Part shown: piece by piece, positions 1-64,000 of the stretch
How positions within the stretch are numbered: the first letter of the stretch is position 1
Layout of the letters: each line of letters begins with the position of its first letter
DNA from: Thermalbibacter longus
GTDB taxonomy: Bacteria > Chloroflexota > Chloroflexia > Thermomicrobiales > Thermomicrobiaceae
NCBI RefSeq assembly: GCF_023806485.1
Contig: NZ_JAMSLR010000007.1
Coordinates: 1 to 64,000, forward strand
DNA: 64,000 nt
Direction: 5' to 3'
Translations under genes and position numbers: made by a program
Notes under the pieces: generated by a model
Database searches by the model: none
What the model saw: only the letters and a program-made list of their open reading frames with translations
Told to the model about the DNA's origin: nothing

Positions 1-372
1 CACCACCGAGACGTCCGCCGGCAGGCGATCGGACAGCTCCTCGAAGAACTGGAACTTATCACAGAAGCTGCTTACCGCTCCGGGGCAGTGCTGCTCCAGC
101 CAGTCGGCGATCTCCGGCAGCGTGTCGAAGGTGTGCGCCTCCAGGTGGTCGCGCTCGCCCGTCCAGTTGGAGAGGCGCTGCTCGTAGAGCACGTACTGGG
201 AGAGATCGGCCACCAGGTAGAGCACGAGCGCCGTCCAGCGGCCGGGATCGCCGGAGTAGCGCGGGTGCGCGCGGTCGGGGCTGGTCTCCCAGCGCCACAC
301 TTCGCGGCCGCGGAACGTGAGCGGGCGGCGGCCCGTCCGTTCCAAGATGATCTCCTTCATGACGTCGTTCAT
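1..372 (-). CDS. Hypothetical protein, partial (C-terminus outside window), EXLDI-like
   Basis: The frame is open for all 124 codons from an ATG at 372 to the window edge, so the end of the protein is missing. A good ribosome binding site (GGAAGGGAG) lies just before the ATG. The protein starts MNDVMKEIILERTG and is rich in Trp, Tyr and acidic residues, with no membrane segment. The order of motifs GREVWRW, then YVLYEQRLSNWTGE, then LEAHTFDTLPEI resembles, from memory, the EXLDI family of small proteins found on mobile elements. That is only a likeness, because the family's signature C-terminal tail is not in view. It is divergent from the excisionase-like gene and probably belongs to the same mobile element. 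Function unknown. Confidence 0.6.
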   Translation of the reverse strand, partial: MNDVMKEIILERTGRRPLTFRGREVWRWETSPDRAHPRYSGDPGRWTALVLYLVADLSQYVLYEQRLSNWTGERDHLEAHTFDTLPEIADWLEQHCPGAVSSFCDKFQFFEELSDRLPADVSVV

Positions 373-457
373 GACTCGCTCCCTTCCAGCATGCTCCAGT
401 GGAACCCCAGGGACGCTGCTCGAGGTGGCGACCGTGGCATCGGTGACTCCGCTCCGG

Positions 458-486
458 TTGTCTCTGTCATTCTCTGTGTGTATCAT
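458..486 (+). promoter_or_regulatory. Possible opposing promoter for the excisionase gene
   Basis: On the plus strand TTGTCT (458-463), a 17-nt spacer and TATCAT (481-486) form a fair promoter. Its -10 overlaps the -10 of the minus-strand promoter, so the two could not be occupied at once. The geometry would suit a phage-like switch controlled by the small HTH protein. This is inference from sequence only. Confidence 0.35.
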
Positions 487-510
487 AGTGTCAATGACTG
501 TCTGTGTCAA
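482..510 (-). promoter_or_regulatory. Consensus sigma-A promoter for the leftmost gene
   Basis: On the minus strand a perfect -35 TTGACA (505-510) is followed by a 17-nt spacer and a -10 TATGAT (482-487). The transcript would start near 475, giving about 100 nt of leader before the ATG at 372. A second TTGACA lies in the spacer at 489-494, 16 bp from the first, which could be part of a repressor site. Confidence 0.7.
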
Positions 511-562
511 CAGGTACGTAGCGGTCTCGCGTCGTCTTCGTGCTAAGATCGGGGAGATAGGG

Positions 563-784
563 ATGACGGCAGTCATCGAGAGGCAGACGGTGAAAGAGCG
601 ACTAGTCACCGTCAAGCAGGCGGCAGACATGCTGCAGCTCAAGCCGGCGACGATCCGCACCTGGATACGCCAGGGGAAGATTCGTGCCGTGTATCTCGGC
701 TCAGACGCGGCTGGCTACCGTATCCCGCTGTCGGAGATCGAGCGGCTGCTCCGGCTGCCAGAGCCGCCGGAAGAAGAGGAGTGA
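563..784 (+). CDS. Excisionase-like HTH DNA-binding protein
   Basis: This 73-residue protein has a winged-helix fold of the MerR/excisionase (HTH_17) type. The segment VTVKQAADMLQLKPATIRTW (about residues 15-34) is the helix-turn-helix. It is followed by the short wing GSDAAGYRIPLSEIERLL and an acidic tail of Pro and Glu. The ATG at 563 was chosen over an upstream in-frame extension because GGGGAGATAGG precedes it and the HTH begins soon after. Such proteins act as recombination directionality factors or small repressors. Its position 66 bp before a large serine recombinase suggests it controls excision or recombinase expression. Confidence 0.75.
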   Translation: MTAVIERQTVKERLVTVKQAADMLQLKPATIRTWIRQGKIRAVYLGSDAAGYRIPLSEIERLLRLPEPPEEEE

Positions 785-790
785 AGGAAG

Positions 791-831
791 AACGCCCCGC
801 GCCTAGGCTGAGGCGGCCAACGCGGGGCGTT
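791..831. repeat. Perfect 11-bp inverted repeat before the recombinase gene
   Basis: AACGCCCCGCG (791-801) and its exact complement CGCGGGGCGTT (821-831) enclose a 19-nt loop. The element lies between the excisionase stop and the recombinase start. It could be a transcription attenuator, or part of the attachment or regulatory region of the element. No T-run follows on the plus strand. Confidence 0.6.
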
Positions 832-850
832 GAGCAGAGAGGAATCTGCC

Positions 851-2386
851 ATGAGTGTACCACGTGCTGCGATCTATACCCGTGTCTCAAGCGACCTGCA
901 AGAGGACAACTACTCGCTCCCGACCCAGGAAGCCGCCTGCCGCCAGTACTGCGACCAGCACGGCTACCAGGTAGTCGGCGTCTTCAGCGACGTGCACACC
1001 GGAGCCCAGTACCGCGAGCGGCCGGGGCTCTCCCAGCTCCGCGAGCTCATGCGCCAGAGGGCCCTCGACGTGGTGGTGTGCTACGCCGTCGATCGGCTGA
1101 GCCGCAACCAGGCGCACCTGTACATCCTGGTTGAGGAGCTGGCCGACCACGGCTGCCGGCTGGAGTTCGTCACCGAGCGCTTCGAGGATACGGCGGTCGG
1201 GCGCTTCATCCTGGCGGCCAAGTCGTTCGCCGCCGAGATCGAACGGGAGAAGATCGCCGAGCGCACCATGCGCGGCCGCTTGGCACGCGCCGAGGCTGGC
1301 AAACTCATGTCGCCGGTGCCGCTCTACGGCTACCGCTGGGCGGACGCCGAGAAGACGCGCTACGAGCCCGATCCGGAGACTGCTCCGATCGTGCGGCGGA
1401 TCTTCGCGCTGGCGCTCCAAGGCCAGGGTGTGACGGCGATCGCCAATATGCTGACTGCCGAGGGCATCCCGACGCCATACGGCAGAGCCCAGTGGTCGCT
1501 GACGACCGTCTGGCGCATCCTCACCAACCGCACCTACACCGGCCAGGCCCGCGCCTTTACCTGGAGGCGTGGGAACAGCGGCAAGCGGAGCTACCGCCGC
1601 GACTGGGACGCCGGCATCGCCCTGCCGCCCGACGTCGTGCCGGCGCTGGTCGATCCGGAGACGTTTGCCGCCGTGCAGGAACGGCTGCGACTCAACCGGC
1701 TGCGCTCCGCGCGCCGCAACCGCTCGCCTGAGCTCTGGCTGCTGCGTGGTGGCTACGCACGCTGCGGCGTCTGCGGCGCCACCATGACCGCCTGCCATAT
1801 CCACGGCGCGCCAGGGTACCGCTGCGCCAACCGTACCCGGCATCCCGATAGCATCGCCCGGCCGGGGATCACCGCGGACGAGCTGGACGCCATTGCCTGG
1901 CGGGCCGTGCACGCGGCGATGGAGCGTGACGACGTGCTCCAGCATGGCATGGAGCTGGTACTGAGCCAGCAGCCGTCTGAGCACGAGCTGGCCGGCATCG
2001 AGCGCGTCGTGAGCCAGCTCAAGCGCCAACAAGCCAACCTGGCTAAGGCCATCGCGCTGGCGTCCGACGACACCGCACTGGGGACGCTGATGGCCGAGCT
2101 CGAGCGCGTGGCGCAACGGTTACGGGAGCTGGAGGCGGAGCGCGACACGCTGGTGAAGCAGGCCCGGGCGTGGGAGCGTAAGCGTAGCCAGCTCCAGGAA
2201 CTGACCCGCTGGCGACGCCAGGTGGCAGCGTACCTCGACCAGATGGGCTACCGCGAGCGGCGCTGGCTGCTGGATCTCCTGGGGCTCGTAGCGCACGTCT
2301 ATCCGGCAGGTGACGCTGAGCACGACCGCGTGGAGATCAGCATGGCACTGCCACTGGCCGGAGACTTTGATTTACAGACGTCTTGA
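851..2386 (+). CDS. Large serine site-specific recombinase (integrase/resolvase)
   Basis: This 511-residue protein catalyses DNA integration or excision by a serine nucleophile. The N-terminal resolvase domain (about 1-150) carries YTRVSS, where Ser13 is the expected nucleophile, and the conserved DRLSRN segment. A recombinase domain follows (about 165-275, including GYRW and EGIPTPYGRAQWS). Next comes a zinc-ribbon-like section with CGVCG and a later Cys, then a charged coiled coil and a C-terminal segment. The ATG at 851 has AGAGAGGAA upstream; a TTG at 830 is a less likely start. The gene seems complete and intact. It points toward the sugar ABC genes, with only 50 bp to the ATPase stop on the other strand, so one end of the mobile element probably lies there. 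Confidence 0.92.
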   Translation: MSVPRAAIYTRVSSDLQEDNYSLPTQEAACRQYCDQHGYQVVGVFSDVHTGAQYRERPGLSQLRELMRQRALDVVVCYAVDRLSRNQAHLYILVEELADHGCRLEFVTERFEDTAVGRFILAAKSFAAEIEREKIAERTMRGRLARAEAGKLMSPVPLYGYRWADAEKTRYEPDPETAPIVRRIFALALQGQGVTAIANMLTAEGIPTPYGRAQWSLTTVWRILTNRTYTGQARAFTWRRGNSGKRSYRRDWDAGIALPPDVVPALVDPETFAAVQERLRLNRLRSARRNRSPELWLLRGGYARCGVCGATMTACHIHGAPGYRCANRTRHPDSIARPGITADELDAIAWRAVHAAMERDDVLQHGMELVLSQQPSEHELAGIERVVSQLKRQQANLAKAIALASDDTALGTLMAELERVAQRLRELEAERDTLVKQARAWERKRSQLQELTRWRRQVAAYLDQMGYRERRWLLDLLGLVAHVYPAGDAEHDRVEISMALPLAGDFDLQTS

Positions 2387-2436
2387 CGTCGGTGATGCGC
2401 ACGCCGCCTCCTTCCGTTCCGAAATCCAGTCTCTGC

Positions 2437-3951
2437 CTACCCGACCAACGCTTGCTCGCCGGTCGCAGCCGCCAGGATCCGCTCTTCGGTCGCCTCACCG
2501 TGAGGGAACTCGGCCACGATGCGTCCCTGTCTCATCACCAGGACGCGATGGCTCATCGCCAGGATCTCCGGCAGCTCCGAGGAGATCATCAGGATGCCGA
2601 CGCCCTCGCGGGCAAGCTGCGCTACGATGGCGTGAACCTCGGCTTTGGCCCCCACGTCGATCCCGCGGGTCGGCTCATCGAGAATTAACACCTTCGGGTC
2701 GGTGGCCAGCCAGCGGGCTAAGACCACCTTTTGCTGATTGCCGCCGCTAAGGTTTACGACGCGCTGCTCTGGCGAGGGGGTGCGAATCCGCAGCCGCTCG
2801 ATGTACTGGCCTACCAGGGCACGCTCGCGCCTCCGCGAGGGGAAGCCGAGACGGGCGAGGCGGGGCAACGTAGGCAGCGTCATGTTCTCGCGGACGGTCA
2901 GGATCAAGACCAGACCCTGGAGCTTGCGGTCTTCCGGCACCAGGCCGATCCCGAGCTCGACCGCGTCGCGGGGCGAGCGGATCGTCACCGGACGGCCGTC
3001 CAGCAGAATCTCGCCACTGTCGTAGGGATCGACCCCGAAGAGGCACCGTGCTAGCTCGGTGCGCCCCGAGCCGACCAGGCCCGCCAAGCCTACGATCTCC
3101 CCCGCGCGCACGGTCAGGCTCACGTCATGCAGCACTCCCGCCCGACGCAGCCCGCGCACCTCCAGTCGCACCGGCCCTGGATCTCCCTTCTCGGGGGCAA
3201 AGAGGCTGCCCAGCTCGCGCCCGACCATCATCCTGATCAAGCCTTCGCGAGTCGCTTCCTCGATCGGGAGCGTGCCCACTAGCTTGCCGTCGCGCAGCAC
3301 CGTCACCCGCTGGGCGATGGCGAACACCTCCTCTAGACGGTGAGAGATGTAGATGACAGCCACGCCCTTCGCCTGTAGCCCGCGGATGATCTCGAACAGC
3401 TTCTCGGTCTCCTGCAGCGAGAGCGCGCTGGTCGGCTCATCGAGGATCAGCACGCGCACGTTCTGCGAGAGCGCGCGGGCGATCTCGACCATCTGCTTCT
3501 GCGCGACGCTGAGGCGAGACATAGGGGTGCGCGGGTCGATAGGCGCGCCGACGCGCTCGAGCAGTTCGGCCGTGCGTCGCCAGACCTCCGGCCAGTCCAC
3601 CGCGATGGGCAGGCCTGGCCGGCGGGGCAAGCGGCCGAGGAGGACATTCTCCCCTACCGTCAGGTTGTCGATCGGACTCAGCTCCTGGTAGATGATCGCG
3701 ATGCCCAGCTCCAGCGCCTGGCGCGGATCCGCGAACTCAACTGGCCGGCCATCGAGCAGGATCTGCCCCTCGTCCGGCTGGAGCGCTCCCGAAAGGATCT
3801 TCATCAGCGTCGACTTGCCGGCGCCGTTCTCGCCGACGACCGCTAGTACCTCGCCCGGAAACACGGTGATCGAGACGTCGTCGAGTGCCAGCACGCCGGG
3901 GAAGCGCTTGCGAATGTTCCTAGCCTCCAGGACTGGTCTTGCTCCCGCCAT
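2437..3951 (-). CDS. Sugar ABC transporter ATPase (RbsA/MglA type, two nucleotide-binding domains)
   Basis: This 504-residue cytoplasmic ATPase powers import of a monosaccharide or similar compound. It has two ABC domains in tandem, as in RbsA and MglA. The first has a standard Walker A, GENGAGKST (about 40-48), the family's degenerate signature LSVAQKQ (about 147) and Walker B LILDEPTSAL. The second has the usual degenerate Walker A GLVGSGRTE but good LSGGNQQKV and LILDEPTRGID. Length is normal. An ATG at 3951 is preferred to a TTG two codons upstream. It follows the binding-protein gene by 57 bp in the same direction. A permease gene normally comes with this pair, but none is present here. 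Confidence 0.93.
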   Translation of the reverse strand: MAGARPVLEARNIRKRFPGVLALDDVSITVFPGEVLAVVGENGAGKSTLMKILSGALQPDEGQILLDGRPVEFADPRQALELGIAIIYQELSPIDNLTVGENVLLGRLPRRPGLPIAVDWPEVWRRTAELLERVGAPIDPRTPMSRLSVAQKQMVEIARALSQNVRVLILDEPTSALSLQETEKLFEIIRGLQAKGVAVIYISHRLEEVFAIAQRVTVLRDGKLVGTLPIEEATREGLIRMMVGRELGSLFAPEKGDPGPVRLEVRGLRRAGVLHDVSLTVRAGEIVGLAGLVGSGRTELARCLFGVDPYDSGEILLDGRPVTIRSPRDAVELGIGLVPEDRKLQGLVLILTVRENMTLPTLPRLARLGFPSRRRERALVGQYIERLRIRTPSPEQRVVNLSGGNQQKVVLARWLATDPKVLILDEPTRGIDVGAKAEVHAIVAQLAREGVGILMISSELPEILAMSHRVLVMRQGRIVAEFPHGEATEERILAAATGEQALVG

Positions 3952-4008
3952 CCCCAATGTCCAGCTAATCTCGCGGGCCGGGTCATCTCAACCCGGCCCG
4001 CTCCGGCA

Positions 4009-5109
4009 CTACTTGGTGTAGCTGTTCAGGTTGTCCTTAGTGACCACGGTGACGCCGGTGTCGATGTTCTCGAACGGCGGCTTGGCCTTACCCGTCAAAA
4101 TATCGTAGGCCCACTGCACGGTGAGCACGCCCATCTGCACTGGGCGCTGGACCATGGTCGCCTGGATGATCCCCTCCTCGATGGCGCGTTTGGTCTCCTC
4201 CAGGTCATCGAACGCGACGATCTTGAGTTTGCCGATACGATCCTGGAACTCGGGCGACTTCAGCACCTGGGCCAGCGTGGGGCCACCGGTCGCGCTGACG
4301 CAGGCGATGCCGTTCAGATCCGGGTGAGCGCGCAGCATCGCCTCGCTGACGCTGAGCCCCTTCTGCAGGTCATCGTCGGTCGCCTGGGTATCCACGACCT
4401 CGATGTTGGGGCCGATGCCCTCCTTGAGCCCCTCGATGCGCTGGTTGAGGTTGAGCGCGCCCAGCCCACCGGTGATGATGCCGATCTTGCCCGTACCGCC
4501 AAGCAGCTCGGCCAGCGTCTCCCCCTGAGTCTTGCCCGCCGCCTTGTTGTCCGTACCGATGTACATGACGCGCTCGCTCTCGGGAGAGTCGGCATCGAAG
4601 GTCATCATCAGGATACCGCGGCTCATCCCCTCGGCAATGACCGGCTCTACCGACTTCGGCTCGTTCGGCGAGATCGAGATGGCGTGAACCTGCTTCGCGA
4701 TCAGATCCTCGATCATCTGCACCTGGATCGCGGGGTCCGCCGTCTGCGGCGCCACCCACTGGAAGTCGACGCCCAACTCCTCGGCCTTCTGCGCGGCGCC
4801 CTGGCGCACGTCCTCGAAGAAGGGATGCACCAGCTTGGGTACCAGGGCAATGGTGATCTTCGTGCCGGGTGCGACAGTCGGCACTGGGCTCTCAGCGGTC
4901 TCGGCCGGTGTCGTGGCGGCTGCCGGGGTAGCCGCTGCCGCGCGGGTGGGGGTAGGAGACGCGGCGGGAGCCTGCGCTGGCGCTGTCGGCGCAGCCGCCT
5001 CCTGCCGGCAGGCACTGAGGATCGCCAGCGAGGCCGAGCCGAGGGCGAGGGAACTGAGAGCCTGTCGTCGGGTCAACCGTTTCTGCCAGAAGTCGATCGA
5101 TCGCGCCAT
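4009..5109 (-). CDS. Sugar ABC transporter substrate-binding lipoprotein
   Basis: This 366-residue protein is the extracytoplasmic binding protein of a sugar importer of the RbsB type (periplasmic binding protein domain, from about residue 90). The N-terminus has TRRQAL, a twin-arginine-like motif, then a hydrophobic stretch and the lipobox LSAC, so it should be a lipid-anchored protein. A Pro/Ala/Thr linker follows. The body shows typical features such as ISPNEP and the hinge region with GIACVSATGG. The start has a strong ribosome site (GGAGGAG). It lies directly upstream of the ATPase in one operon, with the IclR gene behind it. The ligand cannot be told from sequence. Confidence 0.9.
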   Translation of the reverse strand: MARSIDFWQKRLTRRQALSSLALGSASLAILSACRQEAAAPTAPAQAPAASPTPTRAAAATPAAATTPAETAESPVPTVAPGTKITIALVPKLVHPFFEDVRQGAAQKAEELGVDFQWVAPQTADPAIQVQMIEDLIAKQVHAISISPNEPKSVEPVIAEGMSRGILMMTFDADSPESERVMYIGTDNKAAGKTQGETLAELLGGTGKIGIITGGLGALNLNQRIEGLKEGIGPNIEVVDTQATDDDLQKGLSVSEAMLRAHPDLNGIACVSATGGPTLAQVLKSPEFQDRIGKLKIVAFDDLEETKRAIEEGIIQATMVQRPVQMGVLTVQWAYDILTGKAKPPFENIDTGVTVVTKDNLNSYTK

Positions 5110-5183
5110 AGGTCTCCTCCTTCACGGGTCACCACCTGCACTAGGCTCATCGAGCAGTCCCACCCAACGTCCCGCCTCGCGCT

Positions 5184-6029
5184 TCACCTCCCCTCGCGGG
5201 CGGCATCGCCACGATGCCAGGGTGGAGGTTCCAGCACTCTCTCCGGATCAACGACCGTGCCCCGGTATCCGAGCCGGCGGGAGAGCTCGCCGGCACCGAC
5301 GCGCACCAACCGGGCCAGCTCGCGGAAGCGTTCCGGCGTATCGCGGACGATGGGGAAGGAGATGCTCATTGCGGCAACGAGCTGCCCTCGGTGGTCGTGG
5401 ATCGGGGCTGCCACGCAGCGCGCGTCGGCATTCGACTCGCAGTTGTCGTAGGCTACCCCACGCCGCCTGATGGCCGCGAGCTCGCGGCGCAGCGCGTCGA
5501 GTTCCGTGATGCTGTTCGCCGTCAGCGCCGGGAGCCGGTCGATGCCGCGATAGCGTTCGGCGAGCTCCGCGTCGGGGAGGCCGGAGAGCAGCATCTTGCC
5601 GACGGCCGTGCAGTGAGCCGGCAGTCGCCGGCCGATGGCTGAGACCAGGCGGACGGCGTTGGTACTGTCTACCTTGGCGATATAGAAGACCTCGGTACCG
5701 TCGAGCACCGCGATGTGGACAGTCTCGTCGCAGGCTGCAGCGATGCGCCGGGCCACCTCCTGGCCCTCGCGAGCGAGATCCAGCGTCGCGGCATAGGCGT
5801 TCCCCAGCTCGAAGACCTTGACATCGAGGGCGAAGCGGTGCGGATGGTCCTCGAGCGCGCGCAGGTAGCGCCGGGCAACCAGCGTCCCGACCAGCTCATG
5901 AACGGTGCTGCGCGGCAGCTCGAGCGCGCGGGCGATCTCCGGCACGGAGAGCGACTCCGGCTGCGGCGTGCGGAGAAACAGCTCCAGGATATCGAACGCT
6001 CGGTCGACGGCAGGGACTCGTCGCGGCAT
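5184..6029 (-). CDS. IclR-family transcriptional regulator
   Basis: The 281-residue protein has an N-terminal winged helix (SVPEIARALELPRSTVHEL, about 26-44) and a C-terminal effector domain with VHIAVLDGTEVFYIAKVDS, AHCTAVGKMLLSG and the CVAAPIHDHRG segment, all characteristic of IclR. The ATG at 6029 was chosen because the family's start normally lies just before the helix; a longer open frame reaches 6107 and would overlap the -35 box. It is the first gene of a likely operon with the binding protein and ATPase, so it probably controls sugar uptake in response to the substrate. Confidence 0.9.
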   Translation of the reverse strand: MPRRVPAVDRAFDILELFLRTPQPESLSVPEIARALELPRSTVHELVGTLVARRYLRALEDHPHRFALDVKVFELGNAYAATLDLAREGQEVARRIAAACDETVHIAVLDGTEVFYIAKVDSTNAVRLVSAIGRRLPAHCTAVGKMLLSGLPDAELAERYRGIDRLPALTANSITELDALRRELAAIRRRGVAYDNCESNADARCVAAPIHDHRGQLVAAMSISFPIVRDTPERFRELARLVRVGAGELSRRLGYRGTVVDPERVLEPPPWHRGDAAREGR

Positions 6030-6040
6030 CCGTCTTGTCC

Positions 6041-6112
6041 GATATTTCAGACAGTATCCGAGATATCGATCGATCCGGACACAGTCTAGCGGCCCACCCG
6101 AGGACATGTCAA
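6041..6112 (-). promoter_or_regulatory. Promoter and possible operator for the IclR-sugar ABC operon
   Basis: On the minus strand TTGACA (6107-6112), an 18-nt spacer and TAGACT (6083-6088) form a near-consensus promoter. Just downstream of the predicted start lies an imperfect dyad, GATATTTCAGACAGTATC (6041-6058), and a run of GATATCGATCGATC. This placement suits autoregulation by the IclR protein. The operator role is inference. Confidence 0.6.
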
Positions 6113-6538
6113 GCCCTCAGGGCGAACCACGCTTGGGACATCGACCAGCCGGGTCAAGGCGAGAGGGAAAGCAGGTGAGACGATCAGAGCAACTCGGAGC
6201 CAGCCCGATCAGCGGGAACCCGGCGCCCCGCTCACGTGTCTTGAGGGCAGCAAGGACAGGGCGCTCATTGGCAGTACGCCACCCCAGCCTGGGACGCGGT
6301 GATCCAGCGCACCCTGACCGAGCACAGTGTTGTCTTGCCGGGAGCGAGCACGGCTGAGAGCGCGCCAGCGATGCGCTCGGTACCCGCCCCAATGCCCACC
6401 TGGACTGGACCATGGCTCTGGGACGTCACCCTACCGTCTAGCGGGCCGATCGCCGCGACTGGCTGGGTAACCTGGCGTGATCGCCGACAGAAGCAACCCG
6501 AGCGCGATATCCACTGAGCACGAGCGCAGCCAGCGGCC
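6113..6538. other. Intergenic region without a convincing gene
   Basis: About 425 bp between the IclR promoter and the ECF ATPase stop. Short open frames on both strands lack ribosome sites, normal codon use and any recognisable family. A stretch around 6250-6510 could be a decayed coding fragment, but I recognise nothing in it. Confidence 0.5.
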
Positions 6539-8362
6539 TCAGCCAGGCGGAACCGAGGCAGCGGGTCGATCCGACGGCCCCGCCCCGAGGCCGGTCCAGT
6601 ACTCGATGAATTCGCCAGGCGTCAGGGGATCAGCAGAGAGGCCAAGGGCGCGCGCCAGCCGGAGCGTCGACGGCGGCTCCAGCCCAGCCTGCCCGAGCAG
6701 CTCCGGCTGTGCGAAGACCGCCCGCGCTGAACCGGCGGCCAGCACCGCGCCGCGTGCCAGCACGACCACTCGAGGACAGTAGCTCGCGACGAACTCCATG
6801 TCGTGGGTGATCACGATGACCAGCCGGCCTTCGGTCTGAAGCTCGCGGACCAGCCGGCCGATCCGCTCGACTCCCGGATGATCCTGGGCGATCGTCGGCT
6901 CGTCGAGGATCAGGATCGGAGTCTGCATGGCCAGCACGGAGGCCAGGGCCAGCATCTTGCGCTGCCCCAGGCTGAGGTCGTAGGGGTTCTCCTCGGCCAG
7001 CGACCCCAGTCCGACCCGCTCCAGCGCCTCGCGGGCCCGCCGCTCGGCCTCGCGTGGAGACAGGCCCAGGTTGAGCGCGCCGAACATCGCCTCCTCGAGC
7101 GCCCGGCTCTTGAAGAGCTGGTCGTCGGGATTCTGGAACACCAGCCCAACCCTCCGGGCGATCTGCGCCGCGGTCTGCGCGCGGATCGCCTGTCCATCGA
7201 TCAGGATCTCTCCGGACTGGGGACGGAGCAGCCCGGCGATCAGCTTGACCAGCGTGGTCTTGCCGGCCCCGTTCTCGCCGATGAGCGCAACCGGGCCGGC
7301 ACCCGCGGCTACGTACCCTTCAGGCGCAGCCCCTGGCTCGACACCGCCGAGGGCTAGGCTCAGCTCCTGGAAGACGCGGGTGCCGTCGGGATAGGCGAAG
7401 CTCACCCCCCGCAGAGCGATGCGCGGTACGGTCCTGCTCGTCGATAGTCGCGACTCCTCGCGGTCAGCCGGAGTGTCCATCGTCCGAACCGCCGGCTCGA
7501 ACGAGCCCGCCTTCGCTGCCAGCCGAGCGACGCGCAGGGCAGCCACGGTGTCTTCGATCCTCAGGGGGAGGGAACCGCTCGCCGAGCGGGCGCCCAGGCA
7601 AGCGGCGACGCGGATAGGGGCTGGGAGCGCCAGGCCGCAGGATTCGAGTTGGCCCGATTGCAGTACCTCCCCAGGAGGGCCCCAGGCCCGCACTCTGCCG
7701 TCTGCGAGCAGCAGGAGACGATCGGCGTGCTCCAGCAGCCGCTCCAGCTTGTGCTCGACCATCACCACTGTCAGGCCATCGGCACGCAGGCGGGCGATGC
7801 AGTCGAAGACCTCGCGCGTGCCGCTGGGGTCGAGCTGCGAGGTCGGCTCGTCGAGCACGAGCACGTCTGGGCGCTGGGCCAGCATGCAGGCGATGGCTAG
7901 GCGCTGGAGCTCCCCGCCGGAGAGGAGAAACGGGCTCTTCTCCCGCAGGTGGACTATACCCACCTGGTCCATTGCCCACTCGACCCGGCGACGCATCTCG
8001 CCCCTGGGCACGCCGAAGTTCTCCAGACCGAAGGCGACCTCCTCCTCGACCGTGAGCCGGGCGCCGGACAACTGGGTGAACGGGTTCTGGAAGACGAGGC
8101 CGGCCCGCCGTGCCAGCTCGTGCACCGGAGTACGGTTGACGTCCATGCCCGCCACCGTCACCCTGCCCTCGTACTGGCCGCGGAAGACCTGCGGCACCAG
8201 CCCGAGGAGCGCATAGCAGAGCGTCGACTTGCCGGCCAAGTTCGGCCCTACCACGCCGACGAGCTGGCCGGCCTCGACCGCGAACGAGACGTTTTCGAGG
8301 GCGTTCGCCTGCCCGGTGGGATAGCGGTAGGTGAGGCCTTCGACCTCGACGATAGGAGTCAC
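6539..8362 (-). CDS. ECF transporter energizing subunit, fused double ATPase
   Basis: This 607-residue protein joins two ECF-type ATPase domains that are separate EcfA1/EcfA2 proteins in many bacteria. Domain 1 has an unusual Walker A, GPNLAGKST (39-47, with Leu-Ala where Gly-Ala is usual), then FQNPFTQL, LSGGELQRL and LVLDEPTSQLDP. Domain 2 has GENGAGKTT (about 362-370), FQNPDDQLF, LSLGQRKML and LILDEPTIAQD. FQNP is typical of ECF and cobalt ATPases. The start is a GTG whose last bases overlap the EcfT stop (GTGA), indicating translational coupling. It drives uptake by the neighbouring T and S components at the membrane. Confidence 0.88.
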   Translation of the reverse strand: MTPIVEVEGLTYRYPTGQANALENVSFAVEAGQLVGVVGPNLAGKSTLCYALLGLVPQVFRGQYEGRVTVAGMDVNRTPVHELARRAGLVFQNPFTQLSGARLTVEEEVAFGLENFGVPRGEMRRRVEWAMDQVGIVHLREKSPFLLSGGELQRLAIACMLAQRPDVLVLDEPTSQLDPSGTREVFDCIARLRADGLTVVMVEHKLERLLEHADRLLLLADGRVRAWGPPGEVLQSGQLESCGLALPAPIRVAACLGARSASGSLPLRIEDTVAALRVARLAAKAGSFEPAVRTMDTPADREESRLSTSRTVPRIALRGVSFAYPDGTRVFQELSLALGGVEPGAAPEGYVAAGAGPVALIGENGAGKTTLVKLIAGLLRPQSGEILIDGQAIRAQTAAQIARRVGLVFQNPDDQLFKSRALEEAMFGALNLGLSPREAERRAREALERVGLGSLAEENPYDLSLGQRKMLALASVLAMQTPILILDEPTIAQDHPGVERIGRLVRELQTEGRLVIVITHDMEFVASYCPRVVVLARGAVLAAGSARAVFAQPELLGQAGLEPPSTLRLARALGLSADPLTPGEFIEYWTGLGAGPSDRPAASVPPG

Positions 8363-9126
8363 CCGGCCAGCCTCCAGACCAGCGCCCCCAGTAGCGCAGA
8401 GAGCGCCGCCAGCCGCACAGGCCAGGCCAGCCGGTGCTGCCACGGCGGCCGGTAGAACGTGCGCGGTCCGGGCGCGCCGAAGCCGCGCACCTCGAGCGCC
8501 AGCGCTCGTTCCTGCATCGCGACTAAGGACGAGATAACCAGCGGCCCGAGCACGGGGAGAAGAGCCCGCATCCGCACCCACACCGGCCCTTCAGTCTCCA
8601 TACCGCGGGAGCGCTGCGCGTCCTGAATGACCGAGACCCTCGCAGCCATCGAAGGGATGATCTGCAATACCGACAACAGCACGTAGCCGACCCGCGGCGG
8701 CAGGCCGGCCCGCATCAGCTCGTCGACGAGGTCGGCCGGACGCGTGGTGAAGAGCAGGACGAAGGCGGAGAGCGTCAAATTGATGAAGCGGGCTGACAGC
8801 CACGCGGCATGGGCCAGCCCTTCCTGGTAGAGTACAAGCGGGCCGACGCTCACCAGCGGCGTGGCGTTTCCCGGATACACCATGCCCTGGACGATGAAGA
8901 GCGTCGCCAGGAAGAAGCCCACCCCGGCCAGCGCGAGCAAGCCCTCGCGCAGCACGCGCCCCACGACCAGCAGACCGAGGTTGACGACGAGAGCGACGAA
9001 CGTGATGCGCAGGTCGCCCGCGACGAACGGCACGAGCGCCAGGCAGACGGCATAGCTCAGCTTCGTGATCGGGTCGAGGCCATGGATGGGGCTCTGCCGC
9101 TCGACGTACAGGCCGACTGGCCGCAT
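8359..9126 (-). CDS. ECF transporter transmembrane subunit (EcfT)
   Basis: A 255-residue integral membrane protein with about five hydrophobic segments. The cytoplasmic coupling region carries the two short motifs that dock on the ATPases, seen here as AQRSRGM and ALEVRGF. It begins with HGLDPITKLSY, close to the usual DPRxKL start of EcfT and CbiQ proteins. It lies between the S component upstream (22 bp) and the ATPase downstream (4-bp overlap), so the three form one operon. Confidence 0.88.
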   Translation of the reverse strand: MRPVGLYVERQSPIHGLDPITKLSYAVCLALVPFVAGDLRITFVALVVNLGLLVVGRVLREGLLALAGVGFFLATLFIVQGMVYPGNATPLVSVGPLVLYQEGLAHAAWLSARFINLTLSAFVLLFTTRPADLVDELMRAGLPPRVGYVLLSVLQIIPSMAARVSVIQDAQRSRGMETEGPVWVRMRALLPVLGPLVISSLVAMQERALALEVRGFGAPGPRTFYRPPWQHRLAWPVRLAALSALLGALVWRLAG

Positions 9127-9148
9127 CGGTCCCCGGTTACCTGGCAGG

Positions 9149-9772
9149 TCAGGCAGTGCGCCGGTGCCCGGCCTCGCCGAGGTCGAACTGGCTGAGGAGC
9201 CGTCGCGGGAGCGCTCTGAATAGCCCGAATGCGATCAAGACCGTCAGCACCTTGTCGGGAAGATCGACGACCAGCTCGTCGAGGAAGGACGCCAGCCAGA
9301 GCGGCACGCCCCGCAGGGTCAGGGCCGTGAACAGTGCGTCGCCCCAGACGTTTCCAGTCTGCCCGCTCCAGAGATAGATATTGATCGGGAACGACACGAC
9401 CGTGGCGACCAGTGCCACCACCAGACCAGCCACCACCGCGCGGGCAGTCGAGCGGATGAATCCCAGCCGGGCCATGATACCCGCGCTCAGCCCGATCCCG
9501 ACCGAGGTGATGAAGTACCAGAACGACACGGGATCGACGGTCAGCCCGTAGATGATGTTGTTGAGCGCTCCGGTCAGGGCCCCCACCCAGGGCCCGGCGA
9601 TGAAGGCGGCCAGCACCGTGCCGATCGAGTCCAACCACAGCGGTAGCTTCAGCGCCTGGGCGACGAACTTTCCGACGAAGTTGATGGCGATCCCGACCGG
9701 GATCAGCACCAGCGTGAGCGTGGTCCAACGGGTAGTCCAAACACCTGCCCGCGGCTGCGCGCCTGTCGCCAT
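9149..9772 (-). CDS. ECF transporter substrate-binding membrane subunit (S component)
   Basis: A 207-residue membrane protein with about six hydrophobic helices. The motif LDSIGTVLAAFIAGPWVGAL (about 47-66) and the following NNIIYGLT are typical of a group of S components that bind vitamins or related small molecules. The substrate cannot be assigned from sequence. The ATG at 9772 has a very strong ribosome site (GAGGAGGG). A longer frame at 9057-9779 on the same strand is a shadow. It is the first gene of the S-T-A operon. Confidence 0.82.
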   Translation of the reverse strand: MATGAQPRAGVWTTRWTTLTLVLIPVGIAINFVGKFVAQALKLPLWLDSIGTVLAAFIAGPWVGALTGALNNIIYGLTVDPVSFWYFITSVGIGLSAGIMARLGFIRSTARAVVAGLVVALVATVVSFPINIYLWSGQTGNVWGDALFTALTLRGVPLWLASFLDELVVDLPDKVLTVLIAFGLFRALPRRLLSQFDLGEAGHRRTA

Positions 9773-9888
9773 CGTTCACCCTCCTCGTCCACAGCCCGGA
9801 TCACGATCTCTGGGGATCAGCAGGCTGGCCGCTCACTGCCGGTGATCCGCGCCACCCTCCTCTCCGCGCCGGCACGGCGAGGTAGAGG

Positions 9889-9911
9889 CGAGACCAGCTT
9901 GACCGGTCTCG
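9889..9911 (-). promoter_or_regulatory. Hairpin in the leader of the ECF operon
   Basis: CGAGACC (9889-9895) and GGTCTCG (9905-9911) form a 7-bp stem with a 9-nt loop. It lies about 120 nt before the S-component start. A TACAAT near 9985 could be the -10 box. The sequence does not match the TPP or cobalamin riboswitch cores that I know. It may be an operator or an uncharacterised leader element. Confidence 0.3.
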
Positions 9912-9992
9912 GGGAGACTGCAAGACCAGATCTCGAGCGGCGCCTCCCGCTCGCCTCTGAGTAGTAACGACCGTTCACCCGCGTGAATTGTA

Positions 9993-10445
9993 TCAGCCGC
10001 GTGAGAGTTCTGCGGACATCCAGCGTTGCAGGTGGTCCAGCAGCCGGTCGCGGAATGCGCGGAATTGGTGAAGGCGCTCCTCCTCGCTCCCGCTTGCCGC
10101 TGAAGGGTCTGGTAGCGACCAGTGCAGCCTTCGCGCCGCGCCGGGGAAGACTGGACAGGCCTCGGCCGCCTGGTCGCAGACGGTGATCACCCAGTCGAAG
10201 CGTTGCCCGAGAAAGCGATGAACGGGCTTCGATTCCGCGCCGCTGATGTCGACCCCCAGCTCAGCCATCGCCTGGACCGCCAGCGGGTGTACCCGCGACG
10301 GTTCGGTTCCGGCCGAATACGCCTCGACCCGACCGCCGGCCAGCCAGCGCAGCAGCGCCTCCGCCATCTGCGACCGCGCCGCGTTGTGCGTACAGAGAAA
10401 CAGCACGCGTACGGGTGCGCTCTCTGTGTGTCCGCTCGCTTCCAT
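9993..10445 (-). CDS. arsC: Arsenate reductase, thioredoxin-linked, LMW-phosphatase type
   Basis: This 150-residue cytoplasmic enzyme should reduce arsenate to arsenite. It has the low-molecular-weight phosphatase loop CTHNAARSQ (Cys18 to Arg24, CX5R). Two further Cys residues in the segment [10 protein letters not shown] correspond to the redox pair used for thioredoxin-dependent recycling. The C-terminal WSLPDPS matches the family's WxxxDP general acid region. The ATG at 10445 has AGGAG upstream; a longer frame to 10625 has no support. No arsenite pump or ArsR gene is adjacent, so export must be encoded elsewhere. Confidence 0.88.
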
Positions 10446-10651
10446 TGTCCATTCTCCTCGCTGCTCTCCGCTCGCGATCCGCTGGCGATTGTGCTTCAGG
10501 CGGCCGCCCGGCGCGCTGTCGGGGTATGAACATCGTTTGAAGTTGTGGACACGGGTAGAATGAGAGGGAGCAGCGGAAGACTGCAAGCAGGCTGCCGTCC
10601 TACCGGACACGATCGAGCGCTTCATGCCTAGCCGGGAGGATGCGGGGAGCG

Positions 10652-11440
10652 ATGGAAGCGCGAACGATCGATGGCTTGCTCATCGACGTCGAGGGCGTGC
10701 TCCACATCGATGGGCGCCCTATTCCCGGCGCTGCTGAGGCTCTACAGGCACTGGCCGAGGCTGGACTTCCGTACGTCCTGCTCACCAATACCACCATCCG
10801 GACTCGTCGCCAGCTCGGTGGGCTGCTCCGACGGCTCGGGTTTCCCGTGAACGACGAGCAGATCATCACGGCCGCCGCAGCCACCGCCGACTACGTCCGG
10901 CGACAGTACCCGGGTGAGAGCTGCTATCTGCTCGTCGAGGGCGATCTCAGCGAAGAGTTCGCCGGCATTCCGCTCACCGAGGGGCACGACGCTCGAGTGG
11001 TCGTCATCGGCGGCGCGGGGGACTGTTTCACCTACAGTCGAATCAACCACGTCTTCCGGCTACTCCTCGGCGGCGCCGCCTTCATCGCCATGCACCGGAA
11101 CCTGACCTGGGAACGGCAGGACGGGACATACCTCGACTCTGGCGCCTACATCCTCGGCCTGGAGGCAGCCACCGGGGTTCAGGCTCAGGTCGTCGGCAAG
11201 CCCTCGGCCGACTTCTTCCAGGCAGGACTCCGCCTGCTCGGCGTCCCTCGAGACCGCGCGGCGATGGTCGGAGACACGATCGACCAGGATGTCGAGCCCG
11301 CCCAGCGCCTGGGGATGGCCGGTATCCTGGTTCGTACCGGGAGATTCCGGACTCGCGAGCCAGAGACCGGCCGACCCGACGCGATCCTGGACTCGATCGC
11401 CGATCTCCCCGCCTGGCTCGGCCTGCGACCGATCAGGTGA
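10652..11440 (+). CDS. HAD-superfamily IIA hydrolase (NagD/LHPP-like phosphatase)
   Basis: This 262-residue protein has the HAD IIA layout: an N-terminal catalytic motif, a cap domain, then GKPSADFF and the acidic motif [21 protein letters not shown]. It is closest to the LHPP/NagD-type phosphatases. Motif I reads DVEGVL rather than DxDGVL, so the second Asp, normally the general acid, is Glu; LHPP proteins also vary here. The start is uncertain: ATG at 10652 gives the best N-terminus, and ATG at 10640 is in frame. It overlaps the end of the amine oxidase gene on the other strand by 8 bp. Confidence 0.82.
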
Positions 11441-12755
11441 GGGAGGAGCCAGCCGCCACGAAGCGCTGCAGGACAGCATCGGCCGCGCGATAGCCACTCT
11501 CCAGCGCCCCGTGCACGGTGCCCGGGCGGATCGTGCTCGTCGCCTCACCGGCAAAGAAGAGCACGTCGCAGACAGGCTCGCTCAACCGCGCGCGCAGCCC
11601 GGCACTGCCGACTGGAGTGAACGAGTAGGCACCGCGGGCCAAGGGGTCGTGAGTCCAGTCGATCACCCGCGCCTCGACTACCTCGCCGCTCAAGTCGCGC
11701 CCCAACGCCGCAGATAACCCAGCGACGACCTCACGGATAGCTCTGTCAGCACCGAGCGATGATAGCCGCTCGGCGTCGCCGCCACCGACCAGCACGGTGA
11801 ATAGCGGCAATCGCGAGCCGTAGCCCAGCCCTGGGCGCTCCCAGACTCCTCGTGGCTCGGCGGTAAAGATGCAGCCCACCTCCTCGGGCCAAATCTCACC
11901 CCGGAAACGGAGGGCGACGCGGAACGCCCGCCCCGGGCGCAGGCCATCGATGGCCTGCCGCAAGCTGGCCGGCAGCGGCGGGTCGAACTCGACCGTCCCA
12001 GCCTGGAGCACCCCGAGCGGGAGGGTCACCACCGCGCACGCAGCCTCGAACGTCTCGCCGGCCGCCACAGCGACCACGCCCCACTTGCTCCAGTGGATCC
12101 GCTCCACCGGGTGGCCGAGCCGCAGGTCGAGACCCTGATCGACGAGCCGTTCGACCACGCGACTGTAGCCGTCCGCTACCCGGAAATTGCGCTCGCCGTC
12201 TCCCTCGTAGGTCTCCTCGTCAGTGCCATAGACGCCCAGCTCTTCGAGGTCGGCCGACCAGCCGATCGCGGCGAGCGTCTGCCAGAGACGCCACCAGCGC
12301 TCGTCGGCGGCCAAGCCGTGCCGCTCGACCCACCAGCGAAGGGCTTCTGCCAGGGTCGTATCCGGTCGCCGCGCCGCGACCCACTCCTCCTCAGCCGCGA
12401 CGAGCGCTGCCCATAGGCCTCCGGCAGGCAACTCCTCGGGCGCGTTGGCGCTCAACAACCTGCTGTCTAGCGCGAAGAAGCGGCGATATTGGCTCGGATC
12501 CTCGAAGACGCGCAATCCGAACCGCCTCACCAGTTCCCAGGTTATGACACGATCACCGTGTATGAACTCGGCACCGAGCTCGACCGGGAATGGCGCAAGG
12601 TCATACGCGGTCAGGATGCGCCCGCCGACCCGGTCGCGCGCCTCCAGCACTGTGACCGGAATCCCGTGCTCGCGCAGGCGCCGGGCTGCCGCCAGGCCCG
12701 CGGCCCCGGCACCGATCACCAGTACGCGCCGCTCCGCTTCGTCATCCTCGTCCAT
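11433..12755 (-). CDS. Flavin-dependent amine oxidase family protein
   Basis: A 440-residue FAD enzyme. The N-terminus has the dinucleotide-binding loop VIGAGAAGLAAARRL (about 11-25), the ribose-binding acid in VLEARDRVGGRI, and the FAD contact region FPVELGAEFIHG. The C-terminus has FFAGEATSTIRPGTVHGAL, the second FAD site of monoamine oxidases. It probably oxidises an amine or polyamine; the substrate is not evident. The ATG at 12755 is preceded by GGAGG; an upstream in-frame start at 12785 lacks a ribosome site. Confidence 0.88.
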   Translation of the reverse strand: MDEDDEAERRVLVIGAGAAGLAAARRLREHGIPVTVLEARDRVGGRILTAYDLAPFPVELGAEFIHGDRVITWELVRRFGLRVFEDPSQYRRFFALDSRLLSANAPEELPAGGLWAALVAAEEEWVAARRPDTTLAEALRWWVERHGLAADERWWRLWQTLAAIGWSADLEELGVYGTDEETYEGDGERNFRVADGYSRVVERLVDQGLDLRLGHPVERIHWSKWGVVAVAAGETFEAACAVVTLPLGVLQAGTVEFDPPLPASLRQAIDGLRPGRAFRVALRFRGEIWPEEVGCIFTAEPRGVWERPGLGYGSRLPLFTVLVGGGDAERLSSLGADRAIREVVAGLSAALGRDLSGEVVEARVIDWTHDPLARGAYSFTPVGSAGLRARLSEPVCDVLFFAGEATSTIRPGTVHGALESGYRAADAVLQRFVAAGSSLT

Positions 12756-12830
12756 CGGAACCTCCAGACCGGCCCGGTTGGGCAATCGGTGGGCCTTCGC
12801 CGCGCGTGTCGCGAGGCCCCTTCGAGCAGT

Positions 12831-14033
12831 TCAACGGTAGCGCGTCTCGATCAGCCTGCCCATCCGCTCGAGCGCCTCCAGGATGTTTTCGAGCGAGTTG
12901 GCGTAGGAGAAACGCAGGTATCCCGCACCACCCCGACCGAACCCATCGCCGGCCAGCACCGCCACGCCAGCCTCGTCGAGAAGGTCACGCGCGATGGTGC
13001 GAGAATCCTTCCCCAGGCCGGAGACGTTGGGGAAGACATAGAAGGCGCCGGCCGGGCGGAGGCAGCGCACCCCCGGCAGGCGATTCAGGCCATCGACGAT
13101 GGCATCTCGCCGGCGCCGGAACTCCTCGACCATGCGGGAGACATCGTCCTGGGGCCCGGTGAGCGCTGCTACCCCGGCGAGCTGGACGAAGCCGGGCACG
13201 CAGGAGTTGCAGTTGATCGCCAGCCGGGTCACCTGCTCGGCTAAGGCAGGCGGCATCACCCCGTAGCCCAGCCGCCAGCCCGTCATGGCGTAGGTCTTGG
13301 AGAACCCATCGAGGATGATCGTGCGGTCGAGCATGCCGGGGAAGCTGGCCACGCTGGCGAACTCGCCCTCGTAGAGGATTCGCGAGTAGATCTCGTCGGA
13401 GAGCACCAGGAAGTCACGGTCCTGAGCGAGCCGCGCGAGCTCCGCGAGCGCGTCGCGGCCCACGACCGCTCCCGTCGGGTTATGGGGCGAATTGACGATG
13501 ACCAGCCGCGTGCGCTCGCTGACCAGCGAGCGGAGCTCGTCCGGATCGAAGGCGAAATTGTTCTCCTCACGCAGCGTGAGCGGCACTGGCCGCGCGCCGG
13601 CGAACCGAATCACCGACTCGTAGATCGGAAAACCGGGGTCGGGGTAGATCACCTCGTCTCCTTCGCCGGCCAGCGCCAGGATGGTAAAGAACATGATCGG
13701 CTTGCCGCCCGGCGTGACCACGACGCGCTCCGGCCCCACCTCGACCCCGCGTGTGCGGCTGACCTCACGCGCGATTGCCTCCCGCAGCTCCGGGATACCG
13801 GTCGCTGGAGTGTAGTGCGTGTGGCCGGCCCGCAGCGCCTGCACCGCGGCCGCGACGATATGGGGCGGGGTATCGAAGTCGGGCTCTCCGATCTCGAGGT
13901 GAATGACAGAGCGTCCCTGTGCTTCGAGCGCCCGCGCGCGGGCCAGCACCTCGAAGGCGCTCTCAGTACCCAGGCGGCTCATCCGCTCAGCCAGGCGAAG
14001 GGTAGAGACCGGTCGGGATTCACCGTTGCTCAT
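12831..14033 (-). CDS. Class I/II pyridoxal-phosphate aminotransferase (aspartate aminotransferase-like)
   Basis: This 400-residue cytoplasmic enzyme transfers amino groups using PLP. It shows the IGEPDFDTP substrate-binding strand, HYTPATGIPELREAIA, NSPHNPTG, the Asp that contacts the PLP ring in VLSDEIYS, and the Schiff-base lysine in GFSKTYAMTGWRLGY. The arginine that binds the substrate carboxylate is in YLRFSYAN. Length is normal for the I-gamma aspartate aminotransferase group. It lies 75 bp upstream of the amine oxidase on the same strand, so both may form one unit. Confidence 0.92.
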   Translation of the reverse strand: MSNGESRPVSTLRLAERMSRLGTESAFEVLARARALEAQGRSVIHLEIGEPDFDTPPHIVAAAVQALRAGHTHYTPATGIPELREAIAREVSRTRGVEVGPERVVVTPGGKPIMFFTILALAGEGDEVIYPDPGFPIYESVIRFAGARPVPLTLREENNFAFDPDELRSLVSERTRLVIVNSPHNPTGAVVGRDALAELARLAQDRDFLVLSDEIYSRILYEGEFASVASFPGMLDRTIILDGFSKTYAMTGWRLGYGVMPPALAEQVTRLAINCNSCVPGFVQLAGVAALTGPQDDVSRMVEEFRRRRDAIVDGLNRLPGVRCLRPAGAFYVFPNVSGLGKDSRTIARDLLDEAGVAVLAGDGFGRGGAGYLRFSYANSLENILEALERMGRLIETRYR

Positions 14034-14289
14034 CCTCGTGCCCCTTCACGAACCCGCACGTGACTCGGCTCTCGCTCGAGCAACCCGGTCGGGTCCGCGC
14101 GAGCGACCGGGGGTTGCCCGCATCCCTGGCTACTGAAACATACTCGGGAACGCGTGACAACCAGCCCCGGATGCTTGCACCGCTCGATCGCAACTCCCAT
14201 AATCCCTCACGGGCATGTGCGGCGAGTCCGCACCCGCCCGGTCAGAGTGACCGAAACGACTGCGGCGCTCCGGCGGAGAAAGGGGAAGC

Positions 14290-14514
14290 ATGCAGAAGGG
14301 TCAGAACCTCAAGCTAGCGGTGCTGATCCCGTTGGCCGCGATCCTAATCACGGTCGCGTCGATTGTCATCATCGGCGAGCTACTACTGTTCGTCAGCACA
14401 GCCATCGGCGGCACGGAGGCGATCCTGGTCGCCGTCCTCATCATGGCGGCGATCACGGTCGTTGCGGTGCTTCTCTCGCGCTCGAGCGGCCAGAGGGAGT
14501 CTCGGCACTCCTAG
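14290..14514 (+). CDS. Small two-helix membrane protein, unknown
   Basis: A 74-residue protein with two hydrophobic helices (about 9-35 and 42-62) separated by a short AIGGTEA loop and ending in a charged SRSSGQRESRHS tail. The ATG at 14290 is preceded by GGAGAAAGGGGAA. I recognise no family. Its codon use and ribosome site support a real gene. It is divergent from the aminotransferase. Confidence 0.6.
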   Translation: MQKGQNLKLAVLIPLAAILITVASIVIIGELLLFVSTAIGGTEAILVAVLIMAAITVVAVLLSRSSGQRESRHS

Positions 14515-14919
14515 CGCCGTCTCCGGCTCAGTGCGTCCTGACCGTGAGCTCGCCGCGCGGGCCTATTGCCGCCACCGAAGCGGCCAGCGACTCGGGCCCT
14601 GCCGCGCTGCGACTCGAGCAACAAGGGATGTGTCGCAGCCTCCTGCCCCGGCGACCCGCGATACCGGTCGCGGTCACACGTGGAATACACAAGGCTGTTT
14701 GCCGGACGCGGGTGGTTCTGCTGACGGCACCGGCAAGGCCGTAGCGGCCTTGTCGCTGTCCCTGGGACCATCAGCACACCTATCAGGGCTGAAACGACCC
14801 GCGAGAGTCTGCGCCCCGGTAACGAACCGGACTGCCGGAGGGAATAGCGGAGAGCGATTGCCACGCGCCGCGCTGGCTCCGCCAGGATCCAGGAAGTCTG
14901 CCTGTAGCGGTTGGAATCG
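14515..14919. other. Intergenic region with one strong hairpin
   Basis: About 400 bp without a supportable gene. The only clear structure is a hairpin at 14731-14755: CAAGGCCG and CGGCCTTG around a TAG loop, extended to 11 pairs with one wobble. No T-run follows, so its role as a terminator is uncertain. Confidence 0.45.
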
Positions 14920-15393
14920 CTATGCCGGCGCTCGTGTCCCCGCTGCCCGGCTGCGCGACCAGCAAGCGGAACACGTGCCGAAGATGGCGAAGTGATCCAT
15001 GCGAGCTACGAACCCATAGCGCTCGCGCAGCGCTGCCCGCAGCGGCTCGAGCAGATCGTCTTCCAGCTCGAACACGGCTCCGCACTGCTGGCACACGAGG
15101 TGATGGTGCCGCTCGGCACGGACGAGCTCGAAGCGCCGAACACCGCCCCCGAGATCGGTCTGGGTCACCAGCCCAAGCTCTACCCCTAGGTCCAGGTTCC
15201 GGTAGACCGTCGAGAGATTGACATCAGGGTGCTGAGCCCGAACCACATCGTAGATCTCCTCGGCGGTGCGATGACCACCCAACCGCGCCAGCGCGGTAAA
15301 CACGGCCAGGCGCTGACGCGTCACCCGCTGACCCGACTGGCGTAACCGCTCCGCGACCCGGCGGAGCTCGGCGCTCCAGAAGTCTCTGGCCAT
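14920..15393 (-). CDS. Fur-family metalloregulator
   Basis: A 157-residue DNA-binding repressor. The winged helix includes VTRQRLAVFTALARLGGHRTAEEIYD and VNLSTVYRNLDLGVELG. The metal-binding region has ERHHHLVCQQCGAVFEL, and the C-terminus has a second pair in CSACW, so the structural zinc site with two CxxC motifs is present. This is a Fur/PerR/Zur-type protein; the sensed metal is not clear. The ATG at 15393 fits the family N-terminus; an extended frame to 15522 is unlikely. A second Fur protein is encoded at 53880-54338, so this one may sense a different metal. Confidence 0.88.
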   Translation of the reverse strand: MARDFWSAELRRVAERLRQSGQRVTRQRLAVFTALARLGGHRTAEEIYDVVRAQHPDVNLSTVYRNLDLGVELGLVTQTDLGGGVRRFELVRAERHHHLVCQQCGAVFELEDDLLEPLRAALRERYGFVARMDHFAIFGTCSACWSRSRAAGTRAPA

Positions 15394-15547
15394 CCCTGGC
15401 CCCCGCTTCCAACATGCCCCCGCCACCGAGACTGTCTCGATGGCGGAGGGATTGCATGTCTCGACGTGTCCCTGTCGGTAGGCTCGCATCAGGATGGTAA
15501 CGCTGTTCCAGACCGGGGACAAGAGGCAGCACCGGAGCCGAGCGTGG

Positions 15548-16234
15548 TCAGGCGGCTCTATTTGCGCGAACTAGCATCTGCGCATCCGCAGCGGTCGCGA
15601 TCTGCTCGAGCCAGGGTAAGAGAGCCGCGAGGTCCTCGGTCTGGAAGACATCGACCCGCACGATGCTGTCGCCCCACATGTCCCTACCGAGCTCGACCGC
15701 TAGCCAGCGGTTAGCCCAGCGGGAGGGCGCAACCTCGTCCCCCGAGCCAGCCTCGGCTGGCACGGCACGAAGCCTCTGCCGGGGCCCGCTCACCGCTGCC
15801 CCTGCTGCGCGCACAGTCAGGTACACGGCCGTCTTGCTCATCGACAGGCCCAGCGCCCGCAGCGCTCGCGGTACGTCTGCATAGCTCAATCCCAGGAGGT
15901 AGAGCAGCAGTGACAGGTGACGCAGCCGGAGCGAGGTCTGCGCTGGGCCGATACCCTGGGGGTAGACTCTGAACGTACGGCCGCAGCGCAGGCAACCGTA
16001 GCGCCGTGCCATGACCTGCCTGAGGAACGGGTCACGCACGGCTTTCGGCACGATCTGGCGGAGCAGCACATCTCGGCTCCCGCAGCGTGGATACGGGCAG
16101 CGTACCGGCTCAGGGTAGCGGTATGGCTCGAGCGCCGGGAACCGGAACGCGATCTGACCGGCCGGTAGGCGTTCCAGCGCAACTGGCCTCCGCCTGATCC
16201 CCAGTGCTGAATCTCGTGAAATAGGTGACGACAT
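15548..16234 (-). pseudogene. Truncated transposase fragment with zinc ribbon
   Basis: The open frame encodes 228 residues with an intact start (GAGAGGAG before the ATG). It has an N-terminal zinc ribbon (CPYPRCGS then YGCLRCGRTF), a helix-turn-helix region (LGLSYADVPRALRALGLSM) and the beginning of a catalytic core (WLAVELGRDMWG, then LEQIATAADAQMLV). From memory, the complete Chloroflexota transposases of this type are about twice as long and continue with the next acidic catalytic residue, which is missing here. The frame ends abruptly (ANRAA) and downstream DNA shows no continuation. It is therefore a 5' fragment of an insertion sequence; no clear terminal repeats are seen. Confidence 0.7.
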
Positions 16235-16420
16235 GGCGCGATACTCCTCTCCGCTCCACTGTTCCCCTGTGCGGACAGCTTAGGCAGCGACATGTTCAAG
16301 ATACAGACCATTTCGTAGCCGTTCGTTGTTCACTCCTTGGTCAGTCCGTGCCCAGGCAGCATATGTTTCGTGGAAATCCGAGGCGCAGGCAGCTTGAACC
16401 GCATCCAGCACACACGAGCG

Positions 16421-16443
16421 AGCGCGGGATTCGATCCCGCGCT
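16421..16443 (-). terminator. Strong hairpin after the DUF4331 remnant
   Basis: AGCGCGGGAT (16421-16430) and ATCCCGCGCT (16434-16443) form a perfect 10-bp stem with a 3-nt loop, about 40 nt past the stop of the minus-strand DUF4331 gene. No clean U-tract follows. It looks like a T-arm at first sight, but no tRNA can be folded around it. Confidence 0.5.
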
Positions 16444-16481
16444 TCGAGGGTGTCGGCTGAACTGGCCGGTGTGGTCGAGAG

Positions 16482-17465
16482 TCAATCGTGCTCGTGCTCG
16501 TACCCTTCATGTGGGTGGCCGATATAGGGAAAGTCCCGCAGTGGCGGCACATCGTTCGCAGTTCCGTCCGCCAGGACCGCAGCAGCGGAATCCGGGGTGA
16601 AGGTCGGGTCGATCAGAGGATAGGTGAGGCCGGCAATCGCTCTCAGCTCGATTGCGACAACGTCGTCGAAGACGCGACGACCATTGGGAAAGCCTCCCAA
16701 ATCGTCCCCCAAGATACCCAACGGGCTCGGATCCACGGTCGTCGGAGGGATGGCGAGATTCAGTCGGAGCATGTCGGCGGGGGTCGAGCCGGTGAAGTTC
16801 TGGAATTCGGGGATCAGCCCAGCGGGGATACCGGTCAGCAGGATGGCGAGCAGATCATTGCGAGGCCGGCTAGCAGGCGGCGCGCCCAGCAGCGCAGCGA
16901 GATTCGGAAAGACGCCCGGATACAGCACCGGCAGGAGATTTTGCAACTCGGGGTCGAGGTAGTATCGCAGGAACTGCTCGTCGTCCTCTGGCTCGCTCGC
17001 ATTCCAGCGGTCCTTGTTGCCAAGCGGGATGATAACCTCGTTGATCAGCGGCATACCCAACCGCGAGACCTGGACCCACGGCCCAGCGAGGCGGACTGCC
17101 CCTCGCTTGGGCTCGCGCACCGACGCTCGCTGTCGGCTAGCAGTGGCCCATATCCCGATGACCGACGAGGGGTTCATCGGATCGGTCGGTTCGGAGTCGT
17201 CTCGGGTCAACTCTGTCTTCGGCACCTGCAGCGCGATAGTGTGGACGTTGAATCCCTTGGTCGCATCCACGCCGTCCGCGGCTGGGGTCGGGATCAGGTG
17301 GAGGTTCTGAAAGGGCCGGAGTGTACCGAGGTCGAAGATGGCGCCGAGATCGACGAAGAAGGCCTCCTCCCGCTGGCCGGCGAAGACCTTGCGCCCGCCT
17401 TCCAGCTCGTGGATAGCCGCCGCGGCCAGAGCCTCGTAATCGGGAGTTGACCGGGAGCGGTGGCA
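16482..17465 (-). pseudogene. DUF4331 protein, N-terminal half missing
   Basis: The frame is open for 327 codons from just after a TGA (17466-17468) to the stop at 16482. It reads STPDYEALAAAAIHELEGG, then KVFAGQREEAFFVDLGAIFD, then the conserved GFNVHTIALQVPKTEL and DEQFLRYYLDPE. This is the second half of a DUF4331 protein; members are usually around 450-500 residues and exported. There is no usable start codon before the conserved region: the first ATG is well inside, at 17270. The sequence upstream does not encode the N-terminal half in another frame. It is a decapitated gene rather than a simple frameshift. Confidence 0.75.
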
Positions 17466-17571
17466 TCAGCGCGGTTCGCCTCCCCCAGGCTGAGATCGCG
17501 CGGTCAGCTCGTGACTCCGCGTTCGATCCCATCGAGGTTCAGCCGGCGGTAAAACTCGGCTGGTGTGATCA

Positions 17572-17600
17572 TTGACACCTGGAACCTCCCGGCGTAGAAT
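17572..17600 (+). promoter_or_regulatory. Near-consensus promoter of the cobalt/nickel transport operon
   Basis: TTGACA (17572-17577), a 17-nt spacer and TAGAAT (17595-17600) predict transcription from about 17607. The leader to the CbiM start is then about 160 nt. Confidence 0.78.
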
Positions 17601-17614
17601 CAGTCCGGCTATTA

Positions 17615-17630
17615 CTGCAAGCTTTTGCAG
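17615..17630. promoter_or_regulatory. Palindromic operator candidate before cbiM
   Basis: CTGCAAGCTTTTGCAG is a perfect 6-bp inverted repeat with a 4-nt centre, at about +8 to +23 from the predicted start. The place is typical for a repressor. TGCAA/TTGCA half-sites resemble, from memory, sites of nickel-responsive Fur proteins (Nur), and two Fur proteins are encoded in this window. No complete cobalamin riboswitch was seen in the leader. Which regulator binds is inference. Confidence 0.55.
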
Positions 17631-17767
17631 CAACGGGCGTCGGGAGGACACAGCGACCGGGGAGCGGCTGATCGGTTTGCCACAGGCCTCCCGCAGCATA
17701 TACGAGTTCCGCTTACGAAGACGGCGCCTCGGCCCGATGGACGCCGGACGAGCAGGAAGAGAGAGCG

Positions 17768-18802
17768 ATGCATATCCCGGATGGGTACATCAGCCCTGCG
17801 ACTGCGCTGGCGTTCTACGGCGCGGTGCTTCCCTTCTGGTGGGCCGCTGGCCAGCGGCTCAAGCGCGTCCTCACGGGCCAGCTCGTCCCGGCCCTGGCGC
17901 TCTTCTCCGCCTTTACGTTCGCGATCATGATGTTCAATATCCCAGTTCCAGGCGGTACCACCGCGCACGCTGTCGGTGGGACGCTGGCCGCGGTCGTCCT
18001 GGGTCCCTGGGCAGCGATCATCTCCGTGTCAGTCGCGCTCATCATCCAGGCGCTCTTCTTCGGTGACGGCGGTATCACGGCCATCGGAGCCAACTGCTTC
18101 ATCCTCGGGGTCGCCTTGCCTCTCACCGGCTACGGCGTCTACCGGCTGGTCAGCGGCCGATCCGATCCACTGTCGCGGCGCCGGCTGCTGGCCGCCGCGA
18201 TCGGGGCCTATGTCGGGATCAATGTCGCGGGCCTGCTGGTCGGACTAGCGCTCGGCATCCAGCCCATCTTCTGGAGCGAGAACGGGCGAGCGCTCTACTC
18301 GCCGTACGGGCTGCGCGAAGCAGTGCCGGCAATGTTGATCCCACACCTGACGATCGCCGGAGCGGCCGAGGTGATCGCGACGGTCTTCGGCCTCGCCTAC
18401 GTCCAGCGGGCCCACCCCGAATTGCTGGAGCGGCGAGCGGCGACCGCGCGAGTGGCTCCATCAGCCCGGCGCTTGACACTGGCCATCTTCGTCCTGCTCG
18501 CCCTGTTCAGCCCGCTCGGCCTGCTTGCAACCGGAAGCGCATGGGGCGAGTGGGGTAGCGATGAGCTAGCGCAGCGCGTCGGCTACGTCCCGCGTGGCCT
18601 GGAGGAACTCGAATCGCTCTGGAGCGCGCCGCTCCCTGACTACACGCTCCCGTGGATGACGGAGACGGCGAGTTTCGCCGAGCAGGCGCTCGCCTACATT
18701 CTGTCCGCTATCGTCGGCATCGCCTTGATCTTCGCTACCACGTTCGCTCTGCGGATCCTGCTTCGACCACGACAGGGCCAGCAGGCCACCGCAGGCGGCT
18801 AG
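17768..18802 (+). CDS. cbiM: Cobalt/nickel ECF transporter, substrate-binding subunit CbiM with C-terminal CbiN/PDGLE-like part
   Basis: A 344-residue membrane protein that captures Co2+ or Ni2+. It starts MHIPDG, the invariant N-terminus whose Met and His bind the metal. Also present are the family motifs FAIMMFNIPVPGGTTAHAVG and QALFFGDGGITAIGANCF. After about seven helices, the C-terminal third (from about residue 225) adds two helices with an extracytoplasmic loop, like the separate CbiN/NikN or PDGLE subunit. It is therefore a natural fusion. Co versus Ni cannot be decided. It is the first gene of a tight M-Q-O operon. Confidence 0.92.
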   Translation: MHIPDGYISPATALAFYGAVLPFWWAAGQRLKRVLTGQLVPALALFSAFTFAIMMFNIPVPGGTTAHAVGGTLAAVVLGPWAAIISVSVALIIQALFFGDGGITAIGANCFILGVALPLTGYGVYRLVSGRSDPLSRRRLLAAAIGAYVGINVAGLLVGLALGIQPIFWSENGRALYSPYGLREAVPAMLIPHLTIAGAAEVIATVFGLAYVQRAHPELLERRAATARVAPSARRLTLAIFVLLALFSPLGLLATGSAWGEWGSDELAQRVGYVPRGLEELESLWSAPLPDYTLPWMTETASFAEQALAYILSAIVGIALIFATTFALRILLRPRQGQQATAGG

Positions 18803-18810
18803 GAGCCAGC

Positions 18811-19674
18811 ATGACCGCTTCGCCGACTTCCCGGCGCCGCAGGGCGCGCAAAAGCTTCGTCGAACGGACGATCACCGGGGTCGGCGCCGCGATCGAGCAG
18901 ACGGTGTACGCGGAGACGTACGCGCGGCAGGACGGCTTCCTCCAGCGGGTCGACCCCCGAGCCAAGGTCGGTCTCTTCGCGCTCGCGCTGCTGGTGACCG
19001 GTCTCGTCCACGACCTTCCACTCCTGGCCGGCCTCTGGCTGGGCCTTCTCGGTCTGGGCATAGCGACACGCCTGCCCTTCCGCGTCATCGCGGTGAGGAC
19101 GATGCTGGGCGTCCCACTCTTCACCGGGCTGGTTGCCCTGCCCGCGCTCTTCCTGGTCGATGGCCGCTCGCTCTTCACGATCGGGCCGGTGGGCTCGATA
19201 ACGTTAACGGTGTCGGACCAGGCCGTCCTCAGCGTCGCGACCTTTCTCCTTCGAGTGAGCGCATCGGTGACGCTGGCAGCGCTGCTGGTGTTGACCACCC
19301 GCTGGGCCGACTTGCTCAAGGCGCTCCGCATCTTCCGCGTGCCGGACGTCTTCGTCATCGTCTTGGGCATGACCTACCGCTATGTCTTCCTGTTGCTCCG
19401 GCTCACCGAGAATCTCTTCCTCGGGCGCGCCAGCCGCACAGTCGGCAGGACGTCGTCCGGCGAACAGCGCCGCTGGGTCGGCGCCAGCATGGGGACGCTG
19501 ATGAGCCGGAGCCTCAAGATGAGCAATGACGTCTACGCCGCGATGGTCGCCCGCGGCTTCAGCGGGGATGTACGGACACTGGCGACGTTTCGCATGCGCG
19601 ACGAGGACTGGCTGTTCGTCTCGCTCGGCGTTGCCCTGCTGGGGCTGGCCTGGCTCGTGGATCTGAGCCGGTGA
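18811..19674 (+). CDS. cbiQ: Cobalt/nickel ECF transporter, T component CbiQ
   Basis: A 287-residue membrane protein with a cytoplasmic N-terminal region, DPRAKVGLFALALL at the first helix, several further helices, and the coupling motif AAMVARGFSGD before the last helix. The ATG at 18811 has AGGAG that overlaps the CbiM stop. The larger open frame from 18652 overlaps CbiM in another frame and is not the start. It links CbiM to the ATPase. Confidence 0.9.
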   Translation: MTASPTSRRRRARKSFVERTITGVGAAIEQTVYAETYARQDGFLQRVDPRAKVGLFALALLVTGLVHDLPLLAGLWLGLLGLGIATRLPFRVIAVRTMLGVPLFTGLVALPALFLVDGRSLFTIGPVGSITLTVSDQAVLSVATFLLRVSASVTLAALLVLTTRWADLLKALRIFRVPDVFVIVLGMTYRYVFLLLRLTENLFLGRASRTVGRTSSGEQRRWVGASMGTLMSRSLKMSNDVYAAMVARGFSGDVRTLATFRMRDEDWLFVSLGVALLGLAWLVDLSR

Positions 19675-20501
19675 TGGCGCAGACGGGCCCGATCTTCCGG
19701 CTGGAAGGCATCTCGTACCGCTACCACGGTCGCCACTCCGCGCTCGACCAGGTCGACCTGGTCGTCGAGCCGGGAGAGCAGCTCGTTATCCTGGGGGCCA
19801 ACGGCAGCGGCAAATCGACCCTGCTCAAGATTCTCGACGGTCTCTATCGCCCGACGAGTGGTCGCCTCTGGGCCTTCGGCGAGGAGATCACCGATGTGGC
19901 CGACGACCCCGAGCGAGCTCGCTGGCTTCATCGCCGCGTCGGACTGGTCTTCCAGGATCCCGACGTCCAGCTCTTCTCGCCCACCGTCTACGACGACGTT
20001 GCTTTCGGCCCGCTCCAGCTCGGCTGGCCGGAAGAGCAGGTACGCGAGCAGGTGGCGCGAGCGCTCCGCGCGATGGAGGTGGCCCACCTGGCTGACCGCG
20101 CGCCCTACGAGCTGAGCGGCGGCGAGAAGAGGCGCGTGGCGATCGCGACCGTGCTGGCGATGGATCCCGAGGTGGTCTTGCTCGACGAGCCCACCGCCAA
20201 CCTCGATCCCCGCACGCGCGCGGCACTGGTTCACCTGATCCGCGGCATGCGCGACCTGGGCAAGACCGTGATCCTGACCACCCACGAGCTGGATATCGTC
20301 CCGGGCATCGCCACCCGGGTCGTGGTATTCGGGGATCAGGAGCGCCGGCCGGTCGCTTCGGGCCACCCCAGCGAGATCCTGCGCGACACCGATCTCCTGG
20401 TGCGGACGAACCTGATCCACGAGCACCTGCACTGGCACGGCGAGCTCGCCCACACCCATCCCCATGCCCACGACGGCGAGCACCTGCACGAGCACCGTTG
20501 A
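19674..20501 (+). CDS. cbiO: Cobalt/nickel ECF transporter ATPase CbiO
   Basis: A 275-residue ATPase with Walker A GANGSGKST (about 43-51), Q-loop FQDPDVQLF, signature LSGGEKRRV, Walker B VLLDEPTANLDP and the switch His in TTHELD. Its ATG overlaps the CbiQ TGA (TGATG). The C-terminus is unusually rich in histidine (from about residue 247: HLHWHGELAHTHPHAHDGEH), which may buffer or sense the transported metal. This tail supports a transition-metal role for the operon. Confidence 0.92.
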   Translation: MAQTGPIFRLEGISYRYHGRHSALDQVDLVVEPGEQLVILGANGSGKSTLLKILDGLYRPTSGRLWAFGEEITDVADDPERARWLHRRVGLVFQDPDVQLFSPTVYDDVAFGPLQLGWPEEQVREQVARALRAMEVAHLADRAPYELSGGEKRRVAIATVLAMDPEVVLLDEPTANLDPRTRAALVHLIRGMRDLGKTVILTTHELDIVPGIATRVVVFGDQERRPVASGHPSEILRDTDLLVRTNLIHEHLHWHGELAHTHPHAHDGEHLHEHR

Positions 20502-20731
20502 GCGCTACCGCTCAGGCCAACCCGATGGGCGCAACGCCGGGTGCAAGCGAGCCTCGCTCACTACGCCGTGCGGCGTGACACCGGCCCCACCGGCAAGATC
20601 GTGAACTGCGGCCATCAGGCTCCGCGTCTCGCGTGGGCGCGAGCCACCACCTGACTACGCTGAAGCTGCCCGCGGTGCTCGATGCGGACCTCATAGCCTG
20701 AACATGAGCTTGGATCGCACTGAAACGACGA

Positions 20732-20758
20732 AGCCCCGGAGGGTTTACCTCCGGGGCT
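20732..20758 (-). terminator. Rho-independent terminator of the sigma factor gene
   Basis: AGCCCCGGAGG (20732-20742) and CCTCCGGGGCT (20748-20758) form a perfect 11-bp stem with a 5-nt loop, 34 nt after the sigma factor stop on the minus strand. The RNA then reads into a U-rich UCGUCGUUUC. It could also stop readthrough from CbiO. Confidence 0.8.
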
Positions 20759-20792
20759 CATCGGTTGGTTCGCCTTCTTCGAGCTCGATCGC

Positions 20793-21788
<996 letters not shown>

Positions 21789-21862
21789 CGGTGCCGTCTT
21801 ACCTCCACTGCCGTCCGTACACCTTGTTCGGACAGGCTACGTCGTCGTTTATAAACCTTCGT

Positions 21863-21891
21863 ATTCTAGCACGATTCTGACGATCTGTCAA
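21863..21891 (-). promoter_or_regulatory. Consensus promoter of the sigma factor gene
   Basis: Minus-strand TTGACA (21886-21891), a 17-nt spacer and TAGAAT (21863-21868). The leader is about 70 nt and contains GGAGGT a little far (12 nt) from the ATG at 21788. Confidence 0.82.
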
Positions 21892-22164
21892 CTGTGCAAA
21901 GCATCACGATCACGAGCCTGCCCGTCTCTCTCACCCGTTCACCTGTTATACGGTCGCATCCCCCTCTTGGTTCCGCTCCGCATCTGTCGTCGATCGTCCC
22001 ATCGAGGAGGAAGAATTATGTCAATTATACCAGGCCCGCCCATTGGAGTCACCTGCCCATACACTAAACCGTTCCTCACCCCTTCGCTTATACCCAGCAG
22101 TCCCGATCGTTCCCCTGACCACGGTCATCCTCCATCTATGGCAGCCGCTGGAACCAGCGCAGGC
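21892..22164. other. Intergenic region with an orphan ribosome binding site
   Basis: About 270 bp of lower GC content. A very strong ribosome site and start (GAGGAGGAAGAATTATG, ATG at 22018, plus strand) opens a frame beginning MSIIPGPPIGVTCPY. Its codons are not typical and it soon runs antisense to the MoxR remnant, so I do not call a gene. It may be the surviving 5' end of a deleted gene. Confidence 0.4.
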
Positions 22165-22434
22165 TCAGCAACCCGCCAGCGTGAACTGCACCCGGCCGAA
22201 TGTGCCACCGACCACCTGGGCCAGTGCCCGCACTGTCATCGTTTTGGCCAGGCCGGGCACTCCCTCGAGCAGCACATGCCCGCGCGCCAGGAGGGCCACA
22301 AGGAGCCGCTCCAGCAGGTAATCCTGGCCCACGATCAGCCGCTTGACCTCGAACAGCACATGCTCGAGCACGTTCAGCGAGTGCGACGTCTCTCCCAGGG
22401 GCCGCGGCAATTGGCGGAAACTTCTCGTCGTCAT
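22165..22434 (-). pseudogene. MoxR-family AAA ATPase, N-terminal fragment
   Basis: An 89-residue frame starting at an ATG with AGAGGAG upstream. It reads VLEHVLFEVKRLIVGQDYLL, then the Walker A region LLEGVPGLAKTMTVRALAQ and FGRVQFT, an excellent match to the start of MoxR ATPases (normally about 320 residues). The frame stops within three codons after FGRVQFT, where PDLLP would be expected, and nothing of the remaining three quarters is found. It lies 65 bp downstream of the HtrA-like gene on the same strand. Confidence 0.78.
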
Positions 22435-22499
22435 GCACCGCGCTCCTCTATCTGACTTCCCCGTTCCCACTCAGGTTTCCCGGCGGCGTCCCCGCCCAG

Positions 22500-23705
22500 C
22501 TATGGCGCTTCCGCCGGCCAGCTTCCCAGTGTCACCGTGACCTCCTGCTGCCGCCCGTCGCGCACGATCGTGAGCCGGACAGTGTCGCCTGGCGCGTGCC
22601 GGCTGATCTGCTCGACGAGCTGATCCATGGTCTCGATCGTCGTGCCGTCGATAGCGACGATGATGTCGCCACCGCGCGGCACCGTGCCGTCGCCCGTATC
22701 CTCACCACCACGCAGTCCGGCCTGATCCGCCGGGCTATCGGGTACCACGCTGGCCACCAGGACGCCACGATCGATCGAGAGGCCCTGCTCCCGCGCCAGG
22801 GCCGCGTCGACCGTCACCCCGCTGATACCCAGCCAGGCAGGCTGGAGCTGCGCCCCTGCCTCGAGCTGCGGCAGCATGCGCCGTGCCGTGTTGCTCGGGA
22901 CCGCAAAGCCGATCCCCACCGAGCCACGTATCGGGCTCTCGATCATCGTGGTAATCCCGATGACCTCACCGTTGACGTTGAAGAGCGGTCCGCCGGAGTT
23001 GCCCGGATTGATCGGCGCGTCGGTCTGGAGCAGCCCGGTCCTCGTCCGGCCATCGCCGGGTTGCCAGGTGCGGTTAACCGCGCTGATGATCCCCTGGGTG
23101 ACCGTGCCCTCGAGGCCGAACGGGCTGCCGATCGCTACGACGACGTCGCCGACTCGCACCTGATCGGAATCTCCGAGCGGCGCGACCGCGATGCCCTCCG
23201 GGAGCTCGACCTGGAGGAGCGCGAGATCGTTCCCAGTGTCCGTGCCGAGCACCCTCGCCTCGCGCACCTCTCCGTTGCTGAAACGCACCCGAACGTTCTC
23301 GACACCCTCGACGACATGAGCCGCAGTGAGAACCAGCCCCCGTTGATCGACGACCACCCCCGAGCCACCACCGACGGGCGTCGTCCCTAGCCGCCCCTCG
23401 ACCGAGGTGACGATCTCCACCACCGCGCTACCGACCGCATCGTACACCGCCCCAGCGACATTTCCGGGAGCAGCAGTCTGATTCGCGACCGGTCGAGCCA
23501 TAACCACCGGCTCGGACGCTGGTGCCGGCTCCGGCCCCAGCCAGCGCAGCCCAACCGCCGCTCCGGCCACCCCGACGGCGAAGACCGCCAGCATAACCCC
23601 GGCCACCGCCAACGCGATCAACCTAGGGCGTCGCCTACGGGTGTCACCCCGGCCGCTCTCTTCCGGCTCACCCTGACTCGATGTTCCCTGATACTGGTCG
23701 AACAT
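22500..23705 (-). CDS. HtrA/DegP-like membrane-anchored serine protease with PDZ domain
   Basis: A 401-residue protein with a charged cytoplasmic N-terminus, one membrane helix (about 29-51), a trypsin-like domain and a C-terminal PDZ domain. The triad is visible: His130 in LTAAHVVEG, Asp160 in TGNDLALLQ, and Ser237 in PINPGNSGGPLFN. The protease acts outside the membrane on misfolded proteins. The ATG at 23705 has GAGGGAG upstream. The intergenic region before it carries five CTTAG-type half-sites at 11-bp intervals. It is separated from the histidine kinase gene by 175 bp. Confidence 0.93.
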   Translation of the reverse strand: MFDQYQGTSSQGEPEESGRGDTRRRRPRLIALAVAGVMLAVFAVGVAGAAVGLRWLGPEPAPASEPVVMARPVANQTAAPGNVAGAVYDAVGSAVVEIVTSVEGRLGTTPVGGGSGVVVDQRGLVLTAAHVVEGVENVRVRFSNGEVREARVLGTDTGNDLALLQVELPEGIAVAPLGDSDQVRVGDVVVAIGSPFGLEGTVTQGIISAVNRTWQPGDGRTRTGLLQTDAPINPGNSGGPLFNVNGEVIGITTMIESPIRGSVGIGFAVPSNTARRMLPQLEAGAQLQPAWLGISGVTVDAALAREQGLSIDRGVLVASVVPDSPADQAGLRGGEDTGDGTVPRGGDIIVAIDGTTIETMDQLVEQISRHAPGDTVRLTIVRDGRQQEVTVTLGSWPAEAP

Positions 23706-23778
23706 GGCGGGTCTCCCTCGTACACCGACCGCTACCCTTTCCGGTAGGTGAAGGGTAGACCCGCAACTTGAAGGCACC

Positions 23779-23827
23779 CTAAGCGAGATCTGAGAGGAGG
23801 CTCAGCCGAAGCTAAGAATTCCCTAAG
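23779..23827 (-). promoter_or_regulatory. Array of five CTTAG-type half-sites, 11-bp period, upstream of the HtrA-like gene
   Basis: Read on the minus strand: CTTAG (23823-23827), CTTAG (23812-23816), CTGAG (23801-23805), CTCAG (23790-23794), CTTAG (23779-23783). Each starts exactly 11 bp from the last. This is the spacing used by OmpR/PhoB-type regulators bound side by side on one face of DNA. The array ends 74 bp before the start codon. Confidence 0.75.
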
Positions 23828-23880
23828 AGCCTGACTCGCAGTGCTGGGGGACGACTGGGTGACCGGAGGTGAGATGGAGG

Positions 23881-25287
23881 TCACTCGTCGGCGGGCAGCG
23901 CCTCGGCTCGGGGAAGCGTGACCGTGAAGACGCTTCCCCGCCCGAGCTCGCTCTGTACGCGAATCTCGCCCTGCTGGGCTTCGACCAGCGATTTGGCGAT
24001 GGCGAGACCGAGTCCAGTATTCTGGCCGCTACGAGAAGAGTCGCCACGGTAGAAGCGCTCGAAGATGTGGGGCAGGGCAGCCGGATCGATTCCCGGTCCG
24101 GTATCGCGCACACTGATCTCGACCCTGCCATCCCTGACGGCCGCAGCGACGGTGATCATCCCGCCCTCCGGCGTGTACTTGAGGGCATTATCGAGGAGAA
24201 TAAGCAATACCTGCTTGAGCGCATCACGGTCGGCTAGCACCGCGGCCTCCACCGTGTCGTCCCACACGAGTGCGCGGCCATCGGCGAGCACCAGTGCCTG
24301 GCGACAGGCGTCGTCGATGAGCGGGCACACCGGCACCGGCTCCCTGCGCAGTGGCAGCCCGGCATCGGTGCGGGCCAGGAGCAGCAGGCCGTTGACCAGG
24401 CGGATCATCCGTTCGATCTCCTCGGCCACATCATGCAAGACCGCGACGCGATCCTCCTCGCTGATGGGCGGGTCGCGCTGGAGCAACGCCACGTTTCCCC
24501 GAATGGTGGTGAGCGGCGTGCGCAGCTCATGCGAGGCATCGGCGACGAACCGCCGCTGTGCCTGGAGCGACTGCTCCACCTGCCGGTAGGCGGCCTGAAG
24601 CTCGGTCAGCATCGTGTTGAACATCGTGGCCAGCAGTCCGATCTCGTCGCTCGGCCCCGAGTACTGGACGCGACGGCTGAAGTCGCGCCGCGCGCCGATC
24701 TCCTGCGCTGTCTGGGTGATCCGGTTGATGGGACGCAGGCTCAGCCCGGCCAGCCCCCAACCGATCCCGAACGCCGCCACCGTCGCGAGGCCCGTCCCGA
24801 CCATGAGCGTCCACTTCAAGGCTCCGAGGGCTCGATCCTGCTCGGCGAGCGAGCGCGCGACCTGAAGGATGCCCGCCGGCTGGCCAGGGAAACGGAACGG
24901 CTTGCTGTAGACCAGCAGCCGGCCATCCTCGGTCGAGACCGTCTCGGTCCATGACTTCGCCTCGCCGGTGCGGAGTTGCCGCATGCCTTCCTCGCTGATC
25001 GGCAGCGTGAAGTCCCCCAGGTTGGGGGACTTGTCGGCCACCTCACCGTCGAGCGTGCGCACCTGTACGTATGTCTCGGGGACAGCGATCCGGCCACGCG
25101 GCGTGTCGATGACCGTCAGCGTGAACACCCCCTGGGTGAGAATCTGGGTCGCCTCCTCGACGAGCGCGTTCTCCTGGAAATCGAGCATCACGCGCGAGAC
25201 GGTGAGGTAGATCGTCACGCTGAAGGCAATCAGGGTAAAGACGAGGATCGCGCTGTAGAGCAATGTCAGCCGCAGGCGAACCGACAT
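23881..25287 (-). CDS. Sensor histidine kinase
   Basis: A 468-residue membrane sensor. Helix 1 (about 8-30) and helix 2 (about 160-181) enclose an extracytoplasmic domain. A HAMP linker (SLRPINRI onward) leads to the phosphoacceptor motif DASHELRTP (His253). The ATPase domain has LLDNALKYTP (N box), VRDTGPGID (G1) and TGLGLAIAK (G2). All catalytic motifs are intact. It follows the response regulator by 6 bp. The signal is unknown; the nearby exported genes suggest envelope or secretion stress. Confidence 0.93.
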   Translation of the reverse strand: MSVRLRLTLLYSAILVFTLIAFSVTIYLTVSRVMLDFQENALVEEATQILTQGVFTLTVIDTPRGRIAVPETYVQVRTLDGEVADKSPNLGDFTLPISEEGMRQLRTGEAKSWTETVSTEDGRLLVYSKPFRFPGQPAGILQVARSLAEQDRALGALKWTLMVGTGLATVAAFGIGWGLAGLSLRPINRITQTAQEIGARRDFSRRVQYSGPSDEIGLLATMFNTMLTELQAAYRQVEQSLQAQRRFVADASHELRTPLTTIRGNVALLQRDPPISEEDRVAVLHDVAEEIERMIRLVNGLLLLARTDAGLPLRREPVPVCPLIDDACRQALVLADGRALVWDDTVEAAVLADRDALKQVLLILLDNALKYTPEGGMITVAAAVRDGRVEISVRDTGPGIDPAALPHIFERFYRGDSSRSGQNTGLGLAIAKSLVEAQQGEIRVQSELGRGSVFTVTLPRAEALPADE

Positions 25288-25293
25288 ATTTCG

Positions 25294-25971
25294 CTAGCCT
25301 TCGCGCAGCACGTAGCCGACCCCGCGTACCGTGTGGATCAAACGTGGCTCGCCGCCAGCCTCGGTCTTGGCCCGGAGATAGCCGATGTACACATCGAGCA
25401 CGCTGTCGTAGCCATCGAAGTCATGGCCCCAGACTGCCTCCAAGATCCGGCTTCGCGGGAGCACCCGGCGCGGGTTGCGCAGGAAGAAAGCGAGCAAGTC
25501 GAACTCCCGAGGACTCAGCGTGAAGGCCCGGTCACCACGACGTGTCTCCCGCGTGACGGGGTCGAGCCAGAGATCGGCAAAGCTGAGCGGCTTCTCGTCG
25601 GCTGCCGGCTCGGCCCGCCGCAACAGCGCGCGCACCCGGGCGAGCAGCTCCGCCGGCGCGAACGGCTTGACCAGGTAGTCGTCGGCGCCGCTGTCCAGAC
25701 CCGCGACCCGGTCCTCGACCGCGTCGCGCGCAGTCAGCATCAGCACCGGCGTGGTATCGCCCGCCATCCGCAGGCGCTGGATCACCGTCAACCCGTCCAG
25801 CTTCGGCATCAGCCAATCGAGCACCACCACGTCCGGGCGCTGCTCTTGTACCCTCGCCAGCGCCTCCTGGCCATCGCTCGCCGTGACGACCCGGTAGCCC
25901 TCATAGGCGAGCGTGCGCCGGAGCATCTCGACGAGTCGTACGTCGTCGTCCACGATCAACACGGTCGCCAT
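25294..25971 (-). CDS. OmpR-family response regulator
   Basis: A 225-residue regulator with a receiver domain (acidic pocket VDDD, phosphoacceptor Asp52 in VVVLDWLMP, the conserved Thr in LMLTARDA and Lys in YLVKPFAP). It is followed by a winged-helix domain ([37 protein letters not shown]). The ATG at 25971 was chosen because it begins [10 protein letters not shown] with GAGGGG upstream. It is cotranscribed with the kinase. I propose that it binds the 11-bp-spaced CTTAG arrays at 23779, 26120 and 28263. Confidence 0.94.
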
Positions 25972-26119
25972 GTCCGCATCCCCTCGATGGCTCGTCTTCG
26001 ATCCGCGGTCAGGCGCGCACGGGCCAACGGACAGTACCAGCCCAAGCATCGTGGAATGGTACCACGCGGCTAACCAACGCCCGGTCCGACCACCAGCTCA
26101 CGGGAGGCGAACCACCCGT

Positions 26120-26146
26120 CTTAGCCTTTTCTTAGCTTCATCTTGG
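26120..26146 (+). promoter_or_regulatory. Array of three CTTAG-type half-sites upstream of the YceI lipoprotein
   Basis: CTTAG (26120-26124), CTTAG (26131-26135) and CTTGG (26142-26146) with an exact 11-bp period, in the gap between the response regulator (divergent) and the YceI gene. A possible -10, TAGCAT, lies at 26169-26174. The array could also act on the regulator's own gene. Confidence 0.7.
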
Positions 26147-26249
26147 GTACGCTTTGGTTGCCGCAAGGTAGCATAGCGCGACGCTGAAGCCCAGCGAACG
26201 GCCAGGGCCGGCACGTGAACGTTGCCAGCAAGAAGAAAGGGGGAAAGGG

Positions 26250-27035
26250 GTGCGGATCGCTCAGGCTACGAGTACGCTGCGGCTCCTCGGAGCGTTGCTG
26301 CTGCTCGGGTTCGCCCTGGCAGCCTGTAGCGGGCAGGAAAATCCGGCGGCATTGACGCCTGCACCCAGCCCAACCGCTGCGACTTCCCAGGCGATGCCGA
26401 CCATGCCGCCGACGCCCGCGTCATCTCCCGAACCGACGAGCACGGCAGCCACACCGGCTTCTCCGGCCGCAGGCGACGAATCGTCCACGACCGGCACCGT
26501 TCGACTGATCCTCGTTCCCGAGGAGAGCGAGGCACGCTACCGCGTGCGCGAGCAGCTCGCAAGCCAGTCGCTCCCCAACGATGCTGTCGGCGCTACTAGG
26601 GACGTCAGCGGCGCGGTGGTGCTGGCAACGGATGGCCGCATCGTGAGCGAGGAGTCTCGTTTCGAGGTCGACCTGCGTTCGCTCCAGAGCGACCAGAGCC
26701 GGCGCGACAACTTCATCCAGGAGAACACGCTCGAGACAGCTCAGTTCCCAACCGCTGTCTTCGAGCCACGCGAGACGAGCGGCCTGCCCTGGCCACTACC
26801 CGAGGGCGGCGAGTTCACCTTCCAGCTCGCCGGCGACCTGACCGTCCACGGTGTCACCCGCCCGGTGACGTGGGATGTCACGGCCAGGATGGAAGGCGAC
26901 CGGCTGGTCGGCAATGCGGTCACTCGGGTAACATTCCAGGACTTCGGTATGGAGCAGCCGCGCGTCGCCGTCGTCCTCAGCGTCGAGGAGACGATCCAGC
27001 TCGAGCTCGACTTCACCCTCGTCAGGGAGCAGTGA
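26250..27035 (+). CDS. YceI-family lipoprotein
   Basis: A 261-residue protein starting with GTG after AAGGGGGAAAGG. It has a signal peptide with lipobox LAAC and a Pro/Thr/Ser/Ala-rich linker to about residue 80. A YceI-like lipocalin-type domain follows (ISEESRFEVDLRSLQSDQSR, VHGVTRPVTWDV, VTFQDFGMEQPRV). In YceI proteins this barrel binds isoprenoid or other lipids. Here it is anchored on the outer face of the membrane. It overlaps no neighbour and is 2 bp before the next lipoprotein gene, so the two form an operon. Confidence 0.88.
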   Translation: MRIAQATSTLRLLGALLLLGFALAACSGQENPAALTPAPSPTAATSQAMPTMPPTPASSPEPTSTAATPASPAAGDESSTTGTVRLILVPEESEARYRVREQLASQSLPNDAVGATRDVSGAVVLATDGRIVSEESRFEVDLRSLQSDQSRRDNFIQENTLETAQFPTAVFEPRETSGLPWPLPEGGEFTFQLAGDLTVHGVTRPVTWDVTARMEGDRLVGNAVTRVTFQDFGMEQPRVAVVLSVEETIQLELDFTLVREQ

Positions 27036-27037
27036 CC

Positions 27038-28207
27038 ATGTCCCTCTCAACGACCATCGCTCGATCGCTCAGCGTTGCGGCCGGTACCGCGCTCTTCCTG
27101 GTGTCCCTGCTGGCTGCCTGTAGCTGGCGCGGCGAGCCATCCCCACCGGCCAGCACCGCGACGCCGGTGGTGTCGCCAGCGCTTGGCGATTCGACGCCGG
27201 TCACGAGCCCTGGCGGGGGTACAGCTCAGACGACGCCGGTTCCACCCAGCCCGACAGCCACGACACCCGCCCCGCAGCCCCAGCCCACCCCACCGCCACA
27301 ACCGACCGCCACGCCTGAACCGACTCCGGCACCGCATCCCCTGGCGGCCTATACCATCGACGGGCTGCGCAGCCGCCAGTATCCCGGTGGCACAATCGAG
27401 ATCCTGGGGACGCTCGATGCCACCGATGCGTACACCCGCTACGCGATCGCCTACCCCAGCGACGGGCTGCGGATCACCGGGGTGATGCACGTGCCTCACG
27501 GCGAGGGCCCCTTCCCGGTGGTGATCCTCAACCACGGCTACATCCCGCCCGAGCAGTACTGGCCTGGCGCTGACACCTGGCGCGAAGCCGACTTCCTGGC
27601 CCGCAGGGGTTACCTCTGCATCGCGCCGGACTTCCGTGGTTGGGCCGGGTCAGACCAGGGGCCCAACTACTTCCGAACCGGCATCGTCATCGACGTGCTC
27701 AACCTGATCAGCTCGCTCCCGTCCGTTCCTCAGGCCGATCCCCAGCGCGTGGGACTGTGGGGGCACAGCATGGGTGGCGGGCTGGTAGCCAAGGCGATCA
27801 CGATCGACCCGCGGATCGACGCCGCCGTGCTCTACGGGCCGGTCAGCGCCTACGACCTCGACAACATCCAGAAGTGGGGCGACGGGCTGCCGGAGAACAC
27901 CACTGACCCGCTGGCGCCCATCTACCGCGAAGCGGCCCGCGATCCGGCCTTCATCCGGCTGACCTCCGCCACGTTCTACTTCCACTACGTGACAGCCGCC
28001 GTGCAGATCCACCAGGGCACGGCCGATACCGTGACACCGCCCGAGTGGGCCCGCTCGATCCGCGACAGCCTCCAGCTCGCCGGCAGGAGTGTCGAGTACT
28101 ACGAGTACCCGGGACAGGGGCATGCCTTCCAAGGCCAGAGCTGGCAGCTCTTCATGGAGCGCACGGCTGCTTTCTTCGATACCCACCTCAAAGGAGGTGG
28201 GGCTTAG
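27038..28207 (+). CDS. Alpha/beta-hydrolase lipoprotein (dienelactone hydrolase/S9-like)
   Basis: A 389-residue lipoprotein: signal peptide with lipobox LAAC, a long Pro/Thr/Gln linker (to about residue 105), then an alpha/beta-hydrolase domain. The nucleophile elbow is GLWGHSMGGG, an Asp is in HQGTADTVTP and the His in YPGQGHAF, so the triad looks intact. VVILNHGYIPP gives the oxyanion region. It is an extracytoplasmic esterase or peptidase of unknown substrate. The ATG at 27038 lies right after the YceI stop. The longer open frame from 26870 is a shadow. Confidence 0.88.
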   Translation: MSLSTTIARSLSVAAGTALFLVSLLAACSWRGEPSPPASTATPVVSPALGDSTPVTSPGGGTAQTTPVPPSPTATTPAPQPQPTPPPQPTATPEPTPAPHPLAAYTIDGLRSRQYPGGTIEILGTLDATDAYTRYAIAYPSDGLRITGVMHVPHGEGPFPVVILNHGYIPPEQYWPGADTWREADFLARRGYLCIAPDFRGWAGSDQGPNYFRTGIVIDVLNLISSLPSVPQADPQRVGLWGHSMGGGLVAKAITIDPRIDAAVLYGPVSAYDLDNIQKWGDGLPENTTDPLAPIYREAARDPAFIRLTSATFYFHYVTAAVQIHQGTADTVTPPEWARSIRDSLQLAGRSVEYYEYPGQGHAFQGQSWQLFMERTAAFFDTHLKGGGA

Positions 28208-28262
28208 GGCAGCCTGTTGAGCCGGGCAGCATAGCCCATGCCTCGCGGATCGCCTCCGGTGC

Positions 28263-28300
28263 CTCAGTACCCTCTCAGGGTCGCCTTAGACTCTTCTTAG
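28263..28300 (+). promoter_or_regulatory. Array of four CTTAG-type half-sites, 11-bp period
   Basis: CTCAG (28263-28267), CTCAG (28274-28278), CTTAG (28285-28289), CTTAG (28296-28300). The period is exactly 11 bp. It precedes the histidine-phosphatase remnant and the Vgb-like lipoprotein gene by 60 bp. Confidence 0.72.
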
Positions 28301-28360
28301 CTGTGCGGCCTATGCTCTAACTGACGACTTCAGCTATCGCCGAGCGCGAAGACGCCGTCT

Positions 28361-28981
28361 ATGAAGAGATCGCGGCCGAGGCTTCCAGTCATCTCGTCGC
28401 TGGCCGTCGCGCTGGTCACCCTCGCTGCAGTCATGGCATGCGCTGCTCCACCGGACCGCCCGGCGACGGCTGCGGCTCCGCCGGGGCCATCCCCATCGGC
28501 TCCGACTGCCCCAGTGCGCCCGTTCCCCTCACCGACCACGCTGGCCCTTCTTACACCTGTAGCTCAAGCCTCACCCATGCCGCCGCCTCCCGGCACTAAC
28601 ACCGTGCTAGTGGGGCACCTGTTCAACATCCTGGCCGCCGCCGGCATCTCTCTTCCCGAGGGCGGCGCGGTGATTTTCGAGCCGCTCGGCGATGCAGGCT
28701 TCCCACTGCTTGCGGTGGTGTTGTCCGAGGAGTGGACAAGCCTGGCCGGAACGGGCTCTGCCCCCGGCAGGCCCGCCAGCTCACGCTTTCACGTAGCTAC
28801 ACCCGATCGTCAGCCCCGCCGGCAGCACAATGCCGCGCGGGCCGGTCCCCCGCGCCCAGGATCCGTCGTCGACCGGGAGATCCCTGCGAACTCACAGCCG
28901 CCCGCGGCCTGGCACGAGCGAGCAGGAGGCGCGCCCGGGGCCTTGCTTGCGATCGTCCAGAGAGGGGATACACGACAGTGA
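28361..28981 (+). pseudogene. Remnant of an exported histidine phosphatase-superfamily protein
   Basis: The frame begins with a lipoprotein signal (VMACAAPP) and a Pro/Ala linker to about residue 76. It then jumps to GTNTVLVGHLFNILAAAGIS (about 78-97) and EGGAVIFEP, ending with VVLSEEWTSLA. These match only the last part of the histidine phosphatase fold, with the second catalytic His (His86). The first half with the RHG motif is absent. After residue 130 the sequence is low-complexity readthrough with atypical codons up to the stop at 28981, overlapping the next start. An in-frame internal deletion plus loss of the native stop is the simplest reading. Confidence 0.6.
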
Positions 28982-30075
28982 AAAGACTCCTATGCCTGCT
29001 GGTCGCCGGGTTCGTGCTGGCTGGCTGCGGCGGCCCGGCCCAGCCGGCGCCGACGCCGACCACTCCGGCACCGCCGACAGTGCCCCCGGCGACTACACCA
29101 TCCGTGCCGGCCGCCACCCCGAACACCGCCGAGGTGACGCCCACAGCTTCGCCGAGCCCGGCCGCCATCCCCAGCCCTGCCGGGACTCTGTCGATCCAGG
29201 AGTACCCCGTGCCGGAGGGATCGCACCCGCACGACGTTGCACCAGCACCGGACGGCACCGTCTGGTACACCGCCCAGGCCTCCGGCGAGCTCGGCAAGCT
29301 CGACCCGGTCACCGGAGAGACACGCCACATCCCGCTCGGCGAGGGCTCGCGACCTCACGGTGTGATCGTCGGCCCGGACGGCGCAGCCTGGATCACCGAC
29401 GGCGGACTGAACGCGATCGTCCGGGTCGACCCACAGACCGAGGAGGTGCAGATCTTCCCGCTCCCTACCGGCTACGTGAACCTGAACACTGCCACCTTCG
29501 ACCGGAACGGCGTGCTCTGGTTCACAGGGCAGGCCGGCGCCTACGGGAGGCTCGACCCGGCGACCGGCCAGATCGAAGTGTTCGAGGCACCTCGCGGGCG
29601 CGGGCCCTATGGCATGACCACGACGCCACAGGGCGACGTCTACTATGCGTCTCTGGCCGGCAGCAATATCGCGCGGATCGATGTGGAGACCGGGCAGGCG
29701 ACCGTGCTCGAGCCGCCGACACCAGGACAGGGAGCACGGCGGGTATGGTCGGACTCCCGAGGGCGAATCTGGATCAGCGAGTGGAACGCTGGCCAGCTCG
29801 GGATGTACGACCCAGCCAGCGGCGAATGGCGCGAGTGGCCCCTGCCGGGCGACAACCCGCAGCCCTATGCCGTCTACGTCGATGAGCGCGATATTGTCTG
29901 GCTGAGCGACTTCGGAGCTAACGCGCTGGTGTCGTTCGACCCCGCGACCGAGACATTCCAGGTCCACCCGCTGCCCAGCCCGAACGCCAATGTGCGCCAG
30001 CTCCTCGGCCGCCCGGGCGAGGTCTGGGGCGCCGAGTCCGGCGCGGACAAGCTCGTCGTCGTGCGCTATCGCTGA
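28978..30075 (+). CDS. Vgb-like beta-propeller lipoprotein (virginiamycin B lyase family)
   Basis: A 365-residue lipoprotein with signal and lipobox LAGC, then a Pro/Thr linker to about residue 72. A propeller of about six blades follows. The blade signature recurs: DVAPAPDGTVWYT, GVIVGPDGAAWITD, TATFDRNGVLWFTG, GMTTTPQGDVYYAS, RVWSDSRGRIWISEW, AVYVDERDIVWLSDF. This is the Vgb/SMP-30-like streptogramin lyase fold. Many such proteins are not antibiotic lyases, so the substrate is open. The GTG at 28978 is preceded by GAGGGG. It probably shares the CTTAG-array promoter upstream. Confidence 0.85.
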   Translation: MKRLLCLLVAGFVLAGCGGPAQPAPTPTTPAPPTVPPATTPSVPAATPNTAEVTPTASPSPAAIPSPAGTLSIQEYPVPEGSHPHDVAPAPDGTVWYTAQASGELGKLDPVTGETRHIPLGEGSRPHGVIVGPDGAAWITDGGLNAIVRVDPQTEEVQIFPLPTGYVNLNTATFDRNGVLWFTGQAGAYGRLDPATGQIEVFEAPRGRGPYGMTTTPQGDVYYASLAGSNIARIDVETGQATVLEPPTPGQGARRVWSDSRGRIWISEWNAGQLGMYDPASGEWREWPLPGDNPQPYAVYVDERDIVWLSDFGANALVSFDPATETFQVHPLPSPNANVRQLLGRPGEVWGAESGADKLVVVRYR

Positions 30076-30110
30076 GGTCGCCGTGCTCACGAGGGAGGAG
30101 AGAGTTTTCG

Positions 30111-30521
30111 ATGCAGCGAACCAGTCGCATCTACGTCATGGAACTTGTCCGAGCCTATCAGTGCGGGCAGATTGGCCGTCGCGACTTCCTGCGCCAGGCA
30201 ACGGCCGCGTTCGGCAGCACGGCCGCGGCTGCGCTCCTGGCTGCGTGTCGCCAGCCCGCGGCGGGGACGCCGCCACCAGTTGTGGTGACTCCTTCGCCGA
30301 CCGTGACGTCGCCGGCGGCCACGGTAGGGCCGGCGCCGAGAACGACGGCCACTATCACTCCGATAGCAGGAGTGGAGGCCCGGACTGTCGAGTATCCGGA
30401 CCCGGATGGGGAGACGCTGATGGGCTATCTCGCGCTGCCAGTCGAGAGCTACCGGCCCGAGGCTGCGCCCGACGCGTGGCAGCGCGCGCTCGCCTGGCTC
30501 CGGGAGTATCTCCAGGCCTGA
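30111..30521 (+). pseudogene. Dienelactone hydrolase-like protein with its catalytic middle deleted
   Basis: The 136-residue frame has a good start (GGGAGGAG), a twin-arginine signal (GRRDFLRQA) with lipobox LAAC, and a Pro/Thr linker. It then shows the first strand of a dienelactone hydrolase domain (VEYPDPDGETLMGYLALP, about 93-110). Immediately after comes ESYRPEAAPDAWQRALAWL, the family's last helix. About 200 residues with the Cys/Asp/His triad are missing, without loss of frame. Either it is a decayed gene or a retained small secreted protein. It lies 35 bp after the Vgb-like gene. Confidence 0.6.
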
Positions 30522-30618
30522 CCTCTCCCGGAGTCGCCGCCGGGCAGCTCACCCCGATCTAGCAAATCGGTACCGGCCGTCGCGTCCGGTATACTGGGAC
30601 TGCAGTGGGAGCTTTACG

Positions 30619-31284
30619 ATGCATCTTCATGTGTCTCTTCGACGTATATCCCAATGCAGCGGGCTCGATCGGCCTGCTGGCGAGACAAATGAAACGACCG
30701 GCGAGCTCCAGCGACTGGACGATGCGGAGCTGGTGACGCTAACCGGCCAGGGTGAGGTCCGCGCGCTGGAAGTGCTCTATAACCGGTATGCCCGCGCGGC
30801 GTTCGCCTTCGCCGTCCGGATCGTCGGTGACCCGCTGGAAGCTGAGGAGATCCTGCAGGAGGCCTTTTTGCGGGTGTGGCAGCAGGCCAACCGCTTCCAG
30901 CATGCCCGGGGAAGCTTCGCGAGCTGGCTCCTGAGCATCACGCATAACCTGGCGATCGATGCCTTGCGGCGACGGCAGCGGCGTCCACAACGGGCCGACA
31001 TGGTCGACTTCTTCGAGGTGCTGCGCACTGAAATCGACACCGCGGTCGACCTCGAGGAGGCGGCGATGGTCGCGGAGCTTCGGCAGCAGGTGCAGGCGGC
31101 GATCGCCCAGTTGCCGCAGCGCCAGCGCGAGGTGTTAGAGCTCGCCTATTTCCAGGGATTGACGCAGCGCGAGATTGCCGAGCTGCTCGATGAGCCGCTC
31201 GGTACCGTCAAGACCAGGATGCGGCTGGGGCTACAGAAGCTACAAGAGGCCCTGCAGGCTCAGAGACCGGAGACCTCGGGCTGA
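30619..31284 (+). CDS. ECF sigma factor (SigK-like)
   Basis: A 221-residue sigma factor with region 2 (ALEVLYNRYARAAFAFAVRI, AEEILQEAFLRVWQQA, WLLSITHNLAIDALRRR) and region 4 (LPQRQREVLELAYFQGLTQREIAELLDEPLGTVKTRMRLG). The ATG at 30619 has GGGAG upstream, and a TATACT box sits at 30590-30595. It overlaps the anti-sigma gene by one base (TGATG), so the two are coupled. It should direct a stress regulon when released from the anti-sigma factor. Confidence 0.92.
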   Translation: MHLHVSLRRISQCSGLDRPAGETNETTGELQRLDDAELVTLTGQGEVRALEVLYNRYARAAFAFAVRIVGDPLEAEEILQEAFLRVWQQANRFQHARGSFASWLLSITHNLAIDALRRRQRRPQRADMVDFFEVLRTEIDTAVDLEEAAMVAELRQQVQAAIAQLPQRQREVLELAYFQGLTQREIAELLDEPLGTVKTRMRLGLQKLQEALQAQRPETSG

Positions 31285-32057
31285 TGACCGGTGGAATCGA
31301 ACACGACCAGGGCCACGTCGGCGATCTGATCGCCGCCTACGTGCTCGACGCGCTCGACCCGGAAGAGCTCGAACTGGTCGAGCGACACCTCGAGGATTGT
31401 CCGCAATGCCAGGCGGCCGTGATCGAAGCCCGAGCAGCCATCGACCTCATGGCCTACCTCCCGGATCCACAACCCGTGCCGCTACGCGCTCGCCATCGCC
31501 TCCTCGCTCGCCTGCACGCGGACGCGGCGAGCACGCCGGAAGCCGCTCCTATTCGCCTGCGCAGCCGGCTCGGCTGGCTCGCAGCCGCAGTGGCGGCGGT
31601 GCTGGCGCTCGCGTTCGCCTGGCAGAGCTTGCAGTCGCAGGCCGAAGTGCAGGAGCGCGAAGCGCAGGTACGCGAGCTGGAGCAGCGTGGCCAGGTGCTC
31701 ACCCAATTCGTCAACAACCGGCCGCAGGGTTTCGTCATGCCGATCGAGAGCACCGTCGCCGCTCCCGGCGCGCGCGGCGGGATTATCCTCGACCCCACGA
31801 GCAACGCCGCGCTGGTTATGATCGAGGGACTCCCGCGCTTGCCCACCGGTCAGGCATACGTGGTCTGGCTCGTCGACGGCGACCGGTATATCAATGCCGG
31901 GGTACTGCCGGTGGATGATCAGGGCCGGGGAGAGCTGTACCTGACGCCCCAGGAGGCATTGTCGACCTTCACCGGCATCGCCATCACCGTCGAGACCGGT
32001 GCCCTGGCTTCCAGCCCGAACGGCCAGCCTGTCGCACAGGCCACCATCGGTCGCTAG
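31284..32057 (+). CDS. Anti-sigma-K factor (RskA-like), membrane-bound
   Basis: A 257-residue protein. The cytoplasmic N-terminus has the zinc-type anti-sigma motif ERHLEDCPQCQ (HxxxCxxC, about 33-41). One membrane helix follows (about 96-112: WLAAAVAAVLALAFAW), then a short coiled coil and an extracytoplasmic RskA domain (IILDPTSNAALVMIEGLP, YVVWLVDGD, FTGIAITVETG). It should bind and silence the upstream sigma factor. Its 3' end overlaps the stop of the M29 peptidase gene on the other strand by 4 bp. Confidence 0.92.
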   Translation: MTGGIEHDQGHVGDLIAAYVLDALDPEELELVERHLEDCPQCQAAVIEARAAIDLMAYLPDPQPVPLRARHRLLARLHADAASTPEAAPIRLRSRLGWLAAAVAAVLALAFAWQSLQSQAEVQEREAQVRELEQRGQVLTQFVNNRPQGFVMPIESTVAAPGARGGIILDPTSNAALVMIEGLPRLPTGQAYVVWLVDGDRYINAGVLPVDDQGRGELYLTPQEALSTFTGIAITVETGALASSPNGQPVAQATIGR

Positions 32058-33157
32058 ACCACGACCTGGCCATCCTTCATGAAGAGCTGGCCATCGACCC
32101 ACACCTCGCTCGACTCGCGCAGGTCGCAGATCATGTCCCAGTGCACGGCCGACTGGTTGCGGCTGCCGGTCTCCGGATAGCCGGCCCCGATGGCCACATG
32201 AATCGTTCCCCCGATCTTCTCGTCGAACAGGATGTTGCCGGTAAAGCGGGTGATGTTGCGATTCAGCCCGAACGCGAACTCGCCGAGGTAGCGCGCCCCC
32301 TCATCCGTCTCCAGCATCCGATGCAGAAACGGCTCGTTCCGGGCCGCCGTCGCCTTGACCACTCGCCCCTCTTCGAACCAGAGACGGATGTCCTCCACGC
32401 GCCGCCCGTTCACGATCGAAGGAAAGCTGAAGCGGATGTGGCCGGTCACCGAATGCTCCACCGGGCCGGTGAAGATCTCGCCGTCGGGGAAGTTCTTCCG
32501 GCCGTCGGCGCTGATGAACGTCCGCCCGGCGATCGAGAGGCGTAGATCGGTGTCGGGCGCGCGGATGTGCACCTCGCGCTTGTCCTTGAGCCAGTCGATC
32601 AGCCGTTGCTGCTCCCGGCCCTGTGCCTGCCAGGCAGAGACCGGGTCGTCGATATCGAGCAACCCTGCTCGGAAGACGAACTCCTCGTACTCCGCCAGCG
32701 ACATGTCGGCGTCCTGGGCGTATGCCTCGGTGGGGAACAGGGTGAGGCACCAGTTGAGCTTGCCCTCGGCTGCGCGCTGCAGGTAGGTCCGGCGCAGCTC
32801 GGTTCGCGCCCGCTGGAAGACCTGCTGGCGCTGGGGATCGATGCCGGTGAGGGCACGAGTGTTGCTCTCGCTGAGGATGCGAAGCAACGCATCGGCGCGC
32901 TCCGGCCCCAGCCGCTCGTCGGGCGTGATGTAGTTGAGCTGGTGGTCGCTCGCCGTGCGGAAGAAGACCTCGCTCAAACCGGGCAGCGAGACCTGCACCA
33001 CCGGGTGCGCGCCGCGCTCCAGCACGAGCCGGAAGACCGAACGGATCAACGGCTCGGCAACCGGCATGCCGCCGATGACGACGAGCTGGCCCGGCTGTAC
33101 CCCGAGCGAGTAGTCGACCAGCACGCCGGCCAGCTTCTCGATGCGAGGATCAGTCAT
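32054..33157 (-). CDS. M29-family aminopeptidase
   Basis: A 367-residue metallopeptidase of the thermophilic aminopeptidase T/AmpS family. Expected metal ligands appear in order: ADGRKNFPDGEIFTGPVEH with Glu and His, FEEGRVVKATAARN, GARYLGEFAFGLN, then FDEKIGGTIHVAIG and NQSAVHWDMICDL. The N-terminal domain has LGVQPGQLVVIGG. It removes N-terminal residues from peptides in the cytoplasm, using Co or Zn. The ATG at 33157 has AGGAGGT upstream; a longer frame to 33211 is unlikely. Confidence 0.92.
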   Translation of the reverse strand: MTDPRIEKLAGVLVDYSLGVQPGQLVVIGGMPVAEPLIRSVFRLVLERGAHPVVQVSLPGLSEVFFRTASDHQLNYITPDERLGPERADALLRILSESNTRALTGIDPQRQQVFQRARTELRRTYLQRAAEGKLNWCLTLFPTEAYAQDADMSLAEYEEFVFRAGLLDIDDPVSAWQAQGREQQRLIDWLKDKREVHIRAPDTDLRLSIAGRTFISADGRKNFPDGEIFTGPVEHSVTGHIRFSFPSIVNGRRVEDIRLWFEEGRVVKATAARNEPFLHRMLETDEGARYLGEFAFGLNRNITRFTGNILFDEKIGGTIHVAIGAGYPETGSRNQSAVHWDMICDLRESSEVWVDGQLFMKDGQVVV

Positions 33158-33429
33158 ACCCCTACCTCCTCTGCCTCTGGAGGATGGTATCGCAGATGCC
33201 ACCCCTGGCAAGAGACCCCTCCGTTGCGTTCATCTGTTCCCGCGTGAAATTCAAGAGAGGTCTGGCGATGGATAGAGCAGGATCAGGCGGAAATCCTTTG
33301 GCAGCGGCATCGCTTCTGTGGTGGGAACGAACGGCAGACAGCGAATAGTACCTTTGGCTCTATGGCGTACCCCCTGAAAGTCATATGATAGACATAGCGC
33401 ATAGGCCTAGAGCACTAGGACGATCGCGG

Positions 33430-33903
33430 ATGGCAGGCAGAGGACGATCGCCAGCACCGAGACCACACCAGCGGCGCCACGGGCAGGCGCTCGTCGAGTT
33501 CGCGCTGCTCGGCTTGATCCTGGTGCTGATGCTAGCCGGCGCCGTCGACCTCGGTCGCGCCTTCACCGCCTGGATCGCGATGGGGAATATGGCCCGCGCC
33601 GGCGCCCAGTACGGCACGATCGTCCCCCTCGTGGATCCCTCCTCGAGCGACGGCATCAGTGTGAGCGAGGTCGAGGAAGACATGCGAGCGGCTGCCCTGG
33701 CTGAGCAGCCGTCGATCTTCGGTTCCACGCCCACCGTCACCGCGGACTGGGTCACCGGCAACGACTGCCTGGCCCGGGTGACGGTCACCTACGACCTGGA
33801 GCCGATCTTGCAGATCCCGCCGATCCCGAACAGCATCACGCTCGAGCGCAAGGCTCAGATGCGGATCCAGTACGTGCCGCCCGGATATTCGTGCTCGACG
33901 TAG
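33430..33903 (+). CDS. TadE-like pseudopilin a, cassette 1
   Basis: A 157-residue protein with a basic leader ending in RRHG, then QALVEFALLGLILVLMLAG. This is a type IV prepilin-like site cut after Gly, with Glu at +5 and a hydrophobic helix. The rest is extracytoplasmic and ends MRIQYVPPGYSC. The start is uncertain. I prefer ATG 33430 because the earlier ATG at 33385 lies within a TATGAT that looks like a -10 box. It is the first gene of a three-gene cassette repeated at 36058 and, inverted, at 52621. Confidence 0.83.
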   Translation: MAGRGRSPAPRPHQRRHGQALVEFALLGLILVLMLAGAVDLGRAFTAWIAMGNMARAGAQYGTIVPLVDPSSSDGISVSEVEEDMRAAALAEQPSIFGSTPTVTADWVTGNDCLARVTVTYDLEPILQIPPIPNSITLERKAQMRIQYVPPGYSCST

Positions 33904-33916
33904 CGAGGAGTCGCTC

Positions 33917-34330
33917 GTGCGCGCGCATCGTCTTTTCGGCCAATCGACCGTCGAGTTCGCGCTGATCGCGCTCCCCTTCTTCCTGCTGGTCTTCGGGATT
34001 ATCGAGGGCGGCCGGCTGGTGTTCACCTACCACGAGATCCAGAACGCCGCGCGGGAAGGCAGCCGGTACATGGTGGCCCACGGGGCTTTCGCCGATGACC
34101 CGCTGGCGCCCGGCGACGCCGACGAAGTCGAGGACTACGTGCTCAGCAAGACCGCCGGGCTCGATCCTGGAGCGCTGGAGATCTCCGCCGACTGGCTCGA
34201 TGGCAGCAACGAGCCGGGCAAGCGCGTCGAGGTAACGGTTCAGTACGAATTCGAACCCATCGTCGGGATGGTGCTGGGCGCCGACCCGATCACGCTGTCG
34301 GCCCGCAGCGAGATGCGAATCCATTATTGA
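33917..34330 (+). CDS. TadE-like pseudopilin b, cassette 1
   Basis: A 137-residue protein starting with GTG after GAGGAG. A very short leader (MRAHRLFG) precedes QSTVEFALIALPFFLLVFG, a prepilin-like cut site with Glu at +5. Then comes IIEGGRLVFTYHEIQNAARE, the typical TadE amphipathic region, and the C-terminal SEMRIHY. The ending MR(I/V)HY is shared with the b genes of the other two cassettes. It lies 13 bp after gene a. Confidence 0.85.
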   Translation: MRAHRLFGQSTVEFALIALPFFLLVFGIIEGGRLVFTYHEIQNAAREGSRYMVAHGAFADDPLAPGDADEVEDYVLSKTAGLDPGALEISADWLDGSNEPGKRVEVTVQYEFEPIVGMVLGADPITLSARSEMRIHY

Positions 34331-34361
34331 CCTGGCTGTGCGCGGCGAGGGGGAGGACACG

Positions 34362-35762
34362 ATGCGAAACCGATGTCGCCCAAGGATGTTGAAGCTCCGC
34401 GGGCTGGCGGCTGGCGTGGCCGGCGCCCTGCGCCGCCCCGCCCATACCGGGCAGACGATGGTGCTCTTCGCACTGATGGCGGTCGTCCTGTTCGGCTTCC
34501 TCGGCCTAGCAGTCGACGCGGGATATCTCATCAGCGAGCGGCGCCGAGCACAGAATGCTGCCGATGCCGTAGCACTAGCAGCTGCCAGACTTATTGCTCA
34601 AGGAAAATCGACTGATGTGGCGACCGCTGCAGCTGTTGCCGTTGTAGCACCGTCGGACGACTATCCTGATGGGTTCCCGAGCACAGAGATAGCGGTGGTC
34701 TATGAGCCCTCCGAGACATCTCCTGACCGGGTAATAGCCACCGTGCAACATGAGGTGCAGCCATTCTTCATCAGAGCGCTTTACACCGGCGAGTGGGCGG
34801 TTTCAGCCGAGGCGGTAGCGCGCTACGCTAGCCAGACAGGCCCATTCGCGCTGCTGGCATTGGCTGAGGGGAATAACTGCAACGCTCCGAACACCGGGAT
34901 ACGCTTCCAGGGTAGCGGGACAGTCGTGATCCACAACGGGAGTATCGGGTCGAACAACTGTATCCGGGTCAGCGGGGCAAACAACCTCACGGTCGACGTG
35001 AACGGTGGCAACGCGGAGGCAGTCCGCGAAGTGGTGTACAACGGAGGAGCTGAGATCGAGGTGGACGGCGGGTACTCGGTCCACGGCGCGATTCCTCCTA
35101 TCCCCAACCCACTGGCTGGCCTGACTCCGCCGGCCTGTACCTCTCTGACGACGAACCCAGCGCCGCTCCCCGACCCGCAGTTCCCCGGAAACAATGATTA
35201 CGTCATCTTGAAGCCTGGACGCTACACAAACTTTCCATCGAATGGATACAAGGGGATCAGCTTGCTCCCTGGGGTCTACTGCTTCGAAAAACGCATAACC
35301 GTCAAGAGCAACGGCTTCATCAGAAGCGTGGACGCGTCCTACAGCTCCGGCACTGCGCCGGGTGCCCTCCCCGCCGGAGGCGTGGTGATCTACCTCACGG
35401 GAAGTCAAGGAGAGCTTAGACTCAACGGCGGTGCCAAGTTACAGCTGCAGGCCGCTGGCGCCGCGCCGTCATTGACCTGCAGTGCGCTTAACGGGATAAA
35501 TAGTGGGCTCTGCGATGAGAAGGTGGTGATCTGGATCGCCAACTCGAACTCATTGACGCTGAACGGGCATGTCGAAAACGAGCTAGTCGGCACCATCTAC
35601 GCTCCCAACGCAAGTGTCACGCTAGCGGGCACGTCGGATACCCCTGTCCTGACGGGTCGCGTAATCGCCCGTGACATCACCATCACGGGCGACGCGGTAC
35701 TTAACCTGGAGGCTGACCCGGAGAGCACCGCAGATCCCTCTCGCGTCTACTTGATCAAGTAG
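34362..35762 (+). CDS. TadG-like protein with beta-helix-like exported region, cassette 1
   Basis: A 466-residue protein. The leader ends HTG before QTMVLFALMAVVLFGFLGLA, which keeps the prepilin-like Gly-Gln site but has Leu instead of Glu at +5. Next is AGYLISERRRAQNAADAVAL, the Tad_N signature (PF13400-like). The exported part has repeated short strands (GSGTVVIHNGSIGSNN, NGGAKLQL, NSLTLNGHVEN) like a polymer-forming or beta-helix domain, and two Cys-containing loops. It ends VYLIK. The ATG at 34362 has GGGGGAGG upstream. From about 34555 codon use shifts (more AGA, CTA, GGA, AAA and lower GC) compared with its neighbours, which suggests replaced or transferred DNA in the exported part. 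Confidence 0.85.
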   Translation: MRNRCRPRMLKLRGLAAGVAGALRRPAHTGQTMVLFALMAVVLFGFLGLAVDAGYLISERRRAQNAADAVALAAARLIAQGKSTDVATAAAVAVVAPSDDYPDGFPSTEIAVVYEPSETSPDRVIATVQHEVQPFFIRALYTGEWAVSAEAVARYASQTGPFALLALAEGNNCNAPNTGIRFQGSGTVVIHNGSIGSNNCIRVSGANNLTVDVNGGNAEAVREVVYNGGAEIEVDGGYSVHGAIPPIPNPLAGLTPPACTSLTTNPAPLPDPQFPGNNDYVILKPGRYTNFPSNGYKGISLLPGVYCFEKRITVKSNGFIRSVDASYSSGTAPGALPAGGVVIYLTGSQGELRLNGGAKLQLQAAGAAPSLTCSALNGINSGLCDEKVVIWIANSNSLTLNGHVENELVGTIYAPNASVTLAGTSDTPVLTGRVIARDITITGDAVLNLEADPESTADPSRVYLIK

Positions 35763-35804
35763 TCCGGGACCTGCTGCGCCGTACGTCTTTATGGCCGCTA
35801 TCAG

Positions 35805-35827
35805 CCCCAGGGCCCCGAGCCTTGGGG
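35805..35827 (+). terminator. Hairpin after cassette 1
   Basis: CCCCAGGGC and GCCTTGGGG pair (one G-U) around CCCGA, about 45 nt after the TadG-like stop, followed by TTGCCTGCTCCTGTT. It is a plausible terminator. The rest of 35763-36057 shows no gene. Confidence 0.5.
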
Positions 35828-36057
35828 TTGCCTGCTCCTGTTAATGCCAAGCTTCTGCTGCCACGCCCAACAGCGAACAGGACACATGGCGTGGATCAGT
35901 CATCTCGCCCACACCTTCCCCTCACAATTCATGCACCAGAGTAGCCATACCAGCCTATCCACGGTTAGGACCAATGGGCTCTGTTCCGTGACCTTAGAAC
36001 TCCCCATGATGGCGATGTGAGACCGAGCAGCGCGAGGGCAGGGGGTTCGGCCACGCC

Positions 36058-36543
36058 ATGACGTTCGCACGCCCCGGCCACCACCATGCTAGACCCGGCC
36101 AGTCCCTGGTCGAGTTCGCGCTCCTGGCCACAACGCTCGTCCTGATGCTCGGCCTCGCGGTCGACGGCGCGCGTGCCTTCTCCGCGTGGATCGTCATGGG
36201 CAACATCGCCCGCGCAGCGGCCCAATACGGCACCATCGGGCCGATCATGGACCCAGCGGTCGACGAGGAGCACGAGATCGAGGCCGGCATGGTCGCTGCG
36301 GCTGAGGATGAGCTCAATGACCAGGTGCTCGCCTTCGTCTTCAACGGAACCGCCGGGCCCGACGTGACCGCAGAACTGATTCAAGACGACCCGAACACCG
36401 CCGTCGGCGACTGCGCGGCTCGCGCGACCGTCAGCTTCGACTTCGAGCCGCTCTTCGTCCCGGTCTTTCCCGGGTTCGACATCCAGCGCCAGGCGACGAT
36501 GCGCATCCAGTACGTCCCGCAGGGATTCGAGTGCCCGCTATGA
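36058..36543 (+). CDS. TadE-like pseudopilin a, cassette 2
   Basis: A 161-residue paralogue of the gene at 33430. The leader ends ARPG before QSLVEFALLATTLVLMLGL (Glu at +5). It shares AFSAWIVMGNIARAAAQYGT with its paralogue's AFTAWIAMGNMARAGAQYGT, and it ends MRIQYVPQGFECPL. Its stop overlaps the next start (ATGA). Confidence 0.87.
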   Translation: MTFARPGHHHARPGQSLVEFALLATTLVLMLGLAVDGARAFSAWIVMGNIARAAAQYGTIGPIMDPAVDEEHEIEAGMVAAAEDELNDQVLAFVFNGTAGPDVTAELIQDDPNTAVGDCAARATVSFDFEPLFVPVFPGFDIQRQATMRIQYVPQGFECPL

Positions 36544-36989
36544 GCGCGATCGCGGAGGGCATGCGCGTGTCCCGCCAGCAGCTCGCCGGCCAGACACTTA
36601 TCGAGTTCGCGCTCGTCGCGCTGCCGTTCTTGCTCCTCACCTTCGGCATCATCGAGGGCGGGCGGCTGCTCTTCACCTACCATGAGGTCAACAGCGCTGC
36701 CCGGGAGGGAGTGCGCTACATGGTCGCCCACGGCGCGCTACACCCGGATCCAGATGAGCAGCTCGGCCCCGGTGACGAGGACGCGGTCATCGAGTACGTG
36801 CTCGACCGCACTGCCGGGCTCGACCCCGCCGACCTGACCGTCTCGCCGGCCTGGAACGACGGCGGCAACGCGCCTGGCCAGGTCGTCTCGATCCAGGTGA
36901 GCTATCAGTTCGAGCCGGTCATCGGCATGATCTTCGGCATCGACCCGATCGAGCTGGAGGCCACGAGCGAGATGCGCATCCACTATTGA
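36540..36989 (+). CDS. TadE-like pseudopilin b, cassette 2
   Basis: A 149-residue paralogue of the gene at 33917. Leader ending QLAG, then QTLIEFALVALPFLLLTFG with Glu at +5, followed by IIEGGRLLFTYHEVNSAARE and the ending SEMRIHY. The ATG at 36540 overlaps the upstream TGA. ATG 36561, with GGAGG close upstream, is another possible start. Between this gene and the TadG-like gene lie two tandem hairpins. Confidence 0.86.
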   Translation: MSAIAEGMRVSRQQLAGQTLIEFALVALPFLLLTFGIIEGGRLLFTYHEVNSAAREGVRYMVAHGALHPDPDEQLGPGDEDAVIEYVLDRTAGLDPADLTVSPAWNDGGNAPGQVVSIQVSYQFEPVIGMIFGIDPIELEATSEMRIHY

Positions 36990-36995
36990 GAAAAC

Positions 36996-37048
36996 GGGCA
37001 ACCACGCGCGGTTGCCCCTTCGGGAGAATGGGTAACCACGGGTTGCCC
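36996..37048. repeat. Two tandem hairpins with the same stem sequence
   Basis: GGGCAACC (36996-37003) pairs with GGTTGCCC (37010-37017). GGGTAACC (37030-37037) pairs, through one wobble, with GGTTGCCC (37041-37048). They lie between the b and G genes of cassette 2. They may be a REP-like repeat, or RNA structures that set the ratio of pseudopilins to TadG protein. No such structure lies at the same point in the other cassettes. Confidence 0.65.
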
Positions 37049-37123
37049 CCGAGGAGACATGTGCCGAGACAGGGGTATCCACGGAAGCGTTTTGGGGAGA
37101 CCTCGCCCTCGGGAGGAACGTCT

Positions 37124-38377
37124 ATGCGGGCATCGATTGTCGCCAGCACACGGGGTCGTCTCTTGGCCGCCGCTGGCCGGCATGCCGGCACTGGGCAGGT
37201 CATGGTTCTCTTTGCGCTCATGCTCACAGTCCTGGTGGGGTTCCTGGGGCTCGCTATCGATGCGGGCTTCCTGCTAGCCGAGCGGCGCGCCGTGCAGAAC
37301 GCGGCCGACGCCTCGGCGCTCTACGGCGGGCGGCTCTTGAGCCAGGGGAAGTCAAGAGCTCAGGCCGAGGCCGGAGCGCTCGACTACGCAGCCCAGATCT
37401 ACGGCTACGCCTCGTCCGACCCGGACGTCCAGATCGAGGCGGAGGCCACGTCGACGCAGGTGCGAGTGGAGATCACGCGGGAGCTACCACGCTTCTTCCT
37501 CGGAGTGCTTTACACCGGCGACTGGTCGGTACACGCCAACGCCGTGACCAGCATCAACCCGGAGACCGGCCCGTACGCGATGATCGCTCTCGGCAAGCTG
37601 CCCGATTACAACGGCATCGACTTCAACGGCAACAACACGTTGACCATTACCTGTAGCCCACCGGCCCCAGGGTGCGGCAGCATCGGGTCGAACGCCGACA
37701 TTACGTTTTCAGGAAGTGGCAGCTCGATCCAAGCCACCGTCTGGGGTAACCTCGGCGCGATGGGGAACATCGAAGAGCTCCCCACCGGATTCCACGTCGA
37801 GGGCGACGTAGCCGGCGGCCAGGGGGAAATCGAAGACCCGTTCGCTGCTGTCAGTGCGCCGGATTGCGACAGCATGCCGGTGCAGCAGCCCCCCTCTGGC
37901 CCGCCCAACGAGCCGGTCGTGCTCGAGCCCGGACGCTACACAGGGAACGTCCGAAAACGGAACATCACCCTCCTGCCCGGCGTGTACTGCTTCGAGGGCA
38001 CGCTGGAGATCATCGGCAACGGCTCCATCAGCGGAAACGGCGTTCTCTTGTACTTCCGCGGGCCCAACGGGCTGTTCGTCCCGGGGAACGCCACGATCGA
38101 GCTGACCCACACGAGTGACCCCGCCTGGAAGAACATTGTCATCTGGCTGGCGACCTGCAACGAGAGCCTGAAGCTCGACGGCAACGGCGACATGGTCATC
38201 ACCGGGGCGGTTTACGCGCCCTGCTCGCACGTCGATCTCGGCGGCAATGCCGATTCCCAGGTGGTGAACGGCATGGTCGTCGGCCGTACGATCAAGCTGC
38301 ACGGCGACGTCACGATCAACCTGGTGACCGGCAGCAGCTACACCGCCGGCCCGAAACAGGTCTATCTGATCGAGTAG
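37124..38377 (+). CDS. TadG-like protein with beta-helix-like exported region, cassette 2
   Basis: A 417-residue paralogue of the gene at 34362. Leader ending AGTG, then QVMVLFALMLTVLVGFLGLA with Leu at +5. Then AGFLLAERRAVQNAADASAL (Tad_N). The exported part has turns around Asn-Gly (IDFNGNNTLTI, FSGSGSSIQ, IIGNGSISGNG, LKLDGNGDMVITG) and ends VYLIE. It shares LEPGRYTGN...ITLLPGVYCFE-type segments with its paralogue. The ATG at 37124 has GGGAGG upstream; the open frame upstream of it runs through the hairpins and is not coding. Confidence 0.87.
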   Translation: MRASIVASTRGRLLAAAGRHAGTGQVMVLFALMLTVLVGFLGLAIDAGFLLAERRAVQNAADASALYGGRLLSQGKSRAQAEAGALDYAAQIYGYASSDPDVQIEAEATSTQVRVEITRELPRFFLGVLYTGDWSVHANAVTSINPETGPYAMIALGKLPDYNGIDFNGNNTLTITCSPPAPGCGSIGSNADITFSGSGSSIQATVWGNLGAMGNIEELPTGFHVEGDVAGGQGEIEDPFAAVSAPDCDSMPVQQPPSGPPNEPVVLEPGRYTGNVRKRNITLLPGVYCFEGTLEIIGNGSISGNGVLLYFRGPNGLFVPGNATIELTHTSDPAWKNIVIWLATCNESLKLDGNGDMVITGAVYAPCSHVDLGGNADSQVVNGMVVGRTIKLHGDVTINLVTGSSYTAGPKQVYLIE

Positions 38378-38425
38378 GCGCCGGCTGCTGGCTAGGCCGC
38401 GAGGCGGGGTGTGGGCCGCGCGCCC

Positions 38426-38752
38426 TCACTCCCCTTCGCTCTCGTCGTCTTCGTCCTCTTCGACGCCGGCCTCCAGGCCAGCAATGAACTCGTCGATCGG
38501 AATAGCCGGCAGCGTCATCAACTTCACCGTGCCCCGTGCGCCCAGCGCGACCGACACCCGCGCGATCGTCTCGTTGTCGGGAGCTTCGACCAGGTTGACG
38601 AAGTCGTACGGCCCCAGAACGGCCCACTGCTGGAGCACCTTCGCTCCCATCTTCTCGACTTCCTCGTTCACCTCCTTGATGCGCCGCGGGTGCTCGTGCA
38701 GCGTCTCCATCCCGTCATCGGTCAGCGTGCTGAGCATGATATAGAGCGGCAT
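38426..38752 (-). CDS. GYD-domain protein
   Basis: A 108-residue protein. It begins MPLYIMLSTLTDDGMETL and contains GPYDFVNLVEAPDNETIAR, the GYD motif region of PF08734 (here GPYD). The fold is a small ferredoxin-like dimer. The C-terminus is very acidic. The function of this family is not known. It ends convergent with the TadG-like gene. The O-methyltransferase gene lies 40 bp upstream in the same direction. Confidence 0.85.
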   Translation of the reverse strand: MPLYIMLSTLTDDGMETLHEHPRRIKEVNEEVEKMGAKVLQQWAVLGPYDFVNLVEAPDNETIARVSVALGARGTVKLMTLPAIPIDEFIAGLEAGVEEDEDDESEGE

Positions 38753-38792
38753 TCTGTGCCTCCTTTCCGTCCGCCGAGCGTGTTCCCGATGC

Positions 38793-39359
38793 CTACGCCG
38801 GGAGCCAGCAAGCCAGGAGCTGCCCTGGCCCGAAGGGCAGCTCGACCGTATCTAGCCGCGGGTCGGACCGCACCCGTTCCAGGAACGTTCGGAGCTCTCC
38901 GGCGTGCGAGCGCACGTTGTCGGCCATGATCAGCCCGCCTGGCCTCAGCTTGGGCAGCACCGCCTCGAGATAGTGGATGTAGGACTCCTTGTCGGCGTCG
39001 ATCAGGACGAGGTCGAAGGGGCCGGGCTGCGCGAGCACCGTCTGGCGCGCATCGCCGAGCACGATCCGCACCCGGTGGAGCAGCCCGACCTGCTGCAGAT
39101 TCGCGGTCGCCATCGCGACCTTGCGCGGATCGGCCTCCAGTGAGATCAGGTGCCCGCCGGTCCGCTCCAGCGCGTCCGCCAGCCAGATCGTCGAATACCC
39201 GTTCGAGCCGCCGATCTCCAGCGCCCGCTGGGCGTCGATGGCTAGCGCCAGCAGGTGCAGCGCCTGGGCCGCCTCGGGGTTCAGGTTCCACATGCCACCG
39301 TGTTCGCGCCCCCAGGCGTGCAGGTGGTCGAGGAACGCCTTGCGAGCCGGGTCGATCAT
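38793..39359 (-). CDS. SAM-dependent O-methyltransferase (family 3)
   Basis: A 188-residue enzyme with the SAM-binding loop ALEIGGSNGYSTIWLADAL (about 46-64), the acidic residue that binds the ribose in ISLEADP, and the metal-binding Asp region FDLVLIDADKESYIHYLE, ending with GGLIMADNV. This is the catechol-type O-methyltransferase family, here at the short end of the usual length. The substrate is unknown. Confidence 0.87.
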   Translation of the reverse strand: MIDPARKAFLDHLHAWGREHGGMWNLNPEAAQALHLLALAIDAQRALEIGGSNGYSTIWLADALERTGGHLISLEADPRKVAMATANLQQVGLLHRVRIVLGDARQTVLAQPGPFDLVLIDADKESYIHYLEAVLPKLRPGGLIMADNVRSHAGELRTFLERVRSDPRLDTVELPFGPGQLLACWLPA

Positions 39360-39532
39360 CGTCGCTCCTTCGCGTACCTGAGTTGACCACGATCATACCC
39401 CGAGTGGGCAGGTAGCGCGAGACTGGCGCCGGAGATTAGGATGAGAGGTGGCGCGACGATGAGAGGACCAGGCCGTTCGCAGCCGGGACGAGCCGTGGCG
39501 TCTCATCCACCGAGCGAGGAGGCAGGCCGGAC

Positions 39533-40894
39533 ATGGTCACCGTGAGCGACCGTCTCGAAGCGATCCCGACCACCAGGGAACACTGGCGCATCGTCCTGCT
39601 CAGCGGGCTGGGCTGGATGTTCGATGCCATGGACGTGGGCCTGGTCGGCTTCGTGCTCGTCGGCATCGGCCGCGACTGGGGGCTGGAGCGCACCCAGCTC
39701 GGGTTGATCGCCTCCGCCGGCTTCTTGGGGATGTTCCTCGGAGCGCTGGTGGCCGGCCGGCTGGCCGACCGCTATGGGCGACGTCCGCTCTTCATGGCCA
39801 CGCTGCTGACCTATAGCATCGCCACCCTGCTGAGCGGGCTAGCCTGGAACCTGCCCTCGTTGCTGGCCTTCCGCTTCCTCGTCGGCCTCGGGTTGGGCGG
39901 TGAGCTGCCGGTCGCCTCGACGCTGGTGAGCGAGTTCGCACCGGCCGGGAGCCGCGGCCGGATGCTCGTCATCCTCGAGAGCTTCTGGGCCTACGGCTGG
40001 ATCCTGGCCGCGGTGATCGGGCTGGTGGTCGTCCCCGCGCTCCCGGAGTGGGGCTGGCGCGTCGCGTTCTTCATCGGCGCGCTGCCGGCGCTCTACGCGC
40101 TCTACCTGCGCCGGCGCCTGCCAGAGTCGCCGCGTTACCTGGAGCTGGCCGGCCGCCACGAGGAGGCGGTCGCCGTTGTCCGCCGTCTCGAGGCGGCTGC
40201 TGGTGCTGGAAGCGCGCCGCTGGAACCAGAGATGGCCCGCCCGGCCCGGCGGGAGGCTATCCGGTCACGCTTGCTGGCACTCTGGAGCCGCGACCTCGCG
40301 CGCCGCACGCTGATGCTCTGGGTTCTCTGGTTCGGTATCGTCTTCTCGTACTACGGCGTCTTCACCTGGCTGCCGCAGCTCCTCGTGGATCGAGGCCTGG
40401 AGATCGCCCGGAGCTTCAGCTACGTCTTCATCACCACGCTGGCCCAGATTCCGGGGTACTTTTCCGCGGCCTACCTGGTCGATCGCTGGGGACGCCGGCC
40501 CACGCTGGTGGCTTACCTGCTCGGCTCGGCCATCGCGGCCTGGCTGCTCGGCAACGCCGGGAGCGACCCGATCCTGGTGCTGTGGGGCTGCCTGCTCTCG
40601 TTCTTCAACCTGGGCGCCTGGGGCGTCGTCTATACCTACACGCCGGAGCTGTACCCGACGCCGATGCGCGGCTTCGGCGCCGGCGCGGCCGCGGCCTTCG
40701 GGCGGCTGGCCGGGATCATCGCGCCCTACCTCACCCCCTGGCTGCTTACCAGCGGCGGGCTCTCCCAGCCTGCCGTGTTCGGGCTGTTCATGGCGGTCTT
40801 CGCGCTCACCGCGGTAAACGTCCTGGTCCTGGGCGAGGAGACCCGCGGCCGACCGCTCGAGCAGATCGCTGCCTCGGCTGGTGCGGCCGATTGA
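39533..40894 (+). CDS. MFS transporter, sugar/aromatic-acid porter type
   Basis: A 453-residue membrane protein with twelve predicted helices. Loop 2-3 has GRLADRYGRRPLF, and its counterpart in the second half is AAYLVDRWGRRPTL. Helix 4 has RFLVGLGLGGELPVA, and the central loop has LPESPRYLEL. ELYPTPMRGFGAG is the conserved C-terminal motif. This group takes up aromatic acids, niacin, metabolites or sugars by proton symport. The ATG follows GGAGG. Genes on both sides face other ways. Confidence 0.9.
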   Translation: MVTVSDRLEAIPTTREHWRIVLLSGLGWMFDAMDVGLVGFVLVGIGRDWGLERTQLGLIASAGFLGMFLGALVAGRLADRYGRRPLFMATLLTYSIATLLSGLAWNLPSLLAFRFLVGLGLGGELPVASTLVSEFAPAGSRGRMLVILESFWAYGWILAAVIGLVVVPALPEWGWRVAFFIGALPALYALYLRRRLPESPRYLELAGRHEEAVAVVRRLEAAAGAGSAPLEPEMARPARREAIRSRLLALWSRDLARRTLMLWVLWFGIVFSYYGVFTWLPQLLVDRGLEIARSFSYVFITTLAQIPGYFSAAYLVDRWGRRPTLVAYLLGSAIAAWLLGNAGSDPILVLWGCLLSFFNLGAWGVVYTYTPELYPTPMRGFGAGAAAAFGRLAGIIAPYLTPWLLTSGGLSQPAVFGLFMAVFALTAVNVLVLGEETRGRPLEQIAASAGAAD

Positions 40895-40904
40895 TCGGCA
40901 CCGT

Positions 40905-42002
40905 TCAGGCGTCGACGCCGACGAGCTGCTCGACGGAGCGGAGGCCCTCCCGCTCAAGGTAGGCCAGAAGGCCGCGGAGGATGCGACCCGGTAACGCGGG
41001 GCCCTCGTAGACGAAGGCGGTGTAGAGCTGCACCAGGCTGGCCCCGGCGCGCAGCCGCTCGACCGCGTCCTCGGCCGAGCCGATCCCGCCCACCCCGATG
41101 ATGGCTAGACGGTCACCGGCTCGCCGGTAGGCCTCGCGGGTCAGCTCGGTGGCGCGCGCCCGCAACGGGCGGCCGCTGATACCGCCGGGGAGATCCGGGG
41201 CCGGTCGACAGAGGAGCCGGCGATCGGTGCTGGTGTTGGCGATCACCAGCCCCTGCGCGCCACCCTCGAGCGCCGCCTCGATCACCTGCTCCAGCCCACC
41301 GAGGTCCAGATCCGGCGCGACCTTCACGAGCAGCGGCCGCGGGCGCAGCCCGCGCAGGCGCGCCAGGCGCCGGTTCTCGTCACCGAGCGCCTGGAGCAGC
41401 TCGACCAATGCCGCGCGCGCCTGTAACTCCCGCAGGCCGGGCGTGTTCGGCGAGCTGACGTTGACCACCAGGTAGTCTGCTACGTCCCAGAGCGCCGCCA
41501 GCACCGCGACGTAGTCCTCCGTGGCCCGCTCGAGGGGCGTCTCGCGGTTCTTGCCCAGGTTGACCCCGACCACGCCGGGAAAGCGCCGGCCGGCCAGTCG
41601 CGCCCGAACCGCGGCCATCCCGGCGCTGGGAAAGCCGAGCGCGTTCACCAGCGCGCGCTCCTCCGGCAGGCGCCAGAGCCGGGGCCGTGGGTTGCCCGGC
41701 TGCGGGCGCGGCGTCACCGTGCCCACCTCGACGAATCCGAACCCCAGCGCCAGCAGCGCGCCGACCGCCTCGGCGTCCTTGTCGAAGCCGGCTGCCAGCC
41801 CCAGCGGGTTCGGGAACCGGCGGCCCAGGCAGTCGACGGCCAGCCGGTCATCGACGGGCGGGTCACAGAGCTGGCGCAGCAGCCGGCAGCCGCCGGGCAG
41901 CCGGTCGAACGCCAACAGCCCGCGCAGCGCCAGCCGGTGCGCTCGCTCCGGGTCGAGCCGGGCGAGCCCTGGGTAGACCACGTGCTCGTACCAACCGGTC
42001 AT
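40905..42002 (-). CDS. pyrD: Dihydroorotate dehydrogenase, quinone-dependent (class 2)
   Basis: A 365-residue flavoprotein that oxidises dihydroorotate to orotate in pyrimidine synthesis, passing electrons to membrane quinone. It has NPLGLAAGFDKDAEAV, VGTVTPRPQPGNPRPRLWRL, ALVNALGFPSAGM, VVNVSSPNTPGLREL with the catalytic Ser, and VKVAPDLD. The C-terminal FMN phosphate site is IIGVGGIGSAEDAV. The N-terminal helical pair expected for membrane contact (YPGLARLDPERAHRLAL) marks class 2. It is convergent with the MFS gene. Confidence 0.95.
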   Translation of the reverse strand: MTGWYEHVVYPGLARLDPERAHRLALRGLLAFDRLPGGCRLLRQLCDPPVDDRLAVDCLGRRFPNPLGLAAGFDKDAEAVGALLALGFGFVEVGTVTPRPQPGNPRPRLWRLPEERALVNALGFPSAGMAAVRARLAGRRFPGVVGVNLGKNRETPLERATEDYVAVLAALWDVADYLVVNVSSPNTPGLRELQARAALVELLQALGDENRRLARLRGLRPRPLLVKVAPDLDLGGLEQVIEAALEGGAQGLVIANTSTDRRLLCRPAPDLPGGISGRPLRARATELTREAYRRAGDRLAIIGVGGIGSAEDAVERLRAGASLVQLYTAFVYEGPALPGRILRGLLAYLEREGLRSVEQLVGVDA

Positions 42003-42092
42003 CGAGCTGCTATCCTCACCGCTCTCCTAGCATCACGATGCCCGGCCTCGTGGCTCGCGCGCGAGCGACGACAGGCCGGCCGTGCTCCTTCT

Positions 42093-42479
42093 CTACCACA
42101 GCACCTTCACCCACCAGCGCGGATCCACGACCTCGACGAACGCGCGGCCACGGTACTCGAAGGTGTACTCGCTCCGGTTCCGGAGCCGGTCCTCCTCGAT
42201 CCAGAACTCGATGAGCTGAACCGCCTGATCCAGCAGCCGCTCCTCGCTGAAGTCCTGCTCGTCGACCTGGGCGAGCAGCGGGTACATGAAGGCGAACGCT
42301 GCCAGGCCCTCCGCCCACGCCACCAGATACGAGGCGACCTTGCCCAGCATCACCGGCGTGAACTCGAAGCCGGGCTGGCGCAGGTAGATCTCGTGCCCGC
42401 GATAGGTGCGGACCAGGCGATGCGTCGGCAGCACGGCGCGTTCCGATCGATCGAGGTCACCCAGGGCGACCGCCCACAC
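42093..42479 (-). CDS. Hypothetical protein, unknown family
   Basis: A 128-residue protein starting with GTG (AGGA upstream). It has a run of hydrophobic and aromatic residues in the middle (KVASYLVAWAEGLAAFAFMY), but no clear membrane helix. It ends DPRWWVKVLW, and the ending gives it a folded look. I do not recognise it. It lies 90 bp upstream of pyrD on the same strand. Confidence 0.6.
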   Translation of the reverse strand: MWAVALGDLDRSERAVLPTHRLVRTYRGHEIYLRQPGFEFTPVMLGKVASYLVAWAEGLAAFAFMYPLLAQVDEQDFSEERLLDQAVQLIEFWIEEDRLRNRSEYTFEYRGRAFVEVVDPRWWVKVLW

Positions 42480-42604
42480 CGCATCCTAGTGTAGTCGCTC
42501 CAGCCCGGCCCGGTTGCCGAGCGCGCCACGCTCTTCCCCGCCCCGGCAATGAGGTATATCCTGGCGGGGGGATGCTCGGGAGTTCAGGGAGAGGAGTGAC
42601 CGGA

Positions 42605-43972
42605 GTGAGCAGAGACAGCCGGCTGGCCGAGCTCGACCGCTATATCGAGGACAACCTGCAGGCGTTCCTGGACGATCTCGCCGCCCTCTGCGCGCTGCCG
42701 ACCGTCTCGGCACAGGCGAGGGCGATCGACGAGACGGCGAGCGCCGTCCGAGACCTGCTCGAGAAGTACGGCATCCAGGCCGAGGTGCTCCCCACCAGTG
42801 GTTTCCCGGTCGTCTACGGCCGGGCCGAAGGGGCTAGCCCGCGCACCCTGCTCTGCTACAACCACTACGACGTGCAGCCGGCCGAGCCGTTCGAGCTCTG
42901 GGACTCCCCGCCCTTCGAGGCGACGCTGCGCGACGGCAAGCTGTACGCCCGCGGAGTCGCCGACGACAAGGGCCACATCGTCTGCCGGCTGGCCGCCATC
43001 GCCGCGCTCCGCGCCGTCTACGGCGAGCTACCCTGCTCCGTTATCTTCATGATCGAGGGCGAAGAGGAGATCGGCTCGGTCAGCCTGCCGGCCTTCATCG
43101 AAGCCAACGCCGACCGGTTCCAGGCCGATGCCTGCCTCTGGGAGTCGGGGCGCGTCGACTACGAGGGGCGCCCGCAGATGTACCTGGGGATGCGCGGCGA
43201 TTTTTATGTCGAACTCCGGGCACGTTGCATGAGCCGGGACGCGCACTCCGGCCAGGGCGGCTCGATCTTCCCGAACGCCGCCTGGCGGCTGATCTGGGCG
43301 CTCGCCACGCTCAAGGGGCCGGACGAGCGCATCCGCATCCCGGGCTGGTACGACGACGTGCGCCCGCCCTCGCAGCGCGACTTGGAGCTGCTCGCGGCCG
43401 CGCCGGAGCAGGACGAGGAGCTCAAGCAGACCTACGGCATCCGCGAGTTCCTGCTGGGCGCGAGCGGGCTCGAGCTGAAGCGCCGGCAGATCTTCGAGCC
43501 GACGTGCACCATCTCCGGCATCGCCTCTGGCTACCAGGGGCCAGGCTCCAAGACCGTGCTGCCGGCCGAGGCGATGGCCAAGGTCGACTTCCGCTTGGTA
43601 CCGGAGCAGCGGCCCGAGGACCTGCGAGTCAAGCTGCGCCGCCACCTCGAGGAGCAGGGCTTCGGCGACATCGAGATCATCGAGCACTGCGGCTACCCGG
43701 CGGCGCGCGTGGATCCCGACCACCCGTTCGTCCAGATGGTCGCCGAGGCCGGCCGCGAGGTGTACGGCAAGGAGCCGGTGATCCATCCGATGAGCGGCGG
43801 CTCGGGGCCGATGGATCCGTTCGTGCGGGTGCTGCGGGTGCCGATCGCCAACGCTGGGATCGGCTATCCCGATTCGCGGGCCCACGCGCCCAACGAGCAC
43901 ATCCGGCTGAGCGACTTCGTGGACGGGGTTAAGCACACGGCGAGAGTGATGCTCCGCCTGCCCGAGCTGTAG
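42605..43972 (+). CDS. M20/M25/M40-family dipeptidase or deacylase
   Basis: A 455-residue zinc peptidase. The metal-site motifs are seen in order: LLCYNHYDVQP, GVADDKGH, MIEGEEEIGS with the catalytic Glu pair, and HPMSGGSGPMD near the end. A dimerisation domain is inserted in the middle (MYLGMRGDFYVELRARC onward). The GTG at 42605 has GAGAGGAG at good distance; an ATG at 42572 is in frame but poorly placed. It probably cleaves dipeptides in the cytoplasm. Confidence 0.92.
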   Translation: MSRDSRLAELDRYIEDNLQAFLDDLAALCALPTVSAQARAIDETASAVRDLLEKYGIQAEVLPTSGFPVVYGRAEGASPRTLLCYNHYDVQPAEPFELWDSPPFEATLRDGKLYARGVADDKGHIVCRLAAIAALRAVYGELPCSVIFMIEGEEEIGSVSLPAFIEANADRFQADACLWESGRVDYEGRPQMYLGMRGDFYVELRARCMSRDAHSGQGGSIFPNAAWRLIWALATLKGPDERIRIPGWYDDVRPPSQRDLELLAAAPEQDEELKQTYGIREFLLGASGLELKRRQIFEPTCTISGIASGYQGPGSKTVLPAEAMAKVDFRLVPEQRPEDLRVKLRRHLEEQGFGDIEIIEHCGYPAARVDPDHPFVQMVAEAGREVYGKEPVIHPMSGGSGPMDPFVRVLRVPIANAGIGYPDSRAHAPNEHIRLSDFVDGVKHTARVMLRLPEL

Positions 43973-44051
43973 GCGCCGGAGCTCTTTCGGAATCGACCCG
44001 GTCGGACGCCGGGGATTCGATAGATCACCAGAACGCTGAACCAGACCTCTT

Positions 44052-44079
44052 GTCGGGGCGACCGGCCGGTCGCCCCGAC
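44052..44079. repeat. 28-bp perfect palindrome in intergenic space
   Basis: GTCGGGGCGACCGG joined to its exact complement CCGGTCGCCCCGAC, with no loop. It lies 80 bp after the M20 peptidase gene. Palindromes of this GGGGCGACC type recur between genes in several Chloroflexota and cyanobacterial genomes as I recall, so it is likely a dispersed repeat. It may also act as a terminator. Confidence 0.75.
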
Positions 44080-44210
44080 CGCTCCCGGGATGCGAAGGGC
44101 GGCGCGAGAACGATCGAAGGGGCGGGGGCTTCAGGGCCACGCCCCTCGGGCACGTCGCGGCTTCTGGTGCTAGGCTTGGGGGCGGCAGCGAGAGCCGGCA
44201 GGAGGACACT

Positions 44211-44609
44211 GTGCGCTTGACCTACCAGCCGCGAGAGAACGCGCTGCGGCTCGTCCTCGGGCCCGAGCCGCGGCCGGCCGCTCGCACAGTCGAGGGGACC
44301 GGGATCCTCGACCTCGGTGAGCAGGGACGTCTGCTCGGACTCGAGATCAGCGCGCCTCCCGGCCTCGACCTTCGACAGGCCTTCTGTCCCTGGCAGGAGC
44401 GCACTGGCTTCCCCGAATGGCTGAGCCTCGGCACCGCGAGCGCCTACCTGCGGCTCGTCCCCGAACCGTTGGCCCAGGCAAGCCGGCAGGCCCGCTCGGT
44501 CTCCGTCCGGCTGGCAATGGAGCTGGACGAACAGGGCACGCTGCTGGCCGTCATTCTCCCTCGCCGCGGCGAGGGTTACGAGCTGAGCTCCCCCAGTGGC
44601 AGCACCTGA
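44211..44609 (+). CDS. DUF2283-like protein
   Basis: A 132-residue protein starting with GTG after GGAGG. The N-terminal half reads MRLTYQPRENALRLVL, then VEGTGILDLGEQGRLLGLEI, which fits DUF2283 (YDpxxD..., D.dG...GiEi). The second half (VSVRLAMELDEQGTLLAVIL) repeats the last strands in weaker form. No function is known for the family. Confidence 0.7.
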   Translation: MRLTYQPRENALRLVLGPEPRPAARTVEGTGILDLGEQGRLLGLEISAPPGLDLRQAFCPWQERTGFPEWLSLGTASAYLRLVPEPLAQASRQARSVSVRLAMELDEQGTLLAVILPRRGEGYELSSPSGST

Positions 44610-44774
44610 TGGCTCCCCCAGCGGCCCGGTGGGCCCGGCGATTGGATCTGCGAAGACGAGCAGCAGTAGGAGCGCCCGAGTATCTACCCCGCGCTGAACG
44701 AACGCGCGGAGCGAGCGACCGTTGGGTTCGTCGCCAGCTCTGCATCGCCCGCTAGGTGATCAGCCTCGACCCGG

Positions 44775-45509
44775 CTAGTAGACGAAGGTGCGTACCCCGA
44801 CCTCGTCCAGGTGCCGCAGCAGGTCGGCCGGGTCCTGGTAGACGCGATACGCCCCGGCCACCTCCAGCTCCGCCTGGCCGTAGCCGCCGGAGAGCAGCCC
44901 CACGCCCAGCGCCCGCGCCCGGCGCGCGGCGAGCATGTCCCAGATGGAGTCCCCGACCACGACCGCCTCGGTGATCGGCACCCCGAGGCGCTCGGCTGCA
45001 GCCAGGAACAGGTCCGGGTCCGGCTTGGCATGCCGCACCTGGTCACGCGTGACCACGGGTACGTCAGGCCTCACCTCGAGCAGCTCGAGGGTGAGGCGCG
45101 CGCTCTCCATCCGCCCGCTGGTGGCGATGGCCCAGGGTACGCCGATGTCGGTCAGGTAGGCCAGCAGCTCGCGGGCGCCGGGCAGCGGTCGCACCTGCCC
45201 CACCTGGCGGGCGTAGGCCTCGGCATGGACGCGCTGGATGCGCTCGACCTCCTCCGGGGTGACCGGCCGGCCGGTCTCCCGCAAGAGCGCGCTTAGGAAG
45301 AGACCGCCGCTCATCCCGATGCGCCGGTGGATACGCCATACCGCCAGCTCGATCCCCGCCGACTCCAGCGCCTCCCGCCAGGCGAGCACGTGCTGGTAGA
45401 CCGAGTCGACCAGCGTGCCGTCGAGGTCGAACAGGAAGGCTGGCCCCATCCGCCCGGCATCGCTCGGGTCTCGCGTCGCCGGCCCCGGCGACTGGTCTCT
45501 CGTGGCCAT
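44775..45509 (-). CDS. HAD-superfamily hydrolase (phosphoglycolate phosphatase/beta-phosphoglucomutase type)
   Basis: A 244-residue enzyme with motif I FLFDLDGTLVDS (about 25-36), motif II AIATSGR, the Lys in RHAKPDPDLFLAAA and motif IV VVVGDSIWDMLAARRA. All catalytic residues are present. The cap is of the C1 type. The substrate is unknown; the first 20 residues form an extension. The ATG at 45509 has GAGGGGG upstream. Confidence 0.9.
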   Translation of the reverse strand: MATRDQSPGPATRDPSDAGRMGPAFLFDLDGTLVDSVYQHVLAWREALESAGIELAVWRIHRRIGMSGGLFLSALLRETGRPVTPEEVERIQRVHAEAYARQVGQVRPLPGARELLAYLTDIGVPWAIATSGRMESARLTLELLEVRPDVPVVTRDQVRHAKPDPDLFLAAAERLGVPITEAVVVGDSIWDMLAARRARALGVGLLSGGYGQAELEVAGAYRVYQDPADLLRHLDEVGVRTFVY

Positions 45510-45717
45510 CGCGTGGCCCCCTCTCTTCGAGCGCCTGACGACGCTCCTAGCCTAGCCGCGCCGTGGCACGCGAGCCAAGCCCGCTAGGTTGCCATCTCGT
45601 TGTGACGCTGGCCGGCTGCCAGTTCAGCAGGTGCGGCAAGCTAGCCGTTAACCGGCGGGCAATCGGGTTCTGCCTTGCTCATCCCCCGAAGAGCCAGGGG
45701 CGAGCACGGCGCGAGCG

Positions 45718-47172
45718 CTAGCCCTTCAGGCAGATGATCGGTCTCAGCCGGGCCACCCGGGCGACGATGCCGGCCTTGCACATCACGTCGACCACGTGAT
45801 CCACGTCCTTGTAGGCACCCGGCGCCTCCTCGCTGATCGAGGCCTTGCCGTGGGCGCGGACGATGATGCCCTGCTCGCGCAGCCGGCGCACGATCTCGTC
45901 GGCCGGGTAGGCCTTCTTGGCGGCCCGGCGCGACTTCGCCCGCCCGGCGCCGTGCAGCGCCGTGCCGAACGTCTCCCGCATCCCCTGCTCGGTTCCCCGC
46001 AGGATGTAGCTGGCCGTACCCATCGTGCCGCCGACCAGCACCGGCTGCCCGACCTGCCGGTACCGCTCGGGCAGCTCCGGCCGGCCGGGCCCGAACGCGC
46101 GGGTCGAGCCCTTGCGGTGAACCAGCAGGCGCTTGCGCTCGCCGTCCACCTCGTGCACCTCGAACTTCACGGTGTTGTGCGCCACCTCGTAGAGCGTCTC
46201 GATGGCGGTGTCGGGCACCCGGAGCGCCTTCCAGAACGCCTCGCGCACGAGGTGGGCCAGCACCTGCCGGTTCGCGAAGGCGCAGTTAGCGCCGGCCATC
46301 ACCGCCCGGTAGTACTGCCGGCCCTCGGGGCTGTCGATCGGCGCGCAGACCAGCTCGCGATCGGGCACCTCGATCCCGTACTTCTTCGTTGCCTTGTCGA
46401 GGAAGGGTAGGTAGTCGGTGCCGATCTGGTGGCCGAGTGCCCGGCTACCGGTATGGAGCATGATGACGATCTGCCCCAGCTCCAGCCCGTAGGCTTCGGC
46501 AGCCTCGGCATCGTAGATCTGGTCGACCACCTGCACCTCGACGTAGTGGTTGCCCGAGCCGAGCGTGCCGACCTGCGCGAGCTGCCGCTGCTTGGCCGTA
46601 TTGCTGACGACCGACGGGTCGGCGTCAGGCAACCGGCCGGTCTCCTCGATGTAGGTCAGGTCGTCCTCCCGGCCGTAGCCGAGGCTGACGGCATAGTGCG
46701 CCCCCTCACGTAGCACCCGGTCGATCTCCTTGGTGTTGAGCTTGAGCTCGCCGGTACTGCCCAGCCCGGCCGGGATGACCTGGTACATCGTGTCGGCGAG
46801 CTGCTCTTCCTTCCCCTCCAGGTCCTTGCGGAAGAGCGTGGTTCGCAGGCAGCGCACGCCGCAGTTGATATCGAAACCCACGCCAGCGACGCTGATGACC
46901 CCCTCTTTCGGGTCGAAGGCCGCCACTCCGCCGATCGGGAAGCCGTAGCCGGGGTGGATGTCGGCCATCGCCATCGCCGCCTTCTGGATGCCCGGCAGCG
47001 TGGCCACGTTCTTGAGCTGCTCTAGCGCGTTCCACTCCTGGCTACTCTGCTCCGTCAGCTCGCGCAGCGCCCGCTCGTCGATGAAGAGACGGGCGGGCAC
47101 GCGCATGCGCCCTTGAGGCGGGATCTCGAACAGATAGTCGTGGATCTTGCGTACCAGCGCTTTGACGCTCAT
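45718..47172 (-). CDS. rtcB: RNA-splicing ligase RtcB (3'-phosphate/5'-OH RNA ligase)
   Basis: A 484-residue enzyme that joins RNA 2',3'-cyclic phosphate or 3'-phosphate ends to 5'-OH ends with GTP and Mn. The metal ligands are visible: GFDINCGVR with Cys, GTLGSGNHYVEVQ, and MLHTGSRALGHQIG. The guanylylated His lies in TALHGAGRAKSRRAA. The C-terminal HVVDVMCKAGI and VARLRPIICLKG are typical. It is full length. The archease gene is 64 bp upstream on the same strand, so the two form an operon. Confidence 0.96.
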   Translation of the reverse strand: MSVKALVRKIHDYLFEIPPQGRMRVPARLFIDERALRELTEQSSQEWNALEQLKNVATLPGIQKAAMAMADIHPGYGFPIGGVAAFDPKEGVISVAGVGFDINCGVRCLRTTLFRKDLEGKEEQLADTMYQVIPAGLGSTGELKLNTKEIDRVLREGAHYAVSLGYGREDDLTYIEETGRLPDADPSVVSNTAKQRQLAQVGTLGSGNHYVEVQVVDQIYDAEAAEAYGLELGQIVIMLHTGSRALGHQIGTDYLPFLDKATKKYGIEVPDRELVCAPIDSPEGRQYYRAVMAGANCAFANRQVLAHLVREAFWKALRVPDTAIETLYEVAHNTVKFEVHEVDGERKRLLVHRKGSTRAFGPGRPELPERYRQVGQPVLVGGTMGTASYILRGTEQGMRETFGTALHGAGRAKSRRAAKKAYPADEIVRRLREQGIIVRAHGKASISEEAPGAYKDVDHVVDVMCKAGIVARVARLRPIICLKG

Positions 47173-47236
47173 AGCAGCATCCCTCCCTGGTCACGACGGA
47201 CGCGTCTTCATCCTCAGCGCGCAGTGCTCTGGATCG

Positions 47237-47725
47237 CTACAGGTCGAGGACGCAGCGGAAGCGCCAGCCTTGACCGGTGTGCTCGGCCAAGAAGCCGCCG
47301 TACGTGGCCGCCTTGACCTCGATCTCGACCGCATGGCGGCCGAGGTCGATCGGCTCGCCGGCTAGCACGCCCTCGGCCACCCACTGCCCATCTTCTTGCT
47401 CGACGCGGATGAGCCGGAATTCCCGGAAGAACATGCCGTGCAGGTCGATCGCCGCCAGCACGGCGTTCAGCAGGGAGACGAAGAGAGCGCCGGGGTCGTC
47501 GGCGCTCGCCTGAACGGGGACCTCCTCCCGTGGCTCGACCGTCTCCACGTCGACGAGCAGGTGGAGCAGCCCGGTCACCCCGTCGCTGAGGGCTTCCTCT
47601 AACGTGGCACCGGTGGCCTCGAGTCCGATGTCGGCCTGGTGCTCGAGGTACTCGTACGGCACGGCTCCCCGCTCTCCCTCAGCCGCAGCACCGGCTGCGC
47701 CCCAGCGCGCCCGACGAACGATCAT
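47237..47725 (-). CDS. Archease
   Basis: The protein of up to 162 residues activates RtcB by speeding ligase guanylylation. It has YEYLEHQADIGLEATGATLE, the conserved metal-binding Asp in HxADIG, LLNAVLAAID and the ending GWRFRCVLDL with the second metal site. The start is uncertain. ATG 47725 follows a TACAAT only about 15 nt upstream, giving a very short leader. A GTG at 47662 would match the usual family N-terminus. Confidence 0.9.
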   Translation of the reverse strand: MIVRRARWGAAGAAAEGERGAVPYEYLEHQADIGLEATGATLEEALSDGVTGLLHLLVDVETVEPREEVPVQASADDPGALFVSLLNAVLAAIDLHGMFFREFRLIRVEQEDGQWVAEGVLAGEPIDLGRHAVEIEVKAATYGGFLAEHTGQGWRFRCVLDL

Positions 47726-48216
47726 GACCAGATATCCAATTGTACCGCCAGTGCCGCGGATCCAGCGAAAGATCTAAGGGGAGAAAACGACGAGGCCCCG
47801 ACGATCCTTGTTCGGTACTCTCTACTCGCCTTGCGGCTTTCGATTTCCCTCCCGCGAACCATCGGGACCTGCCAGCATAGTAGCATGCCCGTGCCCCGAT
47901 GTCAATACCCCGAGCCTGCTGCTCGCACGGCGGTTCGGGCGGGCACACGTTCGCCACCGGCGCGGCGGCGCCCCCCGGACGAGTGGCTCCCCGGTTGAAG
48001 CAGCCCGAGCCCAGCCGCCGCCACGTGGGCGGGCCGGGACCCGCCCCGTCGGTGGAGCCAGCAGGGCGAGGGGGAGGCGGCAGGCTCAGGGAGCGACCGC
48101 GCCTGGCCGGCGACTGCTCCGCCGGCTCGGGCGCGGCTGGGACGGCCGGTGAGCGCCGGCCGGCTCTCGCGATCGAAGCGGCGCCCCGGCTCGCGCGGCG
48201 CGGGGCACAAAGCCAA
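47726..48216. other. Long intergenic region, nothing recognised
   Basis: About 490 very GC-rich bases between archease and the flagellin terminator. Open frames on both strands are the long random ones expected at this base composition. I see no conserved motif, ribosome site or RNA gene. Confidence 0.5.
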
Positions 48217-48246
48217 CTGCCCCGGCCGGGTATCCGGCCGGGGCAG
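48217..48246 (-). terminator. Terminator of the flagellin gene
   Basis: CTGCCCCGGCCGG (48217-48229) and CCGGCCGGGGCAG (48234-48246) form a perfect 13-bp stem with a 4-nt loop, 20 nt after the flagellin stop. The minus-strand RNA continues UUGGCUUUGUG. Confidence 0.82.
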
Positions 48247-48266
48247 GGTCAGCGCGCCGACGTGCG

Positions 48267-49469
48267 CTAGCGGAGGAGCTGCAGCACCGACTGCGGGATG
48301 GTGTTGGCCTGGGCCAGCACGGCGATGCCTGCCTGCTGCAGGATCTGGCCGCGCGTGAAGTTGACCATCTCGGCCGCCATGTCCACGTCGCGGATGCGGC
48401 TCTCCGAGGCCAGCAGGTTCTCGTGGGCCACGCCCAGGTTGGCGATCGTGTGCTCGAGCCGGTTCTGCGCCGCGCCGAGCGTCGAGCGCACTTCGTTGAC
48501 CGCTACGATCGCGCCGTCGACCGCTGTGATCAGCGCCTGCGCGTTTCCCACGCTCTGGCTCGAGTCGAAGCTGTTAAGCGCGGTGTACAGATCTGAAAAA
48601 CGCGTGTCAAGATCGGGGTCAGCAGACGCGATCTCAACCCACGCGAAGCTGACGGTCATCGAGTCGCCCTGGTTGGCCCCGACCTGGAAGTTCGCGGATC
48701 CACTGGTGCTTGCGGTCAGGATGCTGTCCGTCGCGGCCGTCGTCAGCGCAGTGCCGAGGTTATCGGCCGTGATGCCGCCTGTACTCGTGATCGTCAGGCT
48801 GACGCCGAGTTCGCCGAAGTTGAGGGTCTGGCTTCCACCGGCCGCGATCGCGTTCAGCACGATTGTCTGCGAGACGTTGTCACCGCTGCGAGTCAGGGTA
48901 AGTTGGTCGGTCGTCGCGTTGTAGGCGAACGTGTAGGTCCTGCCCGGTGCGGCCGCGGAGACATCGAGCGCGTAGACGTGAGCAGTATCGGTGCCACCAG
49001 TCAGCGTCGTGCCGACCTTGAGTTCGCTCGTGGCATCCACCTGAGTCACGAGCGAACCGGTAAGCAACTGCTTGCCGTTGAAGGTCGTCCGGCTCGAGAT
49101 GGCATTGATCTCCGTCTGAAGTTGTTGCAGCTCGCGGTTGATCGCCTGGCGGTCCTCAGTAGACAGTGTGTCGTTAGAGGCTTGCACCGCCAGCTCGCGC
49201 ATGCGCTGGAGCATCGAGTGGACTTCGTTCAGCGCGCCTTCGGCCGTCTGGATCATCGAGATGCCGTCCTGCGCGTTGCGCATTGCCTGAGCCAGGCCTC
49301 GCACCTGCGCGCGCAGCTTCTCGCTGATCGACAGCCCGGCCGCGTCGTCGGCCGCGCGGTTGATGCGCAGGCCGCTCGAGAGCTTCTCGATCGACTTGGC
49401 CAGCGCGAACCCGGTGATGCTGAGGTTCCGCTGGGCGTTGACCGCGTTGACGTTGTTGTAGATCCGCAT
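48267..49469 (-). CDS. fliC: Flagellin
   Basis: A 400-residue filament protein. The conserved N-terminal D0/D1 region reads MRIYNNVNAVNAQRNL, then SIEKLSSGLRINRAADDAAG and ISMIQTAEGALNEVHSMLQR. The C-terminal D1/D0 has LGAAQNRLEHTIANL and MVNFTRGQILQQAGIAVLAQAN, ending VLQLLR. The central part (about 165-310) is a variable Thr/Ser-rich domain. The ATG at 49469 has AGGAGG upstream. No other flagellar gene is in the window. It stands alone beside the third Tad-like cassette and has its own sigma-28 promoter and terminator. Confidence 0.96.
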   Translation of the reverse strand: MRIYNNVNAVNAQRNLSITGFALAKSIEKLSSGLRINRAADDAAGLSISEKLRAQVRGLAQAMRNAQDGISMIQTAEGALNEVHSMLQRMRELAVQASNDTLSTEDRQAINRELQQLQTEINAISSRTTFNGKQLLTGSLVTQVDATSELKVGTTLTGGTDTAHVYALDVSAAAPGRTYTFAYNATTDQLTLTRSGDNVSQTIVLNAIAAGGSQTLNFGELGVSLTITSTGGITADNLGTALTTAATDSILTASTSGSANFQVGANQGDSMTVSFAWVEIASADPDLDTRFSDLYTALNSFDSSQSVGNAQALITAVDGAIVAVNEVRSTLGAAQNRLEHTIANLGVAHENLLASESRIRDVDMAAEMVNFTRGQILQQAGIAVLAQANTIPQSVLQLLR

Positions 49470-49611
49470 CGATGGCCTCCTCTGCCAGTTTCTCGCCGGC
49501 ACCTCCCTGCGCCGGCTTCATGCTGGATCAATCTCGCGACCGTGCGGCGTCGCTCCCGGTTGACCTTTGCGTGCCGCCTACCAGGCGGTCGTTCCTCCCT
49601 TCTGCAAAGGT

Positions 49612-49638
49612 GTATCGGCAAGGTGGCCGGAAACTTTA
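49612..49638 (-). promoter_or_regulatory. Sigma-28 (FliA) promoter of flagellin
   Basis: On the minus strand TAAAGTTT (49631-49638), an 11-nt spacer and GCCGATAC (49612-49619) match the sigma-28 consensus TAAAGTTT-N11-GCCGATAA in all but the last base. The leader is about 135 nt. Confidence 0.88.
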
Positions 49639-50119
49639 CCCCCGAGGCTTCCGGGGCTCGATCCGTCTCGTGTCTCTGCTTACCTCCGCTCGTCCCGAAC
49701 GCCGTCCTGCGCTGGCCTGGAGCCCCGCGCTCACGGGCCAAGGCCAACTCGCCAGGGCGAAGCACCTGGTCGAGTGGGCGTCGGGGCTGGGGGTTAAACG
49801 CCCGAAGAACGGGCCGTCCTGCGCGCATCTCCAGGAGACACGTTCTGCCAACTCCTGGCGGGTATCCGTACGTGCCGGCGCGCGCACGCATGACCTCCGG
49901 CGAGGTCGCGGCCGCACGGGGGAAATCTGCATCGGCACGAGCGAACTCGACGGGTAGGGTGGACGAAATCCGAAGGTCTAGAGGCATCTGCGAGTGGCGA
50001 GACGAATGGTCGCTCGCGCTCTAAGCGCCTCGGACAAGCACGTGGGTAGGCGGCCAGCGCCCGCCCCGGCCTCAGGCTGGCCGACCAGGCGTAGAGCTTA
50101 CCCGCACCGTCACGTCGAG
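49639..50119. other. Intergenic region upstream of flagellin, nothing recognised
   Basis: About 480 bp between the flagellin promoter and the TadG-like stop. Short frames on both strands lack ribosome sites and known motifs. Confidence 0.5.
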
Positions 50120-51697
50120 CTACTCGATCAGCCAGACGGCAGGCAAATCGATGTTTACGTACTGGCGATATCTGACTTCGGCATCGGTGTTGCCATTGTT
50201 CCGGAGCTGGTCGACGATGAGCTGGCCCTCGGCCCAGGTGCCGGAGGCGTTGCCGCTGAGTTCCAACGGAGCGTCCGGCAGGTAGACGATGCCCTGGATG
50301 AAGGCGCCGCTGTTGCCGACCATTCGAAACGTCGACGTGTTACCACGCTCCTGGAAGATGGTCAGGCCGGGCTGCATGCCGGGGTAAAGCGGCGTGGTCG
50401 AGCCCGCGAGACGGTATGACGTGTTGCCGACCACGTCCATCCGGGCCCCGTTTGCCAGGTAGAAGAGCACGTCCTGGCCGACGATCGTCTGGTTGCCAAT
50501 CAGCCGGAACGTGCCACCGTCGAAGTAGTAGATGCCAGGGAAGAGCGTCGTATCGCTGTTGCCAGTCGTCGCGAAGTCACTGTTCTGCATGTAGAAGCTG
50601 ATCTGGCCCGGAGACGTTCCGCTGAACTGAAGGTTTCCGGTATTCAGGAACGAGCTGTTGATGAAGAAGAAATTGTACTGTCCGGAGAGCAACCGCACGG
50701 AGGCATTGCCGGTGATGCTGAACGCTCCACCCCGGAACACGTAGGTGCCTGGGTGAAGCACGACAGTCGCGTTGCCCGAGACGGAGAAGCCGGAGTCGAA
50801 CTGGTAGAAGCCCGAGTTCAGCGTGACCGTGCCGTTGCCAGAGTAACTGACGGCGCGCTCGAACCGGTAGGTGCCCGCCTGGAAGGTCAGATTGTCATTT
50901 CCTGAGCAGGTCACGTTTTGGCGGTAGCGGCCCGGCGAGAAGACCCATGGAGCCTGGTTGTCACACGGGTAGGGCGGGTTAACCACGGCTGGATTGACCT
51001 GAGCTGGCACAGTCGGACGTGGCGGTGCGGGCATGTTGCGCAACGGATCCTCCACCACCGGCATGCCGCCGTTTCGCCCCTGCGCCCCCTGGAACTGGCA
51101 GTTCCCCGTCTGGCTGAACCCAGGCACGAGGTGAGCGTCGACCGTGCTATCAGCATGGAGCGACCCGTTCCCCACGCAGCGCATCCCACCGTTCGACATC
51201 GCGCCCCCGCCGACGACGTGGATATCGACGTTACCGATCAGGTTGATCGCCGTAGGATTGTCCTCATCCAGGGCCAGCAGCGCGTAGTCGCCTGGCTCGG
51301 CTCCGACCTTGGCCACGGCCTGCGCGCTGGCGAGCCAATCACCGGTGTAGACGGCACCGAGGAAAAAGCGCTCCACGTCGGTCGTCAGTTCCACGCGCAC
51401 GGTCTTGGCCGTGCGATCGATCCGGACGTCGCTCGCCGTAATCCGCACGCTGTCGGTGAGGTTGCGGTTAGCGTAGTCAGCGACGGCCGCTTGGATCTCC
51501 GGATCGCTTCGGCCCGCCATCAGCAGGCGGGCACCGGCCAGCGCGGCGGCGTCGGCGGCGTTCTGGGCCGTGCGGCGCGCGCCCAGCAAGTGCCCGACGT
51601 CCACAGCCATCGCCGTGAAGCCGAGCATGACCACCATCGTGATGGCCATCAAGACGAGCACTTGTCCTTCAAATCGGTGATGTCGTTCTCGAACCAT
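50120..51697 (-). CDS. TadG-like protein with Gly-Asn-rich beta-helix, cassette 3
   Basis: A 525-residue paralogue of the proteins at 34362 and 37124. Leader ending RFEG, then QVLVLMAITMVVMLGFTAMA with Leu at +5, then GHLLGARRTAQNAADAAAL (Tad_N). The exported part is built of about a dozen short strands separated by Gly-Asn turns (CSGNDNLTFQAGTYRF, YSGNGTVTLNSGFYQF, VSGNATVVLHPGTYVF, ITGNASVRLLSGQYNF). The repeat is near 22 residues, as in a right-handed beta-helix. It ends VWLIE. The ATG at 51697 has GAGGAG upstream. Confidence 0.87.
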   Translation of the reverse strand: MVRERHHRFEGQVLVLMAITMVVMLGFTAMAVDVGHLLGARRTAQNAADAAALAGARLLMAGRSDPEIQAAVADYANRNLTDSVRITASDVRIDRTAKTVRVELTTDVERFFLGAVYTGDWLASAQAVAKVGAEPGDYALLALDEDNPTAINLIGNVDIHVVGGGAMSNGGMRCVGNGSLHADSTVDAHLVPGFSQTGNCQFQGAQGRNGGMPVVEDPLRNMPAPPRPTVPAQVNPAVVNPPYPCDNQAPWVFSPGRYRQNVTCSGNDNLTFQAGTYRFERAVSYSGNGTVTLNSGFYQFDSGFSVSGNATVVLHPGTYVFRGGAFSITGNASVRLLSGQYNFFFINSSFLNTGNLQFSGTSPGQISFYMQNSDFATTGNSDTTLFPGIYYFDGGTFRLIGNQTIVGQDVLFYLANGARMDVVGNTSYRLAGSTTPLYPGMQPGLTIFQERGNTSTFRMVGNSGAFIQGIVYLPDAPLELSGNASGTWAEGQLIVDQLRNNGNTDAEVRYRQYVNIDLPAVWLIE

Positions 51698-51740
51698 GTC
51701 TCGCTCCTCGAAAACCACGCACAACTCGAAAGCAGGTCTC

Positions 51741-52193
51741 TCAGTAGTGAACGCGCATCGTGCTGCTGGCGCTCAGGTTCCACCCGGTAACCGGAAGCGC
51801 ATAGCCGATCAGCGGCTCGAACGGATAGCTGACCTGAACGCGCACCCGCTCGTCGGGATCAGGTTTGCCGTTCGCATTGGCATCGTTGAGGATCTCGAGC
51901 GTCACCGTCAACGCATCGGGATCAGGCAGTGCTACGCGGTCGAGGATCGCCTGCTCGACCCGGGCGGTGGTCGCGAGCTGGCAGGGTGGGGCTGCCTCGC
52001 AGCGCGTGCCGTGGACGGCGGCCCACCGGGCGCCCTCGCGCGCCGCGTTGGTGACCTGGTGGTCGACGTAGAGGAGCCAGCCGAACTCGAGCGTCCCGAA
52101 CAGGAATAGCAGGAAGACCGGGACGACCAGGGCGAACTCGACCAGGTTCTGCCCGCGCGCTCTGCGATGGTGAGTCAAGAAGCGGCTCCTCAT
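51741..52193 (-). CDS. TadE-like pseudopilin b, cassette 3
   Basis: A 150-residue protein with leader ending RRARG, then QNLVEFALVVPVFLLFLFG (Glu at +5) and LEFGWLLYVDHQVTNAAREG. It ends STMRVHY, like the b proteins of cassettes 1 and 2. Its ATG overlaps the TGA of gene a (ATGA). The larger open frame to 52619 is gene a read in another frame. Two Cys in a loop (TRCEAAPPC) are specific to this copy. Confidence 0.86.
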   Translation of the reverse strand: MRSRFLTHHRRARGQNLVEFALVVPVFLLFLFGTLEFGWLLYVDHQVTNAAREGARWAAVHGTRCEAAPPCQLATTARVEQAILDRVALPDPDALTVTLEILNDANANGKPDPDERVRVQVSYPFEPLIGYALPVTGWNLSASSTMRVHY

Positions 52194-52621
52194 CGCAGCA
52201 CCATCATCGTGACCTCGCGCTCGATCGGGATCGAGGCGGGGATCGGCGGGAACTGGATGAACGGCTCGAAGTCGAGCCGCGCGGTCACCGTGACGTACCG
52301 GTAGGTCTGGGAATTCCTCGTCTCCGTCCCGGTACTGCTCTGGATGGTCGGGGTCATCCCGAAGATCGTCGTCCCTTCGCCGATCGCGGCGTTGCGGATC
52401 CCGGCCGAGTCGACGGCGGTCGCGGGAGAGATCGCGCCGTAGCGGGCGCCTTCGCGCGCCATGTTGCCGAGCTCGATGTAGGCGGTGAAGGCACGGCCCA
52501 CGTCCGCGGTGATGGCGACGAGGAGCACCAGCAGCGGGAGAGCTAAGGCGAACTCGACCAGCGATTGCCCGGTCAGCCGCTGCACGGAGCGACGCATAGA
52601 AGGAAACATCCAAGCGCACAT
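52190..52621 (-). CDS. TadE-like pseudopilin a, cassette 3
   Basis: A protein of about 143 residues. Leader ending RLTG, then QSLVEFALALPLLVLLVAI with Glu at +5, then AFTAYIELGNMAREGARYGA, the hallmark of the a-type proteins. It ends REVTMMVLR and lacks the extra QYVP-G-C tail of the other two a copies. Three nearby ATGs (52621, 52609, 52597) are possible starts, none with a good ribosome site. Confidence 0.8.
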   Translation of the reverse strand: MCAWMFPSMRRSVQRLTGQSLVEFALALPLLVLLVAITADVGRAFTAYIELGNMAREGARYGAISPATAVDSAGIRNAAIGEGTTIFGMTPTIQSSTGTETRNSQTYRYVTVTARLDFEPFIQFPPIPASIPIEREVTMMVLR

Positions 52622-52999
52622 GTCACGTATTTCTTTTCCCAGATATATGTCGAGCACCCAGACAAGCGGACTAGACTGAGCACGTCGTGAACAAAGCACC
52701 GGCAATTCGCTTGCAGAATACCATATCCTGATGCATGGTCCCAGGTACTTTCGTACTATCGTGACGGACGCACGGGTACCCGGTCATGGCCATCCGGGCC
52801 AGGGCGAGACAGGAACCGCTTGGGCGCGGCGCCGATCACCTGGCCAGTCTCCTCGATGCCGGCGCGAGCTCTGCAGGCAGCACTAGAGCAGCGGGAAGAG
52901 CCAGGAGGAGTCCTCCAGCCGCTCGCGCTGACACCGGCTCGAGGGCTCAGCACCAGTGCGAGCGGCCGGTCGTCTCTCGAGGCGTTGAGCGCCCGGTTC
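52622..52999. other. Intergenic region, nothing recognised
   Basis: About 380 bp between the PRC-barrel stop and cassette 3, where the promoter of the cassette should lie. AT-rich stretches occur near 52630-52650 and 52700-52760, but no pair of boxes with correct spacing is convincing. Confidence 0.45.
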
Positions 53000-53701
53000 T
53001 CAGCTCGGCTGCCCCTGCGACTCGATCTCCTGGGCGCTCAGTCGCAGGTGCACTTCTTCGCTGGTCACTGACGACACCCAGTCGATCGGGACTCGAATAT
53101 CGTGATGGAGAAGCAGGCCAGCCCGCACGACGAAGGCGACGACCTCGCCGTCTTCGTTGGTCTCTACCTCCTCCACCCTGCCGAGCTTCTCCCCCTCGCG
53201 ATCGAGGACATCGGTTCCGCGACCGATCAGCAGCGTATCCTCCGGCAGATTGGATCGCGCTTCGAGCGGGGTATCCGGCGCTACTGCCGGGCCGATGAGC
53301 GGGCCGCTGGCCGGGTCGAACTCCTGGTATGGCTGCTCGGAGCCTGATCGCCGGGTGGCGGCCGAGGTCCAGAGGATCGTCGCGCCGGTTGCGACGGGAA
53401 CCCCGGGGAGGACATAGGGCAGTGAGCGAAGATCCTCTTCCGTCGGACGGACGAACTCCGCCTCCACGAACTCCGGCAGCCGCTCCACCTCTGCTGCCGT
53501 GATGGCTAATCGTACCGTGCCGTCGTCCTCCACGCGCTCGATCAGGTCGCGGTCGACGATCCGATCCCGGGTGAGCAGTACTCCCTGGTGGACGATGATC
53601 TGCTCGACCTCGCGCGTGTCGTAGTCGAGCGCGATCCGGTCGACCCGCCCGACGCGCTCACCGTCCTTGCTGACGACCGGCTTGCCCAGTTCGATCTGCA
53701 T
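53000..53701 (-). CDS. PRC-barrel domain protein, two barrels
   Basis: A 233-residue soluble protein with two PRC-barrel domains. The first is at the N-terminus (MQIELGKPVVSKDGERVGRVDRIALDYD). The second is at about 150-215 (DTLLIGRGTDVLDREGEKLGRVEEVE, then FVVRAGLLLHHDIRVPIDWV). A Pro/Ala linker joins them. PRC barrels occur in photosynthetic reaction centre H subunits and in RNA-processing proteins; such free-standing ones are often stress-related. The function is not known. Confidence 0.85.
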   Translation of the reverse strand: MQIELGKPVVSKDGERVGRVDRIALDYDTREVEQIIVHQGVLLTRDRIVDRDLIERVEDDGTVRLAITAAEVERLPEFVEAEFVRPTEEDLRSLPYVLPGVPVATGATILWTSAATRRSGSEQPYQEFDPASGPLIGPAVAPDTPLEARSNLPEDTLLIGRGTDVLDREGEKLGRVEEVETNEDGEVVAFVVRAGLLLHHDIRVPIDWVSSVTSEEVHLRLSAQEIESQGQPS

Positions 53702-53879
53702 CTCGTCTTCCTCTCCGTGCGCACTCCCGGCTGAAATGGCCGGGCCACCCGCCACTGTTCAGGCAATGACCACGCTCTGGGAGTATGTGAGCTAGGAGAC
53801 CGTGGTGCCTGTAGTATATCGTACTGTCAAGTTACGGCCACACCGGCCCTCGTATAATCGAGGACGGAGGTCGTCTGCA

Positions 53880-54338
53880 ATGCTCGCCGAAGCGGAAATC
53901 CTCGAACGACTCCAGGAGCTCGGGCTGCGGGTCACCCAGCCCCGCCGGCTGATCGTCCGCTCTGTCCTGTCCCAGAACGGCCCGTTCTCAGCCGAGGAAC
54001 TGCTCAGCCAGTTGCATCAGAGCACCTCCCCTCCCGGCCGGGCCACCGTCTTCCGCACGCTCGACCTCCTCGTCGAAATCGGCGTGCTCGACCGCGTCCA
54101 CCACCCGTCCGGACTCCACCGCTATGTGCTCGCCGGTGTCGATCACCATCACCACGTAGTCTGTTCACAGTGCGGCGCCGTCGCGGACTTCAACGGCTGC
54201 AACGTCGAGGAGCTGATCGCCGCCGCAGTCTCCCAGACCGGATTCCAGATCAACGGCCACTGGCTCGAGCTCTTCGGCATCTGCGCGACCTGCCAGCAGG
54301 CATCTGCGCCAACGCGCTCGCCGGCCGGGCTTCCCTGA
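53880..54338 (+). CDS. Fur-family regulator, probably Zur
   Basis: A 152-residue repressor with the winged helix (LGLRVTQPRRLIVRSVL, FSAEELLSQL, GRATVFRTLDLLVEIGVLD). The metal sites are GVDHHHHVVCSQCGAVADF and the C-terminal pair in FGICATCQQ. The ATG at 53880 has GGAGG upstream and a TATAAT box at 53853-53858. It is followed by znuA, znuC and znuB in the same direction, and a 7-1-7 palindrome sits in the znuA promoter, which supports zinc as the sensed metal. The gene is not in the ABC operon itself, because that has its own promoter. Confidence 0.88.
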   Translation: MLAEAEILERLQELGLRVTQPRRLIVRSVLSQNGPFSAEELLSQLHQSTSPPGRATVFRTLDLLVEIGVLDRVHHPSGLHRYVLAGVDHHHHVVCSQCGAVADFNGCNVEELIAAAVSQTGFQINGHWLELFGICATCQQASAPTRSPAGLP

Positions 54339-54419
54339 GCCTGGCTCGAACCTCCCGGCAGGGTCGCGGGCACTGACCCGGAAGATGGCCGCTGGCAGCA
54401 GCAGCCCCACGCGCTGCCC

Positions 54420-54448
54420 TTGACCGCGTTACTGAGACTCAGTATCAT
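54420..54448 (+). promoter_or_regulatory. znuA promoter with an overlapping Fur/Zur-type 7-1-7 palindrome
   Basis: TTGACC (54420-54425), a 17-nt spacer and TATCAT (54443-54448) form the promoter. TACTGAG-A-CTCAGTA (54430-54444), a perfect 7-1-7 inverted repeat, fills the spacer and touches the -10 box. Binding there would block RNA polymerase. The 7-1-7 shape is the classic form for Fur-family operators. Confidence 0.75.
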
Positions 54449-54487
54449 CTTTCCGGCGTGGCACGGAGCGAGCGCGAGGAGCAACGG

Positions 54488-55564
54488 ATGTCGAACAACG
54501 GACAGTGTCAGACGGCACAGCGAAGGTGGAGGGCTGAGCGACTGGGATACCGGTGGCTCCTCGCGCTCATCGCCGCCGCATCGCTCGTGGCCTGCAACGG
54601 CAACGCGACCCCAGCGGCGCGGGAAACCAGCACGGCAACCGCGCCGGCGGCCGCGGGTCAGATCCGGGTCGTGGTCAGCCTCCCGGTCTTCGTCTCCCTC
54701 GCAGAGGCGGTCGGCGGCGACCGTGTGCAGGTGAGCTCGATCGTGCCAGCCGGTACCGATCCCCACACCTACCAGCCAACTCCCCGCGATGCGCAGGCGC
54801 TCGCCGACGCTAAGGTGATCTTCGTCAACGGGCTCGGGCTGGAGGAATGGCTCAGCGACCTGATCGCGTCGGCCAGCTCCGGAGCGCCGGTGGTCGAGCT
54901 TGCCGAAGGGCTCGAAACCGCCCAGGACGAACACGCCCACGAGCACCCCGAGGGTACCCCCACGACCGAGCAGAGCCATGAGCACGCTCATGGGACGCCG
55001 GAAGCCGACCATGGCCACGGCACACCAGAAGGCGAGCACGGCCACGAGCACGAGGGCGGTAACCCCCATCTCTGGCTCGACCCGGACTACGCGGTCGAGT
55101 ACGTGCGCCGGATCGCGCAGAGCCTCGAGGAGATCGATCCGGACGGCGCGGCGACCTACCGGGCGAACGCCGAGCGCTACATCGCCGAGATCCAAGAGTT
55201 CGACGCCTGGGCCAAAGGGCAGGTGGAGCAGATCCCGCCCGAGCGCCGCAAACTGGTCACGTTCCACGATGCCTTCCCCTACTTCGCCGAGCACTACGGC
55301 CTGGAGATGGCGGGGGTGATCGTCCTCAGCCCGGGGCGGGAACCCTCGCCTCAGGAGCTCGCTCAACTGGTCGATCTGATCCAGCGCCATGGTGTGCCGG
55401 CCATCTTCACGGAGCCGCAGTTCAACCCGAAGCTGGCGGAGACCCTCGCGCGCGAGGCGGGCGTCGAAGTGCTGGAGCTGTATAGTGATACTCCGCCGGC
55501 CAGTGAGGACTACATCGGCATGATGCGGCGCAACATCGAGCATATCGTCGAGGGGCTGGGCTAG
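54488..55564 (+). CDS. znuA: Zinc ABC transporter substrate-binding lipoprotein (ZnuA/TroA family)
   Basis: A 358-residue extracytoplasmic zinc-binding lipoprotein (lipobox LVAC). The cluster A-I fold has VVVSLPVFVSLAEAVGG, the metal His in VPAGTDPHTYQPTPRD, the next His in GNPHLWLDPDYA, FHDAFPYFAEHYGL and the Glu/Asp region near the end (LELYSD). A charged loop (about 138-195) is very rich in His, Glu, Asp and Gly, as in zinc-specific members. The ATG at 54488 has GAGGAG; an in-frame GTG at 54458 lies close to the transcript start. The operon continues with znuC and znuB. Confidence 0.94.
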   Translation: MSNNGQCQTAQRRWRAERLGYRWLLALIAAASLVACNGNATPAARETSTATAPAAAGQIRVVVSLPVFVSLAEAVGGDRVQVSSIVPAGTDPHTYQPTPRDAQALADAKVIFVNGLGLEEWLSDLIASASSGAPVVELAEGLETAQDEHAHEHPEGTPTTEQSHEHAHGTPEADHGHGTPEGEHGHEHEGGNPHLWLDPDYAVEYVRRIAQSLEEIDPDGAATYRANAERYIAEIQEFDAWAKGQVEQIPPERRKLVTFHDAFPYFAEHYGLEMAGVIVLSPGREPSPQELAQLVDLIQRHGVPAIFTEPQFNPKLAETLAREAGVEVLELYSDTPPASEDYIGMMRRNIEHIVEGLG

Positions 55565-56383
55565 ATGCAGGTACAAACGGAACTCCAGCCATCAGCGGTC
55601 ACGACCAGCGAGCCGGTCATCGTGGTCGACCGGCTGACGACCGGCTACCACCGCCAGCCCGTGTTGGAGGAGATCAGCTTCGCGGTACCGCGCGGCGCGC
55701 TGGTGGGGGTGATCGGCCCCAACGGCGGCGGCAAGTCGACGCTATTCCGCGCGATTATCGGGCTGCTCAAGCCCTGGCGCGGCAACGTGCTCATCGGCGG
55801 CGTGCCCGCGCGGCCGAACCCGGACATGACCTACGTACCCCAGACAGACATGGTCGATTGGGTTTTCCCAGTGACCGTGTGGGACGTGGTGATGATGGGC
55901 CGGTATCCGCGACTGGGATTCCTACGCCGTCCAGGCGCGCGCGACCGCGAGCTCGTGGAGCACGCGCTCGAGCAGGTGCGCATGCAGGACTACCGCCACA
56001 AGCCGATCGGCGCGCTCTCCGGTGGGCAGCGGCAGCGCGTCTTCCTGGCCCGCGCACTGGCCCAGGAACCCAGTATCCTCCTGCTCGACGAGCCCGTCAG
56101 CGGCGTAGATGCTCCGACGCAGCATTTCATCTTCGAGCTCCTGGAGGAGCTCTGCTCCGAGGGACGCACGGCACTGGTGGCCTCGCACGACCTGAGCTGT
56201 GTCGCCCAGCGCTTTAGCCAGGTGCTTCTCCTCAACCGTCGGATGATCGGATTCGGCTCGCCGGAGCGCATCTTCACCCAAGAACTGCTGAACCGCACCT
56301 TCGATTCCCACTTGCTGCTCCTACGCTACGGCGACCGGGTGATCGTGGTCGAGACTCCGGAGAATGGCTCACATGCTCATTGA
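55565..56383 (+). CDS. znuC: Zinc ABC transporter ATPase
   Basis: A 272-residue ATPase with Walker A GPNGGGKST (about 53-61), Q-loop VPQTDMVDW, signature LSGGQRQRV, Walker B ILLLDEPVSGVD and the switch His in VASHDLS. It begins directly after the znuA stop. The short C-terminal tail ends GSHAH. It overlaps znuB by 20 bp. Confidence 0.94.
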   Translation: MQVQTELQPSAVTTSEPVIVVDRLTTGYHRQPVLEEISFAVPRGALVGVIGPNGGGKSTLFRAIIGLLKPWRGNVLIGGVPARPNPDMTYVPQTDMVDWVFPVTVWDVVMMGRYPRLGFLRRPGARDRELVEHALEQVRMQDYRHKPIGALSGGQRQRVFLARALAQEPSILLLDEPVSGVDAPTQHFIFELLEELCSEGRTALVASHDLSCVAQRFSQVLLLNRRMIGFGSPERIFTQELLNRTFDSHLLLLRYGDRVIVVETPENGSHAH

Positions 56384-57218
56384 TCTCCTACTCGAGCCTC
56401 TACGCTACGGGTTCCTGCTGCGCGGGCTGGTGGCCGCGATGTTGATCGGCATCATCTGCGCGGTCATCGGCACCTACGTCGTCCTGAAGGGATTCGCGTT
56501 CATCGGGGACGCCCTGGCCCACATCGCCTTCACTGGCATCGTCGTCGCTTTTCTGGCCGGCGTCGTGTTCTACCTCGGCGCGCTGGTGGCAGCGATAGCG
56601 GCCGGGCTGGGAATCGGCCTGATCCAGCGACGGGTCGGCCTGAGCAGCGATACCGCCATCGGCATCCTCTTCAGCGGGGTCTTTGCCCTCGGCATCGTGC
56701 TGATGAGCCTGGGTATCAAGACCTACACGGTTGACCTCTTCAGCTATGTCTTCGGCGACATCCTCTCGGTACGCCCGAGCGATCTGCTGGTGATCGTGGG
56801 GCTGGGGGGTCTGATTCTTCTGCTCATCGGGCTACTCTACAAGGAATTCCTGTTCGTCAGCTTCGATCCGCTGGTGGCCGAGGCCACCGGCTTGCCGGGA
56901 GGAAAGCTCCAGCTCCTCCTCCTGACGCTGCTCTCGGTCACTGTCGTCGTATCGGTGCAGGCTGTCGGGGTCGTCTTGGTCGTCGCCATGCTGGTCACGC
57001 CGAGCGCGGCGGCCTACCTGCTGACCGACCGCTTTCACCGGATGATGCTGCTCGGCGCAGCGTTCGGGGCGCTGTCGGCACTGATCGGCTTCTATCTGAG
57101 TTACTACCTGAATGTGCCGTCCGGCGCCACGATCGTGCTGGTCGCCAGCGCGCTCTTCGCGCTAGTGGCCTTGCTGTCACCGCGGCGGGCCGACCTTCGA
57201 CTGCTGGTTCGCGGGTGA
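56364..57218 (+). CDS. znuB: Zinc ABC transporter permease
   Basis: A 284-residue membrane protein of the ABC-3 family with about eight helices. It shows LKGFAFIGDALAHIAFTGIV, GILFSGVFALGIVLMSLG and DPLVAEATGLPGGKLQ, all characteristic. It may start at ATG 56364 or three codons later. The last residues are basic. It completes the ZnuABC importer. Confidence 0.94.
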   Translation: MAHMLIDLLLEPLRYGFLLRGLVAAMLIGIICAVIGTYVVLKGFAFIGDALAHIAFTGIVVAFLAGVVFYLGALVAAIAAGLGIGLIQRRVGLSSDTAIGILFSGVFALGIVLMSLGIKTYTVDLFSYVFGDILSVRPSDLLVIVGLGGLILLLIGLLYKEFLFVSFDPLVAEATGLPGGKLQLLLLTLLSVTVVVSVQAVGVVLVVAMLVTPSAAAYLLTDRFHRMMLLGAAFGALSALIGFYLSYYLNVPSGATIVLVASALFALVALLSPRRADLRLLVRG

Positions 57219-57293
57219 GCGATCCGCCGCGCTCTGGAGAGCCAGTGAAGACCGATAGGTAGCGGTATCCGTAGTTCAGGAGGGACTCGTCCG

Positions 57294-57698
57294 ATGAAGG
57301 TGGCATATGTCTTCGCGACGCCCCGAGCTGCCAGCTACAAGCTCGGCCAGATGATCCTGCCGCAGCTCGAGGCAGGAACGCACGGCGCCGAGGTGGTCGG
57401 GATGTTCTTCTTCGACGACAACGTCTTCGTGCTGCGCCGCGGCGATCCCATCGGCGAGCGGCTGGCGAAGGTGGCCGCGGAGAAGAACATCCTGCTGATG
57501 ATGTGCGACATGTGCGCTCTGGAGCGCGGTCTGGCCGAGGGCGAACCGGTCTGGTGCGACCCGGCGACCGGCCAGGGCCGCCAGGAGCCGGCCACCTGCC
57601 GGCCGGCCAGCACGGTGGAGGGAGTGCGCGTGGGTTGCTTCCCCGACCTCTACGCTGCCCTAGCCACGAACCCGCCCGACCAGGTCATCACCCTCTGA
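57294..57698 (+). CDS. DsrE-like protein (SaoD-like)
   Basis: A 134-residue protein of the DsrE/TusD fold. It reads MKVAYVFATPRAASYKLGQM, then HGAEVVGMFFFDDNVFVL, GDPIGERLAKVAAEKN, LLMMCDMCALERG and GCFPDLYAALATNPPDQVITL. From memory this is close to the SaoD subgroup of DsrE-related proteins. The CDMC and CFPD cysteines could carry sulfur or a metal. It starts 75 bp after znuB with GGAGGG upstream and may be cotranscribed with the zinc importer. Function unproven. Confidence 0.75.
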   Translation: MKVAYVFATPRAASYKLGQMILPQLEAGTHGAEVVGMFFFDDNVFVLRRGDPIGERLAKVAAEKNILLMMCDMCALERGLAEGEPVWCDPATGQGRQEPATCRPASTVEGVRVGCFPDLYAALATNPPDQVITL

Positions 57699-58059
57699 AC
57701 TCGTTGGCCGCGTCCCCGCCTATTCCGCACTAGCGGGTAGAGGACTGCGACCGGCAGAGGCTGGCACGCTGGGCCGAGCCCGACGTCGTCCACCGGGCAC
57801 TCGCCGGTGACCGGATGCGCGACGGCGAAGCGGGTTGGGGCCCTGCCGACCGCGACGTCCCAAGCATGCCTGTCCAGGAGGCTGACCAGTTGGTCGCCCG
57901 GACGTCTGGTGTTTGGCTGTGATCGTATCGAGGATCGACCGCTCTACCGCGCGGTACTCGCCGGTGACGGCATCACTCGCCGCGTACCCCCGTCGGGCGC
58001 CTCTGGAAACCTGTACAGCGAGAACACCGTGCCGGCGAGGAGAACCGTGCTGAAGCGCC
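57699..58059. other. Intergenic region, nothing recognised
   Basis: About 360 bp between the DsrE-like gene and the nuclease-like pseudogene. A plus-strand stretch near 57750-57920 reads like a decayed coding fragment (LARWAEPDVVHRALAGD), but no family is recognised. Confidence 0.45.
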
Positions 58060-58479
58060 CTATGCCGGCTCGACCGCCTCGCCGAACGGGGTCAGCAGGC
58101 CGATACCGTGCTCACGCGCGGTCGTGTCGGCTTCCTGGTAGAACATCAGCCCGAACGCGTACGGCTTGATCGGTTCGCGCACGCCCGCTCTCCGGAGGCG
58201 AGCTCGAAACTCGGCCTGGCGAAACTTTCGCGCCCACTCGCGGACGCCCGACTGGCGCAGCCGAGCCTTCGCCTCGACGAGGAACCAGACATCTTACCCG
58301 CTTGGATCGCGCGCTGGCACGGCCGCATCGATCTCGCCGTCGACGGTGAGGCTCAGCGGGTGGCTGAGGATCTCGAAGTCCTTCCCTCGCAGGGCGTCAA
58401 TGAGCGCTAGCGTCGCGTCCATCTCGAGGCTCGCTTCGAAGAACGCGCGCAGCGCGTCTAGCTCGCTCTGACAATCCAC
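58060..58479 (-). pseudogene. PD-(D/E)XK nuclease-like gene with one in-frame stop codon
   Basis: From a GTG at 58479 the frame reads 61 codons to a TAA at 58294-58296. It then continues in the same frame for 77 more sense codons to a TAG at 58060-58062. Before the stop is ILSHPLSLTVDGEIDAAVPA; directly after it is DVWFLVEAKARLRQ, then YAFGLMFYQEAD and HGIGLLTP. The spacing EIDA ... VEAK fits the PD-(D/E)XK active site, as in DUF3782-like proteins. A single base change can explain the TAA. The start is uncertain and the N-terminus may be trimmed. Confidence 0.7.
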
Positions 58480-58684
58480 AGGCGGAAACCCTCATCAAGC
58501 CGCATGGCGCTCCCCACTACGAAGGAAGCCTATCGTTTAGCTGGCTGCGGCATCGCCGGAGCGCGTCGCACAGGTCTGGAACTATCCGGGGAGAGCCGTG
58601 CCTGCCACCCCCGTCTGGCGACCACGCCAGACGATCAAGTGAGATCGTCGCGAAGCTGGATAACCGCGCAGGCGCGCGATTCGG

Positions 58685-59389
58685 CTACGTGCCCGCCGCG
58701 GCGGGGACGCGAGCGCTCCAGCCGAGGGCGACGTTGACCACGAACGCGAGCGCCAGCAGCACGATCCCTAGCGCGATCGCGAGCGCGAAGTTACCACGAC
58801 CGGTCTCCAGCACGATAGCCGTGGTCAGGATCCTAGTCTGCCCGGCGATGTTGCCGCCTACCATCAGCGAGGCGCCGACCTCCGAGATGGCCCGCCCGAA
58901 GGCAGCCGCGACGGCAAGCAGCACTTGGGGGAGCGCAGCACGAACCAGCTCCCACCCCAGCGCCAGCCGACCGGCGCCATCGACCCGCAGGGCGGCCAGC
59001 AGGTCGGGCTCCAGCAGGCCGAGCGCAGCCCGCGTGAAGCCCGCGGCGATCGGCGTAGCGACGAGGAACTGCGCCAGGACCATGGCCGCAGGGGTATAGA
59101 GCAGTCCCAGCGCCCCAAAGGGCCCAGTGCGCCACAGGAAGAGCGTGACCACGAGCCCCACGAGCACTGGCGGCAGGCCCATCCCGGTACTCACCACCAC
59201 CTGGAGCAGCGCGCGCCCGGGGAACCGGCCGACGGCGAGCGCGATCCCTGCCGGGATACCAGCGGCCGCCGCCAGCGCGGTCGCAGTGAGCGACACCATG
59301 AGGGAGCGCGAGACGAGCTGCTGTAGCTCGGGATCAGCACGGAGAATCAGGCGAATCGCCTCGATCAGCCCATCCCACAGGAGATCCAT
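58685..59389 (-). CDS. Tungstate-type ABC transporter permease (TupB-like)
   Basis: A 234-residue membrane protein with about six helices. It has the EAA-type loop GWELVRAALPQVLLAVAAAFGRAISEVGASLMVGGNI, characteristic of tungstate and molybdate permeases, and RSLMVSLTATALAAAAGIPA at the first helices. It starts 8 bp after the binding-protein gene. The ATPase (TupC) that should complete the set is not adjacent; beyond the stop lies the nuclease remnant. Confidence 0.88.
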   Translation of the reverse strand: MDLLWDGLIEAIRLILRADPELQQLVSRSLMVSLTATALAAAAGIPAGIALAVGRFPGRALLQVVVSTGMGLPPVLVGLVVTLFLWRTGPFGALGLLYTPAAMVLAQFLVATPIAAGFTRAALGLLEPDLLAALRVDGAGRLALGWELVRAALPQVLLAVAAAFGRAISEVGASLMVGGNIAGQTRILTTAIVLETGRGNFALAIALGIVLLALAFVVNVALGWSARVPAAAGT

Positions 59390-59397
59390 GGCGCCCG

Positions 59398-60270
59398 CTA
59401 GCGGCCGAGCTGCTCTTCGGTCTTGCCCGCGTCGGGGACGAAGAGCGGCTGGCCGAACTGCTCGCGACCGAACTCGGCGATCACCTGCTGGACCTCCGGC
59501 GAGAGCAGGAACTGGGCGAATGCCCGGCCCCCCTCGGCGTTGATCTGCCCCTCTGGGAACCGCGCCGGGTTGACCGTGATCACATGGTAGAGGTTCAGCA
59601 ACAGGGGATCGCCCTCGACCAGGACATCGAGGTCGACCCGATCCCGGTATGCGAGGAACGTGCCTCGATCTGAAAGGGTGTAGGCCCGCTTCTGGTCGGC
59701 CAGCGTGAGCGTGGCGCCCATGCCCTGGCCAGAGGTGACGTACCAGGCTGCCCCCTTCGGGCTCAGGCCGGCCTCTCGCCAGAGCCGCTTCTCGAGCTGG
59801 TCGGTGCCCGAGCCGTCGTCTCGGCTGACCCAGGTGACCTCCGCGGCCGCGATCTTCCGCAGCGCGTCCAGGGCGGAGCTCAGCCCGCGTATCCCAGCGG
59901 GGTCATCGGGCGGGCCGACGACGACGAAGTCGTTGTGCATCACGAGCAGTCGCTCGACCCCGTAGCCCCGGGCCATGAACTCGCGCTCGGCTTCCGGCGC
60001 GTGCACCAGCACCACGTCGGCCTCACCGCGCTCGGCCATCGCCAGCGCCGCGCCGGTGCCCACCGCGACCGGCTTGACGCGGTAGCCGGTTCGCTGCTCG
60101 AACAGCGGTAGCAGCACGTCCAGAAGCCCGCTGTCCTGCACGCTGGTCGTCGTCGCCAGGATAACGACCTCACGCCCCTCCTCCCCGCGCGAGCGAACCA
60201 CGAAGAGGGCGCTGGCCGCGAGGGCGCCCATGATTACGACTATGCCCAGGGACATGAGCATGCGTCTCAT
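59398..60270 (-). CDS. Tungstate-type ABC transporter substrate-binding protein (TupA-like)
   Basis: A 290-residue protein with an N-terminal membrane anchor or signal (about 5-25) and the oxyanion-binding start ILATTTSVQDSGLLDVLLP, the TTTS motif typical of TupA/WtpA. Later segments ADVVLVHAPEAE, VSRDDGSGTDQLEKRLW and TSGQGMGATLTLADQKRAY complete the fold. Tungstate is more likely than molybdate, given the TupA features. The ATG at 60270 was chosen because the signal begins there; a longer frame to 60387 is unlikely. Confidence 0.88.
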   Translation of the reverse strand: MRRMLMSLGIVVIMGALAASALFVVRSRGEEGREVVILATTTSVQDSGLLDVLLPLFEQRTGYRVKPVAVGTGAALAMAERGEADVVLVHAPEAEREFMARGYGVERLLVMHNDFVVVGPPDDPAGIRGLSSALDALRKIAAAEVTWVSRDDGSGTDQLEKRLWREAGLSPKGAAWYVTSGQGMGATLTLADQKRAYTLSDRGTFLAYRDRVDLDVLVEGDPLLLNLYHVITVNPARFPEGQINAEGGRAFAQFLLSPEVQQVIAEFGREQFGQPLFVPDAGKTEEQLGR

Positions 60271-60316
60271 CTGACCGTTACTCTCGGCCTCATCCCTGCA
60301 CGTCTGCCCGGGGCAA

Positions 60317-60754
60317 TCACGTGCCGGGGAACGTGCTGCGCTCGAACAGCGCCAGCGCCCCCAGGATCGACCCAGTGGCGACCACATGCATCAGGATCAG
60401 GGCCGCGGCAGTCGAGAGTTCCGGTGCCGCCCCGAGCGGCGGGATCAATAGGATCAGGAAGACGACCAGCGCCAGCACGACGAAGACTCGGAACGCTTGG
60501 CGGGTAAACCGGCGCAGTACCCCGTACACGACCGTCGCGATTATCAGTGGAACCGCTGTGAGGACCACGACTCCACCTGCGGTTACCTCGGAAGGCTCCC
60601 GGTTCGGCGGCTGCACGACGAACGACGCGCCGAGCGCATCGGCAGACAGGTAGATGACGACGTTGAGCGCGACCGCGACGATGGCAGCCAGCACCCCCGC
60701 ATGCCAGAGCCGGGCCAGCCGCCACGATCGTCGCCGGGGCATCGAGGTGGCCAT
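60317..60754 (-). CDS. DUF6069-like four-helix membrane protein
   Basis: A 145-residue membrane protein with four helices (about 20-38, 60-79, 89-107, 115-135). It has the LNVVIYLSADALGASF segment typical of DUF6069 proteins in Actinobacteria and Chloroflexota. The function is unknown. The ATG at 60754 has GGGGAGG upstream. It lies 46 bp before the TupA-like gene, so the two may be cotranscribed. Confidence 0.72.
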   Translation of the reverse strand: MATSMPRRRSWRLARLWHAGVLAAIVAVALNVVIYLSADALGASFVVQPPNREPSEVTAGGVVVLTAVPLIIATVVYGVLRRFTRQAFRVFVVLALVVFLILLIPPLGAAPELSTAAALILMHVVATGSILGALALFERSTFPGT

Positions 60755-60801
60755 CGCGCGCCTCCCCAGGAGCTCGCCGAACCTCCCCGCGATTCGTGAC
60801 T

Positions 60802-60829
60802 ATTTTAGTGTACGCCTGTAGTGTACGCC
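60802..60829 (-). promoter_or_regulatory. Promoter region with a 10-bp tandem repeat
   Basis: On the minus strand GGCGTACACT occurs twice (60820-60829 and 60807-60816) with a 13-bp period. It is directly followed by TAAAAT (60802-60807), a likely -10 box. The repeats cover where the -35 box should be, so they probably bind a regulator of the DUF6069/tungstate genes. Confidence 0.5.
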
Positions 60830-61002
60830 GCCACAGGCACTACCGCGAGCCTCCGGCGACTCTCCCTGCTCGCGGTGAGTGGCCATCGAGGCCCGTTCGG
60901 AGCGAGTGACCGGCGTCGTGCCGGGTATGGCCAGCAGCATCACGAAGCGCCGGCTGAGGCCAGGTCATGCCCGGGCGCTCTCGGTCCCGGCAGAATACAG
61001 CG

Positions 61003-61020
61003 GTCTCCGAAGGCGGAGAC
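61003..61020 (-). terminator. Hairpin at the end of trpB2
   Basis: GTCTCCG (61003-61009) and CGGAGAC (61014-61020) form a 7-bp stem with a 4-nt loop that begins at the last base of the TrpB2 gene. The minus-strand RNA then has CGCUGUAUUCUG. It is a modest terminator candidate. Confidence 0.45.
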
Positions 61021-62390
61021 TACGTCCCCACCTGGGGCAGGGCGGCGAGCGCCTTCCGGATCTCCTCCTCCGGATGCTCGTAATCCTCGAGCCGGCCTGC
61101 CAGATAGGCCTCGTAGGCACCGAGGTCGAAATGCCCGTGGCCGCTGAGCCCGATCAGGATCGTCTTCTCCTCGCCGGTCTCCGCGCAGCGGCGCGCCTCA
61201 TCGATCGCCGCCCGTACCGCGTGCGCCGACTCGGGGGCTGGGACGATGCCCTCAGCGCGAGCGAAGAGCACCGCGCCCTCGAAGACCGCGTTCTGGGGCA
61301 ACGCCAGCGCCTCGATAATCCCCTGCTCGTAGAGCAGACTCACCAGCGGTGCCATGCCGTGGTAGCGCAGCCCACCGGCGTGGATCGCTGCCGGGATGAA
61401 CGTGTGGCCCAGCGTGTGCATCTTCATGAGCGGCGTCATCCGCCCGGTGTCGCCGAAGTCGAACGTGTAAGCCCCGCGCGTCAGGGAGGGGCAGGCGGTG
61501 GGTTCGACCGCGACGATGCGGATGTCCCTGCCCTCGAGCTTCTCGCGGACGAAGGGGAAGGCAAGGCCGGCGAAGTTGGAGCCGCCGCCGACGCAGCCGA
61601 AGATCACGTCGGGATAGGTGCCAGCCAGCTCGAACTGCTTCTGCGCCTCCTGGCCGATCACCGTCTGGTGGAGCAAGACGTGGTTGAGCACGCTGCCGAG
61701 CGAGTACTTCGTATCCTCGCGGGTAGCGGCATCCTCCACCGCCTCGCTGATGGCGATGCCCAGGCTGCCGGGCGAGTCCGGGTGCTCGGCGAGCACGCGC
61801 CGGCCGGCCTCGGTGTCCGGGCTGGGGCTGGGCACGCAGCGAGCGCCCCAGGTCTCCATCAAGATGCGTCGGTAGGGCTTCTGCTCGTAGCTGGCGCGAA
61901 CCATATAGACCTTCAGCTCCAGCTCGAAGAAGGCGCAGGCCATGGCCAGCGCGCTGCCCCACTGGCCGGCACCGGTCTCCGTGGTGAGTCGTTTCACGCC
62001 CGCCTGTTTGTTGTAGTAGGCCTGCGCCACTGCGGTGTTCGGCTTGTGACTGCCAGCAGGGCTAACCCCTTCGTACTTGTAGAAGATACGGGCTGGAGTC
62101 CCGAGCACCCGCTCCAGCCGGTGCGCGCGGTAGAGCGGAGTGGGACGCCACAGCCGGTAGACGTCACGCACTGGCTCCGGGATCTCGATCCAGCGATCCC
62201 GGCTCACCTCCTGCAGGATCAGCTCCATCGGGAACAGCGGCGCCAAGTCATCGGGGCCGACCGGCTGACCGGTGCCAGGATGGATCGGGGGCGGCGGTAA
62301 CGCCGGCAGGTCTGCCGCCAGGTTGTACCAGTGCGTCGGAACATCGCTCTCGTCGAGGACGAACTTGGTGGTCTTCAGATCCTTCGCCAC
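61020..62390 (-). CDS. trpB: Tryptophan synthase beta-like protein, TrpB2 type
   Basis: A 456-residue PLP enzyme that condenses indole and serine. The length and the motif [25 protein letters not shown] are those of TrpB2, the type that works without TrpA. The PLP lysine is in [33 protein letters not shown] and the phosphate-binding [16 protein letters not shown] are present, as is [11 protein letters not shown] near the end. The start is a GTG at 62390 with GGGGGAGG upstream. No trpA is adjacent, as is usual for TrpB2. Confidence 0.93.
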
Positions 62391-62511
62391 CGCCGGCCTC
62401 CCCCCTGCGCCTCGATCGGTACGGTACTACGGATCGCCAGTGCCTGCTGGCGCGGCATTCTACCGTATCGCTCCACATCTCGCACGAGGTTCTAGAGCAA
62501 CGGGCAGGGGA

Positions 62512-63522
62512 TCAGCGCTGGGTCACACCGGGCTCGATGCTCCGCCCATCTCGGTTCAGCCCGCCAGGTAGCGGGACCAGGCAAGCGCTCTGGCCTTCGG
62601 GCGAGTCGAGCGAGCAGCCGCGGAAGGGTTCGGGCAAGCGGCGATGCTGCTCCGGCTGAAGCGTGACGTGGGCGATGCCGAACCGCTCGCGCAGCAGCGC
62701 GGCCAGCTCGATCAGCATCTCGTGCCAGTCGCGCCGGTCGTTCACCTCGACGTGGCCGCTCAGGGCCACCAGACCAGAGGTCACCGTCCAGATATGCAAG
62801 TCGTGGACGCCCTCGACTCCCCTGACCTGCTGCATGGCGTGGCGCACCTCCGCCGGGTCGATATGGGCCGGTGTCGCCTCCAGCAGCACGTCGACGGAGT
62901 CCCAGAGCAGCCGCCAGGCACTCCGCAGGATGAGCAGGCCGATCCCGATCGAGAGGATCGGGTCGGCCAGGTACCAGCCGGTGGCGAGCATGACGACGGC
63001 CGCGGCGATCGTCCCGACCGAACCGAGCAGGTCTCCCACAACGTGGAGGAAGGCGCCTCGGACGTTCAGGTCATGGGTATGCATGCCGCTGCGTATCAGC
63101 ACCAGGGCCGATCCGGCGTTGGCCGCCAGCCCGAGGACGGCGATGACGAGCATCGGGAGCGTGTCGACCGCTGGTGGTTCGATCAGTCTCTGAATCGCCT
63201 CCCAGAAGATGAAGAAGCAGATCACGATCAGGGTTGCCGCATTGGCGAGAGCAGCCAGCACCTCGGCCCGGTAGAAGCCGAACGAGCGCGCCGGCGTGGC
63301 CGGTCGCCGCGCCAGCCAGACAGCAAAGAGCGCCAGCGCCAGCGCCGCCGCGTCGGTGGCCATGTGGCCGGCATCGGCCAGCAGCGCGAGCGAGTTGGTG
63401 AGCAGCCCGCCGGCCACCTCGATTACCAGGAAGAACACCGTGATCGCCAGAGCTAGCGCGAGCGGCCGTGGCTTGGACGACCCCACCGGCTCGTGCACAT
63501 GATCTCCGTGAACTCGACCCAT
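62512..63522 (-). CDS. Cation diffusion facilitator, zinc efflux type (CzcD/ZitB-like)
   Basis: A 336-residue membrane protein with six helices and a cytoplasmic C-terminal domain. Helix 2 has the metal motif LLADAGHMATDAAAL (HxxxD) and helix 5 has FLHVVGDLLGSVG (HxxxD), the zinc-type arrangement. The loop between helices 4 and 5 has HTHDLNVRG. The C-terminal domain has GVHDLHIWTVTSG and HVTLQPEQH. The N-terminus begins MGRVHGDHVHEP, with several His. It exports Zn2+ or similar using the proton gradient. ATG 63522 is preferred; GTG 63549 is in frame. Confidence 0.92.
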   Translation of the reverse strand: MGRVHGDHVHEPVGSSKPRPLALALAITVFFLVIEVAGGLLTNSLALLADAGHMATDAAALALALFAVWLARRPATPARSFGFYRAEVLAALANAATLIVICFFIFWEAIQRLIEPPAVDTLPMLVIAVLGLAANAGSALVLIRSGMHTHDLNVRGAFLHVVGDLLGSVGTIAAAVVMLATGWYLADPILSIGIGLLILRSAWRLLWDSVDVLLEATPAHIDPAEVRHAMQQVRGVEGVHDLHIWTVTSGLVALSGHVEVNDRRDWHEMLIELAALLRERFGIAHVTLQPEQHRRLPEPFRGCSLDSPEGQSACLVPLPGGLNRDGRSIEPGVTQR

Positions 63523-64000
63523 CGCGCTCGATCCTCGATTTCGATTCACTCGAGAGACTCGGCCTTCGCGACCGCTCCATCATAAGCGTACCGGAAGGAC
63601 CGTGCCAACCGTCATTAGCGGCGAATCGCGGTGCCCCGGAGGCGAAATGTCGTCCCGTTTCCCCGCCCACGTCCCCATGTCCCTTCCAGTAACCGTGGCC
63701 CATCGACCGGTGCCTGCTCGCCTTGACAGGCCGAGGGGTGCGGCCTAGAATGCATGCGTACGTACCAGAGGGAATCGGTTCCAGGAGGCACACAGGTCGC
63801 GTTGAGACTGGAATAGGCGAGGTAGCGAGAGGCCGGGGCTGCTGGCAGCCCTGACCGATTTCCTATCAACTCGGAGCGCACGGCTGCCAAAGATCTGTGT
63901 AGAGCGGGTGTGAGATCACTCAGGGACGAAAGCGAGCGAGGAGAGGGGTCGAGATAGCCGGCGATGCCTGACCGGGACGATCAGCGGACAGCCATTTCTG
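63523..64000. other. Terminal intergenic region, nothing recognised
   Basis: About 480 bp upstream of the CDF gene to the window end. A minus-strand frame (63615-63890) has no ribosome site or family features. I see no RNA gene or repeat of note. Confidence 0.45.

Follow-up and report, generated by a model that had tools for sequence, protein, structure and literature searches.

Tandem CTYAG arrays with an 11-bp period point to a local regulon of an OmpR-type two-component system in the Chloroflexia

Three half-site arrays around a two-component system

Three arrays of evenly spaced half-sites surround a two-component system in the genome of a member of the Thermomicrobiaceae (class Chloroflexia; labelled G000), and the locus raises the question of which regulator reads them and what they control. 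The window, i.e., the whole stretch of DNA analyzed, spans 64,000 nucleotides of this genome. Knowledge of stress regulation in the Chloroflexota is scant. From the evidence below, we consider it highly probable that the arrays, which stand at an HtrA gene, a YceI-hydrolase pair, and a Vgb-like module, mark the regulon of the neighboring envelope-stress-type system, which would act through class II activation. Regulation of this kind is well known; in this phylum, no earlier description was found in the literature searched, which likewise contained no paper about either the system itself or an operator built of CTYAG.

An OmpR/PhoB-family response regulator (25294..25971, minus strand), encoded beside a sensor histidine kinase (23881..25287, minus strand), presumably reads the arrays. 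The initial annotation had placed an OmpR-type regulator and kinase at 25971-23881, and Pfam confirmed the domains of both: Response_reg (PF00072, 6.7e-34) and Trans_reg_C (PF00486, 2.9e-26) in the regulator and HAMP, HisKA, and HATPase_c in the kinase, which also has a PAS-like extracytoplasmic sensor. The receiver, the winged-helix Trans_reg_C domain, and the paired kinase together place the regulator in the OmpR/PhoB family. On one side lies the gene for an HtrA/DegP-like exported serine protease with a transmembrane anchor (22500..23705, minus strand; Trypsin_2, 7e-37; PDZ_2, 2e-18). On the other side are genes for a YceI-domain lipoprotein (26250..27035, plus strand; YceI, 1.9e-22) and an alpha/beta-hydrolase (S9-like) lipoprotein (27038..28207, plus strand; Peptidase_S9, 2.5e-13), both syntenic in the genomes of the family; the hydrolase gene is probably cotranscribed with yceI. 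Pfam also identified an extracytoplasmic function (ECF) sigma/anti-sigma pair at the locus.

Three arrays with an exact 11-bp period had been claimed initially, and all of them lie where they had been placed. Array 1 (23779..23827, minus strand), upstream of htrA, consists of five CTNAG half-sites and reads CTTAG-N6-CTTAG-N6-CTGAG-N6-CTCAG-N6-CTTAG in the htrA direction. Array 2 (26120..26157, plus strand), upstream of the YceI gene, reads CTTAG-N6-CTTAG-N6-CTTGG(-N6-TTTGG) in the yceI direction, with the degenerate TTTGG at 26153. Array 3 (28263..28300, plus strand) holds four perfect CTYAG half-sites and reads CTCAG-N6-CTCAG-N6-CTTAG-N6-CTTAG toward the downstream gene. Arrays 1 and 2 each have one extra degenerate half-site on the -10 side. 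In the htrA promoter, this unit (TTCAA, 23772-23768, minus strand) falls 10 bp before the putative -10 element TACCCT (23752..23757, minus strand), which itself lies 21 bp past the last good half-site. The -10 element of the YceI promoter, TAGCAT (26169-26174, plus strand), follows the last unit of array 2 by 11 bp, and the putative -10 element behind array 3, TATGCT (28311..28316, plus strand), begins exactly 10 bp past the last half-site.

The gene directly behind array 3 proved to be other than first described. It does encode a lipoprotein, but the direct neighbor is a truncated histidine-phosphatase-like open reading frame (ORF) (28361..28981, plus strand) rather than the Vgb-like gene, into whose start (28978) it runs. 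This ORF matches NCBIfam model PRK06193 partially and below the cutoff (residues 74-128), representing the C-terminal part alone of a family that we take to be histidine-phosphatase-like. The overlapping gene encodes a Vgb-like beta-propeller lipoprotein (28978..30075, plus strand; Vgb_lyase, 1e-37).

All three arrays are intergenic, as the initial annotation had it, and the objection that such arrays merely recur at random within coding regions does not apply to them. Chains of three CTNRG half-sites were absent from the window at periods of 9, 10, 12, and 13 bp; period 11 alone yielded chains, as in the direct-repeat operators of the OmpR/PhoB family. In the 3.63-Mb genome, the triplet CTNAG(N6CTNAG)2 was confined to array 1, array 3, and a site at C1:525392, and the reversed-pattern control gave 0 hits; triplets thus lie far above chance. 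Pairs (CTYAGN6CTYAG) numbered 13 genome-wide versus 16 in the reversed control, with 6 of the 13 falling inside the three arrays. Because pairs occur at chance level, the signal sits in the longer chains, and pairs alone are uninformative. After dinucleotide shuffling, each of the three intergenic regions reached the observed four-half-site score in 0/400 cases.

At C1:525,392 of G000, a short, early-ending Tat-signal ORF is preceded by four half-sites. The expected -10 element there reads TGTGCT, and the score against the promoter profile described below is weak (E 0.15); this array was kept as a candidate.

Conservation and promoter phase across the class

The class survey covered 158 genomes, with regulator orthologues defined by about 69% identity or more. 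Orthologues were present in 21 genomes, and in 20 of these, from several families, a promoter adjoining the two-component system carries an array, so that the conservation in relatives that the initial annotation had wished to see compared is borne out. This is usually the htrA promoter, which follows the kinase in most of the orthologue genomes. G077 is the sole genome of the 21 with a regulator orthologue and no array. The arrays beside orthologous regulators number 4-8 half-sites and are often longer than those in the window. Six perfect half-sites (CTCAG, CTTAG, CTTAG, CTCAG, CTTAG, and CTCAG, then N10 and TATCCT) occur in G072, six follow the kinase in G076, G071, G116, and G074, and eight, some degenerate, follow it in G119. 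Recurrence of these tags throughout the class, next to the same regulator and protease, shows that they are real. Relatives of the kinase, by name, belong to the Thermomicrobiaceae and Thermomicrobium, then to other Chloroflexia and the Anaerolineae.

Gene order within the family is kept as rpoD-htrA-kinase-regulator / yceI-hydrolase-sigma-antisigma, and the conserved ECF sigma/anti-sigma neighbors have no array of their own. In Thermomicrobium genomes, whose regulators are about 80-83% identical, the htrA and yceI promoters each carry four half-sites at 11 bp, some of them degenerate (e.g., CTTGT and CTGAA), and the spacers between half-sites diverge while the arrays persist. The counterpart of array 2 is conserved in G011, and in six genomes of the Thermomicrobium genus (g5), it consists of four half-sites followed by N10 and TANNNT. 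Arrays also appear in the regulator's own promoter in G076 and G072, and two Anaerolineae have CACAG-N6-CTCAG-N10-TATGAT before the regulator, which suggests autoregulation. A further array precedes the gene for a Mur-ligase-family protein in G072. Another, in G071, has a possible membrane-fusion protein behind it.

The spacing between arrays and promoters is as regular as the arrays themselves. Arrays were located by their half-sites alone, and the position of TANNNT was asked afterwards. In 19 of 21 regulator-linked promoters, TANNNT lies 10, 21, or 32 bp past the last half-site, i.e., in phase 10 modulo 11, against a background of 0.0051 per position (0.5%); these promoters come from related genomes spanning several families and therefore do not represent 21 independent events. 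The two exceptions are the YceI promoter of the window's genome (11 bp) and that of G119, where the box reads TATCCC. With this phase, one half-site covers the -35 position and another lies between it and -10. The pho boxes of Escherichia coli show the same design, in which several direct repeats follow one another every 11 bp and leave about 10 bp before TAN3T (PMC1906773), and the PhoB-type class II arrangement, in which the repeats also occupy the -35 place, is thus seen in those 19 of 21 promoters. The system is nevertheless distinct from PhoB itself: the half-site is CTYAG rather than the pho-box unit, phosphate genes are replaced as targets by those for an exported protease and lipoproteins, and the regulator scores 229.6 bits against the 296.2-bit cutoff of the PhoB equivalog TIGR02154.

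A sequence-only profile (R1) built from 14 promoters, all of other families, provided a held-out search of the window's genome. The top match was array 3 (26 bits; genome-wide E=4.6e-5), followed by the htrA array (19.7 bits; match at 23752-23803, minus strand); the degenerate YceI array was missed. Several matches in distant genomes (e.g., G073:C97 and G076:C81) were set aside, as no plausible gene followed in the right direction. Within the family, every genome with the htrA orthologue (57-81% identity, taken at 57% or more) also has the regulator orthologue. Regulator-linked HtrA promoters reached 15-19 of 20 in seven of eight cases, and the eight HtrA paralogues of the same genomes (L200-L207) gave 11-13 of 20, which is background. 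The eighth linked htrA, in G018, is a fragment on a contig that ends before the promoter; the array after the kinase lies on another contig. The link from regulator to array is thus supported by co-occurrence, the conserved phase to the -10 element, and the cross-family profile search. With the intergenic position of the arrays and the excess of triplets, these observations leave the initial proposal of a local regulon of the neighboring OmpR-type system well supported.

Signal, reader, and direction of control

The initial annotation drew parallels to CssRS and MprAB, which hold as functional analogies; curated equivalog cutoffs were unreached, and the motifs of CutR and Corynebacterium glutamicum MprA differ from CTYAG. 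CssRS (Bacillus and Streptomyces) and CutRS (Streptomyces) likewise pair an OmpR-type regulator and kinase with HtrA-like proteases. CssRS controls htrA and is induced by misfolded exported protein; in the present system, the htrA linkage and the array are conserved. CutR recognizes TAWATAAA (PMC12802291) and CutS senses through two conserved cysteines, whereas the operator here is built of CTYAG and no cysteine is present in the aligned part of the sensor. MprAB (mycobacteria and Corynebacterium) is likewise of the OmpR type and linked to HtrA/PepD and envelope stress, but the motif compared, that of C. glutamicum MprA, is TKTTAAGAAM (PMC12113857), and the conserved neighborhood in the present case comprises an ECF sigma factor and its anti-sigma. 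No MprA equivalog was among the NCBIfam matches listed. The half-sites and regulons of Mycobacterium tuberculosis PrrA and PhoP also differ from those described here. In sequence, these two proteins are the regulator's closest relatives with a solved full-length structure (PrrA, 1ys6, E 2e-62; PhoP, 3r0j/9ji3, E 7e-62), with a likeness at the family level only.

An AlphaFold model of the extracytoplasmic part of the sensor is PAS-like (pLDDT 75), and the closest Foldseek matches are WalK/YycG sensors (TM 0.55-0.60), whose 11-13% identity means that their signal is not transferable. Envelope stress is a reasonable inference because the targets include HtrA and YceI, along with the Mur-ligase-family protein of G072 and the possible membrane-fusion protein of G071. 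The system could instead sense a metal of the copper type, with HtrA and YceI answering metal-damaged exported proteins. This stays a rival because of a related system whose half-sites match and which lies beside metal genes. That sister system, present in G011 and G013, has a regulator about 55-58% identical to the first and arrays of the same kind and phase, which stand, within about 15 kb, before genes for an HMA-domain protein, a DUF5676 2TM protein, a FAD-dependent oxidoreductase, and a P-type metal ATPase. CzcS is also among the fold matches of the sensor, and the best NCBIfam model for the kinase is the heavy-metal sensor kinase family TIGR01386. The score falls below its cutoff, however (223.6 versus 292.55 bits), as does that for TIGR01387 (214.8 versus 279.2 bits), and assignment to the CopRS/CusRS/CzcRS type is not supported. 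Metal genes were found near the sister system only, with no metal-transport gene next to the arrays in the window; the link conserved across families is to HtrA; and the aligned sensor segment has no cysteine. We therefore regard metal sensing as unlikely, though the strongest of the alternatives.

The same sister systems bear on the identity of the reader. Other Thermomicrobiales also have TTCAG/CTCAG arrays before HtrA paralogues near other OmpR-type regulators, and thus the half-site type is common to a small clade and not exclusive to this regulator. A different OmpR/PhoB-type protein might then read the arrays, with the neighboring system linked only incidentally: seven OmpR-type regulators in G000 match at E<1e-40, and CTCAG-type arrays adjoin other regulators (45-58% identity) in related genomes. 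The ambiguity is smaller in G000, as the 57% sister is absent there and the next best regulators reach 49-52%. Given also that 20 of 21 genomes, drawn from several families, keep the arrays next to this regulator, we find a different reader quite improbable.

Repression is, to our judgment, comparably improbable. A bound regulator might block polymerase until stress relieves the block, and the arrays do overlie -35 and come within 10 bp of the -10 element. Yet a half-site occupies the -35 position, and the layout matches that of the activating pho boxes. That the arrays are chance or low-complexity repeats devoid of a regulatory role, as the chance-level pairs might suggest, can be dismissed in view of the triplets and of position, phase, and half-site identity conserved over about 20 genomes while spacers diverge.

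A putative regulon and its gains and losses

Activation by the neighboring regulator in response to envelope stress would proceed as follows. The kinase, with its PAS-like extracytoplasmic sensor, presumably detects trouble outside the membrane and would phosphorylate the OmpR/PhoB-type regulator. The regulator is then predicted to bind CTYAG half-sites head-to-tail, one monomer per 11 bp, on arrays that would be separated from a downstream TANNNT -10 element by 10 bp or by one or two further turns. Because the array covers the -35 position, we propose that the bound regulator substitutes for the sigma-factor contact at -35, giving class II activation of transcription as at the E. coli pho boxes. 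Likely targets are htrA and yceI-hydrolase, to which some relatives would add the regulator itself and the window's species alone the newly acquired lipoprotein module with the Vgb-like gene.

The analysis thus offers a named regulator, a precise operator rule (CTYAG half-sites one helical turn, 11 bp, apart, with 10 bp between the last of them and TANNNT), and a brief list of candidate targets; since rule and targets hold across the class, the regulon can be read from sequence. More tentatively, the system might be a previously undescribed, Chloroflexota-wide envelope-stress regulon, a counterpart of Cpx/CssRS, in which the variable arrays (4-8 half-sites) set strength or threshold through cooperative assembly of the regulator and new genes, such as the Vgb-like module, are recruited under arrays.

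The variation in half-site number, together with targets lost or gained (YceI in G012, HtrA in G074, and Vgb in G000), forms a small natural series for the evolution of tandem-site promoters. G012 has lost the YceI array by deletion, and its YceI frame is broken; array loss here goes with gene decay. G074 retains its htrA promoter with six half-sites, and the htrA gene is down to about eight codons. Within the family, the truncated ORF and the Vgb gene are found only in the window's species. Vgb homologues elsewhere in the class (about 61-68% identity) had no array at any of the 11 loci examined; thus, the Vgb link is specific to the window's species, and the module is a new arrival that now stands under an array.

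Further arrays and a probable second local regulon

The sister two-component system found in two relatives within class Chloroflexia is probably a second local regulon and obeys the same phase rule as the window's system, for which a TANNNT -10 element typically lies 10, 21, or 32 bp after the last half-site in regulator-linked promoters. It occurs on contig C33 of G011 (stretches L063/L170-L173) and contig C2 of G013 (L064/L174-L175) with several CTCAG arrays, which precede metal (copper-type) genes.

The genome of the window itself carries a fourth array (CTCGG followed by three CTCAG, 11-bp period) at 7393-7430, minus strand, of L065 (C1:518000-533000). It precedes a Tat-signal ORF cut short at ~100 codons.

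Genes near the two-component system

The Vgb-like gene sits between two truncated ORFs, one histidine-phosphatase-like with a lipoprotein leader (28361-28981) and one dienelactone-hydrolase-like with a Tat signal (30111-30521). The former and Vgb are both confined, within the family, to the window's genome, which suggests a recent insertion that has since decayed.

The pair of ECF sigma (SigK-like) and RskA-like anti-sigma genes (30619-32057) is syntenic with the two-component system across the family; its promoter lacks half-sites and is of an ordinary TATACT type.

Decay of yceI and htrA

In G012 (C18, L051, 7391-8301), YceI is a frameshifted pseudogene and its promoter array is deleted. In G074 (C7, L106, minus strand near 4500), htrA is reduced to ~8 codons, with the RBS and a promoter bearing six half-sites retained. 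Directly downstream of htrA in the window lies a truncated MoxR-like ATPase fragment (22165-22470, minus strand).

Follow-up and report, generated by a model that had tools for sequence, protein, structure and literature searches.

In the available part of PMC2823685, actinobacterial Zur operators are described as 21-bp inverted repeats with a 10-1-10 architecture and boxes of the A type, the 7-1-7 element of S. coelicolor reading TGAAAATGATTTTCA. For E. coli Zur, the accessible text of PMC4219657 describes that each monomer reads the element R-N-N-N-Y, in which the initial purine is recognized by Arg65, and Tyr45 recognizes the purine that pairs with the Y. Blocking of the polymerase at the promoter is presented as the canonical mode of Zur action in the excerpt of PMC6103462, and genes of the COG0523 type are named as usual Zur targets in the excerpts of PMC6103462 and PMC2770081. 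According to the available part of PMC3840689, the RegPrecise collection for Chloroflexi comprises curated regulons of 5 genomes, and more than 25 groups have a curated Zur. RegPrecise may already contain a Zur logo for Chloroflexi, and we therefore do not claim the motif reported here as a first description. Among the matches listed in our literature searches, we recognized no work on a Zur motif of Chloroflexi or Thermomicrobiales and none on the co-variation of helix and operator in Fur or Zur proteins; likewise, none of the matches listed for the motif strings themselves was about Zur operators.

The locus studied here lies in a stretch of 64,000 nucleotides from Thermalbibacter longus, referred to as the window, whose genome of 3.63 Mb is assembled in 80 contigs. 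A Fur-family regulator of 152 aa, likely a Zur (P0001), is encoded on the forward strand at 53880-54338 and scores 89.2 bits against Pfam FUR, which confirms the Fur-family gene that the earlier note had placed just upstream of the palindrome. It is followed on the same strand by the genes of a znuA-like lipoprotein with a His-rich loop (54488-55564; Pfam ZnuA, 309.2 bits), a znuC-like ATPase (55565-56383; Pfam ABC_tran) and a znuB-like permease (56364-57218; Pfam ABC-3). Directly 3' of znuB lies a DsrE-family gene of the ELSE/SaoD type (57294-57698), scoring 209.9 bits against NF040913, above the cut-off of 152. Judged by the regulator, the nearest relatives that bear a name are Bacterium HR26 and MAGs of the Thermomicrobiaceae (Chloroflexota). 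The znu genes share a locus with the regulator in 19 of 30 loci of the order, several of the other loci ending at contig edges.

The start of znuA is best placed at the ATG at 54488, with a predicted ribosome binding site AGGAG (54477-54481) 6 nt 5' of it. Farther upstream on the forward strand, the predicted -35 hexamer TTGACC (54420-54425) and the predicted -10 hexamer TATCAT (54443-54448) are separated by a spacer of 17 bp; both are the same in G001 and G002 and read TTGCAG and TATCGT, respectively, in G003. Between and across these elements lies the 21-bp sequence TACTGAGACTCAGTATCATCT (54430-54450, forward strand, centre 54440). Its core TGAGAC-TCA-GTATCA (54433-54447), an imperfect inverted repeat, is the sole exact match of TGAKACNNNGTMTCA in the genome. 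With a probability of about 0.85, we take 54430-54450 to be the operator of the Zur-type repressor encoded by the adjacent gene at 53880-54338, with predicted binding, zinc signal and repression. A metal-loaded dimer would bind the core around 54440 and occupy the -10 hexamer of the znuA promoter together with its spacer, so that the bound dimer would exclude RNA polymerase; when zinc becomes scarce, the dimer would release the operator and znuABC would be transcribed. Sequence conservation, the position in the predicted promoter and the phylum-wide linkage to znu genes strongly support the view that the znuA promoter contains a Zur-type operator, whose likely repressor is encoded by the adjacent Fur-family gene; from them we infer binding, zinc signal and repression.

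The conserved form of this box was derived from 38 znu upstream regions of 37 genomes (own genome included, G040 represented twice). A palindrome-constrained EM was run on 34 of the 38 regions, the window's genus being left out, and yielded de novo the motif TAtTGAtACantGTaTCAaTA at a log-likelihood of 363.9. Ten dinucleotide-shuffled sets reached 38.8-49.4 in lighter runs of 40 starts instead of 60 and 15 iterations instead of 25. Three regions (G006, G013, G017) had no match; in G017 a full box is present farther upstream, and in G006 and G013 the box sits on the contig bearing the 5' part of znuA. When applied to the window, the genus-free matrix placed 54430-54450 first with 22.8 bits. The runner-up at 56701 (16.2 bits) was discounted, as it lies within the znuB coding sequence. 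Not one of 19.2 million positions simulated with a first-order model reached 22.7 bits, and the box in this shifted register is far beyond chance. The relatives retain the 21-bp operator as TATTGAkACnnnGTmTCAATA.

Across 101 genomes, the own genome counted, TTGANACNNNGTNTCAA occurs in 36 genomes at 60 places, compared with 5 places for the reversed control. It is absent from all four genomes of the window's genus because these read TACTGAGAC. Within the order, 21 of 34 boxes have a znuA or fur match no more than 800 bp away, and two of the 13 boxes lacking such an adjoining match precede ABC ATPase genes. We further scored 80 named regulator loci, counting a match from 17 bits upward. A good box was found in 34 of the 42 loci in which the regulator adjoins znu genes, i.e., in all 13 with DNA in common with the training set and in 21 of the 29 independent ones, which contain no training DNA; the fraction was 6/38 for loci without znu genes nearby. 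Four of the eight independent loci below 17 bits carry an A-type box and the other four a weaker C- or T-type box. Further boxes lie before or near genes for an ArsP-like permease, flavoproteins and a P-type ATPase and near genes without evident zinc link. Five f12 genomes hold 17 of the 60 box places, and no zinc gene was recognized among the neighbours of six f12 box loci.

Paired boxes were also observed. At L184, L191, L198 and L204, two boxes 16-17 bp apart lie 5' of fur, an arrangement that suggests two dimers on one promoter. L021 (G072) and L022 (G075) carry two near-identical box-like sites, at 1472 and 1501, 29 bp apart; the gene just 3' of the pair in L021 matches the ATP-grasp and L-amino-acid-ligase families, and the box-linked gene of these two loci might belong to a zinc-linked peptide pathway or be unrelated.

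The identity of the regulator was assessed from its fold, its cysteines and its family scores. Foldseek matches it to Fur, PerR and Zur, and the Fur-family fold is accompanied by a structural Cys4 site, of which C95 and C98 are present in 130/130, C135 in 129/130 and C138 in 128/130 znu-linked relatives. The position after Y-x-x, which we take from the FurB alignment to be that of the Zur sensory-site cysteine, is Ala85 in the regulator. A cysteine is found there in 34 of 130 relatives and at the C107 position in 80, while 24 have none in either stretch; the sensory cysteine may thus have moved. The regulator stayed far below the cut-offs of all NCBIfam models for Fur, Zur and PerR, the top-scoring model being the iron Fur and the Zur model PRK11639 giving 60.7 bits at a cut-off of 167. 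Failing this strict equivalog cut-off is compatible with a Zur of another lineage. The best NCBIfam scores of ZnuA and of the ATPase fall on Deinococcus manganese models, again below cut-off, and together with the Fur score they would fit a Mur- or Fur-like regulator (manganese/iron), a transporter importing manganese and an operator that is a Mur or Fur box. We regard this alternative as unlikely. The nearest solved structure of ZnuA is 1PQ4, a zinc-uptake binding protein; the ZnuA motif T-F-H-D-A-F carries a His at the place taken by F-H in 1PQ4 and by S-E in the manganese protein 5HX7. His occupies the third ligand position in a zinc-type pattern, and a His-rich loop is present. Moreover, boxes in G095 precede two cobW/CobW_C (COG0523-type) genes. 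The transporter looks zinc-like by these features, and zinc is worded here as the probable metal because the NCBIfam scores favour manganese models, none of which reaches its cut-off.

Four Fur-family genes were found in the own genome, and only the znu-linked protein combines Arg54 with Arg59. The helix of the protein encoded on C34 reads Y-G-T-V-Y-R, and that on C78 reads P-R-A-T-V-Y-N, without the second Arg. Another Fur-family gene lies in the window on the reverse strand (14920-15522; C67:14923) and has the helix L-S-T-V-Y-R. About 2.2 kb from it, genes at 17768-20501 resemble by eye those of a CbiM/CbiQ/CbiO nickel or cobalt transporter, the ATPase of which has a His-rich C-terminus; by this context, the regulator is possibly Nur- or Fur-like.

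The register of the operator is indicated by the alignment of the four genomes of the genus. In it, TTACTGAGAC (54429-54438) and GTATC (54442-54446) are invariant, and the bases that vary in the three relatives are 54439-54441. These three bases are the centre of TGAGAC-NNN-GTATCA. They fall within the right half-site CTCAGTA of TACTGAG-A-CTCAGTA, the perfect 15-bp palindrome that the earlier note had put forward as operator, and contradict its centre at 54437. This palindrome (TACTGAGACTCAGTA) is indeed exact at 54430-54444 on the forward strand, lies in the spacer and extends into the -10 hexamer. The assignment of a Zur-type operator to the znuA promoter is supported in function and place, with overlap of the -10 hexamer, and its register has to be moved to the centre 54440.

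For the overlapping 7-1-7 sites of classic Fur boxes, the offset is 6 bp. The two repeats described here are offset by 3 bp and the register centred on 54437 is not conserved, which makes it quite improbable that a pair of dimers occupies overlapping 7-1-7 sites around 54437 and 54440 in the manner of 19-bp Fur boxes, even though both inverted repeats are present and the available parts of PMC5007448 and PMC4219657 describe binding as a dimer of dimers for Fur and E. coli Zur.

That the perfect palindrome centred on 54437 is itself the operator is very unlikely. It is perfect in the window, and the 15-mer has its sole perfect copy of the 3.63 Mb genome there, but the window contains 11 perfect 7-1-7 palindromes where about 8.4 are expected from base composition, so that palindromy by itself is at chance level and not significant. 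Allowing up to three mismatches, 34 places were found in the own genome versus 22 for the reversed control. Of these, 31 are at three mismatches, and the flanks were screened for the places at two mismatches (C12:24955 and C56:80734), beside which no zinc gene was recognized by eye; the further copies near zinc genes that a genome search was expected to bring up were not found there. The palindrome is also broken in the three same-genus relatives, with 1, 1 and 2 mismatches. Among the loci scanned outside the genus, it is retained before znuA with up to two mismatches only in G021 (1), G017 (2) and G028 (2), which speaks in its favour; on the other hand, an exact copy in G064 (L023, about 1430-1580) is part of a repeated hairpin-like element, GATCTACTGAGACTCAGTAGATC, and no znu match was found in this 3-kb locus. 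The repeat element lies 5' of genes that by eye resemble an antitoxin-toxin pair. The suggestion that the sequence defines a lineage Zur motif different from the classic AT-rich boxes was right in that difference and wrong in the form TACTGAG-N-CTCAGTA, as the relatives keep the other register; the operator centred on 54440 accordingly corrects the motif for searches of Chloroflexota zinc regulons. An RNA hairpin or terminator is extremely improbable: the repeat is located between fur and znuA, but it overlaps the predicted -10 hexamer, no T run of terminator length follows, and other genomes have the same box in front of fur or of cobW-type genes.

When the own genome was searched with the corrected core, one exact match and six sites with one mismatch were obtained. 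One of the six lies in znuB, and in the flanks of the other five, screened by eye through their reading frames (one gave no frame), no zinc gene was recognized; C34:313785 is inside a frame that by eye resembles a MobA-type nucleotidyltransferase. A second ZnuA-like gene (C80) has no matrix match of at least 20 bits in its 4-kb stretch (L223), and the cobW family in the own genome is represented by two weak matches only (20.7 and 21.3 bits at a cut-off of 20.7). The regulon of the own genome is apparently the znuABC operon alone, within a search that weaker sites would escape.

The base at position 6 of the half-site was compared with the residue at which the predicted recognition helix starts (residues 54-66 of the structure model, mean pLDDT 84.6). 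In the regulator this residue is Arg54, encoded at 54039-54041 on the forward strand within G-R-A-T-V-F-R. From 230 loci, 39 duplicate proteins and 61 loci without znu genes within 1.3 kb were removed, and the remaining 130 were scanned with the pattern TGA.A.....T.TCA, in which position 6 is left free. The sample is enriched in the Arg type, since a peptide pattern containing GRATV had been used in scanning for the regulator, and Leu-type loci were sought deliberately. Of the 158 half-sites at loci with Arg54 (83 loci, of which 60 have a site), 141 carry C at position 6, 13 carry T, 2 A and 2 G. Of the 100 half-sites at loci with Leu54 (39 loci, of which 38 have a site), 87 carry A, 7 carry T, 3 G and 3 C. 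Val54 (2 loci) goes with A in 4/4 half-sites and Lys54 (1 locus) with C in 2/2, and mixed bases are found for Met54 (2 loci) and Glu54 (1 locus). Two loci whose helix was not parsed by the script have C in 4/4 half-sites and read as Arg by alignment. Among 105 site-bearing loci, 9 were dropped for having neither a C nor an A majority at position 6; in the other 96, counting the majority base against the residue read by alignment gave 56 C and 0 A for Arg, 36 A and 0 C for Leu, 2 A for Val, 1 A for Met and 1 C for Lys.

Single loci depart from this pattern. Four Arg loci with a site (L142, L145, L149, L160) run contrary to it, showing T in both half-sites or lacking C, and three Leu loci (L232, L252, L287) have a C half-site. 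Under the strict pattern, 23 of 83 Arg loci are without site; for 21 of these, one mismatch was allowed, which gave C on both sides in 7, T and C in 2 and nothing in 12. On the branches that bear most directly on a switch, L339 and L348 (G-L-A-T-V-Y-R), a long branch among Arg proteins with a support of 93, read TGAGAA...TTCTCA. L315, an Arg protein placed with the Leu proteins, combines a C half-site with an A half-site and fits only in part, and L303 (Arg) has no site and is uninformative. A quick tree built without the helix columns shows 4 changes of residue class and 2 of box class, and the independent residue/box pairs number 1 (well supported) or 2 (any), in the expected direction. The association of residue and base is clean, but is backed by one or two evolutionary events. 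With so few independent switches, no sign test can reach 0.05, and for the same reason we put forward the reading of the C:G pair at position 6 by Arg54 as a proposal, to which we give even odds. The wider model could equally turn out right or wrong: in Chloroflexota Zur, Arg/Lys versus Leu/Val at the helix start would set C:G versus A:T at position 6, repressor and operators would have undergone a joint switch, probably on more than one occasion, and Arg54 would take the role of E. coli Zur Tyr45 and read the purine that pairs with the Y in R-N-N-N-Y. Such a switch of specificity by one residue and one base pair is directly testable with two proteins and two operators.

Compared with the known systems, a Leu-type form is found within the phylum itself. 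The Leu-type Chloroflexota boxes, TGAAAATnATTTTCA (for example L172 and L194 of Anaerolineales, L200 of Thermoflexus, L229-L285), have the same 21-bp frame and a fur gene adjoining znu, but A:T at position 6, and their regulators read G-L-[VT]-[TS]-V-Y-R. M. tuberculosis FurB likewise reads G-L-T-T-V-Y-R in the alignment, its helix starting with Leu where the regulator studied here has Arg; with the A-type actinobacterial boxes in the available part of PMC2823685, this agrees with the association of Leu and A. Promoter overlap is common to this operator and that of E. coli Zur, as far as the accessible text of PMC4219657 goes, and G-A-K-A-C fits R-N-N-N-Y, namely as G-A-G-A-C and, on the opposite strand, as G-A-T-A-C. 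The E. coli box differs in that it spans about 30 bp for two cooperative dimers, and E. coli helix 4 starts with Pro60 at the place of Arg54, counting back from Arg65 (Arg59 here). The frame is shared with actinobacterial Zur: according to the same part of PMC2823685, both have the 10-1-10 repeat with a 1-bp centre, the TGAnA...TnTCA frame, a place in the znu promoter and a Fur-family regulator, and they differ in C:G here versus A:T there at core positions 6 and 10 and in the own-genome regulon, which here apparently is one operon. Zur operators are a known kind, of which the form found in this lineage, with its C:G pair at position 6, represents a variant.
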